A DNA stretch of 64,000 nt, taken from a bacterium (GTDB lineage: Bacteria > Armatimonadota > Zipacnadia > Zipacnadales > Zipacnadaceae). Below are positions 1-64,000 of this stretch, piece after piece (position 1 is the stretch's first letter; each line of letters begins with the position of its first letter). The notes beneath the pieces were generated by a model, which did not search any database, had not been told where the DNA came from, and worked only from the letters and a program-made list of their open reading frames with translations. The stretch is from positions 8,501 to 72,500 of the forward strand of contig JAUVXR010000012.1 of NCBI GenBank assembly GCA_030603495.1, read 5' to 3'. The translations under genes and the position numbers were made by a program.

Positions 1-1020
1 GGTGACGAGAAACTCCTTGCACCTGTCGCAGACGGCCCGGAACCAGGCGTCACGCCGGCCGGGATTGGCCACACCCTTCAGTTTTGGCCCCAGCGGCGGC
101 GTATTCTCGCCGTATGCCGGCGAGCCGGCGGCTTCGCCCAGTATCCCCTGTGCCAGGTACTCCTTGAACTGCTGCTCCGTGAAGATATTGGCCAGATTGC
201 TCAATACCTGCCGCGCTACTGCCTGGCCGCCGTACACGGCGAGGGTGGTGTAGATATTGATCTTGACGAATCCGTCCTGCGGAAGCCTAGCAAGATCATT
301 CGGGCCCACAGAGGAGGCGCCGTGCAGGCACAAGATATTGCCCACTGCCGCGCTGATTTCCCGGGCGCAGTCAGAGCGGTAGCTTACTTGTTCGGCAGTT
401 GCGCGGTGCTCCGTGCCCACGTTGGGTACGACGATATCCACGCCGGTTGCGTGCACGAATCTTACCGCCTGCTCAGCGGTGGTAAGCTTATTGCTTAGAC
501 CGTCGCTGCCAGCCTCCAGTATCTCAGCAGCCGCGCCCTCCACGACGACCTGGCCCCCGACTTTCTCCACATATTCAGCCGTGAGCCGGAGGTTCTCGTC
601 AAAAGGCTGCTTGCTGGCATCACACATAACCGATGCAAACTCCCCCACGAAGTCTTCCATGATATCACCGTCCAGCCACGGGAACCCATGATCCAGGTGC
701 GGCATCACCCGCAGCTTGGCGTAAGGGCTTCGCTCGCTGCAAAACGCTGCGAGGTCCGAGAACATCAAGCGAGTGCCGAGCACCGGGTCGCCACAGGCAG
801 TAAGCAGTGTCATCTGACCACGCGGGGGATAGCGGGCAGTCCAGGCAGGAATGATGGGCAGATCCTCCACGCCAATCTGCTGGCCCATCTCCAGCGCGGA
901 GGCCAGAATCGCCTCCAGCGTTTCGCGGTCTTCACAGCAGAATACAGGCAGGCCGACGCCTAGCTCCGCTGCTTCCTGATACATCTCTTTCACTTGTTGG
1001 TAGTCTGTTATCAGGGGCAT
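1..1020 (-). CDS. Class II fructose-bisphosphate aldolase family protein (3' end outside window)
   Basis: Zinc-dependent class II aldolase (Fba/GatY/KbaY type), which would cleave or form a ketose (bis)phosphate from dihydroxyacetone phosphate. The frame opens at an ATG whose complement is 1018-1020 and stays open for 340 codons to the window edge, so the C-terminus is missing. Visible family motifs are PHLDHGF at about residues 107-113 (the metal-binding His region), GTEH at 202-205, CLHGASS at 231-237 (metal His) and KINIYTT at 253-259, equivalent to the KINxxT/D substrate loop. Its exact sugar cannot be told: TagBP, FBP or a non-phosphorylated sugar derivative are all possible. It runs divergently from the promoter at 1093. 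The family is clear and the substrate is not. Confidence 0.85.
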   Translation of the reverse strand, partial: MPLITDYQQVKEMYQEAAELGVGLPVFCCEDRETLEAILASALEMGQQIGVEDLPIIPAWTARYPPRGQMTLLTACGDPVLGTRLMFSDLAAFCSERSPYAKLRVMPHLDHGFPWLDGDIMEDFVGEFASVMCDASKQPFDENLRLTAEYVEKVGGQVVVEGAAAEILEAGSDGLSNKLTTAEQAVRFVHATGVDIVVPNVGTEHRATAEQVSYRSDCAREISAAVGNILCLHGASSVGPNDLARLPQDGFVKINIYTTLAVYGGQAVARQVLSNLANIFTEQQFKEYLAQGILGEAAGSPAYGENTPPLGPKLKGVANPGRRDAWFRAVCDRCKEFLVT

Positions 1021-1092
1021 CTAATCACCTCGTCAACTGAGGCCCGGGACAGTCTTTCCCGGGACATCTCCAGCTTAGGGACGGTTTCGACC

Positions 1093-1121
1093 TTGACAAT
1101 AGAACGTATGTTTGATATAAT
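1093..1121 (+). promoter_or_regulatory. Consensus sigma-70 promoter
   Basis: TTGACA at 1093-1098 and TATAAT at 1116-1121 are separated by exactly 17 bases, a full match to the housekeeping consensus. Transcription would start near 1128, about 19 bases before the ATG at 1147, with a purine-rich ribosome site (AAAGGTG) just upstream. It lies 72 bases outside the divergent aldolase gene. Confidence 0.85.
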
Positions 1122-1146
1122 CATAACTCCTAAGAAAGGTGTTACT

Positions 1147-1776
1147 ATGAATGACTGGATTGCCTGCATAGTTCTCAATGGTTTTTATGTCCAGGCGTAC
1201 TGGCAACTACAACCGTCGTTGAAGCCCAGACCTCTGGTGATAGCCAGCAAAAACCGAGTTCTGGAGGCCTGCCCGTGGGCGCAGGCAGAGGGCATTGGTC
1301 CTGGGGTCTCCCTTCGGCAAGTGCGTTGTCTATGCCCCCGTGCCACTATAGTTCCCTTTAGCCCAGACGAATACCTGCCGCTATACCGGCAGATTTGGGA
1401 TGTCGTTGCAGCTCATAGCCCGATGGTCGAGCCGGCCGAGTTTCATCGGGGCTTCGCGGATATCAGCAGGTTAGTCGCGAATGCCTGCCAGGCCCGGGCA
1501 TGGCGGGATGAGGTTAGGGAGCAGATTCAGCAGCAGGCCGATTTGCAACCCTATATCGGAATCGGGCCGGGCAGATTCATTGCACGGGTGGCAGCGGCTC
1601 ACAATGCCGTAGTAGCCCGGGAGGACCTTCAAGTATTTCCGCATCTGATTCCGTTGTCCGAGCTTGATTGGTTGGATTCTGACCTGCGGGATGCTCTGCA
1701 CAGGCTGGGTCCGGGATTGGCTGATTTGCGGACCATTCCATACCGCCGGCTTCTCAATGGTGGCACCCTTTTTTGA
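1147..1776 (+). CDS. Truncated Y-family DNA polymerase-like protein, catalytic residues lost (ImuB-like)
   Basis: A 209-residue protein that follows the N-terminal palm and fingers of Y-family polymerases (UmuC, DinB, ImuB), including the SPMVEPA segment and a helix-hairpin-helix-like end (DALHRLGPGLADLRTIP). Both acidic catalytic sites are gone. The usual DxD at the N-terminus reads VLN (residues 9-11), and the usual S-x-D-E reads EFHR, with His100-Arg101 in place of Asp-Glu. The chain stops where the thumb and little finger would begin, so it is about half the family length. Loss of catalytic acids is normal in ImuB, which acts as a structural partner in mutasomes, but this copy also lacks the ImuB C-terminus. 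It could be a decaying gene, yet it keeps a perfect promoter and a ribosome site. The start is ATG 1147; the open frame further upstream overlaps the promoter. Confidence 0.65.
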   Translation: MNDWIACIVLNGFYVQAYWQLQPSLKPRPLVIASKNRVLEACPWAQAEGIGPGVSLRQVRCLCPRATIVPFSPDEYLPLYRQIWDVVAAHSPMVEPAEFHRGFADISRLVANACQARAWRDEVREQIQQQADLQPYIGIGPGRFIARVAAAHNAVVAREDLQVFPHLIPLSELDWLDSDLRDALHRLGPGLADLRTIPYRRLLNGGTLF

Positions 1777-3946
1777 GACTACCCTGGAGCCCAATGCTTG
1801 GGAAGTACACCACGACGAGTGGAAACCCGATCGTAGGTGGGAGGTCACCTGGCGACCCTATCAGTCGCCGACGGACGACATTGATCTCGACCTCGACGAA
1901 ACTTTCGCGGGGCGGCCAGCAATGGACTGGCCACCAGGCTACCCACCCACCGCCTATGCTCATCTGTATATCACCACATCCCGGCGGGATGTGCTGCTCG
2001 ATTTCCATGCCACCAGTCCGGCGCGCATCTGGCTCAATGGCCAGGATGTCACGGAGATAGAGACACTGCCCTCCGGCGTGGCAGCGCAGGCCGACTACCA
2101 CCCCGCACCGGGCGACGGGCCTTACCGCAGACCGATCACGCTGCTCCACGGCATCAACCGTCTGCTCATCAAGCTGTATTTCCCGCAGAAGGATTACGGC
2201 ACCGGGCTGGACCGGCCCACACGCTTTCGCTTACGCCTATTGGACGTGGACGGATCGCCCATACAGGGCTGGGCCTACAGCCTCAATAACCCGCGGCTTT
2301 ACCCACCCGACCTCGCCCTCCGCGGCAGCGAGACGGCACCAGAGCCAGGCTCATGCCTGGCCGACCTTACTGAGGTCAGCATCACCTCCAAGCGGCCCCG
2401 CCACGTATTCTACAGCGACCAATCGGTCAAGCTCTCCGCCCAAGTGCGGTTGTTCAACTCTGAAGAACGGATAGAGCGCTTCGAGCGTGACGAGACCCGC
2501 TATGATACTCAAACCTTCGCCGGGCGCATCTCTGCCAACCTGGTCAGCTACTATGGCGACGTGCCTGGCCGCGAGGCAACGGAAGTTGAATACGGCCTGG
2601 AGCCCAGTGAGGCGAACTGGGACTTCGGCATCCTGCCCAAGGGCCACTACACGCTGTACTGTCGGCTGCATCTAGGCGGCCAACTGCTCAAGATGCCACT
2701 GCCAACGATGATCTCGGTAGTGGATCGACCCCATCCTCTGCCCGAGGGCGTAACGTCGAAATTCGGCCACTCGTACTACTACTTGGGCCTAGTGGGACCC
2801 GAGTTCGTGGAGGTTCTGGCCGCGGGCGGCGTCCGGTTCAACATCGGCAGCGTGCATTGGTGGTGGCTCAGTAAAGACCCCAGGGAATGGATCAAGAAGC
2901 CGATAGCCGAGCGGAAATGGACGTACACGCCCAAAGAAGAGGTTCTGGCAGCAGCCCGCAAATGGGGTGTGGAGCTCACTGGTGACCTGGGCGGCTGCTG
3001 GACGGCGGAATACCGCAAGCTACGTCATCCCCAGTGGGAAATCCCCGAGGAGACCAAGGGGAAGCTGGTAGTCATCAATTCCTACTGGCCCACCTACACC
3101 TACGACTCACCGGAATTCGTTGAGATGGTGCGGGAGTATGTCATCCCCACCGTCAGCAAGTTCAAGCCGCACTTCCGCTACTGGAAGCAGCAGAATGAAG
3201 TCAACCAGGGCAGGTACGGGATGACGCCGGAGATGTGGGGGCCTATCATTAAGGCCACATATGAAGCAGCCAAAGAGGCCGACCCCGACTGCATAATCGT
3301 CAATGCCTCGATGACCGGTCTGGGCATCAATTTCCTCGAGCCGCTTTTCCAACAGGGCTACGACAAGTACTTCGATGTCATTGACTACCATGTGTCCGCC
3401 TGGCCGTTCTACGACCCGGTGGACGATTTGCGCGGGCTGAAGAACCTGTTGGCCCTGATGGACAAGTACGGGGTAGACAAGCCGCTGTGGGACGGGGAGT
3501 TCGGCGCCTATCGCTCGCTCTGGGAAGATGGCGCTCGTGCCCAGGCCGGCGCCTGGACTCGATATATGGTCTGCGCCCACACCTACGACCGACTGGAGCT
3601 GGTGGGCGCGCACTTCATCGGCTACGGTGGCTGGAGTGCCGCAAGCCGTCGGGGGCAGTTCCCGGCCTATGTGGCCTACCGCACCTGCGCGGATAACCTC
3701 GAAGGAGCCACTGACCACGAGCAGCTCAGCCTCGGCCCGCAGATAGCGGCGTACCGCTTCAACCAAGGTGGTGGGCGCGTAACCGTCGTCTGGACGCGCG
3801 ATGGCAGCGAGAAGTCGGTTGTTATCCAGGTGCGGAAGCCCCAGGTGCGGGTTGTGAAGATGTTGGGTACTGAGCAGACAATGCCTTCGCGCCAAGGCTA
3901 TATTCGTCTGCAAGTCACCGGCAGTCCAGTCTACATACGAGACTGA
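1691..3946 (+). CDS. GH-A clan glycoside hydrolase with N-terminal sugar-binding-like domain
   Basis: A large (about 751 aa) glycosidase-like protein without an obvious signal peptide. The N-terminal 200 residues look like the beta-sandwich seen in front of many glycosidases (WLICGPF near the start, then RIWLNGQDV). The C-terminal half is a TIM barrel of the GH-A type: QQNEVN carries the probable acid/base Glu503 and DGEFG the probable nucleophile Glu603. GH39, GH5 or related subfamilies are all possible, so no substrate is assigned. The start is uncertain: ATG 1691 or TTG 1664 keeps the conserved DWLICGPF, whereas ATG 1757 would lose it. Both early starts lie inside the polymerase-like gene in another frame, an overlap of 86 to 113 bases. 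No good ribosome site is visible. Confidence 0.7.
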   Translation: MLCTGWVRDWLICGPFHTAGFSMVAPFFETTLEPNAWEVHHDEWKPDRRWEVTWRPYQSPTDDIDLDLDETFAGRPAMDWPPGYPPTAYAHLYITTSRRDVLLDFHATSPARIWLNGQDVTEIETLPSGVAAQADYHPAPGDGPYRRPITLLHGINRLLIKLYFPQKDYGTGLDRPTRFRLRLLDVDGSPIQGWAYSLNNPRLYPPDLALRGSETAPEPGSCLADLTEVSITSKRPRHVFYSDQSVKLSAQVRLFNSEERIERFERDETRYDTQTFAGRISANLVSYYGDVPGREATEVEYGLEPSEANWDFGILPKGHYTLYCRLHLGGQLLKMPLPTMISVVDRPHPLPEGVTSKFGHSYYYLGLVGPEFVEVLAAGGVRFNIGSVHWWWLSKDPREWIKKPIAERKWTYTPKEEVLAAARKWGVELTGDLGGCWTAEYRKLRHPQWEIPEETKGKLVVINSYWPTYTYDSPEFVEMVREYVIPTVSKFKPHFRYWKQQNEVNQGRYGMTPEMWGPIIKATYEAAKEADPDCIIVNASMTGLGINFLEPLFQQGYDKYFDVIDYHVSAWPFYDPVDDLRGLKNLLALMDKYGVDKPLWDGEFGAYRSLWEDGARAQAGAWTRYMVCAHTYDRLELVGAHFIGYGGWSAASRRGQFPAYVAYRTCADNLEGATDHEQLSLGPQIAAYRFNQGGGRVTVVWTRDGSEKSVVIQVRKPQVRVVKMLGTEQTMPSRQGYIRLQVTGSPVYIRD

Positions 3947-4215
3947 CGGGGAACGGAGTTGAAGAAGATTAGAAACTTCCTCTGTCGGGGTTACAATTCT
4001 GGTGCTACTTGTAGGGGGGAGCAATATGACCCCGGGCACCATCTGGTTGTTTGTCGTCGTCCCGCTAGGGATCCCATACCCCCCATACTAACATTAAACC
4101 TGGATTCAAGTTCTGGTGGGCGAGGTGAGAGAAGAAGGAACTCATGTGCTGGACGCGGAACTTCATGACGATAGAACTACGGGCGAAACTCCATCACTAA
4201 GGGACGTGGCGCACC

Positions 4216-5217
4216 ATGACCGACAATCCGGAACAACGCACTGCCGAGGAAAAGGGTTCGTGGGTAACCTGGCGGCCTGAGATCAATGTCCTGGATTGCA
4301 GCATTCGCGACGGCGGCCTGATGAACGACCACCGATTTGAGGACGGCCTGGTACGAGAGCTCCATCAGACCTGTGTGGCCGCGGGCATCGACTATATGGA
4401 GCTCGGCTACAAAGCATCGAAGCGGATCTTTGCCCCGGACGGATTTGGAGCCTGGAAGTACTGTGACGAAGATGATATCCGTCGCATTGTGGGGGACAAT
4501 CCCACCAATCTGAAGCTCTCCGTAATGGCTGATGCCGAGCGTACCGACTACCATGAAGACATTCTGCCAGCCGCCGACAGCGTACTGGATATGGTGCGCG
4601 TCGCCACCTATATTCACCAGATACCGACTGCCATTGACATGATCGAGGATGCTCATCAGAAGGGTTACGAGACCACCGTCAACTTGATGGCTATTTCGGT
4701 CGTTCAGGAGAACGACCTTGACGACGCGCTCGAGGCCCTTGGCAAGACCGATGTTAGCACGATCTATCTGGTGGACAGCTTCGGCGCATTGTACTCCGAA
4801 GAGATTCAGGCCTTAATTCGCAAGTACTTGGCTATCACTGAAGCCACCGGCAAGCAACTGGGCATCCACACCCACAACAACCAACAACTTGCCTTTGCCA
4901 ACACCATCGAAGCCATCGTCTTGGGGGCGAATCGTCTTGATGCAACTGTGGCAGGCTTGGGGCGCGGCGCCGGGAATTGTCCGCTGGAGCTGCTAATTGG
5001 GTTCTTGAAGAACCCCAACTACCGGCTACGTCCCATCCTGCAATTCATAGAGCGAGATCTCGTCCGGCTGCGTGAGACAATGAGATGGGGGTACGAAATC
5101 CCCTACATGATAACCGGTCAGCTAAATCAGCATCCGCGCGAGGCGATCAGGTTGCTCGAAAGTGATGAGCCGGGGGCTATTGTCGAGTTTTTCGACACAA
5201 CCATTGAGCAGGTCTGA
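4216..5217 (+). CDS. DRE-TIM metallolyase family aldolase (HMGL-like)
   Basis: A 333-residue enzyme of the HMG-CoA lyase/isopropylmalate synthase/4-hydroxy-2-oxovalerate aldolase superfamily. LDCSIRDGGL near residue 28 carries the Arg-Asp metal and catalytic motif, and GIHTHNN near 217 supplies the two metal-binding histidines. AGLGRGAGNCPLELL is the typical late glycine-rich segment. These enzymes use a divalent metal to form or break a C-C bond next to a 2-keto acid or acyl-CoA. The sequence resembles the catalytic domain of 4-hydroxy-2-oxovalerate aldolases more than isopropylmalate synthases, because no regulatory domain follows. No aldehyde dehydrogenase partner is next door, so the substrate is unknown. 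It begins at ATG 4216 after AAGGGACG. Confidence 0.75.
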   Translation: MTDNPEQRTAEEKGSWVTWRPEINVLDCSIRDGGLMNDHRFEDGLVRELHQTCVAAGIDYMELGYKASKRIFAPDGFGAWKYCDEDDIRRIVGDNPTNLKLSVMADAERTDYHEDILPAADSVLDMVRVATYIHQIPTAIDMIEDAHQKGYETTVNLMAISVVQENDLDDALEALGKTDVSTIYLVDSFGALYSEEIQALIRKYLAITEATGKQLGIHTHNNQQLAFANTIEAIVLGANRLDATVAGLGRGAGNCPLELLIGFLKNPNYRLRPILQFIERDLVRLRETMRWGYEIPYMITGQLNQHPREAIRLLESDEPGAIVEFFDTTIEQV

Positions 5218-5253
5218 GTTTCCCATCCCGAACGCGTGCTCAGGAGGCGCCAA

Positions 5254-5664
5254 TTGACAAAGCTAATGACGATATCATCTTATCTGGCAGTAGGACTGCT
5301 CGTGGGGACCGTCTCAGCACTGCTGGGGATTGGGGGCGGCGTGCTGCTGGTGCCGGCCCTGGTATTGATATGGGAATGTAGCATGCACACCGCAGTGGGC
5401 ACTTCGCTGGTGGTGATTTTCCTGTGTTCACTGGCCGGAGCAATTCGTCACTATTCCCTTGACAACGTGAATCTACCGTTGGCGCTGGCCATAGCAGTCG
5501 GGGCGATCGTGGGCAGCTTCTTTGTCGGTGCGCCGCTGGCTGAGATGCTTCCGGCTGCGGCGCTGAAGAAGATCTTCGGCATCGTCCTGGCAGTGGTTGG
5601 GCTGCATATGGCAGGCGTTAGCGGCTACCTCGTGAGGCTCGTGCAGGCCGTCACTGCCGGGTAA
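5254..5664 (+). CDS. Half-size TauE/SafE-type membrane transporter
   Basis: A 136-residue integral membrane protein with four predicted hydrophobic segments and the glycine-rich signature LGIGGGVLLVPAL of the sulfite exporter TauE/SafE family. Full-length members have about 250 residues built from two inverted repeats; this one holds a single repeat, so it may work as a dimer. TTG 5254 is chosen as the start because AGGAGG lies at 5242-5247, 6 bases away; the GTG at 5236 has no such site. It follows the aldolase gene by 36 bases, which suggests co-transcription and perhaps export of a sulfur- or carboxylate-containing product. It ends 13 bases from the convergent next gene. Confidence 0.75.
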   Translation: MTKLMTISSYLAVGLLVGTVSALLGIGGGVLLVPALVLIWECSMHTAVGTSLVVIFLCSLAGAIRHYSLDNVNLPLALAIAVGAIVGSFFVGAPLAEMLPAAALKKIFGIVLAVVGLHMAGVSGYLVRLVQAVTAG

Positions 5665-5677
5665 GCTGGTGTCTATG

Positions 5678-6625
5678 TCAAGATAGCTCCTCGAGTACAG
5701 CCGCCGCAATCAGGGGAATATTGATCTCGTGGTGGCCGATGAGCGTAATGCCCTGCCCGCCGAACTCCTCAGCGCGTGTTACCGGGTTGAGCGTTGACCG
5801 ATAGTGCTTGACGAAGTCGAGGTTGATGCCGGTGAACGGACCCACATCGTAGCCCAGGTTCTGCACTATGGCCAAGGCCTTCTCGATGATCAGGGGCAGC
5901 ACTACCGCCGACCCAGCAACGACGACAACCCCGCCGTCTTGGAGTTTGGCAACCTCGTGAGCGAAGATGCGAAAATCGCGTAGCGTGGCGGCGCCGATCG
6001 CCGCACCGTCGGCAGAAGGGTGCATATGGTTTATGTCCGTGCCCAGCGCTACGTGCACGGTGACGGGAATCCCCTTGCGGTAAGCGGTGGCCAGGATACT
6101 GATGTCCACGTGCGGCGCGTCGCTGTTGGCGATACGGCGAGCAATAGCGGTGCCCAGGCCGATTTCCTTGCGGTAAGCCTCCTGAGCCGCTTGGTTGAGA
6201 AGCTCGGCGGTTTCCTGGACCATGCCGAAGCGCCCCGAAGCGAGGCAGGCGGGTACATCCTCGGACGTCTTGCCAGCCAGGGCGATCTCCACGTCGTGGA
6301 TTGCACCAGCCCCGTTCGTGGCGATGCTGGTCAGGACCCCACGTTTGACGAGTTCAATCAACACTGGCGCCAGGCCGACTTTGACGACGTGAGCTCCGTA
6401 GCAGAAGATGACCGGCAAGTCCTGCTGGCGCGCAGTGACGATGGCCTGAATTGTGCGCTTGATATCCCGCCCAGCCAGAATGTTAGGGAGCGAGTCAATA
6501 AAGTTGCGTACGTTGACTTCCGGCGGACAGACGGTGCCGAAGTCAGCTACGTGCACATTGCTGGGCCGAGCGGCCAGGGACTCGGTGTTTATTCCGTCCA
6601 GATCCAGTTCCTCGTGGTGATCCAT
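5678..6625 (-). CDS. Conserved protein resembling deoxyhypusine synthase
   Basis: A 315-residue soluble protein. Its glycine-rich segments (FCYGAHVVKVGLAPVLIEL, then ATNGAGAIHDVEIALAGK, and VVVVAGSAVVLPL) recall the NAD-binding Rossmann-like fold of deoxyhypusine synthase, where a TTAGGIEHD-like motif sits in the same place. Bacterial relatives are known but lack the eIF5A substrate, and some make homospermidine or have unknown roles. I cannot point to the catalytic lysine with confidence, so the enzymatic call is tentative. It is the last gene of a minus-strand run (Nudix, debranching enzyme, ComF, this gene), 57 bases after ComF, with a REP-like palindrome in the gap. A GAGAG ribosome site precedes ATG 6625. 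Confidence 0.5.
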   Translation of the reverse strand: MDHHEELDLDGINTESLAARPSNVHVADFGTVCPPEVNVRNFIDSLPNILAGRDIKRTIQAIVTARQQDLPVIFCYGAHVVKVGLAPVLIELVKRGVLTSIATNGAGAIHDVEIALAGKTSEDVPACLASGRFGMVQETAELLNQAAQEAYRKEIGLGTAIARRIANSDAPHVDISILATAYRKGIPVTVHVALGTDINHMHPSADGAAIGAATLRDFRIFAHEVAKLQDGGVVVVAGSAVVLPLIIEKALAIVQNLGYDVGPFTGINLDFVKHYRSTLNPVTRAEEFGGQGITLIGHHEINIPLIAAAVLEELS

Positions 6626-6653
6626 TTGTCTCTCAGCTTTCTTGTTCTGCGGT

Positions 6654-6678
6654 GTAGCAGGCCCGTCGCCTGCCCTAC
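6654..6678. repeat. REP-like palindrome (single copy)
   Basis: GCAGGC, a 5-base loop (CCGTC), then GCCTGC form a perfect 6-bp hairpin inside a longer GTAG...CTAC frame. The complementary strand matches the units at 25127-25183: both share GTAGG-x-CAGGCG-xxx-xGCCTG. It sits between two minus-strand genes, as REP elements usually do. Confidence 0.55.
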
Positions 6679-6682
6679 CCGC

Positions 6683-7492
6683 TTAGGCTCGGTCGTTCTC
6701 GTCACCGAGACGCCGCCCCAATTGGGGATGGTAGCTGGGCACCGCCCGGGTGATGGTCAGTGCATATAGCGATTGTGCTCCGGCTCGCCGCAGCACGCGG
6801 GCCGCGGCATTCAGCGTACTGCCGGTGGTGTAGACATCGTCAATGAGCAGGAAGCTCCCGCCTGCCGTTGCCTGTTTGTCAGACACCTCAAATGCGCCCT
6901 GCAAGTTCTGGCGGCGCTGCGTAGGACTAAGCCCAATCTGGGGCGCAGTGTTCTTCTTTCTAATCAGAACCTGCTCCAGGCAGGGTAGGTCCACCAGAGC
7001 GCTGAGCCGACGGGATAGCAGCACGGCCTGGTCAAAGCCACGCCACCCGCGCCGGCTTGGGTGCAGGACTACCGGCACAACGCCGGTCAGGTGGGCCCAC
7101 GGCAAGCCGGCAGGATTCGATATCTCGGCGTCTACGCATTCAGCCAGCAGCTCGCTCAGTGGTTCGGCCAGTCGCTGGCGGCGGTTGAACTTGAACTTGA
7201 TTACGGCCTCGCGCAAGGTTGCCGTATGCAGCCCCACGGCCCGGGCGGCATCGAAGCGTGGCGACTGCTGCCGGCACTCCCCGCAGATCATGTCGGGGCT
7301 AGCCGACGCCGACAGGGGCTTGCCGCACCGTCGGCAGTAGGGCGGCGTGACCAGCTCAAACTCCTGCCGGCAGCGGGCGCATATCACCTCACGGCCCGGG
7401 CTGCCGCAGACCTCGCAGACTGGGGGGAAAACCAGCTCGAGGAGTTCCTCGCCCAGTTTCTTAAGGCGGCTCATGCCGCGTGTTTCCGCCAT
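6683..7492 (-). CDS. comF: ComF family phosphoribosyltransferase-like protein
   Basis: A 269-residue ComF-type protein. The N-terminus has a zinc-ribbon-like set of cysteine pairs (CEVCGSPG, CARC, CRRCGKPL, CGECR, within residues 22-72). The C-terminus is a type I phosphoribosyltransferase fold with the PRPP loop LLIDDVYTTGSTL near residue 220 and the RRGWRGFDQA segment. In competent bacteria ComF acts in DNA uptake after the helicase step; in many others it is widespread and its role is unclear. ATG 7492 lies 3 bases after the stop of the debranching-enzyme gene, so the two are translationally linked. ATG 7474 is a possible alternative start. No other competence gene is in the window. Confidence 0.88.
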   Translation of the reverse strand: MAETRGMSRLKKLGEELLELVFPPVCEVCGSPGREVICARCRQEFELVTPPYCRRCGKPLSASASPDMICGECRQQSPRFDAARAVGLHTATLREAVIKFKFNRRQRLAEPLSELLAECVDAEISNPAGLPWAHLTGVVPVVLHPSRRGWRGFDQAVLLSRRLSALVDLPCLEQVLIRKKNTAPQIGLSPTQRRQNLQGAFEVSDKQATAGGSFLLIDDVYTTGSTLNAAARVLRRAGAQSLYALTITRAVPSYHPQLGRRLGDENDRA

Positions 7493-7495
7493 CGC

Positions 7496-9475
7496 TCAAG
7501 TTTCAAACAGTTGGTATTCGACCCAGCAGCGCAGCAACTCCCCCACACTCCAGGCCTGGGCGATGCAGCCGCGCGGATAGTGGGGCGGGTCGCCGTCGAA
7601 TATTTCAGATATTGAGCCCAGTCCCGCCTGGTTGAGGTGTTCGCGCAGCGGCTGGAGCAACTGGCGCAGGTGGTGCTTGGTCTTATCGCCGAGGCCGTGT
7701 ACCTTGACGTAGGCACTGATATATGGGCCCAACAGCCACGGCCAGACCGTCCCCTGGTGGTATGCGCTGTCGCGGGCGTGCTGGTCGCCGAAGTAGCGCC
7801 CTTGGTAGCCGGGATTGTCCAGGGCCAGGGTGCGCAAGCCATAGGGTGTGAGCAGCCTGTCGGCTACGTGCCGCAGAATCCGGGCTGCCTGGTCTCGCGA
7901 GACGAGATCATATGGCAAGGCCAGGGCAATTAGCTGGTTGGGCCGCAGGGAGGCATCCGACTGGCCATCGGTGACGCAATCGTAGAGATAGCCAAGCTCT
8001 GGACTCCAGAACAAACGGTTGAAGCTCTCGTGGGCTTGCTCGGCACGGGCAGTGAACTCCGCCGCGGCTTCGGGCTGGCCCAGTTTCGCACCAAAGTCAG
8101 CGGCAATGCGCAGAGCGTTGTACCACAGGCCGTTAATCTCAACTGCCTGGCCATGCCGAGGCGTGACTGGCCCGGAGCCCGGGTCGGCATCCATCCAGGT
8201 GAGCTGGGTCTGTTCGTTCCCTGCCACCAGCAGGCCGTCGTCGTCAACGTGAATGCCAAACCAGGTGCCCCGGCAGTACCAATCAATTATACCCGTAAGC
8301 GCCGGATAGAGGACCCCCGCCAGGAAGTCGGTATCCCCGGTCGCTGCAGTGTATCGGTGAGCCGCTATGGACATCCACAATGCGGCGTCCACGGTGTTGT
8401 AGCCAGCGCCGTTGCCGTTATCGTCGAAGCTATTGGGCAGCAGGCCATGCTCGGTAGTCTCGGCGAAGCTATGCAGTACCGATTTAGCTTCGGCGAAGCG
8501 CCCAGTGGCAAGCAGAATACCGGGTAGAGCGATCATCGCATCGCGCCCCCAGTCGGTGAACCAGGGGTAGCCGGCGATTATGCTGTGCCGCTGGCTGGTG
8601 CTGATTTTTCGACGAACCAGGAACTGATCCGCCGCCCGGGCAAGCGTGCGACCGAATTCGTCCCGCTCGGGCAGGGCGGCAACCAGCGCGGCTCGCCGCT
8701 GCCGCTCGGCTTCAATCCAAGTTTCGGGGTCGAAGGAGTCCAACGGCTGGGTGGAGGCGCACAGGTAGACTGTCTCGCCGGGAGTGATGGTCCACCTGAT
8801 TACGCCGGGACTGTAGAGGTCCTCGGTGCAGTCCAGGCCACGGTCGCGCTCCCGATAGTAAAGATAGTCGTAGTACCACAGTCCGTCCGGCCACAGTTGT
8901 CCGCTGGGATATGTGACGAACAGCTTTGAAGACTCCTCATACGGCTGGATGACGAAGCTGGCGCTGTTGCTCTGCAACTCGGTATTGAGGTTACCCCGCG
9001 CCCGCTGCAGATGGTGATAATCGCGTCCGGCGATCAGCGGCCTAACCGATAAGTGGCAAGGGGCAGTGGCCGCAGCAAGACGGTAGGCAATTATTGTCTG
9101 ATTATAGCCGTGGCGCATCGTTACGGCTTTCTCGAGGGTTACCTCGTCCAACTCGTAAGTCATTACCGGCCAGGGATCGAGGCGAAACTCGACCAGATTC
9201 AGGTAGCCCTGGGGATGAACGATGTCGCCGGCATACACACTCGTGGCCAGATCAACGGTCTGCGCATCGCTCTCAAGCTGCTCCTCGACCTTGCTCAGCA
9301 GCACGCACCGCCCCACCGGCGGGCGCGCTGCCCCCACCAGCAACCCGTGATAGCGGCGGGTGTTAGCGCCAACTATTGTCGAGCAGGCAAATCCGCCCAG
9401 ACCATTGGTCTCCAGCCATTCAAGCTGGAGGGACTGGTCGAGGTCACGGATGGTGTCGGTTCCGAACCGGATCAT
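7496..9475 (-). CDS. Glycogen debranching enzyme (amylo-alpha-1,6-glucosidase type, GH133)
   Basis: A cytosolic glycogen debranching enzyme of the bacterial amylo-alpha-1,6-glucosidase type, removing alpha-1,6 branch glucose. The N-terminal domain has the hallmark EWLETNGLGGFACSTIVGAN and TRRYHGLLV. The C-terminal (alpha/alpha)6 barrel shows AGYPWFTDWGRDAMIALPG, GYNTVDAALW and the late DQHARDSAYHQGTVWPWLLG. ATG 9475 fits the family N-terminus (MIRFGxDxxRDLDQ); GTG 9496 would add seven residues. It starts 7-28 bases after the Nudix gene and is followed at once by comF. A GH57 branching enzyme at 31462 could supply the opposite activity, so the strain probably stores glycogen or an alpha-glucan. 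Confidence 0.9.
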   Translation of the reverse strand: MIRFGTDTIRDLDQSLQLEWLETNGLGGFACSTIVGANTRRYHGLLVGAARPPVGRCVLLSKVEEQLESDAQTVDLATSVYAGDIVHPQGYLNLVEFRLDPWPVMTYELDEVTLEKAVTMRHGYNQTIIAYRLAAATAPCHLSVRPLIAGRDYHHLQRARGNLNTELQSNSASFVIQPYEESSKLFVTYPSGQLWPDGLWYYDYLYYRERDRGLDCTEDLYSPGVIRWTITPGETVYLCASTQPLDSFDPETWIEAERQRRAALVAALPERDEFGRTLARAADQFLVRRKISTSQRHSIIAGYPWFTDWGRDAMIALPGILLATGRFAEAKSVLHSFAETTEHGLLPNSFDDNGNGAGYNTVDAALWMSIAAHRYTAATGDTDFLAGVLYPALTGIIDWYCRGTWFGIHVDDDGLLVAGNEQTQLTWMDADPGSGPVTPRHGQAVEINGLWYNALRIAADFGAKLGQPEAAAEFTARAEQAHESFNRLFWSPELGYLYDCVTDGQSDASLRPNQLIALALPYDLVSRDQAARILRHVADRLLTPYGLRTLALDNPGYQGRYFGDQHARDSAYHQGTVWPWLLGPYISAYVKVHGLGDKTKHHLRQLLQPLREHLNQAGLGSISEIFDGDPPHYPRGCIAQAWSVGELLRCWVEYQLFET

Positions 9476-9502
9476 CTCGCCCACTATTTCTTTCACCAGC
9501 AG

Positions 9503-10084
9503 CTAATCCAGCTCGCGCAGAGCTGCCACTGCCAGAAGCCCGGCGACCGTCTTAGCATCGCTGATCTCGCCATGCAGACAGGCGGCGACGGCTTCGGCCA
9601 GCGGCACGGCCCGGACGCGCAGGATTTCGTCTTCGTCAGGAGCGGCCTGCCCAGGCTCAAGATTCTCGGCCAGAAAGATGTGAATCAGCTCCTGTGAGTA
9701 GCCGGGTGCCAGGTAGAGCGAAAAGAGCAGAACCAGGTGGCCCGCAGCATAGCCGGTCTCCTCAATCAGCTCGCGATGCATGGCGGCCGCGGGCTGCTCC
9801 CCGTCTTCGACGAGGCCGGCGGGGATCTCCAGAAGTGCGTGCCCCACAGCATGTCGCCACTGCTCCACCAGAAGGACTCGGCCATCGGGCAGCAGGGGCA
9901 CAGCGGCGGCAGCAGCTACGTGCTCGACTACCTCACGGGTCGCCTCACAGCCGTTAGCCAGGCGCACGGTATCGAAGCGCAGGTTCACAATGCGCCCTCG
10001 ATACAGATGCTGGGACTCGATGCTCTCCTCAGCAAGGCCTGTACCATCAACGCCAAATGAGTTTGTCTGGTCCGAGTCAGTCAT
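9503..10084 (-). CDS. Nudix hydrolase, ADP-ribose pyrophosphatase type
   Basis: A 193-residue Nudix hydrolase resembling ADP-ribose pyrophosphatases (NudF type), which would split ADP-ribose or ADP-glucose into AMP and a sugar phosphate. The Nudix box is complete: G-x5-E-x7-RE-x2-EE-x-G, read as GLVEDGEQ, then RELIEETGY. An upstream VEQWRHAVGHALLEIPAG segment is the usual substrate-binding strand. It leads the minus-strand run with the glycogen debranching enzyme, so hydrolysis of ADP-sugar to limit glycogen synthesis is a reasonable inference. The start at ATG 10084 leaves about 56 bases before the remnant on the other strand. Confidence 0.88.
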   Translation of the reverse strand: MTDSDQTNSFGVDGTGLAEESIESQHLYRGRIVNLRFDTVRLANGCEATREVVEHVAAAAAVPLLPDGRVLLVEQWRHAVGHALLEIPAGLVEDGEQPAAAMHRELIEETGYAAGHLVLLFSLYLAPGYSQELIHIFLAENLEPGQAAPDEDEILRVRAVPLAEAVAACLHGEISDAKTVAGLLAVAALRELD

Positions 10085-10139
10085 CCTGTTTTTATATTCC
10101 TGTGGCCACCGAGAAAGTCCTCCCCCGACCGCTGCTCAG

Positions 10140-10331
10140 GGCAACGGGAAGCTGCTGGAAGAGATGGTCAGCCGAGTTGGTGCGCAGCACATTCTATTTG
10201 GGACTGACATGCCCTTCTTGGACAGTCGGGCGCAGGTCGGGCGCATATTGACTGCCCGGTTGACCGACGACGAAAAGCGGCTCATCCTGGGCCTGAATGC
10301 CGTCAGGCTCTTTGATCTACCCGTCCGCTAA
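10140..10331 (+). pseudogene. Remnant of an amidohydrolase, C-terminal end only
   Basis: The last 62 codons before the TAA at 10329-10331 read like the end of an amidohydrolase family 2 (TIM-barrel) protein: HILFGTDMPFLD carries the conserved late Asp, and DEKRLILGLNAVRLFDL is the typical closing helix. Nothing upstream in this frame belongs to the family, because the preceding DNA is the start of the antisense Nudix gene. About 200 or more N-terminal residues are missing, so it cannot be a working enzyme. Confidence 0.7.
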
Positions 10332-10431
10332 ACGGCGACTCAAGGCACCTGTGCAGCCGTTTGTGGCACAATACCTGCTGCAACGGGGTTGGACGGTGGC
10401 GCCCGGCGAGGCGATCTGATGTGCATAATAC

Positions 10432-10460
10432 TTGACCTAGTTGGGTATATGACCTATAAT
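10432..10460 (+). promoter_or_regulatory. Strong promoter and 175-base leader of the porin gene
   Basis: TTGACC at 10432-10437 and TATAAT at 10455-10460 are 17 bases apart. Transcription would start near 10467, giving a leader of about 175 bases before ATG 10642. GGGAGG at 10628-10633 lies 8 bases before that ATG. No known riboswitch motif was recognised in the leader. The rest of the 310-base gap (10332-10641) shows nothing else I can name. Confidence 0.75.
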
Positions 10461-10641
10461 GGGATGGTAGAAGAGACTAACCAGAAGCCCTGTTGACCCT
10501 AGGTAGCGTCACTCAGCAACCTCTCGCAGTGCAAAGAACAGGATTCGAAAAAGGTACAGCGCGCGCAGTAGATTCGCAGCAACAGGTGGCAGAATAATGC
10601 GCGGCGACGGTTGTGCTATGACTGTCAGGGAGGATGCTTAG

Positions 10642-12429
10642 ATGTTCAGATCACGATTGCTAATAGCGGCAGCATGCCTTTTAGTGGCGTTGCCGGCTCT
10701 GGCGGGCGGGCCATTCGTAATTCCTACCCCACCTAAAGGGGAACTCAAACCTCCGCCTGCACCATCACCACCCAAGGAATGTCACGTCCCCTTCGACCAC
10801 TGGGCCTATGATGCTGTCCAGCAGCTCATGGACATGGGTATCATCATCGGCTACCCTGACGGCTGCTTCCGGGGAGACCGGGCGCTGACGCGCTACGAAT
10901 TCGCTATGGCCCTGACCCGACTGCTGGACGCTGCTGACCAATTTCAGGGTCCTCCGGGACCGCGAGGGGAAAAGGGGCTAGTTGGCGCTGAGGGGCCGCG
11001 TGGCCCTCAGGGAGACCAGGGGCGAGCCGGACCGCAGGGGCCACCTGGTCCTCAGGGCAATGCTGCGGACCTGACTGAGGCCGCGGACCTGGTCGAACGG
11101 CTGCTGGACGAGTTCGCCCAGGAGATCACCGAGATTCGGGGTGACTTGGCGGATATCGTCGGCGAAGTAACCGACCTGAGTGAACGCGTCGGAGCGCTAG
11201 AGAATCTACGGCGCCCGCTTATCGAGGCGCTGATCGAGTACCGTATTGGGTTGATCGGCCGGTCGCTGGACCACGATACCGAGGCTGATGACCTGACCGT
11301 GATATTGTCAGCCACCTATGACATTGACCCTGACACGGCGGTAAAGGTTGCCCTGAAATTCGCGGACGGAGTGCTGCCCCTGACCATTCTAGGTGCAGAG
11401 GTGCTTGAGCCGCCGCTGTTCCAGAACCCGCCCCTGCCCTTTGAAATGGATCTGTACGGGCGCGGCTACGGCGAGGATAGCTGGTGGCTCGACGAAGCGT
11501 GGGTAAGCCATAGTTATGGGGAGGACGACTTCTGGCGCTTCGGCCGCCAGTTCCAGCAGTATGCGATGGGACTGGTGGTCAATAATGAGCGCCGCGCTCA
11601 GAATGGCTTGCGCCGACGCTTCGATGGTGTCTTCGACAGTAGCTTCGACATTGATCTGTTCTACGGCGGGAGCTCATACGATTGGATGCCCATACCGCCC
11701 AACAACCCGGGAAGCGATGGCTACTTCTCGAGCCGCGTGCAGTACGATGGCGATCGCCTTGACCTGGGGTTTAGCTGGCTACCCGACGGTGTGGGCAAAG
11801 AGGACGCACGCGGTGTAGACTTCTCCTACCGGTATAGCGGTGACAAGTATCTGGCGGGTGAGTATGGCTGGCTATATCACCACTGCAATCGCTACGTGTA
11901 CGCGGAGAAGCACAAGCCTGATGCCTTGGCTCTCCTGGCCGATCTGTACAAGACCGATAACCTGTGGCTGCAGGCTTGGTATTCGATCGTGGATGCGGAG
12001 TATGATATCCAGTACTCGTCACTGCATCCGTATCTGAAGATAGAACAGCGCGACCGCCCCCACAACCTGATCTACTGGGATCGCTGGCTCAAGCGGCGAC
12101 CGACTATGACCAACATCGAGTTCATTGGCGGCAATGCGTGGACGCACCTGGGTGAGTTCCCCTTGCACCTCACTTACTATCAGTTGGACGAGGAAGCCTA
12201 CGAGTGGTGGCCGAGTTCCCAGGTGTCGTCGCTGGTATTCGACAAGCTGTGGGCGATCCGCACTTACCGTTCGCTTGGCGAGAATGCCAGCGTCCAACTC
12301 ACCTATGCCAAAGCGGTCCGTGGGGATCAGCCCAATTTCAAGTACCAGGGGCCTGACGAGGGTGTCATACCGCTAGGTCCAATTGATGACCAGCAGTTCT
12401 TGCAGCTCGAGTTCCTGCTGAGCTTCTGA
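10642..12429 (+). CDS. Outer-membrane porin with SLH domain, collagen-like stalk and coiled coil
   Basis: A 595-residue exported protein, probably an abundant outer-membrane porin tethered to the cell wall. Order of parts: signal peptide (1-21), a proline-rich linker (24-45), one SLH domain (about 49-95, with HWAYDAVQQL and GYPDG), twelve uninterrupted Gly-X-Y triplets (103-138), a coiled-coil stretch rich in heptad-spaced hydrophobics (142-190), then an aromatic-rich beta-barrel ending in phenylalanine, as outer-membrane proteins do. The plan matches OmpM/SlpA-type tethers in diderms, in which SLH binds peptidoglycan or its secondary polymer, but the collagen-like segment between SLH and coiled coil is unusual. 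Both collagen and coiled-coil parts favour a trimer. A strong promoter suits an abundant protein, and a terminator follows at 12512. Confidence 0.85.
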   Translation: MFRSRLLIAAACLLVALPALAGGPFVIPTPPKGELKPPPAPSPPKECHVPFDHWAYDAVQQLMDMGIIIGYPDGCFRGDRALTRYEFAMALTRLLDAADQFQGPPGPRGEKGLVGAEGPRGPQGDQGRAGPQGPPGPQGNAADLTEAADLVERLLDEFAQEITEIRGDLADIVGEVTDLSERVGALENLRRPLIEALIEYRIGLIGRSLDHDTEADDLTVILSATYDIDPDTAVKVALKFADGVLPLTILGAEVLEPPLFQNPPLPFEMDLYGRGYGEDSWWLDEAWVSHSYGEDDFWRFGRQFQQYAMGLVVNNERRAQNGLRRRFDGVFDSSFDIDLFYGGSSYDWMPIPPNNPGSDGYFSSRVQYDGDRLDLGFSWLPDGVGKEDARGVDFSYRYSGDKYLAGEYGWLYHHCNRYVYAEKHKPDALALLADLYKTDNLWLQAWYSIVDAEYDIQYSSLHPYLKIEQRDRPHNLIYWDRWLKRRPTMTNIEFIGGNAWTHLGEFPLHLTYYQLDEEAYEWWPSSQVSSLVFDKLWAIRTYRSLGENASVQLTYAKAVRGDQPNFKYQGPDEGVIPLGPIDDQQFLQLEFLLSF

Positions 12430-12511
12430 GCGCGGCTTGGGTGAGGGATGTGCAACTGGTTGTTGGATAGTGGAGTTGTGTGCGTGAGCACAGTGCTGAC
12501 CAGGTCAGATC

Positions 12512-12541
12512 AAGACCACCCCAGGAGAGGGTGGTCTTTCC
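12512..12541 (+). terminator. Rho-independent terminator after the porin gene
   Basis: AAGACCACCC (12512-12521) pairs perfectly with GGGTGGTCTT (12529-12538) around a 7-base loop, followed by a short T-rich end. It lies 82 bases after the porin stop and would separate that transcript from the export operon. The further DNA to 12701 shows no gene I can identify. Confidence 0.8.
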
Positions 12542-12701
12542 GTAATCGCCCGCGATAGGCGGCACGACCGGTCTGGGCTGCAAGGGGTCGGAACAGGTGC
12601 GGCTCAGGATCATCCGTCGGCTAAGCATGACGCACGATGATGTGGAGGCGGGCAGGAGTTCTTGCTGTCCAGGGGGAAGTGTGGAGCCGGAGATGAGTTG
12701 A

Positions 12702-13664
12702 ATGCCCTTTCTATTGAACGCTCTGCGCATGAACAGCAACGCCCGCGCTACTGCTCGCAAGTGGTGGGTTGTGGGATTCGTCGTGCTGATAGCTGTGCTG
12801 CTGACTATCTGGCACACCAGGCCCAAGCCACTGCCCGTGAATGTTGTGCCGGCCCAGAAAGGTGCTTTGATCGGACAGCTTTCGGCTACCGGCGAGGTGG
12901 ATGGGCCGGTCGCGCGGGTTGGTGCCAAGGCCGGCGGTGAGGTCGAGCAGGTATACGTCGAGGAAGGCCAGTCCGTCTCCGAAGGTGCGCCGCTAGCGCG
13001 AGTCTCGCCTCCGCCCACAGGCCTCCCGGAAACAGGGGCCAGCATGCTGGACTTGCAGGTGATAGAGAGTCCGTTTGCGGGGGTAGTGGCCCGCCGTTAC
13101 GTTGACCCCGGCGATGCTGCGGTGCCCGGCCAGCCCCTCTTCGCTGTTGTCGACCCGGATCAGCTCTGGGTCGTCGCCTACGTTGACGACGTGGACCTGC
13201 CCAAGCTTAGCGTCGGCATGGCGGTACGCGTCTCCCTGCCGGCATACCTCTCCCCCAGTTACACCGGGGAGGTAGTTGCTGTCGGCCAACTGGCCGAGCC
13301 CCGCAGCGCCCTCGAGTCGGGAGCCCGGACGGTGCGCGCCCGCATTCAGCTCAGGGAACCGATACCGGGTGCGGTCCCGGGCATGGAGGTGAATGTGGAC
13401 GCCACGGTCACGCTGCGCAACGAAGCTTTGCTCGTACCCGTTGACGCCATTTCGGAGGAGGATTCGCGACGCTACGTCTGGGTGGTCCGCAAAGGCCGTG
13501 CTGAGAAGCAGCCCGTTGAGACTGGCCAAAACAACTACCTGGCGGTGGAGGTGCTGGAGGGGTTGGCAGAAGGGGATACAGTCGTCGTCAGCGCCAAGGA
13601 TCAACTGCAATCTGGCCAAGCTGTCCGCGCCCACGAGGTCTCGGTTCCGCTGAATGTAGAGTAG
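12702..13664 (+). CDS. Membrane-fusion (HlyD/RND adaptor-type) subunit of an ABC exporter
   Basis: A 320-residue periplasmic adaptor with one N-terminal membrane anchor (about 21-41, VVGFVVLIAVLLTIW). The lipoyl-like halves are visible as GGEVEQVYVEEGQSVSEGAPL and IESPFAGVVARRYVDPGD, with a very short hairpin between them. The barrel and membrane-proximal domains follow (QLWVVAYVDDVDLPKL, GMEVNVDATV). It would link an inner-membrane ABC pump to the outer membrane. The next two genes encode an ATPase and an FtsX-type permease, the MacA-MacB arrangement with MacB split in two. ATG 12702 has a GGAG 9 bases upstream; ATG 12729 is a possible alternative. No TolC-like gene is near. Confidence 0.85.
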   Translation: MPFLLNALRMNSNARATARKWWVVGFVVLIAVLLTIWHTRPKPLPVNVVPAQKGALIGQLSATGEVDGPVARVGAKAGGEVEQVYVEEGQSVSEGAPLARVSPPPTGLPETGASMLDLQVIESPFAGVVARRYVDPGDAAVPGQPLFAVVDPDQLWVVAYVDDVDLPKLSVGMAVRVSLPAYLSPSYTGEVVAVGQLAEPRSALESGARTVRARIQLREPIPGAVPGMEVNVDATVTLRNEALLVPVDAISEEDSRRYVWVVRKGRAEKQPVETGQNNYLAVEVLEGLAEGDTVVVSAKDQLQSGQAVRAHEVSVPLNVE

Positions 13665-13703
13665 CTCAGGCAAACCGGCCGCCGCACAACCTGATGGTCA
13701 CCT

Positions 13704-14411
13704 ATGGACTCCTCTATCGCTGTGCTGGAGAACGTAACCAAGACTTACATGCTCGGAGAAGTGCCCGTGGAGGCACTGCGCGGAGTTGATCTCACGCTGA
13801 GCCGCGGCGAGATCATTGTGCTGTTGGGGCCCAGCGGCTCGGGCAAGACGACCCTCATCAACGTCATCGGCGGGCTGGATAGCCCCACCGGCGGGACGGT
13901 CACCGTGGCCGGACAGGATATTACCACCGCCGCCGAAGAGCAGCTCACCCGTTTTCGCCGCCACACTGTCAGCTTCGTCTTCCAGTTCTTCAACCTCGTC
14001 CCTACCTTGACTGCGCTGGAGAATGTCGAGCTAGTCGCGGAGCTGAGCGACAGCGACGCGCACTGCCTGGACCTGCTAGGCCGTGTCGACCTGGGCGAAC
14101 GCGCTTACCACTTCCCCCACCAGCTTTCCGGTGGCGAGCAGCAGCGGGTGGCCATCGCCCGGGCTTTGGCCAAGAGTCCCCAGTTGCTCCTGGCTGATGA
14201 GCCGACTGGCAACCTTGACTTCCGTACCGGCATTACGGTGCTGGAAGCGCTGCGGGACATCAACCGCGCGGAGGGCCTCAGCATGCTGCTGGTTACGCAT
14301 AACGAGGTGATAGCCGAGATGGCCGACACCGTCATCAAGCTGCGCAGCGGCCAGATCGTGGACATCACGCGCAACGATTCGCCGCTCTCCCCCGACCAGA
14401 TTCGCTGGTGA
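13704..14411 (+). CDS. ABC transporter ATP-binding protein (LolD/MacB type)
   Basis: A 235-residue ATPase subunit. Walker A is GPSGSGKTT near residue 43, the Q-loop is in FQFFNLVPTLTALENVEL, the ABC signature is LSGGEQQRVAIARAL, and Walker B is LLLADEPTGNLD, followed by the switch His in LLVTHN. The DEPTGNLD form is typical of the LolD/MacB/FtsE class, which works with FtsX-fold permeases to move lipoproteins, peptides or macrolides rather than small nutrients. It lies 39 bases after the adaptor gene, and its stop codon overlaps the start of the permease gene, so one operon is almost certain. Confidence 0.93.
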   Translation: MDSSIAVLENVTKTYMLGEVPVEALRGVDLTLSRGEIIVLLGPSGSGKTTLINVIGGLDSPTGGTVTVAGQDITTAAEEQLTRFRRHTVSFVFQFFNLVPTLTALENVELVAELSDSDAHCLDLLGRVDLGERAYHFPHQLSGGEQQRVAIARALAKSPQLLLADEPTGNLDFRTGITVLEALRDINRAEGLSMLLVTHNEVIAEMADTVIKLRSGQIVDITRNDSPLSPDQIRW

Positions 14412-16816
14412 GTGCTATTATGCAGCTCTCGCGCCTGAATCTGAAGCTGCTGCGGGACCTGCGCGCCACCCGCTCCCAGGCCATCGGCCTGTTGGTGGCA
14501 ATCGTGCTGGGCGTGGGTCTGTTCCAGGCCACGTATATGTCGGTGGAGAACCTCGGGGCCAACTACGCGCTGTTCTACGACTCTCTGCACTTTGCTGACT
14601 TCACTGCAGCCGTAAATCCTACCAGCGACGATCTCCTGGACAAGCTGCGGGCGATACCGGGCGTCGCAGAGGTCACCGGGCGGATTGTAGAGACGGCGAA
14701 AATCGAGCAGCCCCACACCGAAACACCCTCGGTGCTGGGGCGGCTGATCTCCCTGCCGGCGGACCGGCGAACAGCCATCAATGACGTGAAGGTCACCAGC
14801 GGGCAGTATTTCACTGCAACTGGCCGCCGCGAGGTCCTGGTCGAGGGCAACTTCGCGCGCTTCCATGATTACCAGCCCGGCGATACTATCTACGTCACCA
14901 TTCGGGGCCGGCGTATCCGCTTTCGAGTTGCTGGTATTGTCACCAGCCCGGAATACCTTTACGCGGTGCAGAGCAAGGAATACCTTTTCCCGACCCCGGG
15001 TACGTTCGGCGTGCTGTTTGTCCCCACTGCACAGGCCGAGCGCCTGCTGGATATGGCCGGAAGGATCAACGAAATATGTGTGCTCACCGAACCCGGCCAG
15101 CGGAGGCGGGTGGTGGCGATAACCCAGAGCCTCCTGGAACGCTACGGCAGCCAGGAGCCGGTGCCCCGTGAGGAGCAGCCCAGTAACAAGCTGCTTACTA
15201 TGGACAAAGAGGGAGCCCGGGGGATGGCGATTATGTTTCCGGTCTTCTTCCTGAGCGCGGCAGCGCTGATTATCTACTCGGTGCTGTCCCGGCTGGTCCG
15301 GCTCCAGCGCACACAGATCGGCTTCCTGCGCGCCTCCGGCCTGAGCCGGGCGGCAGTAGCCTGGCACTACTGCCTCTACGCCCTGGCGCTAGGGTTTGTC
15401 GGTGGGCTCATAGGTGTGGTGCTGGGGCAACTGGGCAGCTGGCCGTTTACCGCTGCTTACCTGGGCTTCTTGAACTTGCCCTTCCAGGTCTACGCGCCCG
15501 GTGGACGGGTTGCCGTCGTGGGAGTATCCATTGCGGTGGTTACCTGTTTGGGAGCGGCGCTGTTGCCGGTGCTGGGTGCTGTGCGGATGATGCCGGCCGA
15601 GGCAATGCGGGCGGTCTCCCCGCCGGGGGGCATGCGCCTGGCTGTGCTGCTGGCGGGTTATATGCGTCGCACCGGCCTGGTATGGAAACTGGCCCTGCGC
15701 AATCTGCTTCGCCAGGGCTACCGGTTGGTCTTCACAATTATCGGCATTGCGCTTGGTGTAGCCCTGGTGGTCGTATCCGTCGCCAGCGTCAATATGTCGG
15801 ACTACACGATTGACTACTACTTCGAGGCCATACGCCACTACGACGTGGGCATCGGCTTTGCGCAGCCGCAGAGCGAAGCGATAGTCAACCAGATCGCCAA
15901 CTGGCCGGAGGTGAACTGGGCGGAGGGCACTTTGGGCATTCCCGTTACGCTTACACACGGCGACAATGTGCTGGACACAGCGTTGAGCGGCATCTCGCCC
16001 CACAGCCGTGCATACCGACTGGCGGACCAGACGGGGCGGGCTATCCAAGTGCGTGAGCCGGGCATATACCCGACACGCACCGTCGCCAAAAAGCTCGATC
16101 TGGTCCCCGGGGACACCGTGCGCATGGACTACGCGTTCAATGCGCGCGACCTAAGCGTTACCGTGCGCGCGCCGGTGGTGGCCATTGTCGAGCAGCCCTT
16201 CGGGCAGGGCATCTATGCGCCTCGCGACTACCTCTACCAGGTCTTCGGCCCGCGTCTGGACATTGCCCCGGGCACCGTCAGTGGCATACTGGCACAGGTC
16301 CAACCTGAAGTCGAAAAGGCTCTCAAGCGCCGGGCGTTCGATCTGCCGCAAACCGCTTCCGTTGAGCTTATTTCGGATATCCGCAGCCAGATTGACCAGC
16401 AGATGGCGATCGCGAACATCTTCACAGGGGTGATGGTGCTCTTCGGTCTGGCCCTGATGCTGGCGGTGGTCTACAATACCGTGTCAATCAACCTGTTCGA
16501 GCGCCGCCGTGAGCTAGCGGCGCTGCGGGCGCTGGGGCTGACGCAGCGGGAGATGAGGACGATCGTCATGCTGGAGAACCTACTGGCGGCGATGCTTGGG
16601 CTGATTGTGGGGCTGCCGGTGGGGTGGTTCTACACGCTGCTGGTGGCGCGGACCTGGGAGACCGAGCAGTACACGATTCTGCTGCACGTAGACTGGACCA
16701 CCTACCTCATCGCCATCCTGACCGTGCTGGCAGCGATGGCGCTCTCCCAATGGCCGGCCCTGCGCGCCCTGGCCCGCATGGACCTGGCCGAAGCCGTCAA
16801 AACAATGGAGTCGTAG
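14408..16816 (+). CDS. FtsX-fold ABC transporter permease, double-domain
   Basis: An 802-residue permease with two FtsX/MacB_PCD-type membrane modules. The first transmembrane helix is at about residues 24-45. A large periplasmic domain follows to about 270, then three helices, a second helix and periplasmic domain from about 435, and three closing helices, the last module carrying the typical ERRRELAALRALGLTQREM loop. Proteins of this layout (LolCE fusion-like, YbbP-like) move lipids or lipoproteins by mechanotransmission. GTG 14408 overlaps the ATPase stop (GTGA); ATG 14420 is a possible start too. With its adaptor it could form a tripartite efflux pump. The substrate cannot be told from sequence. 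Confidence 0.88.
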   Translation: MSAIMQLSRLNLKLLRDLRATRSQAIGLLVAIVLGVGLFQATYMSVENLGANYALFYDSLHFADFTAAVNPTSDDLLDKLRAIPGVAEVTGRIVETAKIEQPHTETPSVLGRLISLPADRRTAINDVKVTSGQYFTATGRREVLVEGNFARFHDYQPGDTIYVTIRGRRIRFRVAGIVTSPEYLYAVQSKEYLFPTPGTFGVLFVPTAQAERLLDMAGRINEICVLTEPGQRRRVVAITQSLLERYGSQEPVPREEQPSNKLLTMDKEGARGMAIMFPVFFLSAAALIIYSVLSRLVRLQRTQIGFLRASGLSRAAVAWHYCLYALALGFVGGLIGVVLGQLGSWPFTAAYLGFLNLPFQVYAPGGRVAVVGVSIAVVTCLGAALLPVLGAVRMMPAEAMRAVSPPGGMRLAVLLAGYMRRTGLVWKLALRNLLRQGYRLVFTIIGIALGVALVVVSVASVNMSDYTIDYYFEAIRHYDVGIGFAQPQSEAIVNQIANWPEVNWAEGTLGIPVTLTHGDNVLDTALSGISPHSRAYRLADQTGRAIQVREPGIYPTRTVAKKLDLVPGDTVRMDYAFNARDLSVTVRAPVVAIVEQPFGQGIYAPRDYLYQVFGPRLDIAPGTVSGILAQVQPEVEKALKRRAFDLPQTASVELISDIRSQIDQQMAIANIFTGVMVLFGLALMLAVVYNTVSINLFERRRELAALRALGLTQREMRTIVMLENLLAAMLGLIVGLPVGWFYTLLVARTWETEQYTILLHVDWTTYLIAILTVLAAMALSQWPALRALARMDLAEAVKTMES

Positions 16817-16822
16817 CCTGCG

Positions 16823-16963
16823 CGCTGACGGGCGGGTGTCGCGGCCGATGGCGACCAGCCCTCCGCCCAGGTAGGTGCCAAAGGCCTGGGCGAACGAAAC
16901 CAGCAGGTGGGGTGTCAACGGGTCGCCTACGACCCCACGCATGGCGCAACCATCTTGCCGGAA
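16823..16963 (-). pseudogene. Remnant of a phosphohexomutase N-terminus (GlmM/ManB family)
   Basis: On the minus strand the frame reads MRGVVGDPLTPHLLVSFAQ, then FGTYLGGG, then AIGRDTRPSA, which is the opening of phosphoglucosamine or phosphomannomutases. A TAA at 16964-16966 lies just upstream, and the match breaks off near 16823, where the DNA enters the end of the permease gene. The phosphoserine loop and all later domains are absent. It is therefore a short leftover of a deleted gene. Confidence 0.7.
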
Positions 16964-17006
16964 TTACGGGTGTCTCCACTGACCAGGACTATCCCCCCTG
17001 CCAACA

Positions 17007-17126
17007 TTAGGTGGCAAAGACCTGGCCGAAGTCCACCACCAGCCCCAGGAAATCCTGGTGTTCGCCGAACAGACAGACTCGCCCTGGCGCCGACACCTTC
17101 ACGTGCCGAGAGTCAATCACTTCGGG
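17007..17126 (-). pseudogene. Remnant of a GHMP-family sugar kinase N-terminus
   Basis: The minus-strand frame reads KVSAPGRVCLFGEHQDFLG, the first strand and sugar-binding loop of galactokinase-like GHMP kinases, and then diverges and stops at the TAA at 17007-17009. A stop also lies upstream at 17130-17132. The ATP-binding GxGLGSSA motif is missing. Together with the phosphohexomutase remnant next to it, this looks like the trace of a lost sugar-activation locus. Confidence 0.7.
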
Positions 17127-17154
17127 GCCCTATTCTTGTTGTGATCCAGTAGAC

Positions 17155-17183
17155 TTGCGCTAGCCTGGCTTTTCGTTTATTAT
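17155..17183 (+). promoter_or_regulatory. Probable glnA promoter
   Basis: TTGCGC (17155-17160) and TATTAT (17178-17183) are 17 bases apart, leaving a leader of about 115 bases before ATG 17304. The -35 is a partial match. No clear operator was found between it and glnA. Confidence 0.45.
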
Positions 17184-17303
17184 TAGGCTTGTACCTCCAC
17201 GCTGTCAAGCTAGAGGTATGGAGTCTTTCCTCGAGCACAACGACGTCGTTTCAGCATACCGGCTCAAACTCACAGTACCAGGTTGATACGGAGGAGAACC
17301 GTG

Positions 17304-18641
17304 ATGTCCGATACGAAGGACAAGCAATACGTATTAGAGCAGGTTAAGGCCAACAACGTCAAGTTCGTGAAGTTCTGGTTCACCGACATCCTGGGATACC
17401 TGAAGAGCTTCGCCATAACCGTCGAGCAGTTGGAGCAAGCCTTCGAAGATGGCCAGGGCTTTGACGGTTCGTCCATTCAGGGCTTTGCCCGTATTGACGA
17501 GAGCGATATGGTGGCTATGCCCGATCCGTCCACATTCACGATCCTGCCATGGCGGCCCAGCGAGGATGGCGCAGTGGCCCGGATGTTCTGCGACATTGTG
17601 CTGCCGAACGGCACGTCCTACGAATGTGACCCCCGCTATGTGCTCAAGCGCAACTTGGCGCGGGCGGCGAAACTGGGCTATACCTTCTACGTTGGTCCGG
17701 AGCTCGAATACTTCTACTTCAAGGGCAATGGTCTGGATACGCAAGTGCTCGACCACGCGGGCTACTTCGACATGACGCCACGGGATGAGGCGATGGACCT
17801 GCGCCGCGAGACCGTGCTTATGCTTCAAAAAATGGGCATCGCCGTCGAATACAGTCACCACGAGGTTGCCCCCTCCCAGCACGAGATTGACTTGCGCTAC
17901 ACCGATGGGCTGACGATGGCGGATGCCGCGATGAGCTATCGGTTGGTCGTCAAGGAGGTCGCCCTGCGCCACGACGTCTACGCGACCTTTATGCCCAAGC
18001 CCCTGCTTGCCGAGAACGGCAGCGGTATGCATGTCCACCAGTCCCTGTTCATGGGCGAGAAGAATGCGTTCTTTGACCCCGACGACGAGATACACCTGTC
18101 GGCCATTGCCCGCAAGTATATTGCCGGGCTGCTCAGGCATGCCCCGGAAATAACGCTGGTTACTAACCAGTGGATCAATTCATACAAGCGCCTGGTGCCC
18201 GGTTATGAGGCGCCGGTTTACCTGTCCTGGGCGTTGACTAATCGCTCAGACCTCATTCGCGTGCCTGCCTACAAGCTGGGACGGGAGGACGCGATGCGCA
18301 TAGAGTACCGCGCGCCCGACCCGGCTTGCAACCCCTACCTGGCCTTCGCAGTCATGCTGGCGGCGGGCCTGGAGGGGATCGAGAACGACTACGAATGCCC
18401 GGCGTCTGTCAACCGCAATGTCTATGAAATGTCCGAGGAGGAACGTGAGAGCCTGGGCGTCGGCACACTGCCCCCCGACCTGCACAGCGCGATTGGCCTG
18501 GCCGAAAGCAGCGAACTGCTCAAGCGGGCGCTGGGCGAGGAGATGCATAGCAAGCTCATCGAGAACAAGAAGATCGAGTGGGAGGAGTACCGCGTGCAGG
18601 TTACCAGTTGGGAGCTAGAGAAGTACCTGCCCGTGTTATGA
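17304..18641 (+). CDS. glnA: Glutamine synthetase type I
   Basis: Makes glutamine from glutamate, ammonia and ATP; the central step of ammonium assimilation, acting as a cytosolic dodecamer. The 445-residue length fits the GSI-alpha group. Visible motifs are the latch-side segment FDGSSIQGFARIDESDM (the DGSS signature), NGSGMHVHQSL of the ATP/glutamate site, KRLVPGYEAP, and RIEYRAPDPACNPYLAFA. The adenylylation-site signature of the GSI-beta group is not evident, so control is more likely by feedback or transcription. ATG 17304 is chosen because GGAGGA lies at 17290-17295, 8 bases before it. The gene stands alone with its own promoter; a weak GGGGAG/CTCCCC hairpin follows at 18664-18680. Confidence 0.96.
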   Translation: MSDTKDKQYVLEQVKANNVKFVKFWFTDILGYLKSFAITVEQLEQAFEDGQGFDGSSIQGFARIDESDMVAMPDPSTFTILPWRPSEDGAVARMFCDIVLPNGTSYECDPRYVLKRNLARAAKLGYTFYVGPELEYFYFKGNGLDTQVLDHAGYFDMTPRDEAMDLRRETVLMLQKMGIAVEYSHHEVAPSQHEIDLRYTDGLTMADAAMSYRLVVKEVALRHDVYATFMPKPLLAENGSGMHVHQSLFMGEKNAFFDPDDEIHLSAIARKYIAGLLRHAPEITLVTNQWINSYKRLVPGYEAPVYLSWALTNRSDLIRVPAYKLGREDAMRIEYRAPDPACNPYLAFAVMLAAGLEGIENDYECPASVNRNVYEMSEEERESLGVGTLPPDLHSAIGLAESSELLKRALGEEMHSKLIENKKIEWEEYRVQVTSWELEKYLPVL

Positions 18642-18696
18642 ACTGACTAACCCACGCAGTGCAGGGGAGCAGCACTCCCCGAAAGGCAGATCAGAG

Positions 18697-19812
18697 ATGG
18701 ACCGAGATGTCCTGGTGACCGAGTTCTGCGAACTTGTGCAGATTGACAGTCTGGCCCGGCGGGAAGCTGCCTTCGCTGAGGTTATCGTGGCGAAAATGGC
18801 TGAGATGGGACTCGAGGTGCAGCACGACGGTGCCGGTGCCCGGATTGACGGTGACTGCGATAACCTGATATTTCGGGTCCCGGCCCAGGCTGATGGTTTC
18901 CCGGTTGTAATGCTGAACTCGCACCTGGATACAGTCGGTGATTATACAGGCATCAGGCCGGTCGTCGAGGGCGATGAAGTTCACAGTGCCGGCGATACCA
19001 TTGTTGCGGCCGATGCCAAGGCCGGTGTTCTGATGATACTGGCTGCCTTGGGCAGGCTGGGCGCCGAGAACCTGCCCCACGGCGAACTGCTCGTGGTCTT
19101 CACAGTCGCGGAGGAGATTGGGCTAGTGGGGTCACGGCATCTGGACTACAATGTGCTCGAGCCGTGGCCCGACATGGCTTATGTGCTCGACGGGGGCGTT
19201 ACACCGGGGGAGATGACTACGCAGGCGCCGTATGCCGACGAGATTCACTTTGAAATCCGCGGCCAAGCGGCGCACGCCGGTGTGGAGCCGGAGAAGGGCA
19301 TCAATTCGATCCAGATTGCGGCGCAGGCCATAGCCCAGATGAAGCTGGGGCGGTTGGATGAGGAGTCCACTGCCAACATCGGTACGATCCAGGGCGGTGC
19401 GGCCGTCAATATTGTGCCTGAGATGACCCAATTCCGCGGTGAGGCCCGCAGCCACCAGGAGGAGAAGCTGGTCGTTCAGAGTCGGCATATGTGCGAGATG
19501 GTCGAAGAAGCAGCGGTCAAGCACGGTGCCACGGCGAAGATCGAGCAGGAGCGTACCTACAACGGCTTTGCCCTGAGCCCGGACGAGCCAGTGGTGCAGC
19601 GGGGAATAGCTGCCGCTGAGCAGGTCGGCTTGAAGCCCAGGTTGCACAAGGGCGGTGGCGGCAGCGACGCCAATCTGTTCAACGAGCACGGCATCCCTAG
19701 CGTTATTGTCAGCACCGGCGCCCACAAGATCCACACCACCGACGAGATCTTGAGTATACCCAGTATGCTCAGGTCTCTCGACTGGCTGATGGCGATACTG
19801 ACGGTAAAGTGA
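18697..19812 (+). CDS. M20 family metallopeptidase, PepT-like
   Basis: A 371-residue cytosolic peptidase of the M20 family, which uses two zinc ions to cleave small peptides. Metal-site segments are visible in order: NSHLDTVGD (His), AADAKAGV (bridging Asp), VAEEIGLVGS (catalytic Glu and metal Glu), LDGG (Asp) and a late His in GAHKIHTTDE. The dimerisation lid (GQAAHAGVEPEKGINSIQIA) follows the middle as usual. It resembles tripeptidase PepT more than carboxypeptidase or ArgE. It follows glnA by 55 bases but is probably independent. No signal peptide is seen. Confidence 0.88.
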   Translation: MDRDVLVTEFCELVQIDSLARREAAFAEVIVAKMAEMGLEVQHDGAGARIDGDCDNLIFRVPAQADGFPVVMLNSHLDTVGDYTGIRPVVEGDEVHSAGDTIVAADAKAGVLMILAALGRLGAENLPHGELLVVFTVAEEIGLVGSRHLDYNVLEPWPDMAYVLDGGVTPGEMTTQAPYADEIHFEIRGQAAHAGVEPEKGINSIQIAAQAIAQMKLGRLDEESTANIGTIQGGAAVNIVPEMTQFRGEARSHQEEKLVVQSRHMCEMVEEAAVKHGATAKIEQERTYNGFALSPDEPVVQRGIAAAEQVGLKPRLHKGGGGSDANLFNEHGIPSVIVSTGAHKIHTTDEILSIPSMLRSLDWLMAILTVK

Positions 19813-19858
19813 CGATGGACAGGCAAGGGGCCGGTCATTCTGATGCGCGCTGTCGGGG

Positions 19859-19887
19859 TTGACACTCAAGCCAGAATCGAATAAGCT
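19859..19887 (+). promoter_or_regulatory. Possible promoter of the kinase-deaminase gene
   Basis: TTGACA at 19859-19864 is a perfect -35; TAAGCT at 19882-19887, 17 bases on, is a poor -10. The leader would be about 44 bases, and a TTGGAGG ribosome site precedes ATG 19937. Confidence 0.4.
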
Positions 19888-19936
19888 TGCTGTAGGTGGC
19901 AGTCACGCTACTTACCTCCCCATTGGAGGCACGTAG

Positions 19937-21145
19937 ATGTCTGTTGGACGCCTCATAGTTGGCATCACGGGTCATTACGGCGCTGGTAGGACAACGGTTG
20001 CGAACATCCTCGAAACTGATTCCGGCTTCGAAAACATCTCTCTGTCATCTTTTCTGCGTAGTAGTGCTGACGAGCACCTGACTATTGAGGAATTGCAGCA
20101 GCGGGGCGATGACTTGAGACGCGCAGAGGGTGAAGACGCGCTGGCTAAGCGAGCCCTTGCAGAGATGCAAAAGCAAAACGGGGATTGTTACGTCATCGAT
20201 GGCATCAAGCACCCGAATGAAGCCAAGACGTTAGCAATTGACGGCAATTTCTTTTTATTGGCAGTCCAAGCCGACACTGAAGCCAGGTGGCAACGCAAGC
20301 AAGATGATTTGGGTGATGACCGGAATCAATTCAATAGAATCGACGCCATCGACAACAAGGAGACCGACAGCTGGGGTATGCCTGTCGAGCACGGTCAAAG
20401 AGTTGCGGACTGCTTGCTTTTGGCAGATGCTTTCATTTGGAACGACGCTCCGCTGCAGTCTTCAACCAAAGACACACAAAGAGGGACGTTGCCTGAGCTG
20501 CGAAGAAAAATTGCCCGTTTCCACGCGCTCATCACCAACCCGGGCCGCGAGGCGCCCAGCCGCTTTGAGGTCCTTATGGCTCAGGCCTACTTGGCCGCCC
20601 AACTGTCTTCTTGTTTACAAAGGAAGGTTGGTGCGATCATCACCAATAACTATTATCGTATCATAGCCGAAGGGTACAATGAGGTTCCAGATACTGAGGG
20701 GTCCTGCGACGAGGTATTCGGTGGTTGTTACCGAAATAGAATACGAGAGCAGGATCTGAGAAAACTAAGCCAGCTATTCAAGTGCGGCCAGTGTGGCGGT
20801 CCTTTGTCAGTCGATCTCGAATGCCAGACGTGCGGACCGTACAGCCAGTTATTGCCTAAACGGCAGCATCTGGATTACTGCCGCGCCCTGCATGCGGAAG
20901 AACGTGCCATTCTCCAATGTAGCAGGTATGGCGGCGTCGGCCTCGAAGGTAGTACTATGTTTTGTACAACCTTTCCGTGTGCGTTGTGTGCCAAGAAGAT
21001 CGTTGATTGTGCAATAGGAACCGTGATCTTTGTGGAGCCATACAAGGTCAAAGACGCGTTTGACTTCTTCAGGGATGCGAAGACTCAATTGATTTGCTTT
21101 GAGGGTTTTGCAGCGCGAGCATTCCAGAGAGTTTTCAGATCATGA
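19937..21145 (+). CDS. P-loop kinase-deoxycytidylate deaminase fusion, candidate antiphage deaminase (DcdV/AvcD-like)
   Basis: A 402-residue two-domain protein. The N-terminal 190 residues form a P-loop nucleotide-kinase-like domain (GHYGAGRTT at 12-20, then DCYVIDGIKHPNE near 84). The C-terminal part is a dCMP-type deaminase with zinc ligands HAEE (His319) and PCALC (Cys348, Cys351). A four-cysteine knuckle (CGQC...CQTC) is inserted just before the active site. This layout matches the antiphage enzymes DcdV/AvcD, which deaminate dC nucleotides and starve phage of dCTP, usually held in check by an RNA or nucleotides. An odd point is arginine 18 where Walker A has its lysine. The gene is visibly more AT-rich than its neighbours, which suggests transfer. 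A plain dCMP deaminase role is the alternative. Confidence 0.7.
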   Translation: MSVGRLIVGITGHYGAGRTTVANILETDSGFENISLSSFLRSSADEHLTIEELQQRGDDLRRAEGEDALAKRALAEMQKQNGDCYVIDGIKHPNEAKTLAIDGNFFLLAVQADTEARWQRKQDDLGDDRNQFNRIDAIDNKETDSWGMPVEHGQRVADCLLLADAFIWNDAPLQSSTKDTQRGTLPELRRKIARFHALITNPGREAPSRFEVLMAQAYLAAQLSSCLQRKVGAIITNNYYRIIAEGYNEVPDTEGSCDEVFGGCYRNRIREQDLRKLSQLFKCGQCGGPLSVDLECQTCGPYSQLLPKRQHLDYCRALHAEERAILQCSRYGGVGLEGSTMFCTTFPCALCAKKIVDCAIGTVIFVEPYKVKDAFDFFRDAKTQLICFEGFAARAFQRVFRS

Positions 21146-21166
21146 AAGGGAGGGAGCAAGAAAGTA

Positions 21167-21346
21167 ATGACTAATCAGAGCAACGATAGCAGCCAATCTA
21201 AGCAGCCGAAGCTGATCTCTGAGACCCATACTGAAGAAGAGACTGTCCTTCCGCGGGAAAGTGCCCCAAGGAGTGTCGCCGAGGAGGCACTTTGCTCACG
21301 GTGGCTGGCCGAGCCAATCTGGAGATTGAGGGACAAAAACGAATAA
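21167..21346 (+). CDS. Small hydrophilic ORF downstream of the deaminase
   Basis: A 59-residue open frame beginning at ATG 21167, 21 bases after the deaminase stop, with a strong GGGAGGGAG ribosome site about 10 bases upstream. The product is polar and Ser/Glu-rich in the first half (TNQSNDSSQSKQP) and ends with a basic amphipathic stretch (RWLAEPIWRLRDKNE). No family is recognised. Its position, spacing and base use fit a partner or regulator of the deaminase, but it might also be an untranslated region. Confidence 0.45.
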   Translation: MTNQSNDSSQSKQPKLISETHTEEETVLPRESAPRSVAEEALCSRWLAEPIWRLRDKNE

Positions 21347-21380
21347 GCTGGAGTCCGGGGAGTTTGGGATGGCCCAGGGC

Positions 21381-21410
21381 TTGACAACCACAGGTCAGTC
21401 AGGATATAGT
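21381..21410 (+). promoter_or_regulatory. Promoter of the ilv T-box leader
   Basis: TTGACA at 21381-21386 and TATAGT at 21405-21410, with an 18-base spacer, place the start of transcription near 21417, directly before the T-box stem I. Confidence 0.7.
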
Positions 21411-21416
21411 ATCGTT

Positions 21417-21690
21417 AAACTGAATAGGATTTGCTGTGATGGGGAGGAGTATGCGGGGAGCGGAGGCTACAGCGAGCCGGCGGGAAGGTGAGAGTCCCGG
21501 CGCCTTTTGACCGCAGAACGTCGCCCCTGAGCCGTACCGCCGAAGCTAAGTAAGCGGCAACCGGGCTGCGCCCGTTACAGCGTCAGAGAGTCCCGCCTTC
21601 GCCAAGGCTACGGCGGGGAACTTGGGTGGTACCGCGGGAGATGCTAGTTATCGGCCTCTCGTCCCAATGGGGACGAGAGGCTTTCTGTTA
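21417..21690 (+). promoter_or_regulatory. T-box riboswitch leader controlling ilvD-ilvB, probable Val specifier
   Basis: A tRNA-sensing leader. The conserved T-box GGGTGGTACCGCG lies at 21624-21636 and is followed by a 12-bp terminator hairpin. Upstream, AGCGAGCCGG...GGTGAGAG at 21471-21494 resembles the distal stem I elements. A specifier-loop-like GAAC-GTC-GCCCC at 21517-21527 suggests the codon GTC (valine). The TGGT bulge in the T-box would pair with an ACCA tRNA end, which fits tRNA-Val. Uncharged tRNA would stabilise the antiterminator and let transcription enter ilvD and ilvB. The class is certain; the specifier reading is my inference. Confidence 0.9.
21654..21688 (+). terminator. T-box regulated intrinsic terminator
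   Basis: GCCTCTCGTCCC (21654-21665) pairs perfectly with GGGACGAGAGGC (21670-21681) around an AATG loop and is followed by TTTCTGTT. It overlaps the region expected to switch with the antiterminator formed by the T-box. Confidence 0.88.
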
Positions 21691-21719
21691 TTCAGTGGTG
21701 ACTGGAAAGGGGCGTCATT

Positions 21720-23372
21720 ATGCGCAGTGATCGAGTGACCAAAGGGCTGACTCGGGCGGCAGCGCGGGCACTATTGCACGCCTGTGGACTGACCCGGGAG
21801 CAACTGGACAAGCCGTTCATCGGCATCGCCAATAGCTTTTCGGACCTGGTGCCCGGCCATATTGGGATGCACCGGCTCCAGCGCGCGATCGAGCTGGGTG
21901 TTGCCGCGGGCGGCGGCGTGCCGTTCAATTTTGGCCTGCCGGCGATCTGTGATGGCATTGCCATGGGGCATCTGGGCATGTTCTACTCGTTGCCCTCGCG
22001 CGAGTTGATTGCCGATACCGTCGAGTCAATGGCCCAAGCGCATGCTTTGGACGGGCTGGTTCTGCTCACCGACTGCGACAAGATCACGCCCGGGATGCTG
22101 ATGGCCGCCGGCCGGCTGGATATTCCGGCTATCGTTGTTACTGCAGGGCCAATGATGTCCGGGCGATACGAGGGGCGCCGACTGTCGCTGGTGCGCGATA
22201 CTTTCGAGGCCATCGGTCGGGCCCAGGCCGGTGAGATCACCGAGGAACAGGTCGCGGAACTGGAGATGGAGGCCTGCCCGGGCCAGGGCGCGTGTCAGGG
22301 GCTATACACGGCCAATACGATGGCTTGTGTGACCGAGGCGATGGGCATGAGCCTGCCCGGCTCGGCCACGGCGCTGGCGGGTAGTGCCAGGCGGGAGCGC
22401 TTTGCGTATGAGGGTGGCGAGCGTATTGTGGAGTTGGTTGAGGAGGACATCACCACCCGCCAGATCATCACTGAAGCTTCTGTCCGCAATGCGATTCGCA
22501 TTGATATGACTCTGGGCGGCTCGACCAATACCTGCCTGCACATCCCGGCTATTGCCCACGAGGCCGGCGTAGATATCGAGCTGGAGGTCTTTGACGAGAT
22601 CAGCCAGGTGACCCCTCAGATCTGCTCCCTGCGGCCAGGCGGCGACTATATGATGGAAGATCTGGACTGGGCCGGCGGGATTCCGGCGGTGCTATCGGTG
22701 CTCAGGGACATGCTGGACGACAACACGACTGTCACTGGTAAGTCTGTTAGCGAGATTGCAGCGGACGGCCAGGTCAGCAACGACGATGTTATCCGCTCAC
22801 TGGATAATGTCTATGCACCGCAGGGCGGCATTGCGGTGCTGCGAGGGAACCTCTGTCCCGACGGTGCAGTCATCAAGCAGTCGGCGGTCTCGGCGAAGAT
22901 GCGCACGTTCCGGGGCCAGGCGCTCTGCTTCGAATCTGAGGAGGCGGCGATGGAGGCTATACTCGCTGACCGAATTCCCGATGGCTCGTGGGCGATAGTG
23001 CGCTATGAGGGGCCCCGGGGAGGCCCCGGGATGCGCGAGATGCTCAACCCGACTGCGGCCTTGACTGGCATGGGCAAGGAGGAAAGTGTGGGGTTGGTGA
23101 CTGACGGACGCTTCTCGGGTGGGACGCGTGGCCCTTGCATCGGGCACATCTCGCCGGAAGCCGCCGCGGGCGGCCCGCTGGCGCTGGTTCAGGACGGCGA
23201 CGAGATCGAGATGAACCTGGCCGAGCGGCGGCTGGAGCTGCTGGTGGATGATGACGAGCTGGCCCGGCGTCGCGAACAGTGGCAGCGACCCGAGCCGAAG
23301 ATCAAGACTGGCTGGCTGGCCCGCTACGCTCGGAACGTGACCAGCGCAGCAACCGGAGCGGTGATGGAGTAG
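21720..23372 (+). CDS. ilvD: Dihydroxy-acid dehydratase
   Basis: Dehydrates 2,3-dihydroxy acids to 2-keto acids in isoleucine and valine synthesis, using an iron-sulfur cluster. The 550-residue protein shows [10 protein letters not shown] near 40, [19 protein letters not shown] near 80, the cluster cysteines in [12 protein letters not shown] and [16 protein letters not shown], and [15 protein letters not shown] with the late conserved Ser/Gly site. The closing segment is shorter than in E. coli IlvD. It is the first gene behind the T-box leader, with a GAAAGGGG ribosome site, and ilvB follows 34 bases later, so both should respond to the charging of one branched-chain tRNA. Confidence 0.95.
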
Positions 23373-23406
23373 CATATATATGTAACAGGCGAGGAGGTAG
23401 TTGACA

Positions 23407-25107
23407 ATGGCAACTGAAGAAATGACCGGAGCAGATGTGCTGCTGAAGGTGTTTGAAGAAGAAGAAGTTGAAGTCCTCTTTGGAATACCCGGTGGCGTGA
23501 CCATTCCGATCTTCGACAAGCTCTACCATAAGACCGAGGCCGGCGAGATTCGCTTTATCCTGACGCGGCACGAGCAGGGCGGGGCCCACGCCGCCGACGG
23601 CTATGCGCGCGCGACCGGTCGCGTCGGGGTATGCACGGCAACCAGCGGTCCGGGCGCGCTGAACCTAGTCACGGGGTTATGCACCGCCTATATGGACTCG
23701 GTCCCCGTGGTGGCGATCACCGGGCAGGTGAAGACTGCTGCCATCGGCACTGACGCCTTCCAGGAGGCCGATACCACCGGCACCACCATGCCGATAACCA
23801 AGCACAACTACCTGGTCAAAGATCCCGCAGAGCTGGCTCACGTGGTCCGGGAGGCCTTCTTTGTGGCGCGCAGCGGGCGGCCTGGGCCCGTGCTCATTGA
23901 TCTGCCCGCCGATGTCAGCGCAGGGCCGGGTGTGTGGACCGAGGGAGATATGAGCAACCTGCGCGGCTACCGGCCGCCCGAGAAGGGTGACCCAGAAGCT
24001 ATCGCCCAGGCGGCAGCGATGATTGGGCAGGGCGAGCGCCCAGTTCTCTACATTGGCGGCGGCGTTATCGCCGCAGGTGCTTCTGATTTGGTCAAGGAGC
24101 TAGCCGAGAAGACTAACATCTACGTGGTGCACACGTTACTGGGCAAGGGCGGCTTCCCCGAGTCGCACCCTCTGTCCCTGGGGATGCCGGGGATGCACGG
24201 GGTGGTCCCGGCCTGCTATGCCCTGCGTGATGCCGGGCTGATGATCACCGTTGGGGCGCGTTTTGATGACCGGGTGACCGGGGATCTGAGCAAGTTTGCG
24301 CAGGGGGCGCAGATCATCCATATTGACATTGATCCGGCCGAGCACAACAAAGTCGTGCGACCGGATGTGGCAATCGCCGGCGACGCGCGCGAAGTTCTCG
24401 CCCAGCTCGTGCCCCAGGTCCAAGCCCGGCAGCCGGGCAAGTGGGAAGAGCAGCTCCAACAGTGGCGCGAGCAGTATCCGCTTCGCTATAACCAGCCGGA
24501 GGAGGGCATCGCGCCGCAGTACGTGGTGGAGCAGATATATGAGGTCACCGGCGGACAGGCCATCGTCACCACCGAGGTGGGTCAAAACCAGATGTGGGCG
24601 GCACAGTATTACAAGGTGGACAAGCCGCGCCACTTCCTTAGCTCCGGCGGATTGGGTACAATGGGTTATGGCTTCCCGGCGGCTATCGGCGCCCAAGTAG
24701 GCTGCCCCGATGCAGTGGTCTGGGACATCGCCGGTGACGGCTCGATTCAGATGAATATCCAGGAGCTGGCCACTGCCGTCATCAACAAGCTGCCGGTGAA
24801 GGTGGCGATCCTGAACAACTCGTACCTGGGCATGGTGCGCCAGTGGCAGGAGCTGTTCTACGACCGCCGCTACAGCGGCGTCGATCTGAGCGGCAACCCC
24901 GACTTCGCCCGTGTGGCTGAGGCGTACGGCGCGGTGGGGATAAAGGTGGAAGCGCCGGAGGATGTCCGCCCTGCCATCGAGAAGGCTATGGAGGTGGACG
25001 ACCGCCCGGTGTTCATTGACTTCGCGGTGGCCAAGGAGGAGAACGTCTTTCCGATGATTCCCGCGGGCAAGTCCGCGGATGATATCGTGATGTCCCAGCC
25101 GAACTGA
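23407..25107 (+). CDS. ilvB: Acetolactate synthase large subunit
   Basis: Condenses two pyruvates (or pyruvate and 2-oxobutyrate) to start valine, leucine and isoleucine synthesis; uses TPP, FAD and Mg. About 566 residues. Domains in order: TPP-binding N-terminal (RHEQGGAHAADGYARATG holds the catalytic Glu-side loop), central FAD domain, and C-terminal TPP domain with GDG...NN in DIAGDGSIQMNIQELATA and LNNSYLGMVRQWQ. ATG 23407 is preferred because AGGAGG at 23392-23397 lies 9 bases upstream; TTG 23401 is too close. No ilvN regulatory subunit gene follows; it must lie elsewhere or be absent. A REP-like pair lies in the gap after it. Confidence 0.95.
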   Translation: MATEEMTGADVLLKVFEEEEVEVLFGIPGGVTIPIFDKLYHKTEAGEIRFILTRHEQGGAHAADGYARATGRVGVCTATSGPGALNLVTGLCTAYMDSVPVVAITGQVKTAAIGTDAFQEADTTGTTMPITKHNYLVKDPAELAHVVREAFFVARSGRPGPVLIDLPADVSAGPGVWTEGDMSNLRGYRPPEKGDPEAIAQAAAMIGQGERPVLYIGGGVIAAGASDLVKELAEKTNIYVVHTLLGKGGFPESHPLSLGMPGMHGVVPACYALRDAGLMITVGARFDDRVTGDLSKFAQGAQIIHIDIDPAEHNKVVRPDVAIAGDAREVLAQLVPQVQARQPGKWEEQLQQWREQYPLRYNQPEEGIAPQYVVEQIYEVTGGQAIVTTEVGQNQMWAAQYYKVDKPRHFLSSGGLGTMGYGFPAAIGAQVGCPDAVVWDIAGDGSIQMNIQELATAVINKLPVKVAILNNSYLGMVRQWQELFYDRRYSGVDLSGNPDFARVAEAYGAVGIKVEAPEDVRPAIEKAMEVDDRPVFIDFAVAKEENVFPMIPAGKSADDIVMSQPN

Positions 25108-25126
25108 ACGCAGTCGAATGGAAATC

Positions 25127-25183
25127 GGTAGGACAGGCGTCTCGCCTGTCCGCAAGCTCGACAGGCGGGACGCCTGTCGTACC
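25127..25183. repeat. Paired REP-like palindromes (BIME-like)
   Basis: Two hairpins stand head to head. The first is GGACAGGC-GTCTC-GCCTGTCC (25131-25151), the second GACAGGC-GGGAC-GCCTGTC (25160-25178). The left arm (from GGTA at 25127) and the reverse complement of the right arm (ending GTACC) agree at 22 of 24 bases, so the whole is one large imperfect palindrome with an 8-base centre. It could also slow transcription between ilvB and the fumarase genes. It is related to the element at 6654. Confidence 0.7.
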
Positions 25184-25200
25184 AGTTCGGGGCACAAGCT

Positions 25201-26046
25201 ATGCACGAGATTCAGTCGTCACAGATAACCGAAGCGGTTGCCGAGCTGTGTCAGCGGGTCAACTTCGAGCTGCCCGAAGAGGTGCAGGCGGCACTGCGCA
25301 GGACCCGCAAAACGGCGACCACTGATGTTGCCAGGATGATCCTGGACCAGCTACGGGACAACGCTCGCCTGGCGCGTGAGGAGCGCATCCCGTACTGCCA
25401 GGACACCGGCCTGGTGGTGGTCTTTGTTGAGCTGGGTCAGGAGGTTCACCTGGTGGGTGACGATATACACACGGCCATTGACGCCGGGGTACGCCAAGGC
25501 TACCAGGATGGCTATCTGCGTCCGTCGGTAGTGTCCAATCCGCTGGACCGGGCTACCAACACCGGCGACAACACGCCGGCGATCGTGCATCTGCGGATGG
25601 TTGCGGGCGATGGGCTCACGCTGCACCTGGCGGCCAAAGGTGGCGGCAGCGAGAATATGAGCGCGCTATGGATGCTCACGCCGGCTGCGGGCAGACAGGG
25701 GATTATCGAGGCCATTGTCGAGCGCATCCGCGAGGCTGGCGGCAAGCCCTGCCCGCCGCTGATTCTGGGGGTCGGCATTGGTGGCGATCTGGAGAAGGCA
25801 GCACTGCTCGCCAAAGAGGCGCTTTTCCGTCCGCTGGGCCAGCCGAGCGACGATCCGGAGCTCGCCGAGTTGGAGCAGGAGATTCTCGCAGCGGTCAATG
25901 CGACCGGTGTCGGGCCGATGGGGCTGGGCGGCGCCGATACGGCACTGGCGGTACATCTGCTCAGCTATCCCTGCCACATTGCCAGTCTGCCAGTGGCATT
26001 GAATGTGCAGTGTCACGCGGCCCGGCACGGTTCGGTGACATTTTAG
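25201..26046 (+). CDS. Class I fumarate hydratase (tartrate dehydratase) alpha subunit
   Basis: The 281-residue N-terminal subunit of the two-part Fe-S hydratase that interconverts fumarate and malate (or handles tartrate). Cluster-binding cysteines appear in IPYCQDTGLVVVFVELG, in the PCPP segment near 180, and in the late CHIASLPVALNVQCHAARH. The GDNTPAIVHLR and KGGGSENMSALWML segments are family hallmarks. The beta subunit gene begins about 20 bases after the stop, so they form one operon. Fumarase is more probable than tartrate dehydratase given the lack of tartrate genes nearby. ATG 25201 has only a weak GGGGC-type site. Confidence 0.9.
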   Translation: MHEIQSSQITEAVAELCQRVNFELPEEVQAALRRTRKTATTDVARMILDQLRDNARLAREERIPYCQDTGLVVVFVELGQEVHLVGDDIHTAIDAGVRQGYQDGYLRPSVVSNPLDRATNTGDNTPAIVHLRMVAGDGLTLHLAAKGGGSENMSALWMLTPAAGRQGIIEAIVERIREAGGKPCPPLILGVGIGGDLEKAALLAKEALFRPLGQPSDDPELAELEQEILAAVNATGVGPMGLGGADTALAVHLLSYPCHIASLPVALNVQCHAARHGSVTF

Positions 26047-26066
26047 ATGGGGAGGTCTTGCCACCC

Positions 26067-26618
26067 TTGTCCTCGGATACCAAGCAAATCCAGTTGCCTT
26101 TGACTGCTGAGGCCATCGGTGACTTGCACGCCGGCGATGCGGTGGCGCTTAGTGGGATCGTCTATACAGCACGCGATGCTGCTCACCAGCGGTTGACTTC
26201 CGCGCTGGAGGCCGGCCAGCAGCTTCCTATTGATCTTGCCGGAAGTGTAATGTACTACTGCGGGCCGACACCTGCGTCCCCCGAACGGGTAATAGGCGCA
26301 GCGGGGCCGACGACGAGCGCACGGATGGACGCTTTTGCGCCGCAGCTCTACGCGGCGGGAGTCCCGGCTACTATCGGCAAGGGGCAGCGAGCCCGAGAGG
26401 TGCGTGAGGCGTGCCGAGAGTATGGTGGTCTGTATCTGGTAGCTACCGGCGGCGCCGGGGCGCTACTGGCTTCGTTTATTATCGAGGCTCAGGTGGTGGC
26501 CTACCCGGACCTGGGCCCAGAGGCAATCCGCAAGTTGACGGTAGCGGGGCTACCAGTCCTGGTGGGCTACGATACGCACGGGGGGAGCATATTCCCGAAC
26601 GACGAGAAGCTGGACTGA
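26067..26618 (+). CDS. Class I fumarate hydratase (tartrate dehydratase) beta subunit
   Basis: The C-terminal subunit, about 183 residues, that completes the Fe-S fumarase. It shows the LHAGDAVALSGIVYTARDAAH opening, YCGPTPA, GPTTSARMDAF and GKGQRAREV, all typical of the family's substrate-binding domain. No ATG fits in frame: TTG 26067 lies 11 bases after GGGGAGG (26049-26055) and gives the usual length, whereas TTG 26058 is too near the site. The frame continues upstream inside the alpha gene but shows no family similarity there. The TPR gene that follows starts within about 6 bases of the stop. Confidence 0.88.
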   Translation: MSSDTKQIQLPLTAEAIGDLHAGDAVALSGIVYTARDAAHQRLTSALEAGQQLPIDLAGSVMYYCGPTPASPERVIGAAGPTTSARMDAFAPQLYAAGVPATIGKGQRAREVREACREYGGLYLVATGGAGALLASFIIEAQVVAYPDLGPEAIRKLTVAGLPVLVGYDTHGGSIFPNDEKLD

Positions 26619-26624
26619 CCCGTG

Positions 26625-27971
26625 ATGAGACTTTCGCTGTTACTGGTCGTGGTGAAATGGGGTATGGGTTGGCTTGCATATGGGCTGGCGCAAGCGGCGC
26701 TACCCCTGGGTTCGATTGGCCAGGCTGTAGCGCGGCCGCTGCTGAGTGTGTTGGTCCAGTTGCAGCCCCGCAACTCGTGGGCACGGGCGTATTATGACTA
26801 TGTCCAGGCCCTGCACATGTTTCCCCGGGGCCAGACCGACGAAGCGCTGAAGCTACTGCACCGGGCCCACCGCACCGCCCCCGATGACGAAGCTCTACAT
26901 CTGGACTGGGCGGTAGCGCTGACTATGGCTGGTCGCTACGATCAAGCCATCGGCGCCCTCGAGCAGCTTGGCAAGGACTCTGAGGGCCTCCTGCATGAGG
27001 AACAGTACTGGTCGGCGCTGGGCTGGGCGTACCTGCGTACCGGGCGGTTCCCGCTGGCGCAAAATGCTGCGAAACAGGCTGCTGAGAACGGGGTTGCCAC
27101 TGGGGAGATGCGCCTGATAATGTCCCTGGCGCTGCTCGGCGAACAGGGCTGGATGGACGGGGCGGGGGTTAGCGACATTCTCAAGAAACAGCCGCGTAGC
27201 CTGGGGATGGTGCTGGAATTCATCTACTACCTGGCCAGTATCGGGAAGCGCAGCGAGGCGGAGAAGCTGCTCGCGGCGGTGCCTGAGGCGATTCGCCCGC
27301 GTGGCTGGCGGATTGTCGCCCAGCATTGCTTGGACGAAGACGATACAACCTGTGCGCAATGGGCGCTGGCTAAGCTGAATTCCCTCGACCCCGGCTCGCC
27401 AACCAGCCTGCTGCTGGGCTGCGAGGTTGCAGCAAGGGCGGATAATTGGGCCGCGGCCGTTGCCGGTGCCGAGCAGGCGGTTACTCACCAGCCTGCTAAT
27501 CTCGATGTCCTCGAGACGGCGGGCCGGATAATGGCCCTGGCCGGAGAGCGAGAGACAGCCTTTCGCTATATGACAGAAGCCCTCGCCAAGGGCAGCCGCG
27601 ACGCGTTGGCGGGCGGGGTCGTGGCGTTGCATCTGCTCGAAGAGGCCCGAGTGGCCGATGCCCGCCTGGTTTTTCGGGTGCGGCGGACCGGCGATGAACT
27701 GGCCTGTCTATACGGACACACCGCCATGGCCTGGCTGTTGCAGATCGAAGAAAAGCCAAGGGAGGCACTGGCCTTGGCGGCACAGGCCTATGATTTCTGG
27801 CAGCAGTTGCCCGCCTGGGCAATGACCGAGGCGGCGCGGCAGAGCATCTTGCCCCGTCTGACGGCAATTGCCCAGTTTGGCGAGAAGGCTGAGGGGCAAG
27901 CCACTCGTCGTGACGCGGCTGACCTGCTATGTCGTCTGGACAGCGCTGCCGCAGGCACCGACGACGACTGA
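26625..27971 (+). CDS. Membrane-anchored TPR-repeat protein
   Basis: A 448-residue protein with an N-terminal hydrophobic segment (about 3-30, LSLLLVVVKWGMGWLAYGLA) followed by a long series of degenerate tetratricopeptide repeats, for example PRGQTDEALKLLHRAHRTAP and MAGRYDQAIGALEQLG. Such proteins serve as assembly scaffolds in the envelope. I recognise no specific family and no enzyme domain. It is tightly coupled to the fumarase beta gene (ATG 26625, with GTG 26622 just before), although the functional link is unclear. The C-terminus is acidic (GTDDD). Confidence 0.65.
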   Translation: MRLSLLLVVVKWGMGWLAYGLAQAALPLGSIGQAVARPLLSVLVQLQPRNSWARAYYDYVQALHMFPRGQTDEALKLLHRAHRTAPDDEALHLDWAVALTMAGRYDQAIGALEQLGKDSEGLLHEEQYWSALGWAYLRTGRFPLAQNAAKQAAENGVATGEMRLIMSLALLGEQGWMDGAGVSDILKKQPRSLGMVLEFIYYLASIGKRSEAEKLLAAVPEAIRPRGWRIVAQHCLDEDDTTCAQWALAKLNSLDPGSPTSLLLGCEVAARADNWAAAVAGAEQAVTHQPANLDVLETAGRIMALAGERETAFRYMTEALAKGSRDALAGGVVALHLLEEARVADARLVFRVRRTGDELACLYGHTAMAWLLQIEEKPREALALAAQAYDFWQQLPAWAMTEAARQSILPRLTAIAQFGEKAEGQATRRDAADLLCRLDSAAAGTDDD

Positions 27972-28137
27972 CCCATCTGGTGCCGCTCCCTATGGTCATG
28001 TTAGCCCGTACGCCTGAGCAGGTGCCGGCAGGATTGCTGTGCCTGCTCAAGGAAACTCATAGTATGATTCAGCGTAACAGGCGGCAGACACTCAACCGAC
28101 TGCCGGCTTCTGATAGCTACAGATGGAGGAGCAACCT

Positions 28138-30420
28138 ATGCCCAAAGACATTGATGTTTGTCCCATATTTAGCCCTCACAAGATCACGTTCCCGCCGGTG
28201 CCAATGTTCAGCTACCAGGACGACCTCGGCGATGAGTTGAAGCAGGGGCTTACCGGCGCCGATGCCCTTGGCCTCTATGACTGCATGCTGTTCATTCGCG
28301 AGTTCGAGCAGATGATCATCCAGCTCAAGGGCGGCAAGTTCGAGCCGTTGCCAGGATTCAAGTTTATCGGGGCCACCCATCTCTCGATTGGCCAGGAGGC
28401 GGTGGCGGCAGGCGCGATGTCGGCGATCCGGCCTGACGACTACATCACCAGCACGCACCGCGGCCACGGCCACTCTATCGCCAAAGGCGTCTTCTGGCTA
28501 CGCGCGCGGTCGCCTGACGGACTGGCTGAATTCATCGGCCGTGACGTCGGCGACATCTCCCCCGACGAGCTGTGGGAGATGGCCCTCCAGGAACATCTGA
28601 ACCGCACGATGTGTGAGCTGTTCGGCAAGGAGGAGGGCTACTGCCGAGGCCGGGGTGGCGGCATGCATATTGCCGACTTCAATATGGGCCATCTGGGCGC
28701 CAATGCTATTGTCGGAGGCTCCTATGGAATTGCCACTGGCGCAGCAATGGCCTGCGAGAAGCTGGGGAATGACCGCATTGTGCTTTGTATGGTCGGCGAC
28801 GGGGCGACGAATAACGGCATCGCGCACGAGTCCTACAATTTCGCGGCTATGGACCAGTTCGAGAACGGCACGCCCGTCATCTACCTTATCGAAAATAACC
28901 AGTACGGCATGACCTGTCAGCAGCGGGGCGAGGTCACTGGTGTCAAGTACTTGGCTCAGCGCGGCGCGGGCTACAACAAGGCAAATATGAACGCCGAAGG
29001 CGTGTGCGGGATGGATGTCCTGGCAGTACGTGACGCCGTCAGGCGCGGGGCCGAACTGTGCAGCAGCGGCCGGGGCCCGGTTATGCTAGAGTGCCATACC
29101 TACCGCTACATGGGCCACTCCCTCTCCGATACCCGCGAGGCCTATCGCAGCAAAGAAGAGGAGCAGATGTGGCGCAACTGCGACGCGATCGGGCAGTTCC
29201 ACACCCAGCTTCTCGAACAGGGCCTTGCCACCGAAGATGAGCTAAAGACCCACCAGGAACAGGCGGCCCAGCGCATCTATGATGCCACCGTCTTCGCTGG
29301 CAACGCTACCGACCCCGATCCGCGCACTATCTACGACGGCCTGCTCACCGACACCACCAGCGACGACCTGGATGAGGAGGGAGCAACTCCCGAAAACGAG
29401 TTGTTCCAGAAGCCCAAGCAGCGCAGGGGTGCCCAGCAAATCCTGTACCGCCACGCGGTCAATGAGGGGCTCGTCGAAGAGATGCTGCGTGACCGCCGCG
29501 TTGTCCTCTACGGCGAGGACGTCGCTGACTACGGCGGCGCCTTCGGCGTGACTCGCGGTATCTTTGAGATATTCGGCCGCGAGCGCATCTTCAACACTGC
29601 CATATCCGAAGCGGCAATCGTCGGGACCGCTGTGGGCGCAGCAGCCGTCGGCCTGCGGCCGGTCGTCGAGTTGATGTATATTGACTTCATCCTGATGGCG
29701 ATGGACCAGGTTGGTAATCAGGCCGCCAAGAACCGCTATATGTTCGGTGGTAAGGCGAAAGTGCCGATGGTCATTCGCACCTCCGTCGGCGGCGGCAAAG
29801 GCTACGCCGGCCAGCACTCCCAGAGCCTGGAGGCAGTCGTGACGATGTTTCCGGGCCTGAAGGTCGTAGCACCCGCAACGGCCTACGACGCCAAGGGCCT
29901 CATCAAGTCGGCCATCCGCGACGATAACCCGGTCGTCTACATCGAGCACCAGCACGCGTTCACCGAGCGCGGGGAGGTGCCTACTGAGGACTACACTGTA
30001 CCGATCGGTGTGGCTCGCGTGGCTAGAGAGGGGACGGACTGCACGGTGGTCGCTTATAGCTGGCTGTACTACCGCGCGATGGAAGCTGCCGAGAATCTGG
30101 CTGAAGAGGGCATCTCGGTCGAAGTGATTGATCCCCGCACGCTGGTGCCGCTGGATGTGGACACGATCGCCCAGTCGGTGCGCAAGACCGGGCATCTGGT
30201 AGTTATCCAGCAGGCTCCGGAGCGCGGCTGCTTCGGCGAGCATATCGCCTACCAGCTCCAGCAGCAGGTCTTTACCGACCTCAAGGCACCGATAAAGATC
30301 GTGGCCGCGCACAACGTCCCGCCGCCGATGGCCGCACCGCTCGAGGAAGAGAACCTGCCTTCGGTCGAGAAGATTATGGACAATATCCGCCAGACCGTGG
30401 CCGAGAATAGGAAGGGCTGA
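28138..30420 (+). CDS. Fused alpha-beta E1 component of a 2-oxoacid dehydrogenase
   Basis: A 760-residue TPP enzyme that joins E1 alpha (about 30-385) and E1 beta (about 430-755) in one chain, linked by an acidic segment (DEEGATPENELFQKPKQRR). The alpha half carries the TPP motif GDGATNNG...IENNQYGM and the phosphorylation-loop-like HTYRYMGHSLSDTREAYRSK. The beta half carries YGEDVADYGGAFGVTRG and the transketolase C-terminal domain. It would decarboxylate pyruvate, acetoin or a branched-chain keto acid and pass the acyl group to a lipoyl domain. No E2 or E3 gene is next to it. ATG 28138 is chosen because GGAGGA lies 7 bases upstream; ATG 28123 overlaps that site. The substrate is not settled. 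Confidence 0.88.
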   Translation: MPKDIDVCPIFSPHKITFPPVPMFSYQDDLGDELKQGLTGADALGLYDCMLFIREFEQMIIQLKGGKFEPLPGFKFIGATHLSIGQEAVAAGAMSAIRPDDYITSTHRGHGHSIAKGVFWLRARSPDGLAEFIGRDVGDISPDELWEMALQEHLNRTMCELFGKEEGYCRGRGGGMHIADFNMGHLGANAIVGGSYGIATGAAMACEKLGNDRIVLCMVGDGATNNGIAHESYNFAAMDQFENGTPVIYLIENNQYGMTCQQRGEVTGVKYLAQRGAGYNKANMNAEGVCGMDVLAVRDAVRRGAELCSSGRGPVMLECHTYRYMGHSLSDTREAYRSKEEEQMWRNCDAIGQFHTQLLEQGLATEDELKTHQEQAAQRIYDATVFAGNATDPDPRTIYDGLLTDTTSDDLDEEGATPENELFQKPKQRRGAQQILYRHAVNEGLVEEMLRDRRVVLYGEDVADYGGAFGVTRGIFEIFGRERIFNTAISEAAIVGTAVGAAAVGLRPVVELMYIDFILMAMDQVGNQAAKNRYMFGGKAKVPMVIRTSVGGGKGYAGQHSQSLEAVVTMFPGLKVVAPATAYDAKGLIKSAIRDDNPVVYIEHQHAFTERGEVPTEDYTVPIGVARVAREGTDCTVVAYSWLYYRAMEAAENLAEEGISVEVIDPRTLVPLDVDTIAQSVRKTGHLVVIQQAPERGCFGEHIAYQLQQQVFTDLKAPIKIVAAHNVPPPMAAPLEEENLPSVEKIMDNIRQTVAENRKG

Positions 30421-30425
30421 GAGGG

Positions 30426-31292
30426 ATGAGAAAAGTCTACATGTTCCTCCTCGTGGCGGTACTCATTGTAGCGCTAGCAGACGCAGTGAGGGGCAGGCGG
30501 AATTACAGATTGACGGGGGACACGGATTCATCTAGCACAGTTTTGCCAGAGTCAGCGTCGCGTGAGGATGTCGAAATCCTGGATGAACTGGCTTCCAGGT
30601 ATGTGGCCTTGGGCGACTGTGATGCCGCTATGCACTATGCCTCCAAGAGCTTCGAACTTGCCCCTGTCACGACCAAGTTTTTGAGCGCAAGACTGAGTAT
30701 AGCGCACTGCTACGCTGAGCAAGGCAATCACTCCGAAGCTAGGACGCTGTACGAGGAGGTTAGGGACAGAGCGTCAGACCCCGAGTTAAAAGCCAGCGCA
30801 CTTGTCGAACTGGCGCAGATGGACGAGAAGGAGGACGAGTTGTTCAGAGAAGTAGTTGCGGAATACCCCGAGACGGAAGCTGCTCTCGATGCTGTTGGGA
30901 GGATAGCAAAGCGTCGGGCAGCCGCGACCGGTAGGCCGGTAACAGCAGAACTGGTGTCTATGGCTGAAGAGTTTGCTCAGTCGGGTGAGGAGCGCCAGGC
31001 CGCTGTCAGCCTCTACCGGGCCGCGCACTTTTATGCGCACGAGCAAAGGTATGAAGATTTTGCGGCCCTGTGTAAGGCTGTAGTTGCCCAATACCCAGAA
31101 TCGTCGTGGGCTCCGGAAGCACTACTCGACACTGCTACGCGCTACTTCGCGCAGGGCCAGTGGGCGAAGGTATTGGAAGCATCGCAGAAGATTCTTGACG
31201 ACTACCCCGATTCCAGTGTGCGTGGGTTTGCGCAGATGAACGCCAGAGTAATGCGGCAGTTCTTGGAAATCGAAAAGAAGTATCCCAGGTGA
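30426..31292 (+). CDS. Exported TPR-like protein of unknown function
   Basis: A 288-residue protein with an N-terminal signal anchor (MFLLVAVLIVALADAVRG, residues 6-23) and helical repeats of the TPR type through the rest, such as YVALGDCDAAMHYASKSFEL and YPESSWAPEALLDTATRYFA, the latter also typical of YbgF/outer-membrane lipoprotein TPRs. Hyper-charged C-terminus EIEKKYPR. It begins 5 bases after the E1 stop, with GAGGG as the ribosome site, but its somewhat lower GC content suggests a separate origin. No enzymatic motif is seen. Confidence 0.6.
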   Translation: MRKVYMFLLVAVLIVALADAVRGRRNYRLTGDTDSSSTVLPESASREDVEILDELASRYVALGDCDAAMHYASKSFELAPVTTKFLSARLSIAHCYAEQGNHSEARTLYEEVRDRASDPELKASALVELAQMDEKEDELFREVVAEYPETEAALDAVGRIAKRRAAATGRPVTAELVSMAEEFAQSGEERQAAVSLYRAAHFYAHEQRYEDFAALCKAVVAQYPESSWAPEALLDTATRYFAQGQWAKVLEASQKILDDYPDSSVRGFAQMNARVMRQFLEIEKKYPR

Positions 31293-31294
31293 GG

Positions 31295-31426
31295 TGGCGC
31301 AGCACCACGACCAAGTACTACCATTTCGACGCGCTCGGCTCGACCCTGGCACTGACTAGTTTCAGCGAGACTGCAACTGACACTTGCGCTGCGGGGCAGT
31401 CGTGCAGACTGACTAGTTTTGAGTAG
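31295..31426 (+). pseudogene. RHS-repeat protein remnant
   Basis: The frame TTTKYYHFDALGSTLALTSF is a clear RHS/YD repeat (YYxFDALGSTxALT). It has no start codon and stops at the TAG at 31424-31426 after about 40 codons, so only one repeat of what is normally a very large cell-surface or toxin-delivery protein survives. It follows the TPR gene directly. Confidence 0.7.
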
Positions 31427-31461
31427 CTCTTGCCAATCTTAAACACTGTCAAGGAGGTCGG

Positions 31462-33180
31462 ATGAGCGAACCAGTGGGCTGTTTTGTCCTCGTCTTGCAC
31501 GGACATACTCCCTACGTGCTGGGCCACGGAACCTGGCCGCACGGCGCGCAGATGCTCTATGAGGCCGCCGCCGACACCTACATTCCCCTGCTGTGGGTCA
31601 TCGAGGAGCTGGCTGCTGAAGATATCCCCGCTAACATCACCATCAGCCTCAGTCCCGTGACCATCGAGCAGCTTGCCGACGACCGCTTCAAAGAATGGTT
31701 CGAGGGCTATCTGAACAACAAGATCCACCGGGCCGGTGAGAATGATGCGGAGTTCAATGGGTGGGGCGATGGTCACCTGGCCTACTTGGCCCGTCGCTGG
31801 CGGGAGCGCTACGAGGCTCTGCGCGACAGCTTCGTCAATCGCTACGAGCGCGATATCGTCGGTCAATACCGCAAGTGGCAGGACCGTGGGCATATCGAGG
31901 TAATGACCTGCGCGGCCACTCACGGCTATCTGCCGCTCTTGCGGGAGGATGCCAGCATCTCCCTGCAGATCCAGCAGGCCGTGGCCACCTACGAGAGGCA
32001 CTTCGGTCGCCGGCCCCGAGCCTTCTGGCTGCCGGAGGCTGGCTACCGACCACAGTGCGAATGGGCGCCACCGGCCGTTGTCAGCGGCGAGGAGCCGTCA
32101 TGCTTCCGCCGGGGGCTCGAGGAATTCCTGGCCAATAGCGGCTTTGATTACTTCGTGGTGGATACCCACCTGCTGGGCGGTGGCCCTCCTGGGGCTGTGC
32201 AGATTGATTCTGCCCATACTCTGGGCAAGCAGTGGGGCACAATCCGCAAAACCCACGAGCCGCAGCCATACGACGGTGACAAGTCACCATATCTGGCCTA
32301 TTTTGTGGGTCACTATTATGAAGACCATCCGCCAGTGGCGACTTTCATCCGCGATCCCCAGACCGGCCTGAAGGTGTGGAGTGCTGAGCACGGCTACCCG
32401 GGCGACCCGGCGTACCTGGAGTTCCACAAAAAGCACCAGCCTGGTGATCTGCGCTACTGGCGCGTGACTGGTGCTGACTGCGCTCTGGGCGATAAGCAGC
32501 ATTATATTCCCGAATGGGCCGACGGAGTAGTGCGCGAACAGGCCGGCAACTTCCTGTGGACAGTCAAGGAAACACTGCGAGCTAACCAGCCTGGTTCAGG
32601 ACAATGGCCGGTACTGTGCGCGCCCTTTGACGCCGAACTCTTCGGCCACTGGTGGTTTGAGGGCCCGCGCTTTTTGGTGCATGCGCTGCGCTGGATGCAC
32701 CAGGACCCCGAGATTGAAGTCACGACCGGCAGCCAATACCTCGCCCAAAGCCCCCCGCAGACCGCCATCACACTGCCCGAGGGCTCCTGGGGCGCGGGGG
32801 GTGGCCATCGGGTCTGGCTCAATGAAGACACCAGGTGGTGTTGGCAGCGCATCTATGATGCCGAGGTGAACCTGCGCAATCTGATCCAGGAGCACGGCGG
32901 TGGACATGACGAGACCATGCACCAGCTTATCCAGCAAGCGCTGCGCGAGCTATTGTTGTTGGAGGCATCTGATTGGGAGTTTCTCATCACTACCGGGAGC
33001 GCCCGCGACTATGCCGAGAGTCGGATCCAGTCCCACCACACGGATTTGAAGCGCGTGGTGGAGCTGGCCCGCAGGTATGCCCGTGGCGAAGCGTTAAGCG
33101 AGGAAGAATGGGCCTACTTCGGCAGCCTGGCCGACCGCGATCACATCTTCGCCGACATAGACCCGGATTGGTATCAATGA
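31462..33180 (+). CDS. GH57 family 1,4-alpha-glucan branching enzyme-like protein
   Basis: A 572-residue GH57 protein, a cytosolic alpha-glucan enzyme that cuts an alpha-1,4 chain and rejoins it as an alpha-1,6 branch. The family's five conserved regions are visible: VLHGHTPYV (His), ATHGYLPLL, FWLPEAGYRP with the likely nucleophile Glu, DTHLLGG, and APFDAELFGHWWFEGP with the likely acid Asp. The DUF1957-like C-terminal helical part (EASDWEFLITTGSARDYAE) is typical of branching enzymes rather than amylases. AAGGAGGTCGG gives an excellent ribosome site. With the debranching enzyme at 7496 it argues for glycogen-like storage. Confidence 0.9.
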   Translation: MSEPVGCFVLVLHGHTPYVLGHGTWPHGAQMLYEAAADTYIPLLWVIEELAAEDIPANITISLSPVTIEQLADDRFKEWFEGYLNNKIHRAGENDAEFNGWGDGHLAYLARRWRERYEALRDSFVNRYERDIVGQYRKWQDRGHIEVMTCAATHGYLPLLREDASISLQIQQAVATYERHFGRRPRAFWLPEAGYRPQCEWAPPAVVSGEEPSCFRRGLEEFLANSGFDYFVVDTHLLGGGPPGAVQIDSAHTLGKQWGTIRKTHEPQPYDGDKSPYLAYFVGHYYEDHPPVATFIRDPQTGLKVWSAEHGYPGDPAYLEFHKKHQPGDLRYWRVTGADCALGDKQHYIPEWADGVVREQAGNFLWTVKETLRANQPGSGQWPVLCAPFDAELFGHWWFEGPRFLVHALRWMHQDPEIEVTTGSQYLAQSPPQTAITLPEGSWGAGGGHRVWLNEDTRWCWQRIYDAEVNLRNLIQEHGGGHDETMHQLIQQALRELLLLEASDWEFLITTGSARDYAESRIQSHHTDLKRVVELARRYARGEALSEEEWAYFGSLADRDHIFADIDPDWYQ

Positions 33181-33425
33181 GGCAGCTATCCGGGCAGAAC
33201 ATATCGCCGCAGCCGAGTGTCAAGAAGGATACAGTCGCCCGTGGCGCGGGCGCGAAGGCGAAGCTGGTGAAGGGGTGGTGCGAGGCAAAAAGTGGAGCTG
33301 CTGGAGGGCCCGGTTGCATGGGTTGGTGGCACCAGTGTGAGTCCACATGTATGCAGACAGATGGTGCGCATGGCCCGGAGACCCCCCTGCCAAGGTGAAT
33401 GCTCCACAGAAGGAGGAACGTCAAC

Positions 33426-33887
33426 ATGCGTAACATACTTGCTGTGATGCGTAATGTATTTGCTGCAGGTGCGGCAGGGGTAATAGGTGAATATGCGACC
33501 ATACGTGTGAGCGTGTGGTGGGCCTCCTGGGTGGTTACGCTGCCGCCCCCCGGCGTCTACCGGCTGTCTCCGTTTGTTGTGGTGTATGTAATACAGGGCT
33601 TTCTCTTACCACTTATCGGCTGTATCCCTGCTGGCGTTGTTGCAAGTCTGATCGCAACCCGACGTTGGAGGCGCAGATGTGCGGTCCTTGCCGGTGGTGT
33701 CGCTTGGCTAATATATGTTTTTGCAGCAGGGTATTTTCTCCCTGAAGGGCCCTGGGGAGTAGCGATCAATAGGATCGGCATCGTGCTTCTATGTGGCTTG
33801 CTCGCTGGTGGACTGCTCGGCAATCTCTTGTACGAAAGATTGCGAAGGAAACGTGGGAGTGAGCAGAGAAGTACTAGCATTCAATGA
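33426..33887 (+). CDS. Small integral membrane protein of unknown function
   Basis: A 153-residue protein with about four hydrophobic helices (around residues 12-34, 40-66, 80-100 and 118-140) and a basic C-terminal tail (ERLRRKRGSEQ). I recognise no family. ATG 33426 has AGGAGG at 33411-33416, 9 bases upstream, so it is preferred over ATG 33399. It is probably a free-standing gene; the 245 bases before it hold a short Cys/Gly-rich frame without support. Confidence 0.5.
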   Translation: MRNILAVMRNVFAAGAAGVIGEYATIRVSVWWASWVVTLPPPGVYRLSPFVVVYVIQGFLLPLIGCIPAGVVASLIATRRWRRRCAVLAGGVAWLIYVFAAGYFLPEGPWGVAINRIGIVLLCGLLAGGLLGNLLYERLRRKRGSEQRSTSIQ

Positions 33888-34033
33888 TGGCAGCAATCCA
33901 AGCAAGCAAACGCGCGCTTCCTGAGCGGCGGAGGAACACGTACGACAGCGTGAGACCATGGTGGCGGGACCGACAGAAAACGCTAAATACAGCGGGAAAG
34001 TATGTGAGAGATCCCGGGGAGTGACATAATCTC

Positions 34034-35095
34034 ATGGAAACCCTTCCTCCTGCGTCATCGAACGCCGTCCGTGCGCCTATGTCAGCGGCCGAGGCCATCA
34101 TGCCCGCCTTGCAGAACGTGAAGCGGGTCCTGTTATCTCCATTCAGCGTGCGGAAATGGCTGAAATTAGGACTGATCGCCTTCCTCGCTGGAGTGATGGG
34201 CGGTGGTGGGAGTGGCGGAGGTGGTGGGCCCTCAGGAACTGGCGGCCTGGACTTCGACCACGTGGGGCGGCAGATCGTCGAGTGGTACCAGGCTCACACC
34301 GACGCGATCATCGCGGGTGCCGTTGGTCTGGGCATCGTGGGTCTGGCAGTGTTCCTGATCATGCTCTATGTGAGCAGCATCTTCCGCTTTATTTTCATGG
34401 AGTCCGTGATCACGACCGAGACGCGCATCCGGGAGTCCTGGCATCGAAACAAAGCCGAAGGGCTAGCGTACATGTGGTGGCGGATCGGGTTTGGTCTGGC
34501 CTCGCTCCTGCTCGTAGCGCTCCTGGTCGGTGGGCCGGTGACGATTCTCGTCCTGTTCGTCATTGGCCCGGCGCGAGGCGGCGGATTTACGGCTGTGGGC
34601 GGCGCAATTGTGCTGGTCCTTGTCGCCATCTTCTTCGCGTTGATCTGCGCATTAGTCATCGGCCTGATTAGCGCGATGACCAGGGACTTCGTGTTGCCAC
34701 TCATGTACCTACGCCGGATTGGCGCTGTCGCCGGGTGGCGCGCCTTCTGGCCGATCCTGTGCGGTAACAAGCTGGGCTTCTTGATCTACTTCCTGCTCAA
34801 AGTTGTCTTGGCGATAGCCGCGGGGATCGCAGGTATGTTCGGAGCCATCATCGGCTTGCTCGTCGCCGTAATACCCCTGGCACTCATCGGGCTCATAGGC
34901 TGGGGGATCGTGTTGCTGCTGGGCATAACGGCTTGGAACTGGTGGTACCTGGCAGTGCTCATCCCCGTCGGTTTGGTCATCGCGATGCTGCTGGGCTACT
35001 GGATGACCTGCGTGCTGCTGCCGATCCCGGTGTGGTTTCAGTCCTACGCGCTGAAGTATCTGGGCTACGTGGAGCCCACAGCCGAGACCATCTGA
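34034..35095 (+). CDS. Multi-pass membrane protein (DUF7544/GDPD membrane-domain-like)
   Basis: A 353-residue integral membrane protein with six or more hydrophobic helices and a glycine-rich loop near residues 55-73 (GGGGSGGGGGPSGTGG). SSIFRFIFMESVITTETR followed by a long helical hairpin region recalls the membrane domain that precedes glycerophosphodiester phosphodiesterases and related unknown proteins, which may insert or shape membranes. There is no catalytic domain here. The ATG at 34034 has GGGGAG about 12 bases upstream, and the gene is convergent with lpxC. Confidence 0.6.
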   Translation: METLPPASSNAVRAPMSAAEAIMPALQNVKRVLLSPFSVRKWLKLGLIAFLAGVMGGGGSGGGGGPSGTGGLDFDHVGRQIVEWYQAHTDAIIAGAVGLGIVGLAVFLIMLYVSSIFRFIFMESVITTETRIRESWHRNKAEGLAYMWWRIGFGLASLLLVALLVGGPVTILVLFVIGPARGGGFTAVGGAIVLVLVAIFFALICALVIGLISAMTRDFVLPLMYLRRIGAVAGWRAFWPILCGNKLGFLIYFLLKVVLAIAAGIAGMFGAIIGLLVAVIPLALIGLIGWGIVLLLGITAWNWWYLAVLIPVGLVIAMLLGYWMTCVLLPIPVWFQSYALKYLGYVEPTAETI

Positions 35096-35181
35096 ACAGC
35101 AGCTTACGATTCTCCATCGATGCGGGCACGGGCGGCTTCAACGGCCAGTACGGCGACGACGGCCTCTGACGAGTGCAGGGG

Positions 35182-36027
35182 TTACCGTAGCGCTGGATTG
35201 CCCTCAGGCTGGCTAATTTTAGCCAGCCTTTGTACCAGTTGATGATTCTGCTGGTGCCCGCTGCGGGAGCCGATGATATGAGCCTGGATGGGCCGGCCCA
35301 GTAGATAAAGATCGCCCATCAGATCCAGCAGTTTGTGGCGAGCAAAGGTCTGGGGCAGGGCAGGTGTCTCCGAGAGCCGATCGGGGTATATTACTATCGC
35401 GTTATCTTCACTGCCGCCTTTGAGCTTTCCCGCTAGTTGGGCAGTGCGGGCTTCCTCGTAGGCGATGAAGGTGCGCGCTGGGGCGATCTGTGCGCCGAAG
35501 TCATCACGGCCTGGAACAAAGCTGGCCCACTGGTAGCCAATCAGGGGGGGGTCGCTGGCAAAGAGGTAGTAGTAAGCCGGGGTTTCGCTGGGGATAGCGG
35601 CGATGAAGCAGTCGGTAGTGCTGAGAATGACGGGCTCGGATAGGACTAGGGGTGCGATGTTGCTGTCGAGTTCCTGTACGCCGGCCTCCAGAATCATCTG
35701 CCAGAGGGCGACTGCCCCACCTTCGAAGAGCGGGATTTCCGGTCCCGAGACCTCGATGAATGCATCGGTAATGCCCGCCGCGGCCAGCGCGCCGAGCAGA
35801 TGCTCGATGAATGCCACTTGATGGTGGTCGTCGCCGATGATAGTGCTCACGGGGCCAGCAGCCGCGGTTTGGGGGCTGATTGGCCAATGCTTGCCGACGT
35901 CGGTCCGGCGCAGTTGGAGGCCGGTTCCGGGCCCAGCAGGGTGCAGTGCCAGGCCTATTGCCAACCCGGATTGCACGCCCGTGGCAGTGCGGCTGACCGA
36001 TTGTGCGAGGGTCTTGCGCCTGGGCAT
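35182..36027 (-). CDS. lpxC: UDP-3-O-acyl-N-acetylglucosamine deacetylase
   Basis: Zinc enzyme for the first committed step of lipid A synthesis, removing the acetyl group from UDP-3-O-acyl-GlcNAc. About 281 residues. Visible motifs are SRTATGVQSG at the start, IEHLLGALAAAG (Glu base and zinc His), SGPEIPLFEGGA, GGSEDNAIV, ARHKLLDLMGDLYLLG (zinc His and Asp) and GSRSGHQQNHQL (His). It is slightly shorter than E. coli LpxC. The ATG at 36027 is supported by its promoter, which would make a leader of only about 7 bases, so translation is leaderless or nearly so. It indicates an LPS-bearing outer membrane. Other lpx genes are not in the window. Confidence 0.88.
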   Translation of the reverse strand: MPRRKTLAQSVSRTATGVQSGLAIGLALHPAGPGTGLQLRRTDVGKHWPISPQTAAAGPVSTIIGDDHHQVAFIEHLLGALAAAGITDAFIEVSGPEIPLFEGGAVALWQMILEAGVQELDSNIAPLVLSEPVILSTTDCFIAAIPSETPAYYYLFASDPPLIGYQWASFVPGRDDFGAQIAPARTFIAYEEARTAQLAGKLKGGSEDNAIVIYPDRLSETPALPQTFARHKLLDLMGDLYLLGRPIQAHIIGSRSGHQQNHQLVQRLAKISQPEGNPALR

Positions 36028-36041
36028 AGGTGACGAAACTG

Positions 36042-36071
36042 AGTATACCGAGCGGTAGGGGGCACTGTCAA
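36042..36071 (-). promoter_or_regulatory. lpxC promoter, almost leaderless
   Basis: On the minus strand TTGACA (36066-36071) and TATACT (36042-36047) are 18 bases apart. Transcription would begin near 36035, about 7 bases before the ATG at 36027. The -35 box lies only 12 bases from that of the divergent secG promoter. Confidence 0.75.
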
Positions 36072-36083
36072 GCCGGCGGAGGC

Positions 36084-36112
36084 TTGACGGAAGCGGTGCC
36101 ATAGTGTAAAAT
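36084..36112 (+). promoter_or_regulatory. secG promoter
   Basis: TTGACG (36084-36089) and TAAAAT (36107-36112) are 17 bases apart. The start of transcription would be near 36119, about 67 bases before ATG 36186. Confidence 0.7.
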
Positions 36113-36185
36113 GCAGTAGTGTAAGAGAGGTGTGCTCCTATCGGCGCAATCCTTGAGTCGGTGGCGGGCTAAAAAGGGAGATAGC

Positions 36186-36413
36186 ATGCTAAGAGTCGCA
36201 GTAGCAATGGCAGTGATGTCGGCCCTCGCCATTATCGTGGCGGTGATGTTGCAGAAGACGAAGGCCGACGGCTTCTCGGCGGCCATGGGCGGCTCGGACA
36301 GTGCTCGTCATACGCCGGGCAGTAAGGAAGAGTGGTTGGACAAGATCGCCAAGGTTGCAGCGGTCATCTGGGTGATATCCTGCCTGGCTGTGGCGATTTT
36401 GTGGTATCGTTAG
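36186..36413 (+). CDS. secG: Preprotein translocase subunit SecG
   Basis: A 75-residue membrane protein that assists protein export through SecYEG. Two hydrophobic helices (about 4-21 and 55-73) flank the polar loop that carries DGFSAAMGGSDSA, close to the family's usual GLSAxLGG motif. ATG 36186 has AGGGAG 6 bases upstream; the frame upstream of it contains the leader. It is often single-copy and near tRNA genes or tpiA in other bacteria, though here it is followed by the HIT gene. Confidence 0.85.
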   Translation: MLRVAVAMAVMSALAIIVAVMLQKTKADGFSAAMGGSDSARHTPGSKEEWLDKIAKVAAVIWVISCLAVAILWYR

Positions 36414-36450
36414 TAGTTGGGGAGACAGGCGCAATTGGCGGCAACCGTAA

Positions 36451-36948
36451 ATGGATCACATATGGGCTCCTTGGCGAATAGGCTACGTGGTCTCTGAGAA
36501 GGCGGAAAGCTGCATCCTGTGTGACAAGCGAGACGCGGCCGATGACGAAGCGAGCTACGTGCTGTATCGCGGTCGGCAGAGCTGTGTGCTGCTGAATACC
36601 TTTCCGTACAACAGCGGCCATCTGATGGTCGTACCGCATCGGCACGTCAGCAACTTGACTGACCTGAGCACCGAAGAGGCTTGCGAGTTGATGCAGGTAG
36701 CCCAGGCCTGCATCGCCGCACTCGAACAGGGACTGCATGCCCAGGGAATAAACCTGGGCATGAATATCGGGCAGTCGGGTGGGGCGGGCATTGACGACCA
36801 TATCCATCTGCATATTGTGCCGCGATGGAGCGGCGATACTAACTATATGACGGTCGTCGCTAACACGCGGGTTGTTCCGCAATCGCTGGCAGAGTCTGCT
36901 GAGCAGTTGCGGCCCTTGATACAACAAGCAATGGCAGCAGGTGACTGA
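36451..36948 (+). CDS. HIT family protein, Ap4A hydrolase/phosphorylase-like
   Basis: A 165-residue nucleotide-binding protein of the HIT superfamily. The histidine triad is HIHLHIVPR with His117, 119 and 121, and a CILC pair near the N-terminus suggests zinc binding. The opening IWAPWRIGYV and LLNTFPYNSGHLMVVPHRHV resemble the branch 2 Ap4A phosphorylase/FHIT-like enzymes that split dinucleoside polyphosphates. It follows secG by 37 bases with only a weak ribosome site, so it may share that promoter. Confidence 0.9.
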   Translation: MDHIWAPWRIGYVVSEKAESCILCDKRDAADDEASYVLYRGRQSCVLLNTFPYNSGHLMVVPHRHVSNLTDLSTEEACELMQVAQACIAALEQGLHAQGINLGMNIGQSGGAGIDDHIHLHIVPRWSGDTNYMTVVANTRVVPQSLAESAEQLRPLIQQAMAAGD

Positions 36949-36974
36949 TACAGATTGAGAAGGGACGTGAGGTC

Positions 36975-39044
36975 ATGAGCGTGCGGCCAGCCATAGTTGT
37001 TACTTCTTGTATTGTCATCGCACTGGCGGGCACCATTTGTCCCGGTGCTGCTCAAGTGGCAATCCTGGCGCCGGAGGCGGGGGCGGTAGTACGCGGTGTA
37101 GTCAAGATCTCTGCGACTAAGCCGCAAGCGGACGACGGGTGGGTGACCTTCAGCGTACTGCCCAGCCGCGATGCGTACTTGGCCGCCGCAATGTCCCCGT
37201 TCGCCATCAAATGGAACACGCAGGTCTACCGCGATGGCAAGCGGGTCTATCCCGACGGGCAATACACCATCAAGGCGATGGGCTTCGACGGTTCGGGCCG
37301 TCGCCAAGGCGAAGATAGCCTGACCATTACCGTGGTCAACAGCATTGACCCCTCGGAGATCGGTGGCGCAGTTGAGCTTAAGACAAACTACCAGAAGGGG
37401 CAGATTCTCAGCTATGAGGTCGAGGGTAAGACCACGGTCAACGTGCCTGGGGAGGCGGGTAAGGAACTGCGCGAGCCGCCGCAAATGGAGATGGGGATGG
37501 GGGGGATGCCCGGGATGATGCCCGAAGAGCGCATGATGGGTATGCCTCCAGGCTATGGTTACGGCGGGATGATGCCCGAACAAGGCATGATGCAGACGGG
37601 GCTCAGCGGCTCCCAGGGACTGCCCTCGACTGTGAATATTGAGATCAGTGGTGGCTGGGAGGAAGAAGTTCTCAGTCCGACGGCTACGGGACCCGCTGTC
37701 GTTGATAGGGAGATACTGCGGGGCTACTATACCGTTTCGTGGCTGTGGCCCAAGGAAATCTGGATGACCGCAAAGGGGGAACCGAAGGAAGAAGAAGATA
37801 TCCCTGACTCCTATGCTGAGGTCTTGCCGGCGGCGGGCGATGAGTACCGCTTCAAGGTCCATCCCTCAGCGGAAGTCGAAAAGATGCACGAAGAACAGCC
37901 GGAGTTCCCCCTGGGTCAGACCTTCATCGAACTTCCCGAGCGCCCGGTGCGGGTGGGTGATAGCTGGGCAGGGGATATGGCCGTAACTATCAGCCCCACA
38001 AGCCGGAAGCCCGAGACAGTCTCGAGCATCCATCGACTGGACGGATTCGAGTACAAGGGCACCTACCGCTGCGCTCGAATCGTCAGCAGGCACACCGTCA
38101 AGAACACAGAGATTAAGATAGAGTTGCCGCAGCGCTTGGGAGCCGTCGGCGGAGCTGGCATGATGGGCGAGGAGGGTATGATGGGCCTCGGGATGCCCAG
38201 GGAGATGCCAATGATGGAGGGATATGGCATGGGCATAGAAGGCATGATGCCGCCCGGGCTGGAGGGTATGGCAGGCGGGATGGGCATGGGTATGGGTATG
38301 CTGGTTGTGGAATATAAAGGTGACCTGTCGATCGAGCGAGTCTCCTATTTCGCGCTGGATGCGGGCCGCTTTGTCGCTTTCGAGGACACCATCCGGCAGG
38401 AGGCAAACAGCCGTGTGGTGACCCCCGCCCGCGAGATTATGCTGTTGTCAGGCAGAAGAGAATCTTTGGACGAGACCACCCGTGACCTCTACGTTGGTGA
38501 TGTGCAAGGGGAGATCCAGAGACTAATCGGTGGGGCTGGCGGTGGCATGGGTGCGATGGGTATGATGGGCGAGGAGGGTATGATGGGCCTCGGGATGCCC
38601 GGGGGGATGCCACAGATAGGGGGATATGGCATGGGCATGCCACCCGACTATGGCGGTTATGGCTATGGCTACGGCGGGGGGATGGATGAAGGGATGATGG
38701 GGATGGGTATGATGCAAGCCAGGCCGCCCACCAAGGCGACGTTGGAGATCACCACCGAGTGGTTTATCTACGAGAAGACTGCTGGTATTTCCAAGTACGC
38801 TGTGGTCACCGATGAAGGCGAGGGCGCAGGAGGTGGTGGATGGGTACTGCCCGGCGAGACCTATGCCCAGCAGAACGCTCTGGGCGGCGCCGGGGGCCAA
38901 CGCCAGGACGGGACGGTCTTTGTGGTTGACCTTACAAGCCGCAAGTTCCGCGCCGTCATCAGCAGCTACATACCGCAAGAGCACGAAGAGGTCGTCAGGA
39001 CCACGCGGGATTACTTGCTCGGCCTCGGCTATCGGCCGCAATAA
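36975..39044 (+). CDS. Secreted methionine/glycine-rich protein of unknown function
   Basis: A 689-residue exported protein (signal peptide about 1-26, cut after GAAQ) that begins with an Ig-like/fibronectin-like module (VAILAPEAGAVVRG, then PFAIKWNT). It holds three low-complexity blocks packed with methionine, glycine and tyrosine, at about residues 169-208, 392-443 and 520-582, with roughly 13, 16 and 16 methionines. Ordinary beta-rich domains separate the blocks and recur, so the protein looks like a series of modules joined by Met-rich loops. Methionine clusters bind Cu(I) in copper proteins, or can act as oxidant sinks; both are only possibilities here. No family is known to me. It starts 26 bases after the HIT stop, with AAGGG and GAGG upstream of the ATG. 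Confidence 0.65.
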   Translation: MSVRPAIVVTSCIVIALAGTICPGAAQVAILAPEAGAVVRGVVKISATKPQADDGWVTFSVLPSRDAYLAAAMSPFAIKWNTQVYRDGKRVYPDGQYTIKAMGFDGSGRRQGEDSLTITVVNSIDPSEIGGAVELKTNYQKGQILSYEVEGKTTVNVPGEAGKELREPPQMEMGMGGMPGMMPEERMMGMPPGYGYGGMMPEQGMMQTGLSGSQGLPSTVNIEISGGWEEEVLSPTATGPAVVDREILRGYYTVSWLWPKEIWMTAKGEPKEEEDIPDSYAEVLPAAGDEYRFKVHPSAEVEKMHEEQPEFPLGQTFIELPERPVRVGDSWAGDMAVTISPTSRKPETVSSIHRLDGFEYKGTYRCARIVSRHTVKNTEIKIELPQRLGAVGGAGMMGEEGMMGLGMPREMPMMEGYGMGIEGMMPPGLEGMAGGMGMGMGMLVVEYKGDLSIERVSYFALDAGRFVAFEDTIRQEANSRVVTPAREIMLLSGRRESLDETTRDLYVGDVQGEIQRLIGGAGGGMGAMGMMGEEGMMGLGMPGGMPQIGGYGMGMPPDYGGYGYGYGGGMDEGMMGMGMMQARPPTKATLEITTEWFIYEKTAGISKYAVVTDEGEGAGGGGWVLPGETYAQQNALGGAGGQRQDGTVFVVDLTSRKFRAVISSYIPQEHEEVVRTTRDYLLGLGYRPQ
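38160..38198 (+). repeat. 39-base direct repeat, copy 1 (inside the Met-rich gene)
   Basis: The 39 bases are identical to 38562-38600 and encode MMGEEGMMGLGMP in both places. The match breaks down on both sides, so this is a recent copy between the second and third Met-rich blocks. Confidence 0.85.
38562..38600 (+). repeat. 39-base direct repeat, copy 2 (inside the Met-rich gene)
   Basis: Identical to 38160-38198 and 402 bases downstream of it, in the same reading frame (402 is divisible by three). Confidence 0.85.
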
Positions 39045-39142
39045 CCGGCTGGCAGGTCGGCGATGGTCTTCGTGCCGCAATGTCTGAACTTGAGGGCGGC
39101 GACCCGGGCGGTCGTGGCCCTCTCTGTTACGAGGTGAGCAAG

Positions 39143-40390
39143 TTGCGCGTACGCCCGCGTTGTGTGCAATGCTTCGCCCTCATTATTGTAGGGATGTTTG
39201 CAGTCGGTGTGCTGGGGCTGGCAAAGGCCGAAGACCAGCCAGTCGAGTTCATCCAGTTATTCGTCTGGCATGACGGCCCCGCTCGGGAGCTGCGCCCGAT
39301 CCATCATCTACTGGGGCTATACCACCAGGTCTACCCCGAGACCCGGATCGTTTTGAACGTCCATCCCACTACTGAGGCCTACCGGCAACTCGAAGCGTGG
39401 GACACCTCCGAGCGCAGAACCGCACCGGATATGGTGATCCTACCTGCCACCTGGCTGCCCGAGTTCGGGCACCTAGTGCGCTCGCTCCAGGCGGCGCTGA
39501 CTGTGGAGCAACGGGCTGTGTTTCATCCGGGACTCTTGGATATGTTGACCGCCGACGGCCGGCTGCGAGCAGTGCCCTGGCTTGTGGGGGGGCGAGGCCT
39601 GGTGGTACGGGCGGACCTGCTTGGTGCAGCCGGCCTGGCACCGCCTCAGACTTGGGACGAGGTGCTGGCGGTAGCTGAGGCCCTGCATAACCCGCCTGGG
39701 GTCTATGGTATAGGGCTACCGGGTTCTGCCGGTGGCGGGGAGCTGCTGGCGGAGATAACGTGGGGGTGGGGCGGGCGGCTCTGTGACGACGAGGGGCAGT
39801 TAATGTTGAGTACGGCGGCCAGCGCGGAGGCGCTCGATCTTTTCGGTCAGCTCGTCCGGTTCGCCCAGCCGGAGGTACTGAGCTGGTCCCAGAAAGAGCT
39901 GGAAGGCCTGTTCCTGGACGGCAAGTTGGCCATGCTGGTTACCGACAGTTGGTGGGCTCAGGAGGTAGCCAGCGATCCCGAGCTTGACCTCGCAGTACAG
40001 ATGGTCGCCTTACCGCGTCAAAGTCAGCCCGTTGCTCACCTGATCGCTGAGGGCTTGGCAGTGCTCCAAAACAGCGCTTACGAGAAGCAGTGCGTGGAGT
40101 TCGTCCGCATGGTCTGCGAGACCCAGTCCCAGGCACAACTCCTGAAGTTGGGCGGGCTGCCGACCGGGCCGGACCTGGCAGACGCCTGCCGTGCCGACCC
40201 GCTTCGGGCGTCACTGACGGCTACTCTTGACCACGTCCGGAGCATACCAGTGCAGGACCGGGAGAAGGTGCTCGAAGCGCTGCGCGTGGCGATCTATCTG
40301 TCGCTGAGTGGCCGCATGGCTCCGGCAGAGGCCTTGCAGCAGGCCGAGGATATATTGCTGGGCTCACCCCAAGCAGATATTGCTTCGTAA
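39143..40390 (+). CDS. Extracellular solute-binding protein (ABC sugar-type)
   Basis: A 415-residue exported protein of the family 1 solute-binding class that delivers sugars to ABC importers. The mature part shows FVWHDGPARELR, APDMVILPATWLPEFG, AVPWLVGGRGLVVRADLL and the TWDEVLAVAEAL segment typical of maltose/glycerol-phosphate-type binders. TTG 39143 is preferred as start because GAGGTGA lies 5 bases upstream and a signal peptide follows directly; ATG 39080 has no ribosome site. A cysteine sits near the signal cleavage site (CVQCFALIIVG), but it is within the hydrophobic part rather than a lipobox. No permease genes are adjacent. Confidence 0.75.
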   Translation: MRVRPRCVQCFALIIVGMFAVGVLGLAKAEDQPVEFIQLFVWHDGPARELRPIHHLLGLYHQVYPETRIVLNVHPTTEAYRQLEAWDTSERRTAPDMVILPATWLPEFGHLVRSLQAALTVEQRAVFHPGLLDMLTADGRLRAVPWLVGGRGLVVRADLLGAAGLAPPQTWDEVLAVAEALHNPPGVYGIGLPGSAGGGELLAEITWGWGGRLCDDEGQLMLSTAASAEALDLFGQLVRFAQPEVLSWSQKELEGLFLDGKLAMLVTDSWWAQEVASDPELDLAVQMVALPRQSQPVAHLIAEGLAVLQNSAYEKQCVEFVRMVCETQSQAQLLKLGGLPTGPDLADACRADPLRASLTATLDHVRSIPVQDREKVLEALRVAIYLSLSGRMAPAEALQQAEDILLGSPQADIAS

Positions 40391-40402
40391 GGTACTATGT
40401 AG

Positions 40403-43015
40403 ATGACCCTCATAGCCGGACTCAAGCAGCTTCGCATCTGCTCAGCAATTCTGGTGGCTGGGGTTGCTCTTTTTGCTGGTCTGCCGGCCTACGCTGAGCC
40501 GATACACCGGGTCTTGCCGAATGGAGCCCACATAGTCGTCGAGGAGAATCATGCCTCCCCGGTGGCTGCAATCCGCTTCTACGTAGGTGTGGGCAGCGTT
40601 TACGAGGGAGAATACCTGGGCGCGGGCATATCCCATCTCGTCGAGCACTGCAGTGGCCGGGGCACGGCCATGCACACCGCCGTAGAGATTGACGAGGCGG
40701 AAGCAGCAATTGGCGGATACGCCAATGCCTATACCACCCACGATCACACGTGCTATCACATTACCACCCTGGGCACTTGGGCCGACCAAGCGATCCAGCT
40801 GCTGGGTGATTACGTACTTGGTGCTAGCTTCCCGGAAGAGGAGGTGGCTAATCAGGTTGATATCGTTACCCGGGAAATCGCCCGTGTGGACGACGACCCG
40901 ATGCGCGCGGCATATGAGCTTTTCAATCAGACGATGTTCCGCCGTCATCCCCAACGCTACCGCGTTATTGGCTATCCGGCCGACTTTGCCGGACTTGTCC
41001 GCAAGGACCTGGTCAAGTTCCACCGGCAGCACTATACACCGGATAACCTCGTAGCCGTAGCAGTCGGCGATTTTGATGTTCAGGAGGTTGCTGACTGGCT
41101 CGAGGCCGCACTCGGCGGCTACCCGCGCCGGCCGGGTGCGCCGGTGGTTTTGCCCCGGGAGGCGGGTCCGACGACGATTCGCCGGGCCACGCAGGAGCGG
41201 GAGGGACTGCATCGTGCGCGTCTGGTGGTGGGCTGGCGGACAATTGATCTGTTTGATCCGGATCTGTATGCGTTGGATGTCCTGGCGTACGTCCTGGGCC
41301 ACGGCAACAGCGCGCGGCTGCCGCGTCTACTGCGTGACGAGTTGGGTCTGGTGGACACTGTGCATGTGTGGTCGGATACCCCGTCGTATGATGCCGGTAC
41401 GTTTGTGGTGTCGGCGATCCTGGACGCGGGTAACCTCAAGCAGGTCGAGCGGTGGGTACTGGAGATGGTAGGCAAAGCTGGTAGTGAGCTGGTGACGGCC
41501 GAGGAGATCGCCCGGGCCAAGCGCCAGAAGGAAGCCATGCTCGTCTACGCGCAGGAGACGCCGGAGGGGCGTGCGAGGGTGCTGGGCACCGATCTGCTGT
41601 TGGCTGGGGATCTGGGGTTCAGTAGTGAGTATGTGGCCAGGATTCGGGCGGTGACTGCGGAGCAAGTCCGCGCCGTAGCCCGCAAATACTTGCTGCCGGA
41701 CTGCTACGTCATTACGGCCCTGCTGCCGCCGCAGGAACAGCAGGCGACCCCGGTGGATCAGCAACAAGAAGTGCCGGTTCCCCACAGTGAACGGTATGTC
41801 CTGGACAACGGCTTGACGGTTGTGGTAAGAACCGAGCCAGGCGCGCCTTCGGTTCACGTAGTGACTGCTACCCGTGCCGGGCTGCGCTATGAAAACGAGC
41901 AGAACAACGGGATTACCCGGCTGATGGCTCGTATGCTCATGCGGGGCACCGAGCAGCGCAGCCGCGAGCAGATTGCCGCCGCGATGGACGATCTGGGCGC
42001 GGAGATTGATAGTTACTCGGGCCGTAACAGCTTTGGGCTGACTGCGCGCTGTCTGCCTGAAGACTTCGAGGCGGTGCTGCGCATTCTGGCAGATTGTCTG
42101 CAAGACGCGAGCTTTCCGGCGGAGGAGTTCGGGCGTGTCCAGCAGCTTGCTCTGGCGGAGATCGCGGCCCAGCAGGAAGATGTGGACCAGGTGGCTGAGA
42201 AGCTGTTGCGGGCGACGCTCTTCCAGCGCCACCCCTACCGCTTCATGGAAGTCGGCTCCCGGGACAGCGTTGAGCAGCTCAGCGCTGAGCAGCTTCGCCA
42301 CTTCCGTCGCCAGGTGTGTCAGCCAGCGGGGACGATCCTGGTGATCCAGGGCGCAGTTGACCCGCAGCAGGCGAAAGAGTTGGTTGCGCAGCAGTTTGAG
42401 CAGTGGGACGGCGGTGAACTGGGTGAGCCGCAAGTTCCCGTGGAGCCGCCGCTGTCCCAGCAGCGCACGAGAGCTCTGGAGCGCAGTCAGGAGCAAGCCA
42501 TCATCTATTACGGCTTCTCGGGTCCGCGGGTGAACGAGGAGGAGCGCTACGTGCGAGACGTGATGACGGCGGTGCTGGGGTACAACACTGGGCGCTTGCA
42601 CACCATCCTGCGTGGGCAAGGCCTGGTTTACGCCACCTTTGCCTACGCAATTCCGGGGCTTGACCCGGGCTACTATGCTATTTATGCCGCCACGGCACCG
42701 GACAAGGTAGAACAAGTGCAGGAGATTATTGAGCAGAACACCGCCCGGCTGCAAACGGAACTGGTCAGCGCCGAAGAGTTGGCCAAGGCCAAGATTGCCT
42801 GCCTGAGTCGTGAGCAGATCGGTCTGGCCAAGCCGGCGGTGCGCGCGCAGAGCCAAGCGCTGGACGAATTGTATAGGCTCGGCTATGATAACTACCGGCG
42901 CTACCAGCAGCAGATCGAGGCGGTCACCGCCGAGCAGGTGCGCGATTACGCGCGGGAGCTGTTGGATCTAAAGGCCTGTGCGGTGGTGGTCACTCGGCCC
43001 CAATCCAGTCAGTGA
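40403..43015 (+). CDS. Exported double M16 family zinc protease
   Basis: An 870-residue exported peptidase made of two M16 halves. A signal peptide (about 1-31) leads into the active half, which has the inverted zinc motif HLVEH (78-82) and an expected downstream Glu. The second half (from about 465, VLDNGLTVVVRTEPGAPSV) lacks the zinc motif and would form the other half of the clam-shell chamber, as in pitrilysin and M16B proteins. These enzymes degrade small peptides or signal peptide debris in the periplasm. It follows the solute-binding protein by 12 bases, so they are probably co-transcribed. No ribosome site is obvious. Confidence 0.9.
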   Translation: MTLIAGLKQLRICSAILVAGVALFAGLPAYAEPIHRVLPNGAHIVVEENHASPVAAIRFYVGVGSVYEGEYLGAGISHLVEHCSGRGTAMHTAVEIDEAEAAIGGYANAYTTHDHTCYHITTLGTWADQAIQLLGDYVLGASFPEEEVANQVDIVTREIARVDDDPMRAAYELFNQTMFRRHPQRYRVIGYPADFAGLVRKDLVKFHRQHYTPDNLVAVAVGDFDVQEVADWLEAALGGYPRRPGAPVVLPREAGPTTIRRATQEREGLHRARLVVGWRTIDLFDPDLYALDVLAYVLGHGNSARLPRLLRDELGLVDTVHVWSDTPSYDAGTFVVSAILDAGNLKQVERWVLEMVGKAGSELVTAEEIARAKRQKEAMLVYAQETPEGRARVLGTDLLLAGDLGFSSEYVARIRAVTAEQVRAVARKYLLPDCYVITALLPPQEQQATPVDQQQEVPVPHSERYVLDNGLTVVVRTEPGAPSVHVVTATRAGLRYENEQNNGITRLMARMLMRGTEQRSREQIAAAMDDLGAEIDSYSGRNSFGLTARCLPEDFEAVLRILADCLQDASFPAEEFGRVQQLALAEIAAQQEDVDQVAEKLLRATLFQRHPYRFMEVGSRDSVEQLSAEQLRHFRRQVCQPAGTILVIQGAVDPQQAKELVAQQFEQWDGGELGEPQVPVEPPLSQQRTRALERSQEQAIIYYGFSGPRVNEEERYVRDVMTAVLGYNTGRLHTILRGQGLVYATFAYAIPGLDPGYYAIYAATAPDKVEQVQEIIEQNTARLQTELVSAEELAKAKIACLSREQIGLAKPAVRAQSQALDELYRLGYDNYRRYQQQIEAVTAEQVRDYARELLDLKACAVVVTRPQSSQ

Positions 43016-43593
43016 AGGAGCATCTGCCTACCAAAGTGATGAACGAGAAAGAGTATGTTGGTGCAGTTAGCCAAGAAATCAGCGAAGCGGTGGGCAAGTT
43101 CGATCAGGGCGAACTTGCCGCGCTGGTCGAGGCCATATTGCAGGCCGATCGGGTGTTCGTCTGTGGCACCGGACGCAGCCTACTGATGTTGCAGGCCTTT
43201 GCGATGCGGCTGATGCACGCCGGCGTGGCGGCTTACGTAGTTGGGGAGACAATCACCCCGGCCATAATCCAGGGTGACTTGCTTATCGCCGGCTCGGGCT
43301 CCGGGCAGACGCAGACTACGCTGGCGATGATCCAGGCGGCCGCGGCTCGCGGTGCAGACACCGCCGTGATAACTGGCCACCGGACCTCGCCCGTGGCCGA
43401 GGCCTGTGACCTGGTCGTGGAGGTGCCCGCTCAGGTGACCGGCGATGCTGCTCTCACCACATCTGTGCAGTTGCCTGGTTCGCTGTTTGAGCAGTGCTTA
43501 CTGGTCATGGCCGATGCGCTGGTCTTGAGGCTGATGGCGCGACTGGGCACGACTATGGCCGAGATGCGCACGCGTCATACCAAACTGGAGTGA
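43012..43593 (+). CDS. SIS-domain 6-phospho-3-hexuloisomerase-like protein
   Basis: A 193-residue SIS-fold isomerase. It resembles the 6-phospho-3-hexuloisomerase (PHI, HxlB) of the ribulose monophosphate pathway, with [20 protein letters not shown] near residue 48 and [12 protein letters not shown] near 95. It would interconvert hexulose 6-phosphate and fructose 6-phosphate. The partner hexulose-6-phosphate synthase is not nearby, so a related role in sugar isomerisation is possible. GTG 43012 overlaps the protease stop (GTGA); ATG 43039 gives the more usual length, with its ribosome site too far away. Confidence 0.75.
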
Positions 43594-43636
43594 CCCTGCC
43601 GCTGAGCGCCAGGCTGTTATAAGGAGTGAACAGGCA

Positions 43637-44521
43637 ATGTCTGAAAGAGTGCTGAGAATCGGTCTGCCCAAGGGGAGCCTCCAGAAGGCGACCATTGACA
43701 TATTCCGCAAGGCCGGCTTCCCGATAACGGTGGATGAGCGCCAGTACAAGCCCGATTTTGACGATGACGAGCTATGGGGTGTGCTGCTGCGTGCCCAGGA
43801 GATGCCGGATTATGTGGCCGGTGGCATTCTCGACTGCGGGCTGACCGGGCTGGACTGGATTCGCGAGCGCGGCGTGGAAGAGCAGGTGGTTGAGGTCGCC
43901 GACTTGGTCTACGCTAAGCACGGCATGCGCCCGTATAAGTGGGTGCTGGCGGTACACGAGAGTTCCGATATTCAGGGGCCCGGGGAGCTCCAGGGCAAGC
44001 GCGTGGCTACCGAGTTGGTTGATGTTACTACGAAGTATCTGGCCGAGCACGGCGTGGAGGCGCAGGTCGAGTTTTCCTGGGGCGCTACTGAGGCCAAGTG
44101 CCCAAGCCTGGTAGATGCCATCGTCGAGGGCACGGAAACCGGCAGCACCCTGGCGGCGAACAATCTCAGAATAGTAGATGTCCTGTTTGAGTCGTGTACG
44201 AAATTCATCGCTAGCCGAGATGCCTGGGCGGATTCCTGGAAACGCGAGAAGATTGAGGTTATTGCGATGTTGCTCCAGGGCGCGATCGATGCCGAGTTGA
44301 AGGTGGGGCTGAAGATGAACGTGGCGCGGGAAGATCTGGACGCGGTGGTAGATGAACTGCCCGCGCTCAAGCGCCCGACTGTCTCGCCACTGGCCAACGG
44401 CGAGTGGGTAGCGATAGAGACGATTGTAGACTCGGCTCTGGTACGCCAGCTTATCCCAAGGCTGAAGGCCGCCGGCGCCCAGGGCATCATCGAGTACCCG
44501 CTCAACAAGATCATAATGTAG
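43637..44521 (+). CDS. hisG: ATP phosphoribosyltransferase, long form
   Basis: First enzyme of histidine synthesis, joining ATP and PRPP. The 294 residues contain the catalytic domains and the C-terminal ACT-like regulatory domain, so it is the long hexameric form that is feedback-inhibited by histidine and needs no HisZ. Motifs include [11 protein letters not shown] at the start, GLTGLDWI, and [18 protein letters not shown] (the PRPP-binding loop). A good ribosome site (AAGGAG) precedes ATG 43637. No other his gene is in the window. Next to it lies a small MBL-like remnant. Confidence 0.9.
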
Positions 44522-44539
44522 CAGCTACCGGAGACCGGT

Positions 44540-44659
44540 ATGCCCCAGACCACGCTGACGTTCATCGGTACCGACAGCGTTGTGCCACGGAGTGAAAACG
44601 ACACTACTATCCCTATCCTCGGCCGCGACGTTTGCCTCTGCCAACACTGTCTGCTATAA
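44540..44659 (+). pseudogene. N-terminal remnant of a metallo-beta-lactamase-fold (RNase Z-like) gene
   Basis: A 39-codon frame begins TLTFIGTDSVVPRSENDTT, like the first strand and loop of RNase Z-type MBL proteins (LTFLGTGSxVPxxxRNxS). It then departs from the family, lacks any zinc motif and ends at TAA 44657-44659. A GGAGA sits near the start. It looks like the frayed beginning of a lost gene, and its stop codon overlaps the -10 box of the leuB promoter. Confidence 0.55.
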
Positions 44660-44660
44660 T
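44632..44660 (+). promoter_or_regulatory. leuB promoter
   Basis: TTGCCT (44632-44637) and a perfect TATAAT (44655-44660) are 17 bases apart, with transcription expected near 44667, 37 bases before ATG 44704. GGAGAGG precedes the ATG. Confidence 0.75.
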
Positions 44661-44703
44661 CGTGATGCAATTCCCTCATTATGCTGGCCGGAGAGGTCCT
44701 GCA

Positions 44704-45756
44704 ATGCACAAGATCGCTGTATTGCCCTGCGATGGAGTTGGGCCCGAGGTCGTCACCGAGGGTCTGAAGGTACTGGCGGTGGCCGCGGAAAAGTACAACG
44801 TTAAGTATGAGTTGGTCGAGTACGACATCGGTGGCGACCGCTACCTGCGTACCGGCGAGGTCCTGCCCGATTCCGTAATGGAGGAGCTAAGCCAGTGTGA
44901 TGCGATTTATCTGGGTGCAGTCGGTCATCCCGACGTGCCTCCGGGTGTCCTGGAGCAGGGCCTCTTGCTCAAGCTGCGCTTCGGCTTTGACCAGTACGTC
45001 AACCTGCGGCCGATCAAGCTCTATCCCGGTGTGGCGACGCCGCTCAAGGACAAGGGGCCTGAGGACATTGACTTCATAGTCGTCCGCGAGAACACCGAAG
45101 GCTTCTACGCCGGTACGGGTGGCCAACTGAAGAGAGGCACGCCCGACGAGGTAGCCATACAAACTGGTGTCTACACTCGCAAGGGCACCGAGCGGATAAT
45201 TCGATATGCCTTTGAGCTGGCCCGTAAGCGCGACAAGGCCAAACAAGTCACCTGTGTGGATAAGGCCAATGTGCTGACCTACGGTCACGACCTGTGGCGG
45301 CGCACCTTCGCCGAGGTAGGCGAGGAATACCCTGACATCAAGCAGGAAAACGCCTTCGTGGACGCGGTCTGCATGTGGTTTGTGAAGAACCCGGAGTGGT
45401 TTGACGTCGTAGTCACGACCAATATGTTCGGGGATATCATCACCGATCTGGGGGCAATGATCCAGGGCGGTATGGGTGTGGCGGCCTCGGGCAACATCAA
45501 CCCGGAGGGTGTCTCGATGTTTGAGCCCATCCACGGCTCAGCGCCCAAGTACACCGGTAATAACGTCATCTGTCCGATTGCAGCCATCTGTGCCGCCGGG
45601 ATGATGATGGAACATTTGGGCGAGACCGCAGCCGGAGCAGCGATCGAGAAGGCCGTGATCAGTGCGCTGGCCAGCGGCAAGCTGGGGGACTTGTCCACGC
45701 GCAGCGGCGTCAGTACAACCGAAGCCGGTGACCTGGTCGCCAGTCTGATCGAGTAG
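44704..45756 (+). CDS. leuB: 3-Isopropylmalate dehydrogenase family protein
   Basis: A 350-residue NAD-dependent beta-decarboxylating dehydrogenase. In leucine synthesis it would oxidise 3-isopropylmalate to 2-oxoisocaproate. Visible motifs are DGVGPEVV, RENTEGFYAGTGG, VDKANVL with the catalytic Lys, DAVCMWFVKNPEWFDVVVTTNMFGDI with the metal Asp residues, and EPIHGSAPKYTG of the NAD site. Isocitrate, homoisocitrate and tartrate dehydrogenases belong to the same family; no leuA, leuC or leuD is near, so leucine is the favoured but not proven role. It has its own promoter; the glycosyltransferase gene follows after 15 bases. Confidence 0.8.
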   Translation: MHKIAVLPCDGVGPEVVTEGLKVLAVAAEKYNVKYELVEYDIGGDRYLRTGEVLPDSVMEELSQCDAIYLGAVGHPDVPPGVLEQGLLLKLRFGFDQYVNLRPIKLYPGVATPLKDKGPEDIDFIVVRENTEGFYAGTGGQLKRGTPDEVAIQTGVYTRKGTERIIRYAFELARKRDKAKQVTCVDKANVLTYGHDLWRRTFAEVGEEYPDIKQENAFVDAVCMWFVKNPEWFDVVVTTNMFGDIITDLGAMIQGGMGVAASGNINPEGVSMFEPIHGSAPKYTGNNVICPIAAICAAGMMMEHLGETAAGAAIEKAVISALASGKLGDLSTRSGVSTTEAGDLVASLIE

Positions 45757-45771
45757 CTATCTCGAGAGCAA

Positions 45772-47571
45772 ATGAATAACCTGGCCGGTTTTCTGACAAG
45801 CGGTGCCGTAGCACTCCCCGCAGCGGCGGTGGTCTACCTGTGGGAGCGCTGGCGGCTGTCGCGTCCGGGAGGACCGTATGCCCGGGCTGACTTCTCCGGC
45901 CTGATTCTTCTGGTGGCGCTGGCAGCTTCCTGGTGGGTATATCTGCCTACCCATCCCCAACTGGCGGGTGTACTGTTTGGCGGGGGCATCGTCTTCGTGA
46001 TAGCGGCCCTGGCTGATAACTGGCGACCCGCCTGGTGGCTGGCGATAGTGGGTGTGGTGGTGGTCGGGGCGCTGCTCAGCTATCAGGGCGTAACCGTCCG
46101 TGTGGTCAACCTGCCCTTCAGCCAGAACGACATCTCCCTGGGTTGGTTCGGGCACGTGGTGACCGTACTGTGGATGGTGATCTGCGCAGTGCTGTTTGCG
46201 CAAGCGGCCAGCATCCTGGCGGTGCCGCTGGGCGTGGCCGGGCTGGCAGCGGGCACCTTTTTCCTGGTCTGCCAGCTCCAGCCGGCGGTAACCGGCCCGG
46301 TGGCAGCCTTCGCCGCCGTGACAGTGTGTGGTGCCTGTCTGGTGCAACTGCCCTTCGCCCGGATGCTGAGCTACGCCGGAGCCACCGCGGGGGCCTATAC
46401 GATCGGTTACTTGATCGGCGCCTTGTCGGTAATGGGCGCGCTTAAGAATGCTGCCTTCCTGGTCGCCGTGCTGCCCCTGATTGTCGTCGGTGTGCCTCTG
46501 TTTGCTGCTACCTATACTTATGCCGCCGAACTGCGCCGCGGCTGGCGAGCCGTCGTCTTCACCGAGCGGCGCAGGCACCTGCATGACCTGCTGCTAAGCC
46601 AGGGCTATAGCCAGCGCCAGGTCATCGGAATACTGCTCGGCGGCACGGTTTACCTCTGTCTGCTGGCATTGCTGCTGGTCTGGATTATCAAGATAACTTT
46701 CGTGGTCAAGATCGTAGTCGTCGCGGCGACAGTGGCCTTTGGGCTGCTGTTCTTCTACACACTACTTCGGCTTCTGCCCCATGCGCCGGCTGAACAGTTG
46801 CCGCGTAGTTCGGGCCAGGTGCGCCTGCTGGGCATGCCGCTGGACCCGCTGACCCTGGATGAGGCGCTCCAGGAGGCTGAGCGTTTCCTGGTAGAAGACC
46901 GGCCTCACATGATCGTGACCCCCGATGCCTCGGCGGTGGTGCGAGCACAGCACGATAAGGAGCTGCGCCAGATTATCGAGGAGGCCGACCTGGTACCACC
47001 CGATGGCGCGGGTGTTGTTCTGGCCGCGCGGATGCTCAATCTGCCGGTGGACGTGCGCTGTGCCGGCTGTGACATGGTCGAGCAGCTCTGCCGGGCGGCC
47101 GCAAACCGGGGGCGCGCAGTCTACCTGCTTGGGGGTGAGGCGGGGGTTGCCGAGGAAGCTGCGGCCAAACTCCAGGAGCGCATTTCCGGCCTGGAGATAG
47201 CCGGCTGCCAACACGGCTATTTTACTCCCGAAGAGGAGCCAGAGATTGTCAAAGACATCCGGCAGAAGCGGCCGGGGGTGCTGCTGGTGGCCCTGGGCAT
47301 ACCTCGGCAGGAGAAGTGGATCAAGGCGCATCTGGAAGACCTGCGCGTGCCCATCTGCATCGGGGTTGGCGGGAGTCTGGACGTCATCTCCGGCCGCAAG
47401 AAGCGTGCTCCGGTCTGGATGCAGCGGGCCGGGCTAGAGTGGCTTTACCGCACCATTAAAGAGCCCCACCGCCTGCTCCGGCTGCAGGCGCTGCCCGCAA
47501 TCGTCTGGATGAGTATCCGCGAGCTGCTGCGGTCGCCGGATCTGCCGTCCGAGCCACCTCAGAATGGATGA
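45772..47571 (+). CDS. WecA/MraY-like membrane domain fused to a TagA/WecG glycosyltransferase
   Basis: A 599-residue protein. The first 340 residues form about ten membrane helices of the WecA/TagO polyprenyl-phosphate glycosyl-1-phosphate transferase fold, recognisable by RRGWRAVVFTERRRHLHD and SQRQVIGILLGG. Its catalytic motifs are missing: the first Asp pair reads ADN, the NAxNLIDGLDG stretch is replaced, and the GDSG loop reads YAGATAG. The C-terminal 240 residues (from about 350) are a complete WecG/TagA/CpsF glycosyltransferase with VTPDASAVV, ADLVPPDGAGVVLA (catalytic Asp), GCQHGYF and PRQEKWI. WecA and TagA normally act in sequence on the same lipid carrier, so this chain may anchor the second enzyme at the membrane. 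The gene belongs to the leuB transcript. Confidence 0.8.
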   Translation: MNNLAGFLTSGAVALPAAAVVYLWERWRLSRPGGPYARADFSGLILLVALAASWWVYLPTHPQLAGVLFGGGIVFVIAALADNWRPAWWLAIVGVVVVGALLSYQGVTVRVVNLPFSQNDISLGWFGHVVTVLWMVICAVLFAQAASILAVPLGVAGLAAGTFFLVCQLQPAVTGPVAAFAAVTVCGACLVQLPFARMLSYAGATAGAYTIGYLIGALSVMGALKNAAFLVAVLPLIVVGVPLFAATYTYAAELRRGWRAVVFTERRRHLHDLLLSQGYSQRQVIGILLGGTVYLCLLALLLVWIIKITFVVKIVVVAATVAFGLLFFYTLLRLLPHAPAEQLPRSSGQVRLLGMPLDPLTLDEALQEAERFLVEDRPHMIVTPDASAVVRAQHDKELRQIIEEADLVPPDGAGVVLAARMLNLPVDVRCAGCDMVEQLCRAAANRGRAVYLLGGEAGVAEEAAAKLQERISGLEIAGCQHGYFTPEEEPEIVKDIRQKRPGVLLVALGIPRQEKWIKAHLEDLRVPICIGVGGSLDVISGRKKRAPVWMQRAGLEWLYRTIKEPHRLLRLQALPAIVWMSIRELLRSPDLPSEPPQNG

Positions 47572-47992
47572 TAAGCCGAGTTACTCGCCTGCAAAACCCC
47601 ATTTTGCCCATATTTCCTGCCCCTTTGTGGGACGATAATCCTTGCTATAGTGCCCACTTTGCCCCACACTACCAGCCCCGTGCTCCACGTACAGTCCTTC
47701 CTTCTCTATCCCCCCACCTTCCCCTCCTACCCTACACCCCTCGGCAAGAGCACACACCCTTCACGTCAGCAGACGGAAAGAATCTGTGAAGCTACTCTCC
47801 GTCAGGGCTTGAATGACTATGCCCCGCACGTGACGAACCCCTATTCGGGACATGGGGCTACCTACCTGTGTGGTCTGGAGGTGTTTCCGGGAATCTGTCA
47901 CGCCAGACGGCAACCATCCCAGTCCATCCGGAACGCATGTGAGCAATCGTTTGGCAGGTACTTCTCAAAGAATGGGATTTGGAGCCACAAGC
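47572..47992 (+). other. Intergenic region with a pyrimidine-rich tract
   Basis: These 421 bases hold no recognisable gene. A run of about 60 bases near 47693-47752 is almost all C and T on the plus strand (with CCCCCCACC and CCCCTCC blocks), a homopyrimidine tract that could form unusual structures. TTTGTG (47624-47629) and TATAGT (47646-47651) make a weak promoter-like pair 16 bases apart. The open frame in the second half lacks a start and family motif, so it is treated as the leader of the DUF262 gene. Confidence 0.4.
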
Positions 47993-49129
47993 ATGAGCAA
48001 CGATACTGACATAGCGTCACTCGACGGCAGAGCCGAATACGAACGAAAAACGGTTCGCCCCGAAGACATCGAGTTCGAGCGTATCGGGTCGGAAGAGGAG
48101 GATTACGAGAGCGCGCCTCCCACGTACGAGATCAACACCTATCCTGCGGATTTCACTCTTGAGGTGCTCTATACCAAGTGGAATGCTGGTGACATCGAGA
48201 TTCCGCGCTTCCAGCGTCAATTCGTATGGAGGCAGGTCCAAGCGAGCAAGCTCATCGAATCCTTCCTCATCGGACTTCCGGTTCCCGCTGTGTTCCTATA
48301 CACTAAAAGGACAACACAGAAGTTCCTCGTCATCGACGGACAGCAACGTTTTCGCAGCGTGTTCTACTTCTTTGACGGCTTCTTCGGTGAAGAGCAGAAG
48401 GGGAAGCGACAGGTCTTCCAGCTCAAGGGGCTTAGCAAAGATAGCAAGTACTACGATAAGACCTTCGAGGACCTCGATGAGCCAGATCGCCGTAAGCTTC
48501 ACAACTGTGTACTGCGCTCGTTTATCGTCCAGCAACTCGATCCCGCAGCAGACGATACCAGCATGTACCACATCTTCGAAAGGCTGAACACAGGCGGCAC
48601 GCTGCTCGCCAACCAAGAAATTCGTAACTGTGTGTACCGCGGCTCATTCACCGAGCTATTGCAGGTTCTTAACACGCTTCCTGAGTGGCGACGCATAGTT
48701 GGACGGGATGCCCCTGACACCCGACAGAAAGATGTGGAGTTAATCTTGCGGTTCTTTGCCCTTCTTGACACCGCCAGCTATAAGAAGCCGATGAAGGACT
48801 TTTTGAGCAAGTTCATGAAGGCCAATCGTGAGCCATCCAATAGTGTGCTCGGACAGTTTGAGGAGCTGTTCAGGGGTACATGTAAGGGTGTGGTGGACAA
48901 TATAGGAGATCGTCCCTTCCACATACGTGCGGGGCTCAACAGCGCCGTGTTTGACTGCGTGATGGTGAGCTTTGCGAACCATCGCGGCGTGATCGCAGCG
49001 GACATCAGAGAGCGGTATGACCGGCTAGTGAGCGATGATGAGTTTCTCAATAACGCGAGAAGCGGCACGACGGACGAACTGGTTCTCAGAAAGCGTTTTC
49101 GCGCCGCGAACCAGGCGTTGTTTGGGTAA
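47993..49129 (+). CDS. DUF262 (GmrSD-like ParB-fold) protein, first gene of a DUF262-HEPN pair
   Basis: A 378-residue cytosolic protein whose central part is a DUF262 domain, a ParB/Srx-fold NTPase or nuclease-like module found in GmrSD restriction enzymes and other defence systems. The hallmark pieces are IPRFQRQFVWR at 64-74, LVIDGQQR at about 112-119, and FERLNTGGTLLANQEIRN at about 196-213. It lacks the GmrSD DUF1524 HNH nuclease domain at its C-terminus. It is followed 9 bases later by a HEPN RNase-like gene, and both are more AT-rich than the flanking DNA. I infer a two-gene defence or toxin system. ATG 47993 is preferred, with GGAG 9 bases upstream. Confidence 0.8.
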   Translation: MSNDTDIASLDGRAEYERKTVRPEDIEFERIGSEEEDYESAPPTYEINTYPADFTLEVLYTKWNAGDIEIPRFQRQFVWRQVQASKLIESFLIGLPVPAVFLYTKRTTQKFLVIDGQQRFRSVFYFFDGFFGEEQKGKRQVFQLKGLSKDSKYYDKTFEDLDEPDRRKLHNCVLRSFIVQQLDPAADDTSMYHIFERLNTGGTLLANQEIRNCVYRGSFTELLQVLNTLPEWRRIVGRDAPDTRQKDVELILRFFALLDTASYKKPMKDFLSKFMKANREPSNSVLGQFEELFRGTCKGVVDNIGDRPFHIRAGLNSAVFDCVMVSFANHRGVIAADIRERYDRLVSDDEFLNNARSGTTDELVLRKRFRAANQALFG

Positions 49130-49138
49130 TCAAGGCCC

Positions 49139-49606
49139 ATGAAAATCGCACGAATCGATGAGGGCATAAAGACCTGCGAGGAGCACCTCCGAACTTCTGG
49201 TGCGAGCGGCACCGAGATCGAAGCTTTCCTGACGCGTTATCTAACGATAGTTATGTGCGCCAGCTTTGAGGAGCACATTGAGGAACTCGTAAACAGCCGT
49301 GCGGCGGAATCGCAAGACGTGGCGTTGGCGTCCTTTGTGCGTTCTTCACTGCACCAGGTATTTCGAAGTGTGAAGACCGGCGAGATAGCAGGTCTGCTAG
49401 GGCGCTTCGGTGAAGATCACAAGACCCGGTTTCAGGACGAGATGAGCAACAACGAGCGCGTGGCCACTTTCTATAACAACATTGTGGAGAACCGCCACCA
49501 AACGACACATGGCGGCGGATTCAATCTTACTTTCCGGGAGTTGGTTGATTTCTACTCCGAGGCCCAGCTGGTTCTTGATGCGGTCGCCAGAGCACTTCAG
49601 GGATAG
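49139..49606 (+). CDS. HEPN-domain protein (MAE_28990/MAE_18760-type RNase-like)
   Basis: A 155-residue helical protein. The C-terminal helix region carries R-x4-H as RHQTTH (Arg119, His124) in the context ENRHQTTHGGG, which is the RNase motif of HEPN domains. The length and the early segment (MCASFEEHIEELVNSR) fit the MAE_28990/MAE_18760 group, which is often found beside DUF262 genes. It would cleave RNA when active, in a toxin-like or infection-triggered way, with the DUF262 protein as sensor, partner or nuclease. It starts 9 bases after the DUF262 stop. That pairing, the low GC and the isolated two-gene setting support transfer as a cassette. Confidence 0.75.
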   Translation: MKIARIDEGIKTCEEHLRTSGASGTEIEAFLTRYLTIVMCASFEEHIEELVNSRAAESQDVALASFVRSSLHQVFRSVKTGEIAGLLGRFGEDHKTRFQDEMSNNERVATFYNNIVENRHQTTHGGGFNLTFRELVDFYSEAQLVLDAVARALQG

Positions 49607-49658
49607 ACCTGTCCGCCGCTCCGCTCACATCACCACCCCTCGCATCGGCACAGTCTGA

Positions 49659-50510
49659 TCAGAGCAGCTTCTGTAGTCTATCGAAGACGTCTTTGGCGAA
49701 CTGGCTGATGTACTCACCCATGTATGCGTTGATATCCAGGCTCGGGTCGGCCATGAGCGGCGTCAGGTCCATCGCAAAGATCATACTGGTAGCAACGTCC
49801 ACGCCGTGGGTGGCGTAATATGTTGCATTAGCCCTTCTTCGGCCCATCGTGGCTAGATCATACCCTTTTCCACCACATATCTGCGAGTCAAACACCCCAG
49901 TAAGCGCCGCCGCCAGGTTCTCATGCGCCGAGACATCAAGAGCAACCTTGTCCTCATCAACCATCCAGTCCAGATCTCGCCACACCTCACAGCCATACAC
50001 GCTCTGGGGGCGAGCGGCTTCCGGCAGTGCGCGCAGCGCTTGAATTGTCCTGAGCGCGACAGCAACATGGGTATCATGCTTATCGGCCAAGTTGTGAGTG
50101 TAGATAATCCTCGCTCTCGCCTGCTCGACCAGTTCCCTTATGTCCTCGGTGACCTCTTCATTCGCCGGGTCCTTCACCTCTGAACTGGGATAGTCCAACA
50201 AGGCGACTAGACTGTATTCTCCCACCATCGCCGCTTTCTTCTGTTCCACTCTTCTTACTCGCTGCATGTCCTCGTCCGAATAGTCAGCGTACAGATCGTC
50301 CCGAGGACTCCCGGCACCATCAGTCGCAATAACGCCGGAAAACCATTTCTCGTTATTGCCAAGGCACTCTAGGATACCGTGATAGGCCATTATTTCCAGA
50401 TCATCCGCGTGCGCCCCGATAGCCATGTGAGTCGTCCGGGCTAGAGCATTGTCAACAGATGTCCCATCTGTAACGAATAACTCGGTTCCTGGATTGTTCA
50501 GTTGAAGCAT
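49659..50510 (-). CDS. PIG-L (LmbE) family deacetylase
   Basis: A 283-residue zinc deacetylase of the PIG-L family, which removes acetyl groups from GlcNAc-containing substrates. The metal motif is AIGAHADDLEIM near residue 29 (AHxDDxE, with alanine where most have proline), and the late zinc histidine lies in YTHNLADKHDTH. GlcNAc-inositol, chitobiose and other sugars are substrates elsewhere; here it is unknown. ATG 50510 has GGAG at 50520-50523, 9 bases away, and is preferred over ATG 50519. The ROK-type kinase gene upstream (30 bases) probably belongs to the same operon, so a sugar such as N-acetylglucosamine may be handled jointly. Confidence 0.85.
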   Translation of the reverse strand: MLQLNNPGTELFVTDGTSVDNALARTTHMAIGAHADDLEIMAYHGILECLGNNEKWFSGVIATDGAGSPRDDLYADYSDEDMQRVRRVEQKKAAMVGEYSLVALLDYPSSEVKDPANEEVTEDIRELVEQARARIIYTHNLADKHDTHVAVALRTIQALRALPEAARPQSVYGCEVWRDLDWMVDEDKVALDVSAHENLAAALTGVFDSQICGGKGYDLATMGRRRANATYYATHGVDVATSMIFAMDLTPLMADPSLDINAYMGEYISQFAKDVFDRLQKLL

Positions 50511-50540
50511 GTCAATCATCTCCGCTTAACATTGTACCGG

Positions 50541-51938
50541 TCAGACAGACGGCAAACTAGCCGCCGCGATAGCTTGACCCACCCGCCGTTCGGTCTCGTC
50601 GGGCAAATACACGTTTATCCGGTCGAGCAGATCAGGAAACTCGGCCCCCAGGACCTCGGTAGCCTTCTCCAGGATAATGTGCCCGCCTTCGCCGGAGGTG
50701 ACGCGCCCCAGGATGAGCACGTGGCGGATGTCATAGAAGTCAGCATAATGGGCGATAGCGTACCCCAAATAGCAGCCGATGGTCTCAAAGATTGGCCGGG
50801 GGCGGTCATCGCCATCCGCAAGCAGCGCCTGCACCGCGGCCAGTTGCTCAGCTGGAGTCTGAGTCTCGTCGAGCGCAATGCCAGCCGTCCGCGCCAACCT
50901 GATCACGACCTGCTGCGAAAAGTATTGCGCTCCACAACCGTAGTCCTGCGACCATTCATCCACGGCACTGTCGAGATGGAAGTCAACTGGCATGGAGGCC
51001 ACCTCGTTGAGGTCGCCGGTGATATTCCCTTCGTCGTTTACGTACCCGCCCGCCTCGCTAGAGCCCATGGCAATACCCAGGACGGCATTGTCGTTAAGCG
51101 TCATGGCGCCAGCCAAGGCCGTCACGTCGCCGTCATTAACTGCCACCAACGGGATATCGCCCCATTCCTTTTGGATATTGAGGAATATGTCCTTTATCCT
51201 GGCCTCGAAAAGGTCGGCCGGGATGCCCCGGAACAGTGAGGCGACCATCGCGCGATTGTTGATGTAGATTCCGGCAGCGCTGACGCCGATGCCGTCAACC
51301 CGGGGCATATGCGAGGCGGCCCGGCGCAACGAGTCGGTAATACCATCATAATGGTACTGAGGATCACTCTGGTTCTTGGGGTCCCAGACCACCTCCTCGC
51401 TGAAGACCGCTTCCCCTTCGATAACGGCAGCGACTTTTCGATCACTAGCGCCCAGATCCAGCCCGATACGGCAGCCGTTCAGGTGGCGCCCCAGGGCCAC
51501 GGTCTGCTCTCGGGCAGCCGGTGCCCCCTCGGGGTCGGTGATCTCCACGGTGAACGGTCTCCCGTAGACACCACTCATCAGTTCCGCGTCGAAGCTCCGA
51601 GCTCCCTCCGCGGAATAGGCCTCTCGTATGTGCTGCCCAATCTCTTCGGAGCCTCCCACGACAATCCTCCAGCCGCCCCGTTGCCACAACAGCGTTTTCA
51701 CCAGTCGTTCCACGTAGGGCAAGTTGGCCGGGGCCATAGCGGACCCCGAGGCGTAGGCCTGAGTCTCAAAGACCGAAATCAAGCCATTCTCGCGCTCCAG
51801 GCCGATCACCAGAGGCACACCCTTTCCCGAGGCTTGCACCCCGTCAACAAAGGCGTGATTGGCCAGCACAGCAGGGCGAAATTGTGGGTCAAGGGGAGGA
51901 CATATCTGCGGTGCTACTAGATTCCATCCGTTGCTCAT
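50541..51938 (-). CDS. ROK/hexokinase-fold sugar kinase-like protein
   Basis: A 465-residue protein whose second half has the ASKHA (ROK-like) kinase fold. The phosphate-1 loop reads CRIGLDLGASDRKVAAVIEG near residue 155, with DGIGVSAAGIYINN and AVNDGDVTALAGA as further conserved pieces and a GVLGIAMGSSEAGGYVN-like adenosine loop. The typical ROK zinc cysteines (CxCG) are not seen, and the N-terminal 150 residues are unusual for the family. The likely role is sugar phosphorylation or sensing. ATG 51938 has an AGGAAG site and is preferred over the upstream frame. It leads the PIG-L gene. Confidence 0.7.
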   Translation of the reverse strand: MSNGWNLVAPQICPPLDPQFRPAVLANHAFVDGVQASGKGVPLVIGLERENGLISVFETQAYASGSAMAPANLPYVERLVKTLLWQRGGWRIVVGGSEEIGQHIREAYSAEGARSFDAELMSGVYGRPFTVEITDPEGAPAAREQTVALGRHLNGCRIGLDLGASDRKVAAVIEGEAVFSEEVVWDPKNQSDPQYHYDGITDSLRRAASHMPRVDGIGVSAAGIYINNRAMVASLFRGIPADLFEARIKDIFLNIQKEWGDIPLVAVNDGDVTALAGAMTLNDNAVLGIAMGSSEAGGYVNDEGNITGDLNEVASMPVDFHLDSAVDEWSQDYGCGAQYFSQQVVIRLARTAGIALDETQTPAEQLAAVQALLADGDDRPRPIFETIGCYLGYAIAHYADFYDIRHVLILGRVTSGEGGHIILEKATEVLGAEFPDLLDRINVYLPDETERRVGQAIAAASLPSV

Positions 51939-52100
51939 GGCTATCGCTTCCTGGTGGCGATGGGTGGTCTCGACATCTCGGAGTGCAACAAGGCTGAATA
52001 TATCACGCGGTTGTGTCAAGTGTCAAGCCAGCTGTTTTGTGGCCAGCGCCGGCCTGTTGCTCGCGTATTTCAGCGGCTCGTCAGTGGGGGGAAGTTACGG

Positions 52101-53204
52101 TTAGCGTCGCTGCCGCTGCCTATAGACCTCGTCTACGAAATCGCCGAATTGCCCTTTGAAGCGCTCCACTCCGAAGCGCAGGGCGTTGGCGCGGCAGGCT
52201 TGGGGGGCGAACTCCATCTCGCCAAAGCGGTCAACTGCTGCGCAGAGTGCCTCCGGAGTCTGCTGGGCGAAAAGCAAGCCAGTCTGACCGTCCACAATCG
52301 TTTCGAGTGCCCCTCCGGCGGCACTGGCAATGACTGGCCGGCCTGCGCTCTGGGCTTCCAGCGGAGCAATGCCGAAATCTTCCTCCTGGGGCATTACAAA
52401 GGCCCGGCAGCGGGCCACCAGTTCGGTGACCTCCTCGTCTTCGCGCCACCCCAGCAGTTGCACGGTCGGGCCAGCTAGGCTCTGAAGGCGCTGGTATTCC
52501 GGACCACGCCCGACCACTATCAGGGGTAGCTTGAGCCGGTTGAACGCCTCAATCGCCAGGTCCACGCGCTTGTATGGATTCAGGTTGCTGACGATCAGGA
52601 AGTAGTCTTCGTGGCCGTCCACCGGCTGGAAGCGGTCGGTGTCCACCGGGGGATAGATTATCACCGAATCGCGCTCGAAGTACCGGCGGATCCGCTCCTG
52701 GACGGCCTGGGATATCGCCACGAAGTCGGTCACTCGCCGGGTGCTGCGCTTATCCCAGCGGCGCAGGCCGGGCAAGGTCGCTCGGATCAGGCTGCGGGCA
52801 ATCGGGCCGGCGCGCAGGCTGTGAATATACTCCTCGCTCCAGTGCCACAGGAAGCGAGCCGGGGAGTAGCAATAGCAGATATGAATTGCCCGTGGAGCCG
52901 GCTGGACGTTCTTCACCCAGGCGCTGCTGGCGCTGATGATCAGATCATAGTTACGCAGGTCCAAGCGTTCGACCGCCAGCGGCATCAGCGGGAAGAGCTT
53001 ACGGTGAAACCTCTTCGCGCCGGGCAGTCTTTGCAGGAACGAGGTGCGGATGTCCCAGCCCGTGGTGGCTTCCCCCATCTTCTCGGGGTCATACAGCAGC
53101 GTGTAGATGGACGCATCGGGGTAGAGGTCGCGAAAGACGGCCAGGACCCGCTCTGCTCCCCGCATCCCTTGCATTAAGTAGTCGTGGACCAATGCAACGC
53201 GCAT
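52101..53204 (-). CDS. GT4 family glycosyltransferase
   Basis: A 367-residue GT-B-fold glycosyltransferase of family 4. The N-terminal domain starts with MRVALVHDYLMQGMRGAERV, and the C-terminal domain carries the donor site VSNLNPYKRVDLAIEAF and EEDFGIAPLEAQSAGRPVI with the EX7E motif (Glu residues 7 apart). Such enzymes add mannose or other sugars to lipid or polysaccharide acceptors at the inner membrane. It lies 28 bases after aroE and is the last gene of the long minus-strand run. The substrate is not predictable. Confidence 0.88.
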   Translation of the reverse strand: MRVALVHDYLMQGMRGAERVLAVFRDLYPDASIYTLLYDPEKMGEATTGWDIRTSFLQRLPGAKRFHRKLFPLMPLAVERLDLRNYDLIISASSAWVKNVQPAPRAIHICYCYSPARFLWHWSEEYIHSLRAGPIARSLIRATLPGLRRWDKRSTRRVTDFVAISQAVQERIRRYFERDSVIIYPPVDTDRFQPVDGHEDYFLIVSNLNPYKRVDLAIEAFNRLKLPLIVVGRGPEYQRLQSLAGPTVQLLGWREDEEVTELVARCRAFVMPQEEDFGIAPLEAQSAGRPVIASAAGGALETIVDGQTGLLFAQQTPEALCAAVDRFGEMEFAPQACRANALRFGVERFKGQFGDFVDEVYRQRQRR

Positions 53205-53232
53205 TGGCTGCCGTTACTCCTCACTGGTGCCT

Positions 53233-54135
53233 CTAGTGGTCCGGTGAGCGCGAAAAATCGTCGAGCGCCTCGAGCAATGCCAGGCGCATTACTTCGACGG
53301 GCGCATCCTGGCCCGTCCAGCGCTCGAAGGCAATCGCGCCCTGGTGGACCAGCATACCCGTGCCGTCGAGGACACGAGCGCCGGCCTCGCGCGCGGCCCT
53401 GAGCAGCACGGTATCGCGAGGGTTATACGTCAAGTCGCAAACCAATTGACAGGATCGAAGCCACGCGGGGGAGATAACTGGCGCGACGTCAACGTCCGGA
53501 TACATACCCACCGGAGTTGAGTCTATAATGACGTGCGCGGCAGTGACGACCTCTGCAAGCTCGGGGCTGTCCAGCCCCACCGCACGCACGGCTTCGAAGT
53601 CGGCGGCCTGCTTCACCAGCTCGGCCAACTCGATAGCGCGTTGTGGAGTGCGGTTGACGATGACCAGTTCGGCAGGTGCATCCTCCGCTACCGCCAGGGC
53701 TACGGCACGGGCCGAGCCCCCCGCGCCGATGAGCACGACCCGGTTCTCAGTGACGCCTTCGCCGGCTTCGGCCAGGGCGCGCATGAAGCCTGGACCATCG
53801 GTACTGTCCCCGCTCAGATGACCGTCAACGTTGTCAATGGTATTGACCACGCCGAGCGTCCGGCTGACCGGCGAGATTTCGTCGAGGTGGGGAACGACTG
53901 CCGCCTTGTGGGGAATGGTGACATTGAGGCCTCGGATCGCCAGACCCCGTAGGCCGGCCATTGCCTCAGCAATGCCCTCAGGATGCACTTCGAAGGCCAC
54001 GTAAACCCAATTAAGACCTATCGCCCGGAGGGCGGCATTGTGCATCGGCGGGGAAAGACTGTGCTTCACCGGCCAGCCAATAACCCCGACTACCTGGGTC
54101 GCTCCGTCCACATCCACCGCACTATCCCGACTCAT
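53233..54135 (-). CDS. aroE: Shikimate dehydrogenase
   Basis: NADPH-dependent reductase of the shikimate pathway (3-dehydroshikimate to shikimate). The 300 residues show GWPVKHSLSPPMHNAAL, NVTIPHK with the catalytic Lys, GDSTDGPGF with the catalytic Asp, and the Rossmann loop LIGAGGSARAVALA, then NRT that usually favours NADP. The start overlaps the yqeG stop by 14 bases, and the stop lies 28 bases from the GT4 gene. It is the only shikimate gene in the window. Confidence 0.95.
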   Translation of the reverse strand: MSRDSAVDVDGATQVVGVIGWPVKHSLSPPMHNAALRAIGLNWVYVAFEVHPEGIAEAMAGLRGLAIRGLNVTIPHKAAVVPHLDEISPVSRTLGVVNTIDNVDGHLSGDSTDGPGFMRALAEAGEGVTENRVVLIGAGGSARAVALAVAEDAPAELVIVNRTPQRAIELAELVKQAADFEAVRAVGLDSPELAEVVTAAHVIIDSTPVGMYPDVDVAPVISPAWLRSCQLVCDLTYNPRDTVLLRAAREAGARVLDGTGMLVHQGAIAFERWTGQDAPVEVMRLALLEALDDFSRSPDH

Positions 54136-54691
54136 TGCCTGCCTCCACCTGTGAGCCGATTTCGTGGGCGCTGACCGGTGGCCAGATGCCCCTGCTGGTG
54201 AGTCGCATCCTGATTAGGGCTTCTATCCAGCGATTGATGCGTGTAATGAAGAATTCTGAATCGCTGAGGGTATGAACCATGATGGTATGCATGCCCAGGC
54301 GATTGCCGCCGAAGATGTCGGTGAGGAGCTGGTCGCCGATCATCGCGGTTTCGGCGGGCGCTACGCCGGTGTGCTGTATGGCTTCGCGGTAGCCGCCACC
54401 AAAGGGCTTGCGGCCCCAGCCCCAGCGGCAGACATAGGGCAAAGCCAGTACCTTGCCCAGGTGCCGTAGTCGGCGCGCGGTAATGCTGTTGCTGAGCAGG
54501 CAAATCGCGAAGTTGTCCTTGGCTCGATTGAGCCACTTCACGCGCTGCTTGGGTATGCGGTGGCCCCGCCAGTTGACCAGAGTATTGTCCACGTCAATGA
54601 GCAGTGCCTTGATGCCCCGGTTAAGCAGGGCTTGCTGGTCAATGTTCTCCAGGCGGGGTACAATTTCGTCGGGACAGAATCGTTCTAGCAA
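54122..54691 (-). CDS. YqeG family HAD phosphatase
   Basis: A 189-residue HAD IIIA phosphatase of the YqeG group. The catalytic motif is LLIDVDNTLVNW (DxDNT), motif II LLSNS, and motif III is PAETAMIGDQLLTDIFGGNRLG. Homologues are usually next to aroE and other translation or wall genes, and may dephosphorylate phosphatidylglycerophosphate or a nucleotide. It overlaps aroE by 14 bases, and ATG 54691 lies 3 bases after the mltG stop. The C-terminal helix (RWIEALIRMRLTSRG) suggests membrane contact. Confidence 0.88.
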   Translation of the reverse strand: MLERFCPDEIVPRLENIDQQALLNRGIKALLIDVDNTLVNWRGHRIPKQRVKWLNRAKDNFAICLLSNSITARRLRHLGKVLALPYVCRWGWGRKPFGGGYREAIQHTGVAPAETAMIGDQLLTDIFGGNRLGMHTIMVHTLSDSEFFITRINRWIEALIRMRLTSRGIWPPVSAHEIGSQVEAGNESG

Positions 54692-54694
54692 TTG

Positions 54695-55768
54695 CTACCT
54701 CTCGGCTTTGTCTCGCACCTTTCTGATTGCGGCCTTGTGCTCCTGATAGGTGCGGGAAAAGATATGGCTGCCATCTCCCCGTGCGACATAGAAAAGGTAT
54801 TCGGTCTGCGCCGGCTCAAGCGCAGCGCTCAAACAAGCCAGGCCGGGATTAGATATTGGCCCAGGCGGCAGGCCCATGTGCCTGTAAGTATTGTACGGCG
54901 AGTCTATCTGCAAATCCTTGTTGGTAAGCCGGGCTCGGTGCTCACCCAAGGCGTATAGCACTGTCGCATCGCACTCCAGGCGCATACCTCGGACCAGCCG
55001 ATTACGCAGTACTCCGGCAATGAGCGCGCGCTCGGATTCCTGTTGCGCCTCCTCCTCGACCAGCGAGGCCATTGTGACGACCTCGTGCAGACTGCCCCAG
55101 CGCGCTTCCGTCGGCATGGCCTGCCAGGGGCCTTTGGCAAACTGCGTCGCAAACTCCTCGGCCATGCGGGCAACTATCTGGTCAGCCGTGGTGCTCAGTG
55201 CAAAGTTGTAGGTTTCCGGGAACAGATACCCCTCCGCAGTCCGTGCCCCAGTGGGCAACTTGATCTGCAAAGCTTCTTCTACTGCCTGGGCCGTTGCCGC
55301 CGCCCGAAACTGGTTTTCGTCAACCAGACCCGCCTCGGCTAGCCGGCCAGCAATCTGCGCAATCGTGAAGCCTTCGGGCACGGTTACTGTTGCCGTCGCC
55401 TGCCGACCCTCCACGAGCATTTGGACTATGTCCGGTGCCGACATCGCAGTGGAGACTTGATAGATGCCGCTCTTGAGCTTGTTGGCCCGCCCGGTGATCA
55501 ACGCGTGCAGCTTGAAGGCAACAGGCGAACGCAGACAGTTCCGGCTTGCCAGCAACTCCGTGATCTCGGTCAGTCCGGCCCCATTTTCAATCTGCACCAG
55601 CGACTTGACGGAATTTCCATTTGGATCAACGGAACCCAGCGCCCGCACATAGGCTGTGCCGCCAGCAACCACGGCGACTACAATTACCAGAAGTAGCCCC
55701 AGCGCCGGTTTTCCCCCAGTAGCGTGCCGCCCCGACCGGTCAGTGGGCTTCATCATCCGTGTGCGCAT
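54695..55768 (-). CDS. mltG: Endolytic murein transglycosylase MltG
   Basis: Membrane-bound lytic transglycosylase that ends glycan strands during peptidoglycan synthesis. The 357 residues contain an N-terminal anchor (about 21-43), a LysM-like YceG domain, and the catalytic segment MASLVEEEAQ with the likely catalytic Glu, followed by LQIDSPYNTYRHMGLPPGPI near the end. The start overlaps the ruvX 3' end by 29 bases. It is cotranscribed with alaS, ruvX and yqeG, an order known in other bacteria. Confidence 0.93.
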   Translation of the reverse strand: MRTRMMKPTDRSGRHATGGKPALGLLLVIVVAVVAGGTAYVRALGSVDPNGNSVKSLVQIENGAGLTEITELLASRNCLRSPVAFKLHALITGRANKLKSGIYQVSTAMSAPDIVQMLVEGRQATATVTVPEGFTIAQIAGRLAEAGLVDENQFRAAATAQAVEEALQIKLPTGARTAEGYLFPETYNFALSTTADQIVARMAEEFATQFAKGPWQAMPTEARWGSLHEVVTMASLVEEEAQQESERALIAGVLRNRLVRGMRLECDATVLYALGEHRARLTNKDLQIDSPYNTYRHMGLPPGPISNPGLACLSAALEPAQTEYLFYVARGDGSHIFSRTYQEHKAAIRKVRDKAER

Positions 55769-56168
55769 CCAGGTAGTTTTGCAGGATTAGTGCAGCGGCC
55801 ACCTTGTCAATACTGTGCCGCCGCTGTCGCCGGCTGACGTCGGCAGCCAGCATCGTCTTCTCGGCCAGCGCCGTAGTGAGCCGCTCGTCCCAGACGGCGA
55901 CTTCAAGATCGCAGTGTGCGCGCAGAACGCAGACGAAGTCCGCTACCTGCCGGGCGGCTGGTCCGGCCTCGCCGCTGAGACTGGTCGGCATCCCGACTAC
56001 AATCTTCTGCGCATCATAGCGCCGGGCCAAATCGAGTATGTCTGCGATTACCTCGGCTGGGGGCTTATCACCGGCCAGCGTAGTAGCAGGCATAGCGATC
56101 TGGCCGTCATCATCGCTGACCGCTACGCCAATACGCTTCTCCCCCAGATCCAGCCCCAAAGTCTTCAT
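55740..56168 (-). CDS. ruvX: RuvX/YqgF family Holliday-junction resolvase-like protein
   Basis: A 142-residue RNase H-fold protein. GLDLGEKRIGVAVSD has the first catalytic Asp, VVGMP precedes the central helix, and DERLTT carries further acidic residues. Known members process pre-16S rRNA and cleave Holliday junctions or abasic RNA. It overlaps alaS by 4 bases and mltG by 29 bases, so the three are tightly coupled. The C-terminal tail is acidic. Confidence 0.93.
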   Translation of the reverse strand: MKTLGLDLGEKRIGVAVSDDDGQIAMPATTLAGDKPPAEVIADILDLARRYDAQKIVVGMPTSLSGEAGPAARQVADFVCVLRAHCDLEVAVWDERLTTALAEKTMLAADVSRRQRRHSIDKVAAALILQNYLDAHTDDEAH

Positions 56169-58810
56169 TGCCCCGAATCCTCTTGACTGGCCAGTTCCTC
56201 CAGGTGACGGCGCAGACCTGCAAAGGCCTCGTCGAGCTGGCTGGCTTTGCCCCCACCGCGAGCAAAGCTGGGACCGCCGCCGCCGCCGCCACCCGCGAGC
56301 GGCGCGACCACCTTGATGAGATCGCCGGCATGGTAGCCCTGATTGACAGCAACCTTCCCCAGCTTGATTATGAGAATTGCGCCGTCGTCCTGAGTTCCGG
56401 CTATGCAGACGATGCCATTGTCACGTTCACTGATGAGGCGGTCGGCATGGTCGCGGAGTCTTTCCTCATCCACTCCTGGGACTATATTGCACAGCAGGCA
56501 AACCGGACCGAATTGTTTGCCGTGTTGTGCCCAAGTAGTACCAGTTGCAGTGGGTATGTGGCGGGCCTGCCGTACCTGCTTCTTTAGCTCGGAAATCCGT
56601 GCTGCCATCCGTGCGGGAACCTCTTCCGGAGTGGTGCTAAGCTGCTGCGCTGCCTCGATGAGAGCGGCTTCCAACTTGCGCGCTCGCTGCAGTGCGGCCC
56701 AGCCGGCGACTGCCTCGATACGCCGGATGCCAGCGGCGATACTGCTCTCACTGGTAATGCGCAGCGAGCCAATCTCTCCACTGCGTGTGCAGTGGGTGCC
56801 TCCACATAGCTCCGCACTGACGCCGCCAACGCGCACGACGCGTACCACGTCTTCGTACTTCTCGCCGAACAGCGCAATTATCCCCTCAGCCTTGGCTTGC
56901 TCGAGTGGTTGCTCACTACAGGCTACCGGCAGGTCGTCCATAATCCAGGCGTTGATCTGATCCTCGACTTTTTCCAGTATATTAGCGGCCACCGCCTCAT
57001 GATGGGTGAAGTCAAAGCGCAAGTGGTCCGGTGCGACCAGCGAGCCGGACTGGCGGACGTGGTCACCCAGGAACCGGCGCAGCGCTGCCTGGAGGAGGTG
57101 AGCAGCCGTATGATGACGCTGGATAGCCTTGCGGCGCTCCTCATCTACCTGGGCAACTACCTTCTCGCCTTGATTGATCTCGCCGTCGGTTACTGTGCCC
57201 AGGTGCAATATGCTGTTCGCTGCCGGAACCGTGTCGTCCACCCGAAATCGGCCGCTGGGGCCCTGGATCGCTCCTGTGTCGCCGATCTGGCCGCCCCGCT
57301 CGGCGTAGAAGGGGGTGGTGCGATCCAGGATAATGGCGCCCTCCTCGCCGGTCTGCAGTGAGGTCACGTGCCCTCCCCTCTCATCGTAGAGCGCTATGGC
57401 ATTGGCTTTGTGCAGCGTGAGGTTCTCATATCCCTCAAACTCGCTATGCGGGAGAAATCTAACGGCAACTTCAAGACCTACGCGCTCGGGCCGCGAGCGT
57501 TGGCGCTGCTCCTGCATGGCCTGCTCGAAGCCGGCCTCGTCCACGGTCATACCCTTTTCGTTGGCCAGGTCCCGGACGATGTCAATGGTGAGGCCGTGGG
57601 TGTCGTGCAGGCGGAAGACCTCAGTACCCGGTATGACGGACTCGCCAGCCTTTTGGAGCTTCTCGGCGATCTCCTCGAACAGGTCAATGCCCTGTGCCAG
57701 CGTTGTGGTAAAGCGCTCTTCCTCGGCTTGAACAACTTTCTGCTGGTAGTCTATGTTGGTGGTGAGCTCCAGATAAGCGCCACCCATAGCCTTCGCCACC
57801 GCCGGCAGGGCTTGATGGAGGAACGGACCCTCGGCTCCAGCCCGCTGCCCGAAGCGGTAGGCCCGGCGAATCAGCCGACGCAGGACATACCCCGGCCCTT
57901 CGTTGCTGGGCACTACGCCATCTGCCATAAGAAAGGCTGTCGCCCGCAGATGGTCAGCAATCACGCGCAGGCCGACGTCAGTCGCCTCATCCTGGCCGTA
58001 GGTGTAAGGCTGGTCGCGAAACTGGTTGATCTGTTGGAGACCACTAGATAGTATATGGAAAAGCTCATCGGTCTCGGCGGTGAAGGGCTTGTTCTGCATC
58101 ACCATCGCCAGACGCTCGAGGCCCATCCCCGTGTCAATACCAGGTTGGGGCAGAGGCGTGAGCGTGCCGTCTTCGGCTTCAGTGTACATCTGGAAGACGA
58201 GGTTCCAGAGCTCCAGATAGCGTTCGCACTTGTCGCAGGCAACGTCGCAGCCGCCGGGACAGCCCCGCTCCTCGCCCAGGTCGTAGAATATCTCCGAGCA
58301 CGGGCCACAGGGCCCTTCCCAGCGGACCTTCGGCCACCAGTTATCCTCCCGACCGATGCGACGGAGGCGTTCCATGGGGATGCCAATGTGCTTGTGCCAG
58401 ACCTCTTCGGCCTCGTCGTCTTCGGTGAATACGGTGAACCAGAGCTGCTCCAGCGGCAGCTCCAGTACATCGCTGACGAATTCCCAAGCGAACTCGATTC
58501 CTCCCTTCTTGAAGTAGTCGCCAAAGGAGAAATTGCCCAGCATCTCAAAGAAGGTATGATAGCGGTTCTGGTAGCCGACTCCTTCAATGTCACCAGTGCG
58601 TGTGCATTTCTGGATGCTGACGACCCGCGGGGCGGGCGGCTCTTCTTCACCGCGAAACGCTGCCATATATGGCTGCATGCCGGCGCTGGTGAAAAAGCTG
58701 GTCGGGTCATCGTGCAGCACCAGCGGCGCGCTGGGGCGGACCAGATGCCCACGCTCTTCAAAGAAGCTCAGGAACAGTTCTCTTAGCTGTTGGGTTGTCA
58801 ACACAGACAT
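56165..58810 (-). CDS. alaS: Alanyl-tRNA synthetase
   Basis: Charges tRNA-Ala. 881 residues, the usual full length. In order: catalytic class II domain with TRTGDIEGVGYQNRYHTFFEM, LGNFSFGDYFKKGGIEFAWE; editing domain with HTAAHLLQAALRRFLG and CGGTHCTRSGEIG (zinc Cys-His); and the C-terminal domain with GGGGGGGPSFARGGG. It starts at ATG 58810, 98 bases after the sigma factor stop, and may have its own weak promoter in that gap. It heads the run alaS-ruvX-mltG-yqeG-aroE. Confidence 0.97.
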   Translation of the reverse strand: MSVLTTQQLRELFLSFFEERGHLVRPSAPLVLHDDPTSFFTSAGMQPYMAAFRGEEEPPAPRVVSIQKCTRTGDIEGVGYQNRYHTFFEMLGNFSFGDYFKKGGIEFAWEFVSDVLELPLEQLWFTVFTEDDEAEEVWHKHIGIPMERLRRIGREDNWWPKVRWEGPCGPCSEIFYDLGEERGCPGGCDVACDKCERYLELWNLVFQMYTEAEDGTLTPLPQPGIDTGMGLERLAMVMQNKPFTAETDELFHILSSGLQQINQFRDQPYTYGQDEATDVGLRVIADHLRATAFLMADGVVPSNEGPGYVLRRLIRRAYRFGQRAGAEGPFLHQALPAVAKAMGGAYLELTTNIDYQQKVVQAEEERFTTTLAQGIDLFEEIAEKLQKAGESVIPGTEVFRLHDTHGLTIDIVRDLANEKGMTVDEAGFEQAMQEQRQRSRPERVGLEVAVRFLPHSEFEGYENLTLHKANAIALYDERGGHVTSLQTGEEGAIILDRTTPFYAERGGQIGDTGAIQGPSGRFRVDDTVPAANSILHLGTVTDGEINQGEKVVAQVDEERRKAIQRHHTAAHLLQAALRRFLGDHVRQSGSLVAPDHLRFDFTHHEAVAANILEKVEDQINAWIMDDLPVACSEQPLEQAKAEGIIALFGEKYEDVVRVVRVGGVSAELCGGTHCTRSGEIGSLRITSESSIAAGIRRIEAVAGWAALQRARKLEAALIEAAQQLSTTPEEVPARMAARISELKKQVRQARHIPTATGTTWAQHGKQFGPVCLLCNIVPGVDEERLRDHADRLISERDNGIVCIAGTQDDGAILIIKLGKVAVNQGYHAGDLIKVVAPLAGGGGGGGPSFARGGGKASQLDEAFAGLRRHLEELASQEDSGQ

Positions 58811-58908
58811 CTTTCTGCTCGCCCGCTGATGATTGTTGTTATAATTGGGCGCCGAATTGCCGGTGCTCGCAGGGACAGGCTGTGGAGGGCCCGACTACGG
58901 TATCAGAG

Positions 58909-59661
58909 CTAGCTCTCCTGAAGAATCTGCTTCAGCCGGTCGGTGGCCTTGTGCTGGAGCCGAGAGACATGCATCTGCGATATGCCCAAGCGTCGCGCCA
59001 CCTCCTGCTGCGAGAGCCCGCCAAAAAAGCGGAGTGCTAGGATCACCCGCTGCCGGGCCGGCAGTTGCTCCATCGCCGAGGCCAGTTCGTCACGCTCGGC
59101 CAAGCGCTGAATTGCTTCGTCCTCATCACCGGCCTGATCCAGATAACTGCCCTCCTCATCCGCATCCGGGCCTGCTCCGGCGTCCAGGCTGATCAGGTCG
59201 TACTGGCGGCCTACTTCAACCGCCTCGATCAGTTCTTCTTCCGCGACGCCCAGCTTCATGGCGATCTCACTGTAGGTGGGCGCGCGACCTTGCTGTTGGG
59301 TGAGCGCCTCCCGGGCCTGCCGGGCGATCGTGCTTAGTTCCTGAATGCGGCGAGGTACGTGGATGCCCCAGGTCTGGTCGCGGAAATACCGCTGGATCTC
59401 CCCTCGAATGGTGGGTACGGCGAAGGTGGCAAACTTGGTGCCGCGCTCCGGATCGAAGCGGTCCACTGCGTTAATCAAGCCTTCGCGGCCTACGCTCAGG
59501 ATATCCTCGTACGATTCAGTGCTCTCCTGGTAGGCCTTGGCGACGTGGCGTACCAGGCCCTCGTGGCGCTCGATCAGATATTCGCGCAACTCCGCCTCGT
59601 CGCTGGCGCGTAGCTTCGCGAATAGCTCGTTGGTGGACAGTTCATCCCAGCGAGAGGCCAT
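58909..59661 (-). CDS. Sigma-B/F/G-type RNA polymerase sigma factor
   Basis: A 250-residue alternative sigma factor of group 3 (SigB/SigF/FliA class). Region 2 includes EDILSVGREGLINAVDRFDP and FATFAVPTIRGEIQRYFRDQTWGIHVPRR, region 3 TYSEIAMKLGVAEEEL, and region 4 ends with LSQQEVARRLGISQMHVSRLQ, the DNA-binding helix. It follows the anti-sigma factor gene by 5 bases. It would direct a stress or development programme, released when RsbV traps RsbW. Its targets cannot be read from this window. Confidence 0.9.
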   Translation of the reverse strand: MASRWDELSTNELFAKLRASDEAELREYLIERHEGLVRHVAKAYQESTESYEDILSVGREGLINAVDRFDPERGTKFATFAVPTIRGEIQRYFRDQTWGIHVPRRIQELSTIARQAREALTQQQGRAPTYSEIAMKLGVAEEELIEAVEVGRQYDLISLDAGAGPDADEEGSYLDQAGDEDEAIQRLAERDELASAMEQLPARQRVILALRFFGGLSQQEVARRLGISQMHVSRLQHKATDRLKQILQES

Positions 59662-59666
59662 CTGAG

Positions 59667-60104
59667 CTACCTCGTCCGGCGCTTGGTCATAATCACTTTC
59701 GTGCCACTGCCCGGTGCGCTCTGGATATCCACTTCATCAGTTAGCTGGTGGATCAGGAAAAGGCCTAGGCCGCCTTCGATGGAAGGCTCGTTGAGTGCGG
59801 GTTGCTTGATCTGATCGAGGTCGAACCCGGCGCCGTAGTCTTCCACCTCCACCTGGAGTTCGTCGTCGCGGGGAGTAAAACGCAGGACGATAACGGCGGG
59901 CCCTGGGCCGGTACCAGTGTCGTTGGCGGCGTGCTCGATAGCGTTGGTGCACGCTTCGGATACGGCGACTTTCAGCTCGTCAATATCGTCAATGTTCAGC
60001 CCGGCCCGGGCCCCGACCCCACCCGCCACCAAGCGTGCTACGATGATGTACTTGGGGTCGTAGGGGATACGCAGTTCCACAGTCTCTCCTTGGATGGCTA
60101 CCAT
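59667..60104 (-). CDS. rsbW: RsbW-type anti-sigma factor (serine kinase)
   Basis: A 145-residue HATPase-type protein that binds the sigma factor and phosphorylates its antagonist. N-box EACTNAIEHA, G1 box DYGAGFDLD (DxGxG), and G2 EGGLGLFLIHQLTDEV are visible. ATG 60104 follows the rsbV stop by one base, with GGAGG 8 bases upstream, so this start is preferred over the longer frame from 60140. rsbV-rsbW-sigma form a classical partner-switching unit. No RsbU/RsbP phosphatase is present here. Confidence 0.92.
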   Translation of the reverse strand: MVAIQGETVELRIPYDPKYIIVARLVAGGVGARAGLNIDDIDELKVAVSEACTNAIEHAANDTGTGPGPAVIVLRFTPRDDELQVEVEDYGAGFDLDQIKQPALNEPSIEGGLGLFLIHQLTDEVDIQSAPGSGTKVIMTKRRTR

Positions 60105-60105
60105 C

Positions 60106-60486
60106 TTATGCGCCTCCGTCTCCCGATTCCGCAGCGGCATCCCGCGCCGCCTCCAGCAGGCGGCAGGCGGCTGCCTCGCTCTCGTGGACGTTGAGAAGTT
60201 CCTTGGTGCCGGAGATCTCGAAGACCTTCACAACAATCGGCCGCTGGCAGACTACGGCCAGCATGCCGCCCTGCTCACAAGCCTGCTTGGCACCACCGAT
60301 CAGTATGCCCACCGCGACGCTGTCCAAGTATTCCGTTCCCAGCAAGTCTATCAGGAACCACCGCTGGCCCTCCGCCAGAGCCCGCTCCAGGTCTTCTTTG
60401 AGGGGCGGCGCCGTAGCCGCATCAATCTCGCCCCGAAGATGGAAGACGTTCAGCCATTCATTCTCCAGGCTGCTTGTCATTTCCAT
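60106..60486 (-). CDS. rsbV: RsbV-type anti-sigma factor antagonist (STAS)
   Basis: A STAS-domain protein of about 126 residues. It carries the phospho-acceptor region TEYLDSVAVGILIGG with the likely phosphoserine, and the LRGEIDAATAPPL opening strand. Unphosphorylated it binds RsbW and frees the sigma factor. Its C-terminus is Ala/Asp/Gly-rich. The start is probably ATG 60486, with AAAGG 9 bases upstream; ATG 60495 overlaps that site. Its start overlaps the 3' end of rarA by about 29 bases. Confidence 0.9.
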   Translation of the reverse strand: MEMTSSLENEWLNVFHLRGEIDAATAPPLKEDLERALAEGQRWFLIDLLGTEYLDSVAVGILIGGAKQACEQGGMLAVVCQRPIVVKVFEISGTKELLNVHESEAAACRLLEAARDAAAESGDGGA

Positions 60487-61822
60487 TGTTATCATCCTTT
60501 GCAGCAGTATCTTGCTGATCTGTTGTCAGACCTCGCACCCTGCCTAAGAACTCTCGTATGCGCTGCTCGCGGGGGTTCTCTTTGGGTTGGTAGTATTCTT
60601 GGCCGGCGAGCTCAGGCGGCAGATATGACTGCTCGACCCAACCACCCGCGTGGTCGTGCGGGTAAAGATACTCCTGGTTGTTCTCGCCGGGCCGAGGGCC
60701 TCCGGCCAAATGCCCAGGGACCTTGGCGCTGCCCTCACGGCGCACGTCCTGGCAGGCTTGGGCAATCGCCAGGTAGGCCGAGTTGCTCTTCGGCGCGACC
60801 GCCAGATGAATGGTCGCCATCGCCAGGGGTATCTGAGCCTCGGGCATTCCCACATATTCTACTGCATCTGCCGCGGCGATGGCAACCCTCAGTGCAGTGG
60901 GGTCAGCCAACCCAACGTCCTCGGCGGCGGCGATTATCAACCGGCGGGCGACGAAACGGGGGTCCTCGCCGGCCTCCAGCATCTTGGCCAGCCAGTAGAT
61001 CGCTGCATCGGGGTCCGAGCCCCGGATGCTCTTGATAAACGCTGATATTGTATCGTAATGCTCATCGCCAGCCCGGTCGTATTTCAGGACCGGGCGCTGT
61101 AGGGCCTCCTCGACGGCGGCGAGGCTGATGCGCCGTATCCCCGCCTCATCCGGCGCGGTCGTCAGGACAGCCATCTCCAGTGCGTTGAGTGCGGCGCGGG
61201 CATCGCCGCCAGCATTCTGTGCCAGATGTTCCAGGATCGGGGTAGAGACATCCACGGCCATCTCTCCCAGCCCTTGCTCGCTGTCCGCCAGTGCCCGGCT
61301 CAGCAATACTATGATATCTTCCGGCGCTAGCGGCTCCAGCACGAACAGCTGGCAGCGGGACAGCAGCGGCGAGGTGATGGTGAAATAGGGATTCTCGGTG
61401 GTGCTGCCGACCAGGGCGAAGATACCCTCTTCCACGTGCGGCAGCAGGGCATCTTGCTGAGTCTTGGAAAGGCGGTGGATTTCGTCTATGAACACCACGG
61501 TGCGCTGATCGTGCAGCTTCAGACGCTGCTGAGCCTCCTCGGCCGCCCGTCGGAAATCCGCGACGCCTGCCGATACCGCGGGCAGAGATTCGAAGTGGCG
61601 CTTGGTCCTGGCCGCAATGAGGCGTGCCAGCGTGGTCTTCCCGGTGCCGGCTGGCCCCTGTAGGACAAGTGAGGGCAGAGTGTCGGTCTCGATCGCGCGG
61701 CGAAGCACGGAATCAGGGCCCAGCAGGTGGGGCTGGCCTACCATCTGCTCAAGTGTCCGGGGTCTTATCCGCGCGGCCAGGGGCACCGCGGCCCGGTCTG
61801 AGGCTTGCTCGAACAGGTCCAT
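60458..61822 (-). CDS. rarA: Replication-associated recombination protein RarA (MgsA)
   Basis: A AAA+ ATPase (454 residues from ATG 61822) that acts at stalled replication forks. PRTLEQMVGQPHLLG opens the protein; Walker A is GPAGTGKTTLARLIA and Walker B VVFIDEIHRL, followed by sensor GSTTENP; the lid and tetramerisation domains end with NNQEYLYPHDHAGGW. The start MDLFE at 61822 fits the family; upstream ATGs (61864, 61975) are possible but add unlike residues. It lies under the promoter at 62061 and runs into rsbV, an odd partner for a replication gene. Confidence 0.9.
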   Translation of the reverse strand: MDLFEQASDRAAVPLAARIRPRTLEQMVGQPHLLGPDSVLRRAIETDTLPSLVLQGPAGTGKTTLARLIAARTKRHFESLPAVSAGVADFRRAAEEAQQRLKLHDQRTVVFIDEIHRLSKTQQDALLPHVEEGIFALVGSTTENPYFTITSPLLSRCQLFVLEPLAPEDIIVLLSRALADSEQGLGEMAVDVSTPILEHLAQNAGGDARAALNALEMAVLTTAPDEAGIRRISLAAVEEALQRPVLKYDRAGDEHYDTISAFIKSIRGSDPDAAIYWLAKMLEAGEDPRFVARRLIIAAAEDVGLADPTALRVAIAAADAVEYVGMPEAQIPLAMATIHLAVAPKSNSAYLAIAQACQDVRREGSAKVPGHLAGGPRPGENNQEYLYPHDHAGGWVEQSYLPPELAGQEYYQPKENPREQRIREFLGRVRGLTTDQQDTAAKDDNNGNDKQPGE

Positions 61823-62060
61823 GAGGAGGCCACCGCCTTGTTGCGTCTCGATGCCAACCGGCATGTGCCCAAGACAAAGCGCCCCGCCGATGCCGTGTGT
61901 CTGCAAGACTTCGAACCCAAATGCTAAAGTGGGTGCCCTCCTGCCGGCTTTGCGTTCTCCCGCGAGGGACATCACTCCACCCGCAGAGCCGGGCTCCCTT
62001 CAGTTGGGTGTTGGCCCGAAGCTATTTGACATCACGCACAACGCAGGGCGTGTTAGTAAT

Positions 62061-62090
62061 AGTATATCATATATCAGGGTCCCAGTGCAA
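62061..62090 (-). promoter_or_regulatory. Probable promoter of rarA-rsbV-rsbW-sigma
   Basis: On the minus strand TTGCAC (62085-62090) and TATACT (62061-62066) are 18 bases apart. Transcription from near 62054 would give a leader of about 230 bases to ATG 61822. The gap is AT-rich around the -10. Confidence 0.5.
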
Positions 62091-62118
62091 GATCGGGCAC
62101 TCGCCTGGCCACAAGTTG

Positions 62119-62826
62119 CTAATGTATCTCGCCGGCGGTGCCTGCCACCTCTATTCCATACTGTTCGGCCAGACTGGAATCAAACGCTGCCCGGCGGCTT
62201 GGACAGACCTCGCGCGGACACAATTGGCAGCTTTCAAACCTCACTTGGGTGGGGAAGATGATACCTGATACCGACTTGGTGGGAATCATCAGGAAACTAT
62301 CGCTGAGTCTGACCCCAATGAGCTTCTCGACATCTCCGAAGATCGAGAACAGCTCGTTCTGCTGGGTTATCGGCCAATCTTCCAACGAACCGGGATTCAT
62401 GCTGGAGGTCTGCCCGAGGGCATATCTGGTCTCGAGGTGCTTGCGTAGATGCGCCATAGCGGTGCGCAGCGCCATTTCCTTGATGATGTCCAGGCAATAA
62501 TCCAGGAGCATATCGCCGGCGGGCGCCGATATTTCGGTCAGTTCCGTACCGCACGTGGCCACGTAGGCAAAGATGCGCTGAACCTGGTCGAGGTTCATCC
62601 GCAAGACACGGCTGGTGAAGGTTATGCCCGCAAGCTCCAGCGAGTCGGTGCGCTTGTTCTCCACATAGCAGACCTCATAGACCACCTTGGGGCGGGCGAC
62701 CTGTCGGGCCTGCTCAATCAACTCGCGAGCGCCCTGCGTGATGTCCGCGTCCGCCTTGGTGAGATGCGCGCGGCGCAGCACTTCGTGAGCGTCAACATCA
62801 AAGGGAATGCTATCAAGAATTTCCAT
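62119..62826 (-). CDS. Stand-alone MetH-activation-domain protein with C-terminal cysteine motif
   Basis: A 235-residue protein that matches the activation (AdoMet-binding) domain of cobalamin-dependent methionine synthase, with RYALGQTSSMNPGSLEDWP and SFLMIPTKSVSGIIFP. In MetH this domain reductively remethylates the cobalamin. Here it stands alone and ends with a C-x2-C-x4-C motif (CQLCPREVCPS), suggesting an iron-sulfur cluster or metal. Similar stand-alone proteins are known as reactivators of corrinoid methyltransferases. No other methyltransferase gene is near, so its client is unknown. It begins at ATG 62826; the stop is about 30 bases before the rarA promoter. Confidence 0.8.
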   Translation of the reverse strand: MEILDSIPFDVDAHEVLRRAHLTKADADITQGARELIEQARQVARPKVVYEVCYVENKRTDSLELAGITFTSRVLRMNLDQVQRIFAYVATCGTELTEISAPAGDMLLDYCLDIIKEMALRTAMAHLRKHLETRYALGQTSSMNPGSLEDWPITQQNELFSIFGDVEKLIGVRLSDSFLMIPTKSVSGIIFPTQVRFESCQLCPREVCPSRRAAFDSSLAEQYGIEVAGTAGEIH

Positions 62827-62879
62827 TGTCGGCTCACCTCGTGCACCCTATGTTTGAGCCCACAGCTCAAGTGCACAGC

Positions 62880-63572
62880 CTACTGCGCCAGTTCCAAGAG
62901 CGTATCCAGCACTCGCATCCGGCCCTGGTCGCAGGTAAGATCGCCCCCGATCACCTCATCGGGAAGCACGGCAAGCAGTTGGCGGGCTCGGGTGAGAGCT
63001 GTGCTCGTCTGTCCGGCGTCCCCCAGCTGCTGCACCTTGTCTTGCAGCATATGCAGATACTCGTAGTCCTGCCTGCCTTCGATTATCGCTAGCCACTGCT
63101 TGCCGTCGGTGACCGAGTGGGAATCAATATACAGCGGCGAATAGATCATTCTCTTCGCGCCGATCTGGTTCCAGGAATTGCCGATTCCGCCGGCGTCGCC
63201 GTACGACCAGTAGCCTGTGCCGGTGCCGCGGGCCTTCCAGACGCTCCATTGTTGCCGGCGGAACACAAGCGCCGACCGCGAGGGGTCGGTGGCGGAGTAG
63301 AACCAGAGCGCACGCCCGCCCCGGCGAAGGCTCTCGTAAAACTCGGCAGCAGCCTTACCACCTGCGGCGTAGGCACTGCGTCCGGGGCAGATAATGTCAC
63401 AGATTTCGAACATCTCCGGCACTTCGGACTTCTGCGGTGCTGCATGAAGCAGGTCCTCGAATATGAGCAGCTCCGGGGCGCCCGCCTTAACAGCCCTGGC
63501 CCAGGCGAGAATCTGGCGCTCCCTCTCCTCTCCGTCCGCGCCATGCGGCGCCGGAGACGAGGTTATCGTCAC
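62880..63572 (-). pseudogene. C-terminal fragment of a DUF4091/GH123-like protein
   Basis: The 230-codon frame from GTG 63572 matches the end of large DUF4091 proteins (glycoside hydrolase 123-like), with SVWKARGTGTGYWSYGDAG near 125 and the closing IIEGRQDYEYLHMLQDK. The frame is open only to 63620, where a TGA stops it, so the N-terminal two-thirds is missing. It is therefore a truncated gene, perhaps still expressed as a fragment. It was probably a carbohydrate-active enzyme next to the following beta-helix gene. Confidence 0.65.
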
Positions 63573-63683
63573 GCCGTATTCCGAGTACGTTCTGCCCTTC
63601 CAGTGGGGTGACTGAACCGTTCAGGCGCCTCTGCGTCTCGGTCCTGGATCTGGACTAAGCCGGGTCGCCCAGCGAGCTTGCAG

Positions 63684-64000
63684 CTACTCCCGTACAGTAT
63701 GTTGCACCGGCCACGAGGCCCGTAGCTCGTCCTCACAGAGCCCTATCTCCTCAATGGGTATGCGCTTGAAACCGAGGTCGAAGGCCGGCGAGTCGTCTCG
63801 CAGTTGGAAGTTTAGGCCCTCAGAATCCACGAAGTGAGGGTCTTGATCGACGAGGTTGTCCTCAAGAGCCACATAGGGCATCGCGCCCTCGCTGATCCTG
63901 TCCCACGTGTCGCCAACGCAGATGTTGCGGGCGATCAGGTTGCCCTTTGGCGCCATTGGCTCATCATCGAGAATGCCGACCAGTTCTGGGTAGCGCGCAG
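63684..64000 (-). CDS. C-terminal part of a right-handed beta-helix protein (runs off the window)
   Basis: The frame is open to the window edge (from 64000 to the stop at 63684) and continues upstream beyond it. Its last 105 residues read like the end of pectate-lyase-type beta-helix proteins: RYPELVGILDDEPMAPKGN, then NLVDQDPHFVDSE and FQLRDDSPAFDLGFKRIP. Such proteins bind or cleave polysaccharides outside the cell. The N-terminus, and any signal peptide, lie outside the window. The ATG at 63956 is probably internal. Confidence 0.75.
   Translation of the reverse strand, partial: ARYPELVGILDDEPMAPKGNLIARNICVGDTWDRISEGAMPYVALEDNLVDQDPHFVDSEGLNFQLRDDSPAFDLGFKRIPIEEIGLCEDELRASWPVQHTVRE

Follow-up and report, generated by a model that had tools for sequence, protein, structure and literature searches.

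SlpA of Deinococcus radiodurans (PDB 7zgx, 8acq) and OmpM1 of Veillonella parvula (PDB 8bym, 8bys) are trimers of SLH domain, coiled coil and barrel, and connect the outer membrane with the wall (PMC9388160, PMC10628300). In SlpA, the coiled coil of about 28 nm spans the periplasm, R227 and E232 form a conserved salt bridge, and the barrel has 30 strands (PMC9388160). OmpM1 is both a tether and a general diffusion porin, and its stalk is a coiled coil without Gly-X-Y triplets (PMC10628300). The word 'collagen' is absent from the main text of either paper. The closest precedent for a collagen-like domain on a trimeric outer-membrane protein is Bucl8 of Burkholderia, whose recombinant collagen domain formed a triple helix by CD; Bucl8 is, however, an efflux channel with an extracellular collagen part made of (GAS)n repeats, which number 6 to 38 between isolates (PMC7682875). 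Scl1, Scl2 and Lcl also contain hydroxyproline-free Gly-X-Y triplets, often beside trimerising domains, but are surface proteins (reviewed in PMC8968730). Porin, S-layer and periplasm are absent from the main text of that review of prokaryotic collagens. In the open-licence literature, we found no description of SLH-collagen-porin proteins, of collagen-like proteins from Armatimonadota or of periplasmic collagen tethers; descriptions may exist elsewhere. SlpA/OmpM tethers and bacterial collagens are each known, but in that literature we found nothing that combines the two and places collagen inside the envelope.

The window analysed here (the whole stretch of DNA, 64,000 nucleotides) encodes at positions 10,642–12,429 (+) a protein of 595 amino acids with an ATG start. 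The gene is located on contig C10 of its own genome (G000, 94% complete), and among named relatives, identity is highest to Candidatus Zipacnadia / candidate division WS1 bacteria within the Armatimonadota. A signal peptide, MFRSRLLIAAACLLVALPALA (10,642–10,704, +), was read from the sequence, with predicted cleavage between ALA and GG and equivalent N-termini in relatives. A short Pro-rich linker separates it from a single SLH domain (residues 48–98; 10,783–10,935, +), recognised by Pfam (PF00395, residues 53–88, E 4.5e-6, 27 bits, cut-off 20.8) and by phmmer matches to OmpM1 and SlpA. The collagen tract (residues 103–141; 10,948–11,064, +) consists of 13 uninterrupted triplets, GPP GPR GEK GLV GAE GPR GPQ GDQ GRA GPQ GPP GPQ GNA, and is kept in relatives. 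A preliminary description of this DNA had counted twelve perfect triplets, which was correct to within the last one, the less typical GNA, and had recognised them as collagen, in agreement with a Pfam Collagen match above the curated cut-off (PF01391, residues 103–140, E 4.9e-7, 29.9 bits, cut-off 27.2). The tract is followed by a predicted coiled coil proximal to the outer membrane (residues 144–187; 11,071–11,202, +), helical in the structure model and with a heptad register, which ends in the trimerisation motif RVGALE (R182–E187). The remainder is a predicted outer-membrane beta barrel (residues 193–595; 11,218–12,426, +) with 18 strands and a C-terminal Phe, supported by AlphaFold, Foldseek and VIA-align.

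The AlphaFold model, computed for a single chain with a 27-row alignment, had a mean pLDDT of 71 and a pTM of 0.63. A helix at residues 144–187 preceded 18 strands, each 7 residues or longer (193–594), with a pLDDT of 85–97 for most strand blocks and 40–55 for loops. Foldseek and VIA-align grouped the barrel with 16–18-strand porins, AlgE and Occ first (Z about 20–24), whereas the OmpM1 barrel reached a Z of 15.6; the predicted barrel thus ranks nearer to AlgE/Occ porins than to OmpM1. The last residue, Phe595, was invariant in 27 sequences. The best sequence match in the PDB was SlpA of Deinococcus (5.5e-15 over residues 36–191, phmmer), followed by Veillonella OmpM1 (3.8e-9 over residues 49–99, the SLH domain), so that sequence relatedness to the solved SlpA and OmpM1 was confined to the SLH domain and the stalk. 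Of the features of the SlpA/OmpM family, the signal peptide, the single SLH domain in each chain, the coiled-coil stalk and the barrel with an aromatic last residue were found. Judged by sequence and model, the protein is one of the SlpA/OmpM outer-membrane-to-wall tethers and probably fastens the outer membrane to the cell wall. The preliminary description had proposed this plan from the order SLH, coiled coil and beta barrel, and the domain calls, PDB matches and barrel model agree on it.

A trimeric coiled coil adjoining Gly-X-Y segments is the usual set-up for nucleating a collagen triple helix. Helix 144–187 followed one heptad register with hydrophobic residues at 13 of 13 a and d positions, and R182 and E187 were invariant in the 27-sequence alignment. 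Of 136 family open reading frames (ORFs), 117 had the pattern RhxxhE following the spacer, compared with 0.017 occurrences per 100 residues of barrel. RhxxhE is a described trimerisation motif (PMC5940361), and the salt-bridged pair in SlpA has the same spacing (PMC9388160). The suggestion that a collagen stalk would suit a trimeric porin is thus in line with the solved SlpA and OmpM trimers, the motif and the hydrophobic core. By analogy with these homologues of solved structure, a trimeric state, a periplasmic stalk, wall binding and a porin role are strongly suggested for the protein in the window.

Taken together, we consider it likely that the protein is a homotrimer that tethers membrane to wall through a collagen stalk in the periplasm. 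After export of each chain, its C-terminal barrel would insert into the outer membrane, where it would pass solutes. The three membrane-proximal helices would assemble into a parallel, trimeric coiled coil, held by the RhxxhE salt bridges, which would bring the three adjoining Gly-X-Y segments into register and nucleate their folding. Zipping of the segments would then proceed toward the N-terminus and yield a collagen triple helix of about 11 nm in the periplasm (13 triplets × 0.86 nm), and the three SLH domains at the far end would bind peptidoglycan or a polymer attached to it. Textbook rises are 0.286 nm per residue (0.86 nm per triplet) for collagen and 0.15 nm per residue for a helix. 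The collagen stretch would therefore provide about twice the length of a coiled coil per residue and act as a tension-bearing rod between membrane and wall. The domain order and its conservation, the selection on the Gly register and the conserved promoter are observed, whereas the triple-helical state in the cell and the load bearing are inferred. Since 13 triplets are short and lack hydroxyproline, the stability of the helix must depend on the flanking trimeric domains.

When the domain order was searched for in Armatimonadota, SLH-collagen-porin proteins were found throughout the class Zipacnadia and in other lineages. All 44 near-full-length proteins at class level carried the tract at the same place, with 8–35 triplets (median 14), which excludes chance. 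Two short or fragmentary ORFs outside these 44 had 5 and 4 triplets (L073 and L096), and in a congener (L011 in genome G006) the first few triplets were swapped for the unrelated MQEHFRPV; the exact length of the tract is thus not essential. One Zipacnadia relative (L087:1965-3968) represents a natural variant with a long stalk, its two runs together holding about 35 or more Gly-X-Y triplets. At phylum level the distribution was patchy. The tract was present in Chthonomonas-type relatives (about 10 triplets in L084) and several other families of Armatimonadota, and was missing from Abditibacteriota and many other Armatimonadota families examined, as well as from the Atribacterota and Halanaerobiales homologues seen. 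Ten genomes that contain named loci (from Atribacterota, Halanaerobiales, Abditibacteriota and others) had no PF01391 match above the cut-off. The control genome of Deinobacterium chartae had a Collagen match at genome level, which may or may not lie in an SLH porin. The triplets had been described as unusual, as far as was then known; every near-full-length class member examined has them and they are common across the phylum, being frequent in the SLH porins of relatives, which contradicts that description but makes the architecture more solid.

In a tree of 120 proteins built without the tract, the trait required 6 changes, compared with 38 for shuffled labels, and at least 3 of the 6 were forced by well-supported branches; as the tree was built by a 'quick' method, the change count is rough and does not distinguish gain from loss. 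The place of the tract is a variable slot. Between the SLH helix and the coiled-coil core, family members carried collagen, coiled coil, Pro-rich linkers or tandem repeats, while the membrane-proximal core, from an EF motif to RhxxhE, had a length of 31 residues in most members, collagen-bearing or not. One collagen-less member (L134:2501-3070) had a tandem repeat of about 11–12 residues (ADYVTKDELANYV...) in the same slot. The SLH-collagen module was also found on a second porin type: in L095:2417-3802, L100:2417-3802 and on contig C58 of G000, an SLH-collagen N-terminus with 7–9 triplets was joined to Porin_O_P (PF07396) via an Ala/Pro linker, with the usual coiled coil absent.

One refinement, which is close to the rigid spacer suggested in the preliminary description and would not exclude the tether reading, is that the triple helix serves as a ruler of periplasmic width and that its length is held constant for this purpose. 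The narrow range within the class (11–18 triplets in 42 of the 44 proteins) and the uniform remainder of the spacer, at 26–39 non-collagen residues in nearly all class members, would fit a ruler. Common descent alone could, however, account for the narrow range, and outliers exist in the variant with 35 triplets and in one relative with 8. Stalks were estimated at about 20–22 nm with collagen and about 14 nm without, counting every non-collagen residue as helical, so that collagen-less stalks would be shorter. Compensation between triplet number and the remaining spacer length was not observed (Spearman −0.06, p 0.63; 33 ORFs dropped out at the motif search, and the long values for L031, L034, L145 and L155 are probably motif misplacements). 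A strict ruler is thus not supported, and we regard the refinement as doubtful, if conceivable.

In the main rival to the tether with a collagen stalk, the tract forms no triple helix but is a flexible, extended Pro-rich linker that joins the SLH trimer to the coiled coil. Collagen-less relatives with Pro-rich or other linkers in the slot, for example L045, manage without the tract, and the single-chain AlphaFold model gave it a pLDDT of about 40–50 and no triple helix. Both features of the model are what AlphaFold would give for one chain, and with the tract unfolded there, the lack of collagen-like matches in Foldseek and VIA-align is likewise expected. A flexible linker would have no need for Gly at each third residue. 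Among 78 distinct tracts with 991 triplets, X was Pro in 55% and Y was Ala, Pro, Gln or Lys in 73%. This composition fits a triple helix, for which both the enrichment of Pro at X and the adjoining trimeric coiled coil are suited. In 276 pairs of tracts of equal length, identity was 37% at X and 22% at Y, and the third base of the Gly codon differed in 70%; the tracts were chosen by Gly periodicity, so that Gly identity in this set exists by construction. An alignment of 19 divergent members anchored on the SLH domain had six invariant Gly columns in the tract, with others at least 90% conserved; since some of these members were known beforehand to carry the tract, the alignment speaks for the register and not for presence. 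With the Gly columns kept, X and Y varied and the Gly codons near saturation, the sequences indicate that the Gly register is under selection, a pattern not expected of a nucleotide repeat or of a plain Pro-rich linker. We therefore judge a flexible linker improbable.

It is very unlikely that the protein is instead a surface S-layer protein or adhesin with its collagen rod directed outward. The characterised bacterial collagen-like proteins described in the papers cited here are extracellular, and NCBIfam gave matches to the Scl and Lcl adhesins via the tract, but these were far under the cut-off. The tract also lies N-terminal to the barrel, between the SLH domain and the coiled coil, a region that faces the periplasm in SlpA and OmpM; by this analogy, the domain order predicts a periplasmic rather than a surface tract. 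That the triplets are a functionless nucleotide-level repeat (GGNCCN expansion) is scarcely credible: GPA/GPP-rich tracts are GC-rich and have open frames on the opposite strand, but the Gly third bases have diverged, the Gly columns stay while X and Y diverge, and the tract is universal in the class.

Upstream of the gene, a sigma-70-type promoter, TTGACC-N17-TATAAT (11 of 12 consensus positions; 10,432–10,460, +), was located 181 nt from the ATG. All six distinct orthologues checked had an equivalent with 11–12 of 12 positions and a 17-base spacer, 134–194 nt 5' of the ATG, which makes the promoter credible. The strong promoter noted in the preliminary description is thus present and conserved, while control by a long leader was not borne out. 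The predicted leader of about 175 nt (10,467–10,641, +), with its start placed from the −10 box, was poorly conserved (3 of 222 alignment columns invariant) and matched no Rfam family. A ribosome binding site, AGGGAGG (10,627–10,633, +), was read from the sequence. At the 3' end, a perfect 10-bp hairpin (AAGACCACCC...GGGTGGTCTT; 12,512–12,538, +) with only a short T run was noted by eye as a weak terminator candidate; a terminator scan at this end of the gene returned nothing, the hairpin included. The flanking genes were unrelated in kind to the porin, with a NUDIX protein on the opposite strand upstream and an HlyD-ABC-MacB/FtsX cluster downstream. The end of the ORF at 9,780–10,331 (about 10,140–10,331, +) resembles the C-terminal part of an amidohydrolase (VGAQHILFGTDMPF...) and may be a gene remnant immediately 5' of the promoter. 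Elsewhere in the window, a T-box leader (21,427–21,669, +; RF00230, 100.8 bits, above the Rfam gathering score), here in an Armatimonadota genome, and a 6S RNA (61,877–62,052, −; RF00013, 78.3 bits) were detected.

Within G000, Omp85 (PF01103) was present, and PF00691 (OmpA/Pal) had no match, while five control genomes were positive; at 94% completeness, the assembly may lack such a protein. PF00395 was found at four places, all of them in proteins of the present type: the window protein and contigs C58, C16 and C52. The ORF on C58 (L004) encodes an SLH domain and collagen on the start of a barrel that was identified as Porin_O_P via its relative L095, the ORF at the end of C16 (L002) is cut by the contig end within its tract, and that at the end of C52 (L008) is cut before any tract could show. 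On C45 and C46, another two similar collagen porins (L005, L006) lack an SLH domain only because the contigs start there. The paralogues at the contig ends of C45, C46, C16 and C52 were closely similar, so the assembly was probably interrupted by recent duplicates and the copy number seen here is approximate. SLH-collagen porins were the only tether candidates found in this genome. Another Armatimonadota genome (G116) had an unusually large SLH set: the SLH-based profile matched 97 times, often in ORFs of 500–1500 amino acids.

For the class Zipacnadia and several other Armatimonadota lineages, we lean toward the view that a load-bearing periplasmic collagen triple helix tethers the outer membrane to the wall, that at least three gains or losses of it have occurred in the slot that separates SLH domain and coiled coil, and that it is also carried on Porin_O_P. 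The same design across the class means that collagen probably works inside the bacterial cell envelope. Collagen is the protein of animal skin and bone, and the bacterial collagen domains in the papers cited here lie outside the cell, as adhesins or surface rods. If the reading is true, a collagen rod inside the envelope, as the apparent main tether of a bacterium in which OmpA/Pal was not detected, would be a new job for collagen. The swappable slot would mean that an ancient tether changes its stalk material while the SLH domain, the trimeric coiled-coil core and the barrel stay. Natural length variants, with 6 to 20 or more triplets or none, may serve as probes of periplasmic width and tether tension, and short hydroxyproline-free collagens held between two trimers may be useful designs.

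Follow-up and report, generated by a model that had tools for sequence, protein, structure and literature searches.

The DUF262-HEPN gene pair at 47993-49606 of the window (the whole stretch of DNA analysed, 64,000 nt) is rather likely to be an anti-phage module of the same kind as PD-T4-2, made of two genes that encode a DUF262 sensor and switch (protein A) and a HEPN RNase effector (protein B). The pair is a real, complete and probably functional module, a divergent PD-T4-2-like member of the DUF262-HEPN group. The DUF262-HEPN kind is already known, as PD-T4-2; the copy here is divergent and was acquired horizontally. The pair itself adds a further example to a kind of defence that has been tested; the interest left lies in its mechanism and in the pattern, seen among its relatives, of having either an HNH or a HEPN effector.

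Gene A (47993-49129, + strand) encodes a DUF262/GmrSD_N protein of 378 aa, identified by PF03235, PADLOC, its AlphaFold2 model and a match to BrxU. Gene B (49139-49606, + strand) encodes a 155-aa HEPN protein of the RiboL-PSP-HEPN family, identified by PF18735, AlphaFold2 and fold matches, and is a predicted RNase effector. The genes are co-directional, and 9 nt lie between the end of the A stop codon (49129) and the B start (49139). This is the spacing given in an earlier note made from the sequence alone, and both domains named there are found by Pfam above the curated cut-offs: GmrSD_N (PF03235) at A residues 62-214 (E 1.2e-27) and HEPN_RiboL-PSP (PF18735) at B residues 11-153 (E 9.2e-13). 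Protein A has an N-terminal ParB/sulfiredoxin-like NTPase-type domain and a helical C-terminal half, without an HNH nuclease; Pfam gives no match to a DUF1524 or HNH nuclease domain in A. Two conserved motifs were located in A from its homologues: DGQQR (residues 115-119; 48335-48349, + strand), which in GmrSD-family proteins belongs to the nucleotide pocket, and FERLN (residues 195-199; 48575-48589, + strand). Protein B combines a helical fold with the R-x4-6-H signature of HEPN proteins, according to Pfam, the AlphaFold2 model, the fold search and the alignment. Its catalytic motif, R119-H-Q-T-T-H124, lies at 49493-49510 (+ strand).

PD-T4-2 comes from E. coli ECOR65, where a functional selection revealed it (Vassallo et al. 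2022, PMC9519451). Its deletion from ECOR65 strongly increased T4 plaquing, and the cloned system shielded K-12 (PMC9519451). A review classes it under both DUF262 and HEPN PF18735 (PMC10952713), and RiboL-PSP-HEPN was already described as "in operon with ParB" by Anantharaman et al. (2013, PMC3710099). The overall interpretation in the earlier note is therefore partly supported. Its proposal of an undescribed system falls, since protection by DUF262 with a PF18735 HEPN is proven for PD-T4-2; its domain and active-site calls and its defence reading hold; and its remark that the mechanism has not been described stands, as we found none for PD-T4-2 in the literature searched.

Like PD-T4-2, the pair consists of two genes, for a DUF262 protein without DUF1524 and a small PF18735 HEPN protein, of lengths similar to those of the PADLOC models (363 and 168 positions). 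It differs in host lineage and in that B falls below the PD-T4-2_B model, which has no match in B or anywhere in the genome. Protein A matches PD-T4-2_A (1e-48, over residues 30-375) and, more strongly, NsnA (1.2e-67). The B result is the reason for calling the pair PD-T4-2-like and not PD-T4-2, and together with the higher NsnA score it counts against membership of the PD-T4-2 kind. Other B proteins of DUF262-HEPN pairs likewise match PD-T4-2_B weakly or not at all. The window's B is linked to that model only through intermediates. One of them is the B protein of L139, matching PD-T4-2_B at 2e-6 and the profile of the window's B family at 2e-22, the latter with L139 itself among the 98 sequences of the profile. 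Probing with DNA of related pairs brought up further DUF262-HEPN pairs in 4, 12, 7 and 31 E. coli genomes; none of these pairs was tied to ECOR65, and the likeness to PD-T4-2 is drawn from PADLOC models and domains.

For PADLOC users we add that most of the RiboL-PSP-HEPN partners tested escape the PD-T4-2_B model, and that all tested A proteins from HEPN pairs score higher with NsnA than with PD-T4-2_A (PDLC04028, PDLC03877). Automatic calls may therefore mislabel or overlook DUF262-HEPN pairs, a kind far commoner than the PADLOC B model detects.

We take the PADLOC models NsnA, NsnB and NsnC to represent Menshen. Protein A, a DUF262 protein without DUF1524, is closest to NsnA, but in Menshen the DUF262 protein is paired with an OLD-type nuclease/ATPase, whereas its partner here is a HEPN protein. 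No NsnB- or NsnC-type ATPase/OLD partner adjoins A; the NsnB matches in this genome score weakly and lie on other contigs, and, as is usual for ATPase models, this one also gives matches in all control genomes. GmrSD, BrxU, SspE and DndI have the DUF262 domain of A, DGQQR included, and a helical region like its own, and provide its best matches among solved structures; they carry a C-terminal DUF1524/HNH nuclease where the window has a separate HEPN protein. In GmrSD, BrxU, SspE and GrwA the DUF262 part controls the nuclease, and these systems sense modification of DNA. Pairs of DUF262 with a MAE_28990-type HEPN, found in phage P2_4B2 and some E. coli chromosomes, have the same gene order and domain logic, but their HEPN protein is larger and annotated as a related family, and their A is only ~26% identical.

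A scan of species genomes and viral contigs yielded 160 loci. With all loci counted, 157 of the 184 distinct relatives of A are short DUF262 proteins with a HEPN-motif ORF directly downstream, which contradicts the outcome that the earlier note had held against itself, a HEPN gene with no link to DUF262. This recurrence, together with the presence of two curated domains in one operon, rules out a chance arrangement. Relatives of A span many bacterial phyla, some archaeal metagenome-assembled genomes (MAGs), plasmids and prophages; the best match is in a deltaproteobacterial groundwater MAG (69% identity for A, 61% for B). A PF18735 partner lies directly downstream of A homologues on a conjugative E. 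coli plasmid (A 44% identical) and on 4-kb E. coli plasmids, and also in Hymenobacter, Kocuria, Exiguobacterium, a Klebsiella P2-like phage and an Akkermansia phage. A tblastn search of plasmids with B itself gave no match, since B diverges faster than A.

Motif and gap statistics were taken from the 121 distinct A proteins that scored high against the profile. All 121 have D-G-x-Q-R, with D115, G116, Q118 and R119 as invariant columns, and 120 have F-x-R-[LI]-N. The median A-B gap is -4 nt, with 118 of 121 falling between -50 and +30. Among 106 aligned B homologues, position 119 is R in 97, K in eight and T in one, position 124 is H in 105, and E44 is E in 100. The residues singled out by the earlier note, the DGQQR of A and Arg119/His124 of B, are thus confirmed as conserved, the latter two as near-invariant. 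The variant K-x4-H, with the histidine kept, was seen in eight HEPN ORFs (L045, L047, L050, L067, L069, L084, L091 and L096). The two proteins also diverge together (mirror-tree r 0.81 over 110 pairs; maximum 0.06 in 1000 permutations). Defence models of 119 families were matched by gene neighbours vs 10 by distant genes, a comparison that is qualitative only, since its unit is the model family and not the gene, and a single methylase matches many models.

AlphaFold2 models were obtained for A (pLDDT 93) and B (pLDDT 95.5). The best solved match of the A model is BrxU (Foldseek E 1.4e-5; VIA Z 9.8, 276 aligned, covering BrxU 1-420 of 580), followed by SspE, sulfiredoxins and ParB CTPase N domains. 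The rmsd of 15 to BrxU indicates that the domains are placed differently, and the part of BrxU that A leaves unmatched is the C-terminal nuclease. For the B model, Foldseek alone gave no significant match; with VIA-align the top 11 rows are all HEPN/HepT-type chains, with Z of 8.2 and lower. A HEPN Z of ~8 is modest for a helical bundle, and counts against our favoured explanation.

A few relatives of A carry an HNH-type nuclease domain of their own. Pfam finds a C-terminal HNH domain in L004 (1249-2766), L141 (5338-7089) and L123 (3126-4484), and L223 has an HNH-type C terminus by motif. None of these four has a HEPN ORF downstream, so that effectors appear to alternate, HNH or HEPN, in a comparison with four HNH cases only. 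This alternation, and the match to BrxU without its nuclease part, suggest that HEPN most likely replaces the DNase effector, giving a Type IV-like nucleotide-dependent sensor that would drive an RNase. More tentatively, DUF262 could be a general switch whose effector is either a DNase of HNH type (in cis) or an RNase of HEPN type (in trans), with PD-T4-2-like pairs sensing nucleotide and DNA and cutting RNA. A family-wide effector swap with mutual exclusion of effectors was not found stated in the literature searched. The alternation provides a testable idea for PD-T4-2-like function, with natural variants at hand.

Signs of methylases occur in some of these loci. Of 103 HEPN-type loci, six have an ORF resembling a DNA methyltransferase just upstream, a methyltransferase-like gene directly follows the HNH-type A gene of L141, and in L012 (3443-5008), on a Hymenobacter plasmid, the DUF262 protein of a HEPN pair has an N-terminal MTaX1 (methylase-associated) domain. 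They support a DNA cue, short of proof for the window's pair, which itself lacks them; since most homologous pairs have no methylase, a modification cue lacks general support.

In the mechanism we propose, A would be both sensor and switch, binding and hydrolysing NTP through its QR/DGQQR/FxRxN pocket as GmrSD, BrxU and SspE do. It would react to a signal from the phage, with phage DNA or a modification of it as the likeliest candidate. A separate HEPN protein, B, would take the place of an HNH nuclease within A. Its R-x4-H site, once released or activated, would cut RNA, so that either the phage or the infected cell is halted; A may either restrain or activate B. HEPN R-x4-H sites are usually formed by a dimer. 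Near-obligate pairing, co-divergence, carriage by plasmids and phages, and the defence-model matches of neighbours all count for an anti-phage module.

Some of the same evidence suits a toxin-antitoxin system, in which HEPN would be a constitutive RNase toxin and DUF262 its antitoxin; phage interference with A would free B, and defence would come from lost inhibition, not from sensing. The pair is compact and its genes often overlap in relatives, A and B co-diverge strongly, relatives are spread on plasmids and phages, and the closest solved folds to B are HepT/HEPN toxins of MNT-HEPN modules. These modules (HepT-MntA) share the HEPN fold and R-x4-H with B, but the window's B has no nucleotidyltransferase partner, and no aligned homologue has a Y at H+2, the tyrosine of the H-x-Y motif on which control by MNT relies. 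Moreover, A has a motif-conserved NTPase-like domain common to restriction-enzyme sensors, and PD-T4-2 was not among the toxin-antitoxin-like systems of Vassallo et al. We consider a toxin-antitoxin system unlikely, and favour the sensor with a HEPN effector.

It is more doubtful still that A is a ParB-like DNase that cuts phage DNA itself, with HEPN as a second-line suicide effector or structural partner only. ParB-fold partners of HEPN were indeed taken as DNases by Anantharaman et al. (2013, PMC3710099), and some HEPN-type loci adjoin methyltransferase-like ORFs. However, in BrxU, SspE and GrwA the DUF262 part is a nucleotide-dependent regulator and the HNH part cuts; where relatives of A have no HEPN partner they carry an HNH domain, superfluous if A were a nuclease in its own right; and the near-invariant R and H of HEPN argue against a purely structural role.

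The neighbours of the pair are a WecG/TagA-type glycosyltransferase gene upstream and a PIG-L deacetylase gene downstream. The 64-kb window yielded no methylase and no other clustered defence gene, in agreement with the earlier note, which had described the pair as having neither DUF1524 nor a methylase. The pair stands alone among housekeeping genes, outside any defence island, which counts against reading it as an anti-phage module. GC content is 53.2% for A and 53.8% for B, vs 60.5% for the window, 64.2% for the upstream gene and 53.9% for the downstream PIG-L gene. The pair is therefore more AT-rich than the window and its upstream neighbour, as the earlier note had it, but not than its downstream one, and low GC was rejected as a hallmark of the pair.

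An A homologue is absent from all 6 sister genomes of the window's genus, and relatives of A occur in 18 of the 291 genomes of the phylum. The interval between the WecG/TagA and PIG-L genes (window 47571-49659; L206-L209) is filled differently among sister species: in G004 the flanking genes are close, with ~170 nt between matches, G006 has a beta-propeller-like gene at the site, and G002 and G003 have a ROK-type kinase gene, the latter two gene names coming from reading the sequence and not from a family search. Absence in the genus, a variably filled site and patchy spread in the phylum together are what one expects of a module gained by horizontal transfer into a variable site. An ordinary chromosomal pair with a housekeeping or mobile-element-stability role would fit the housekeeping flanks and the lack of other defence genes in the window, but is highly improbable given an architecture the same as that of a tested defence system, the patchy spread (18/291 phylum genomes, 0/6 sister genomes), a site empty or otherwise filled in sister genomes, and relatives often carried by phages and plasmids.

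A structured-RNA element upstream of A was considered and is unsupported (folding z -0.4). Between the upstream gene and A, directly after the glycosyltransferase gene and outside the module, lies a short interspersed repeat (47571-47731, no strand assigned), recognised by its copies elsewhere. These are 77-89% identical, with one more in this genome and four in a genome of the same genus, and the repeat may mark an insertion-prone site.
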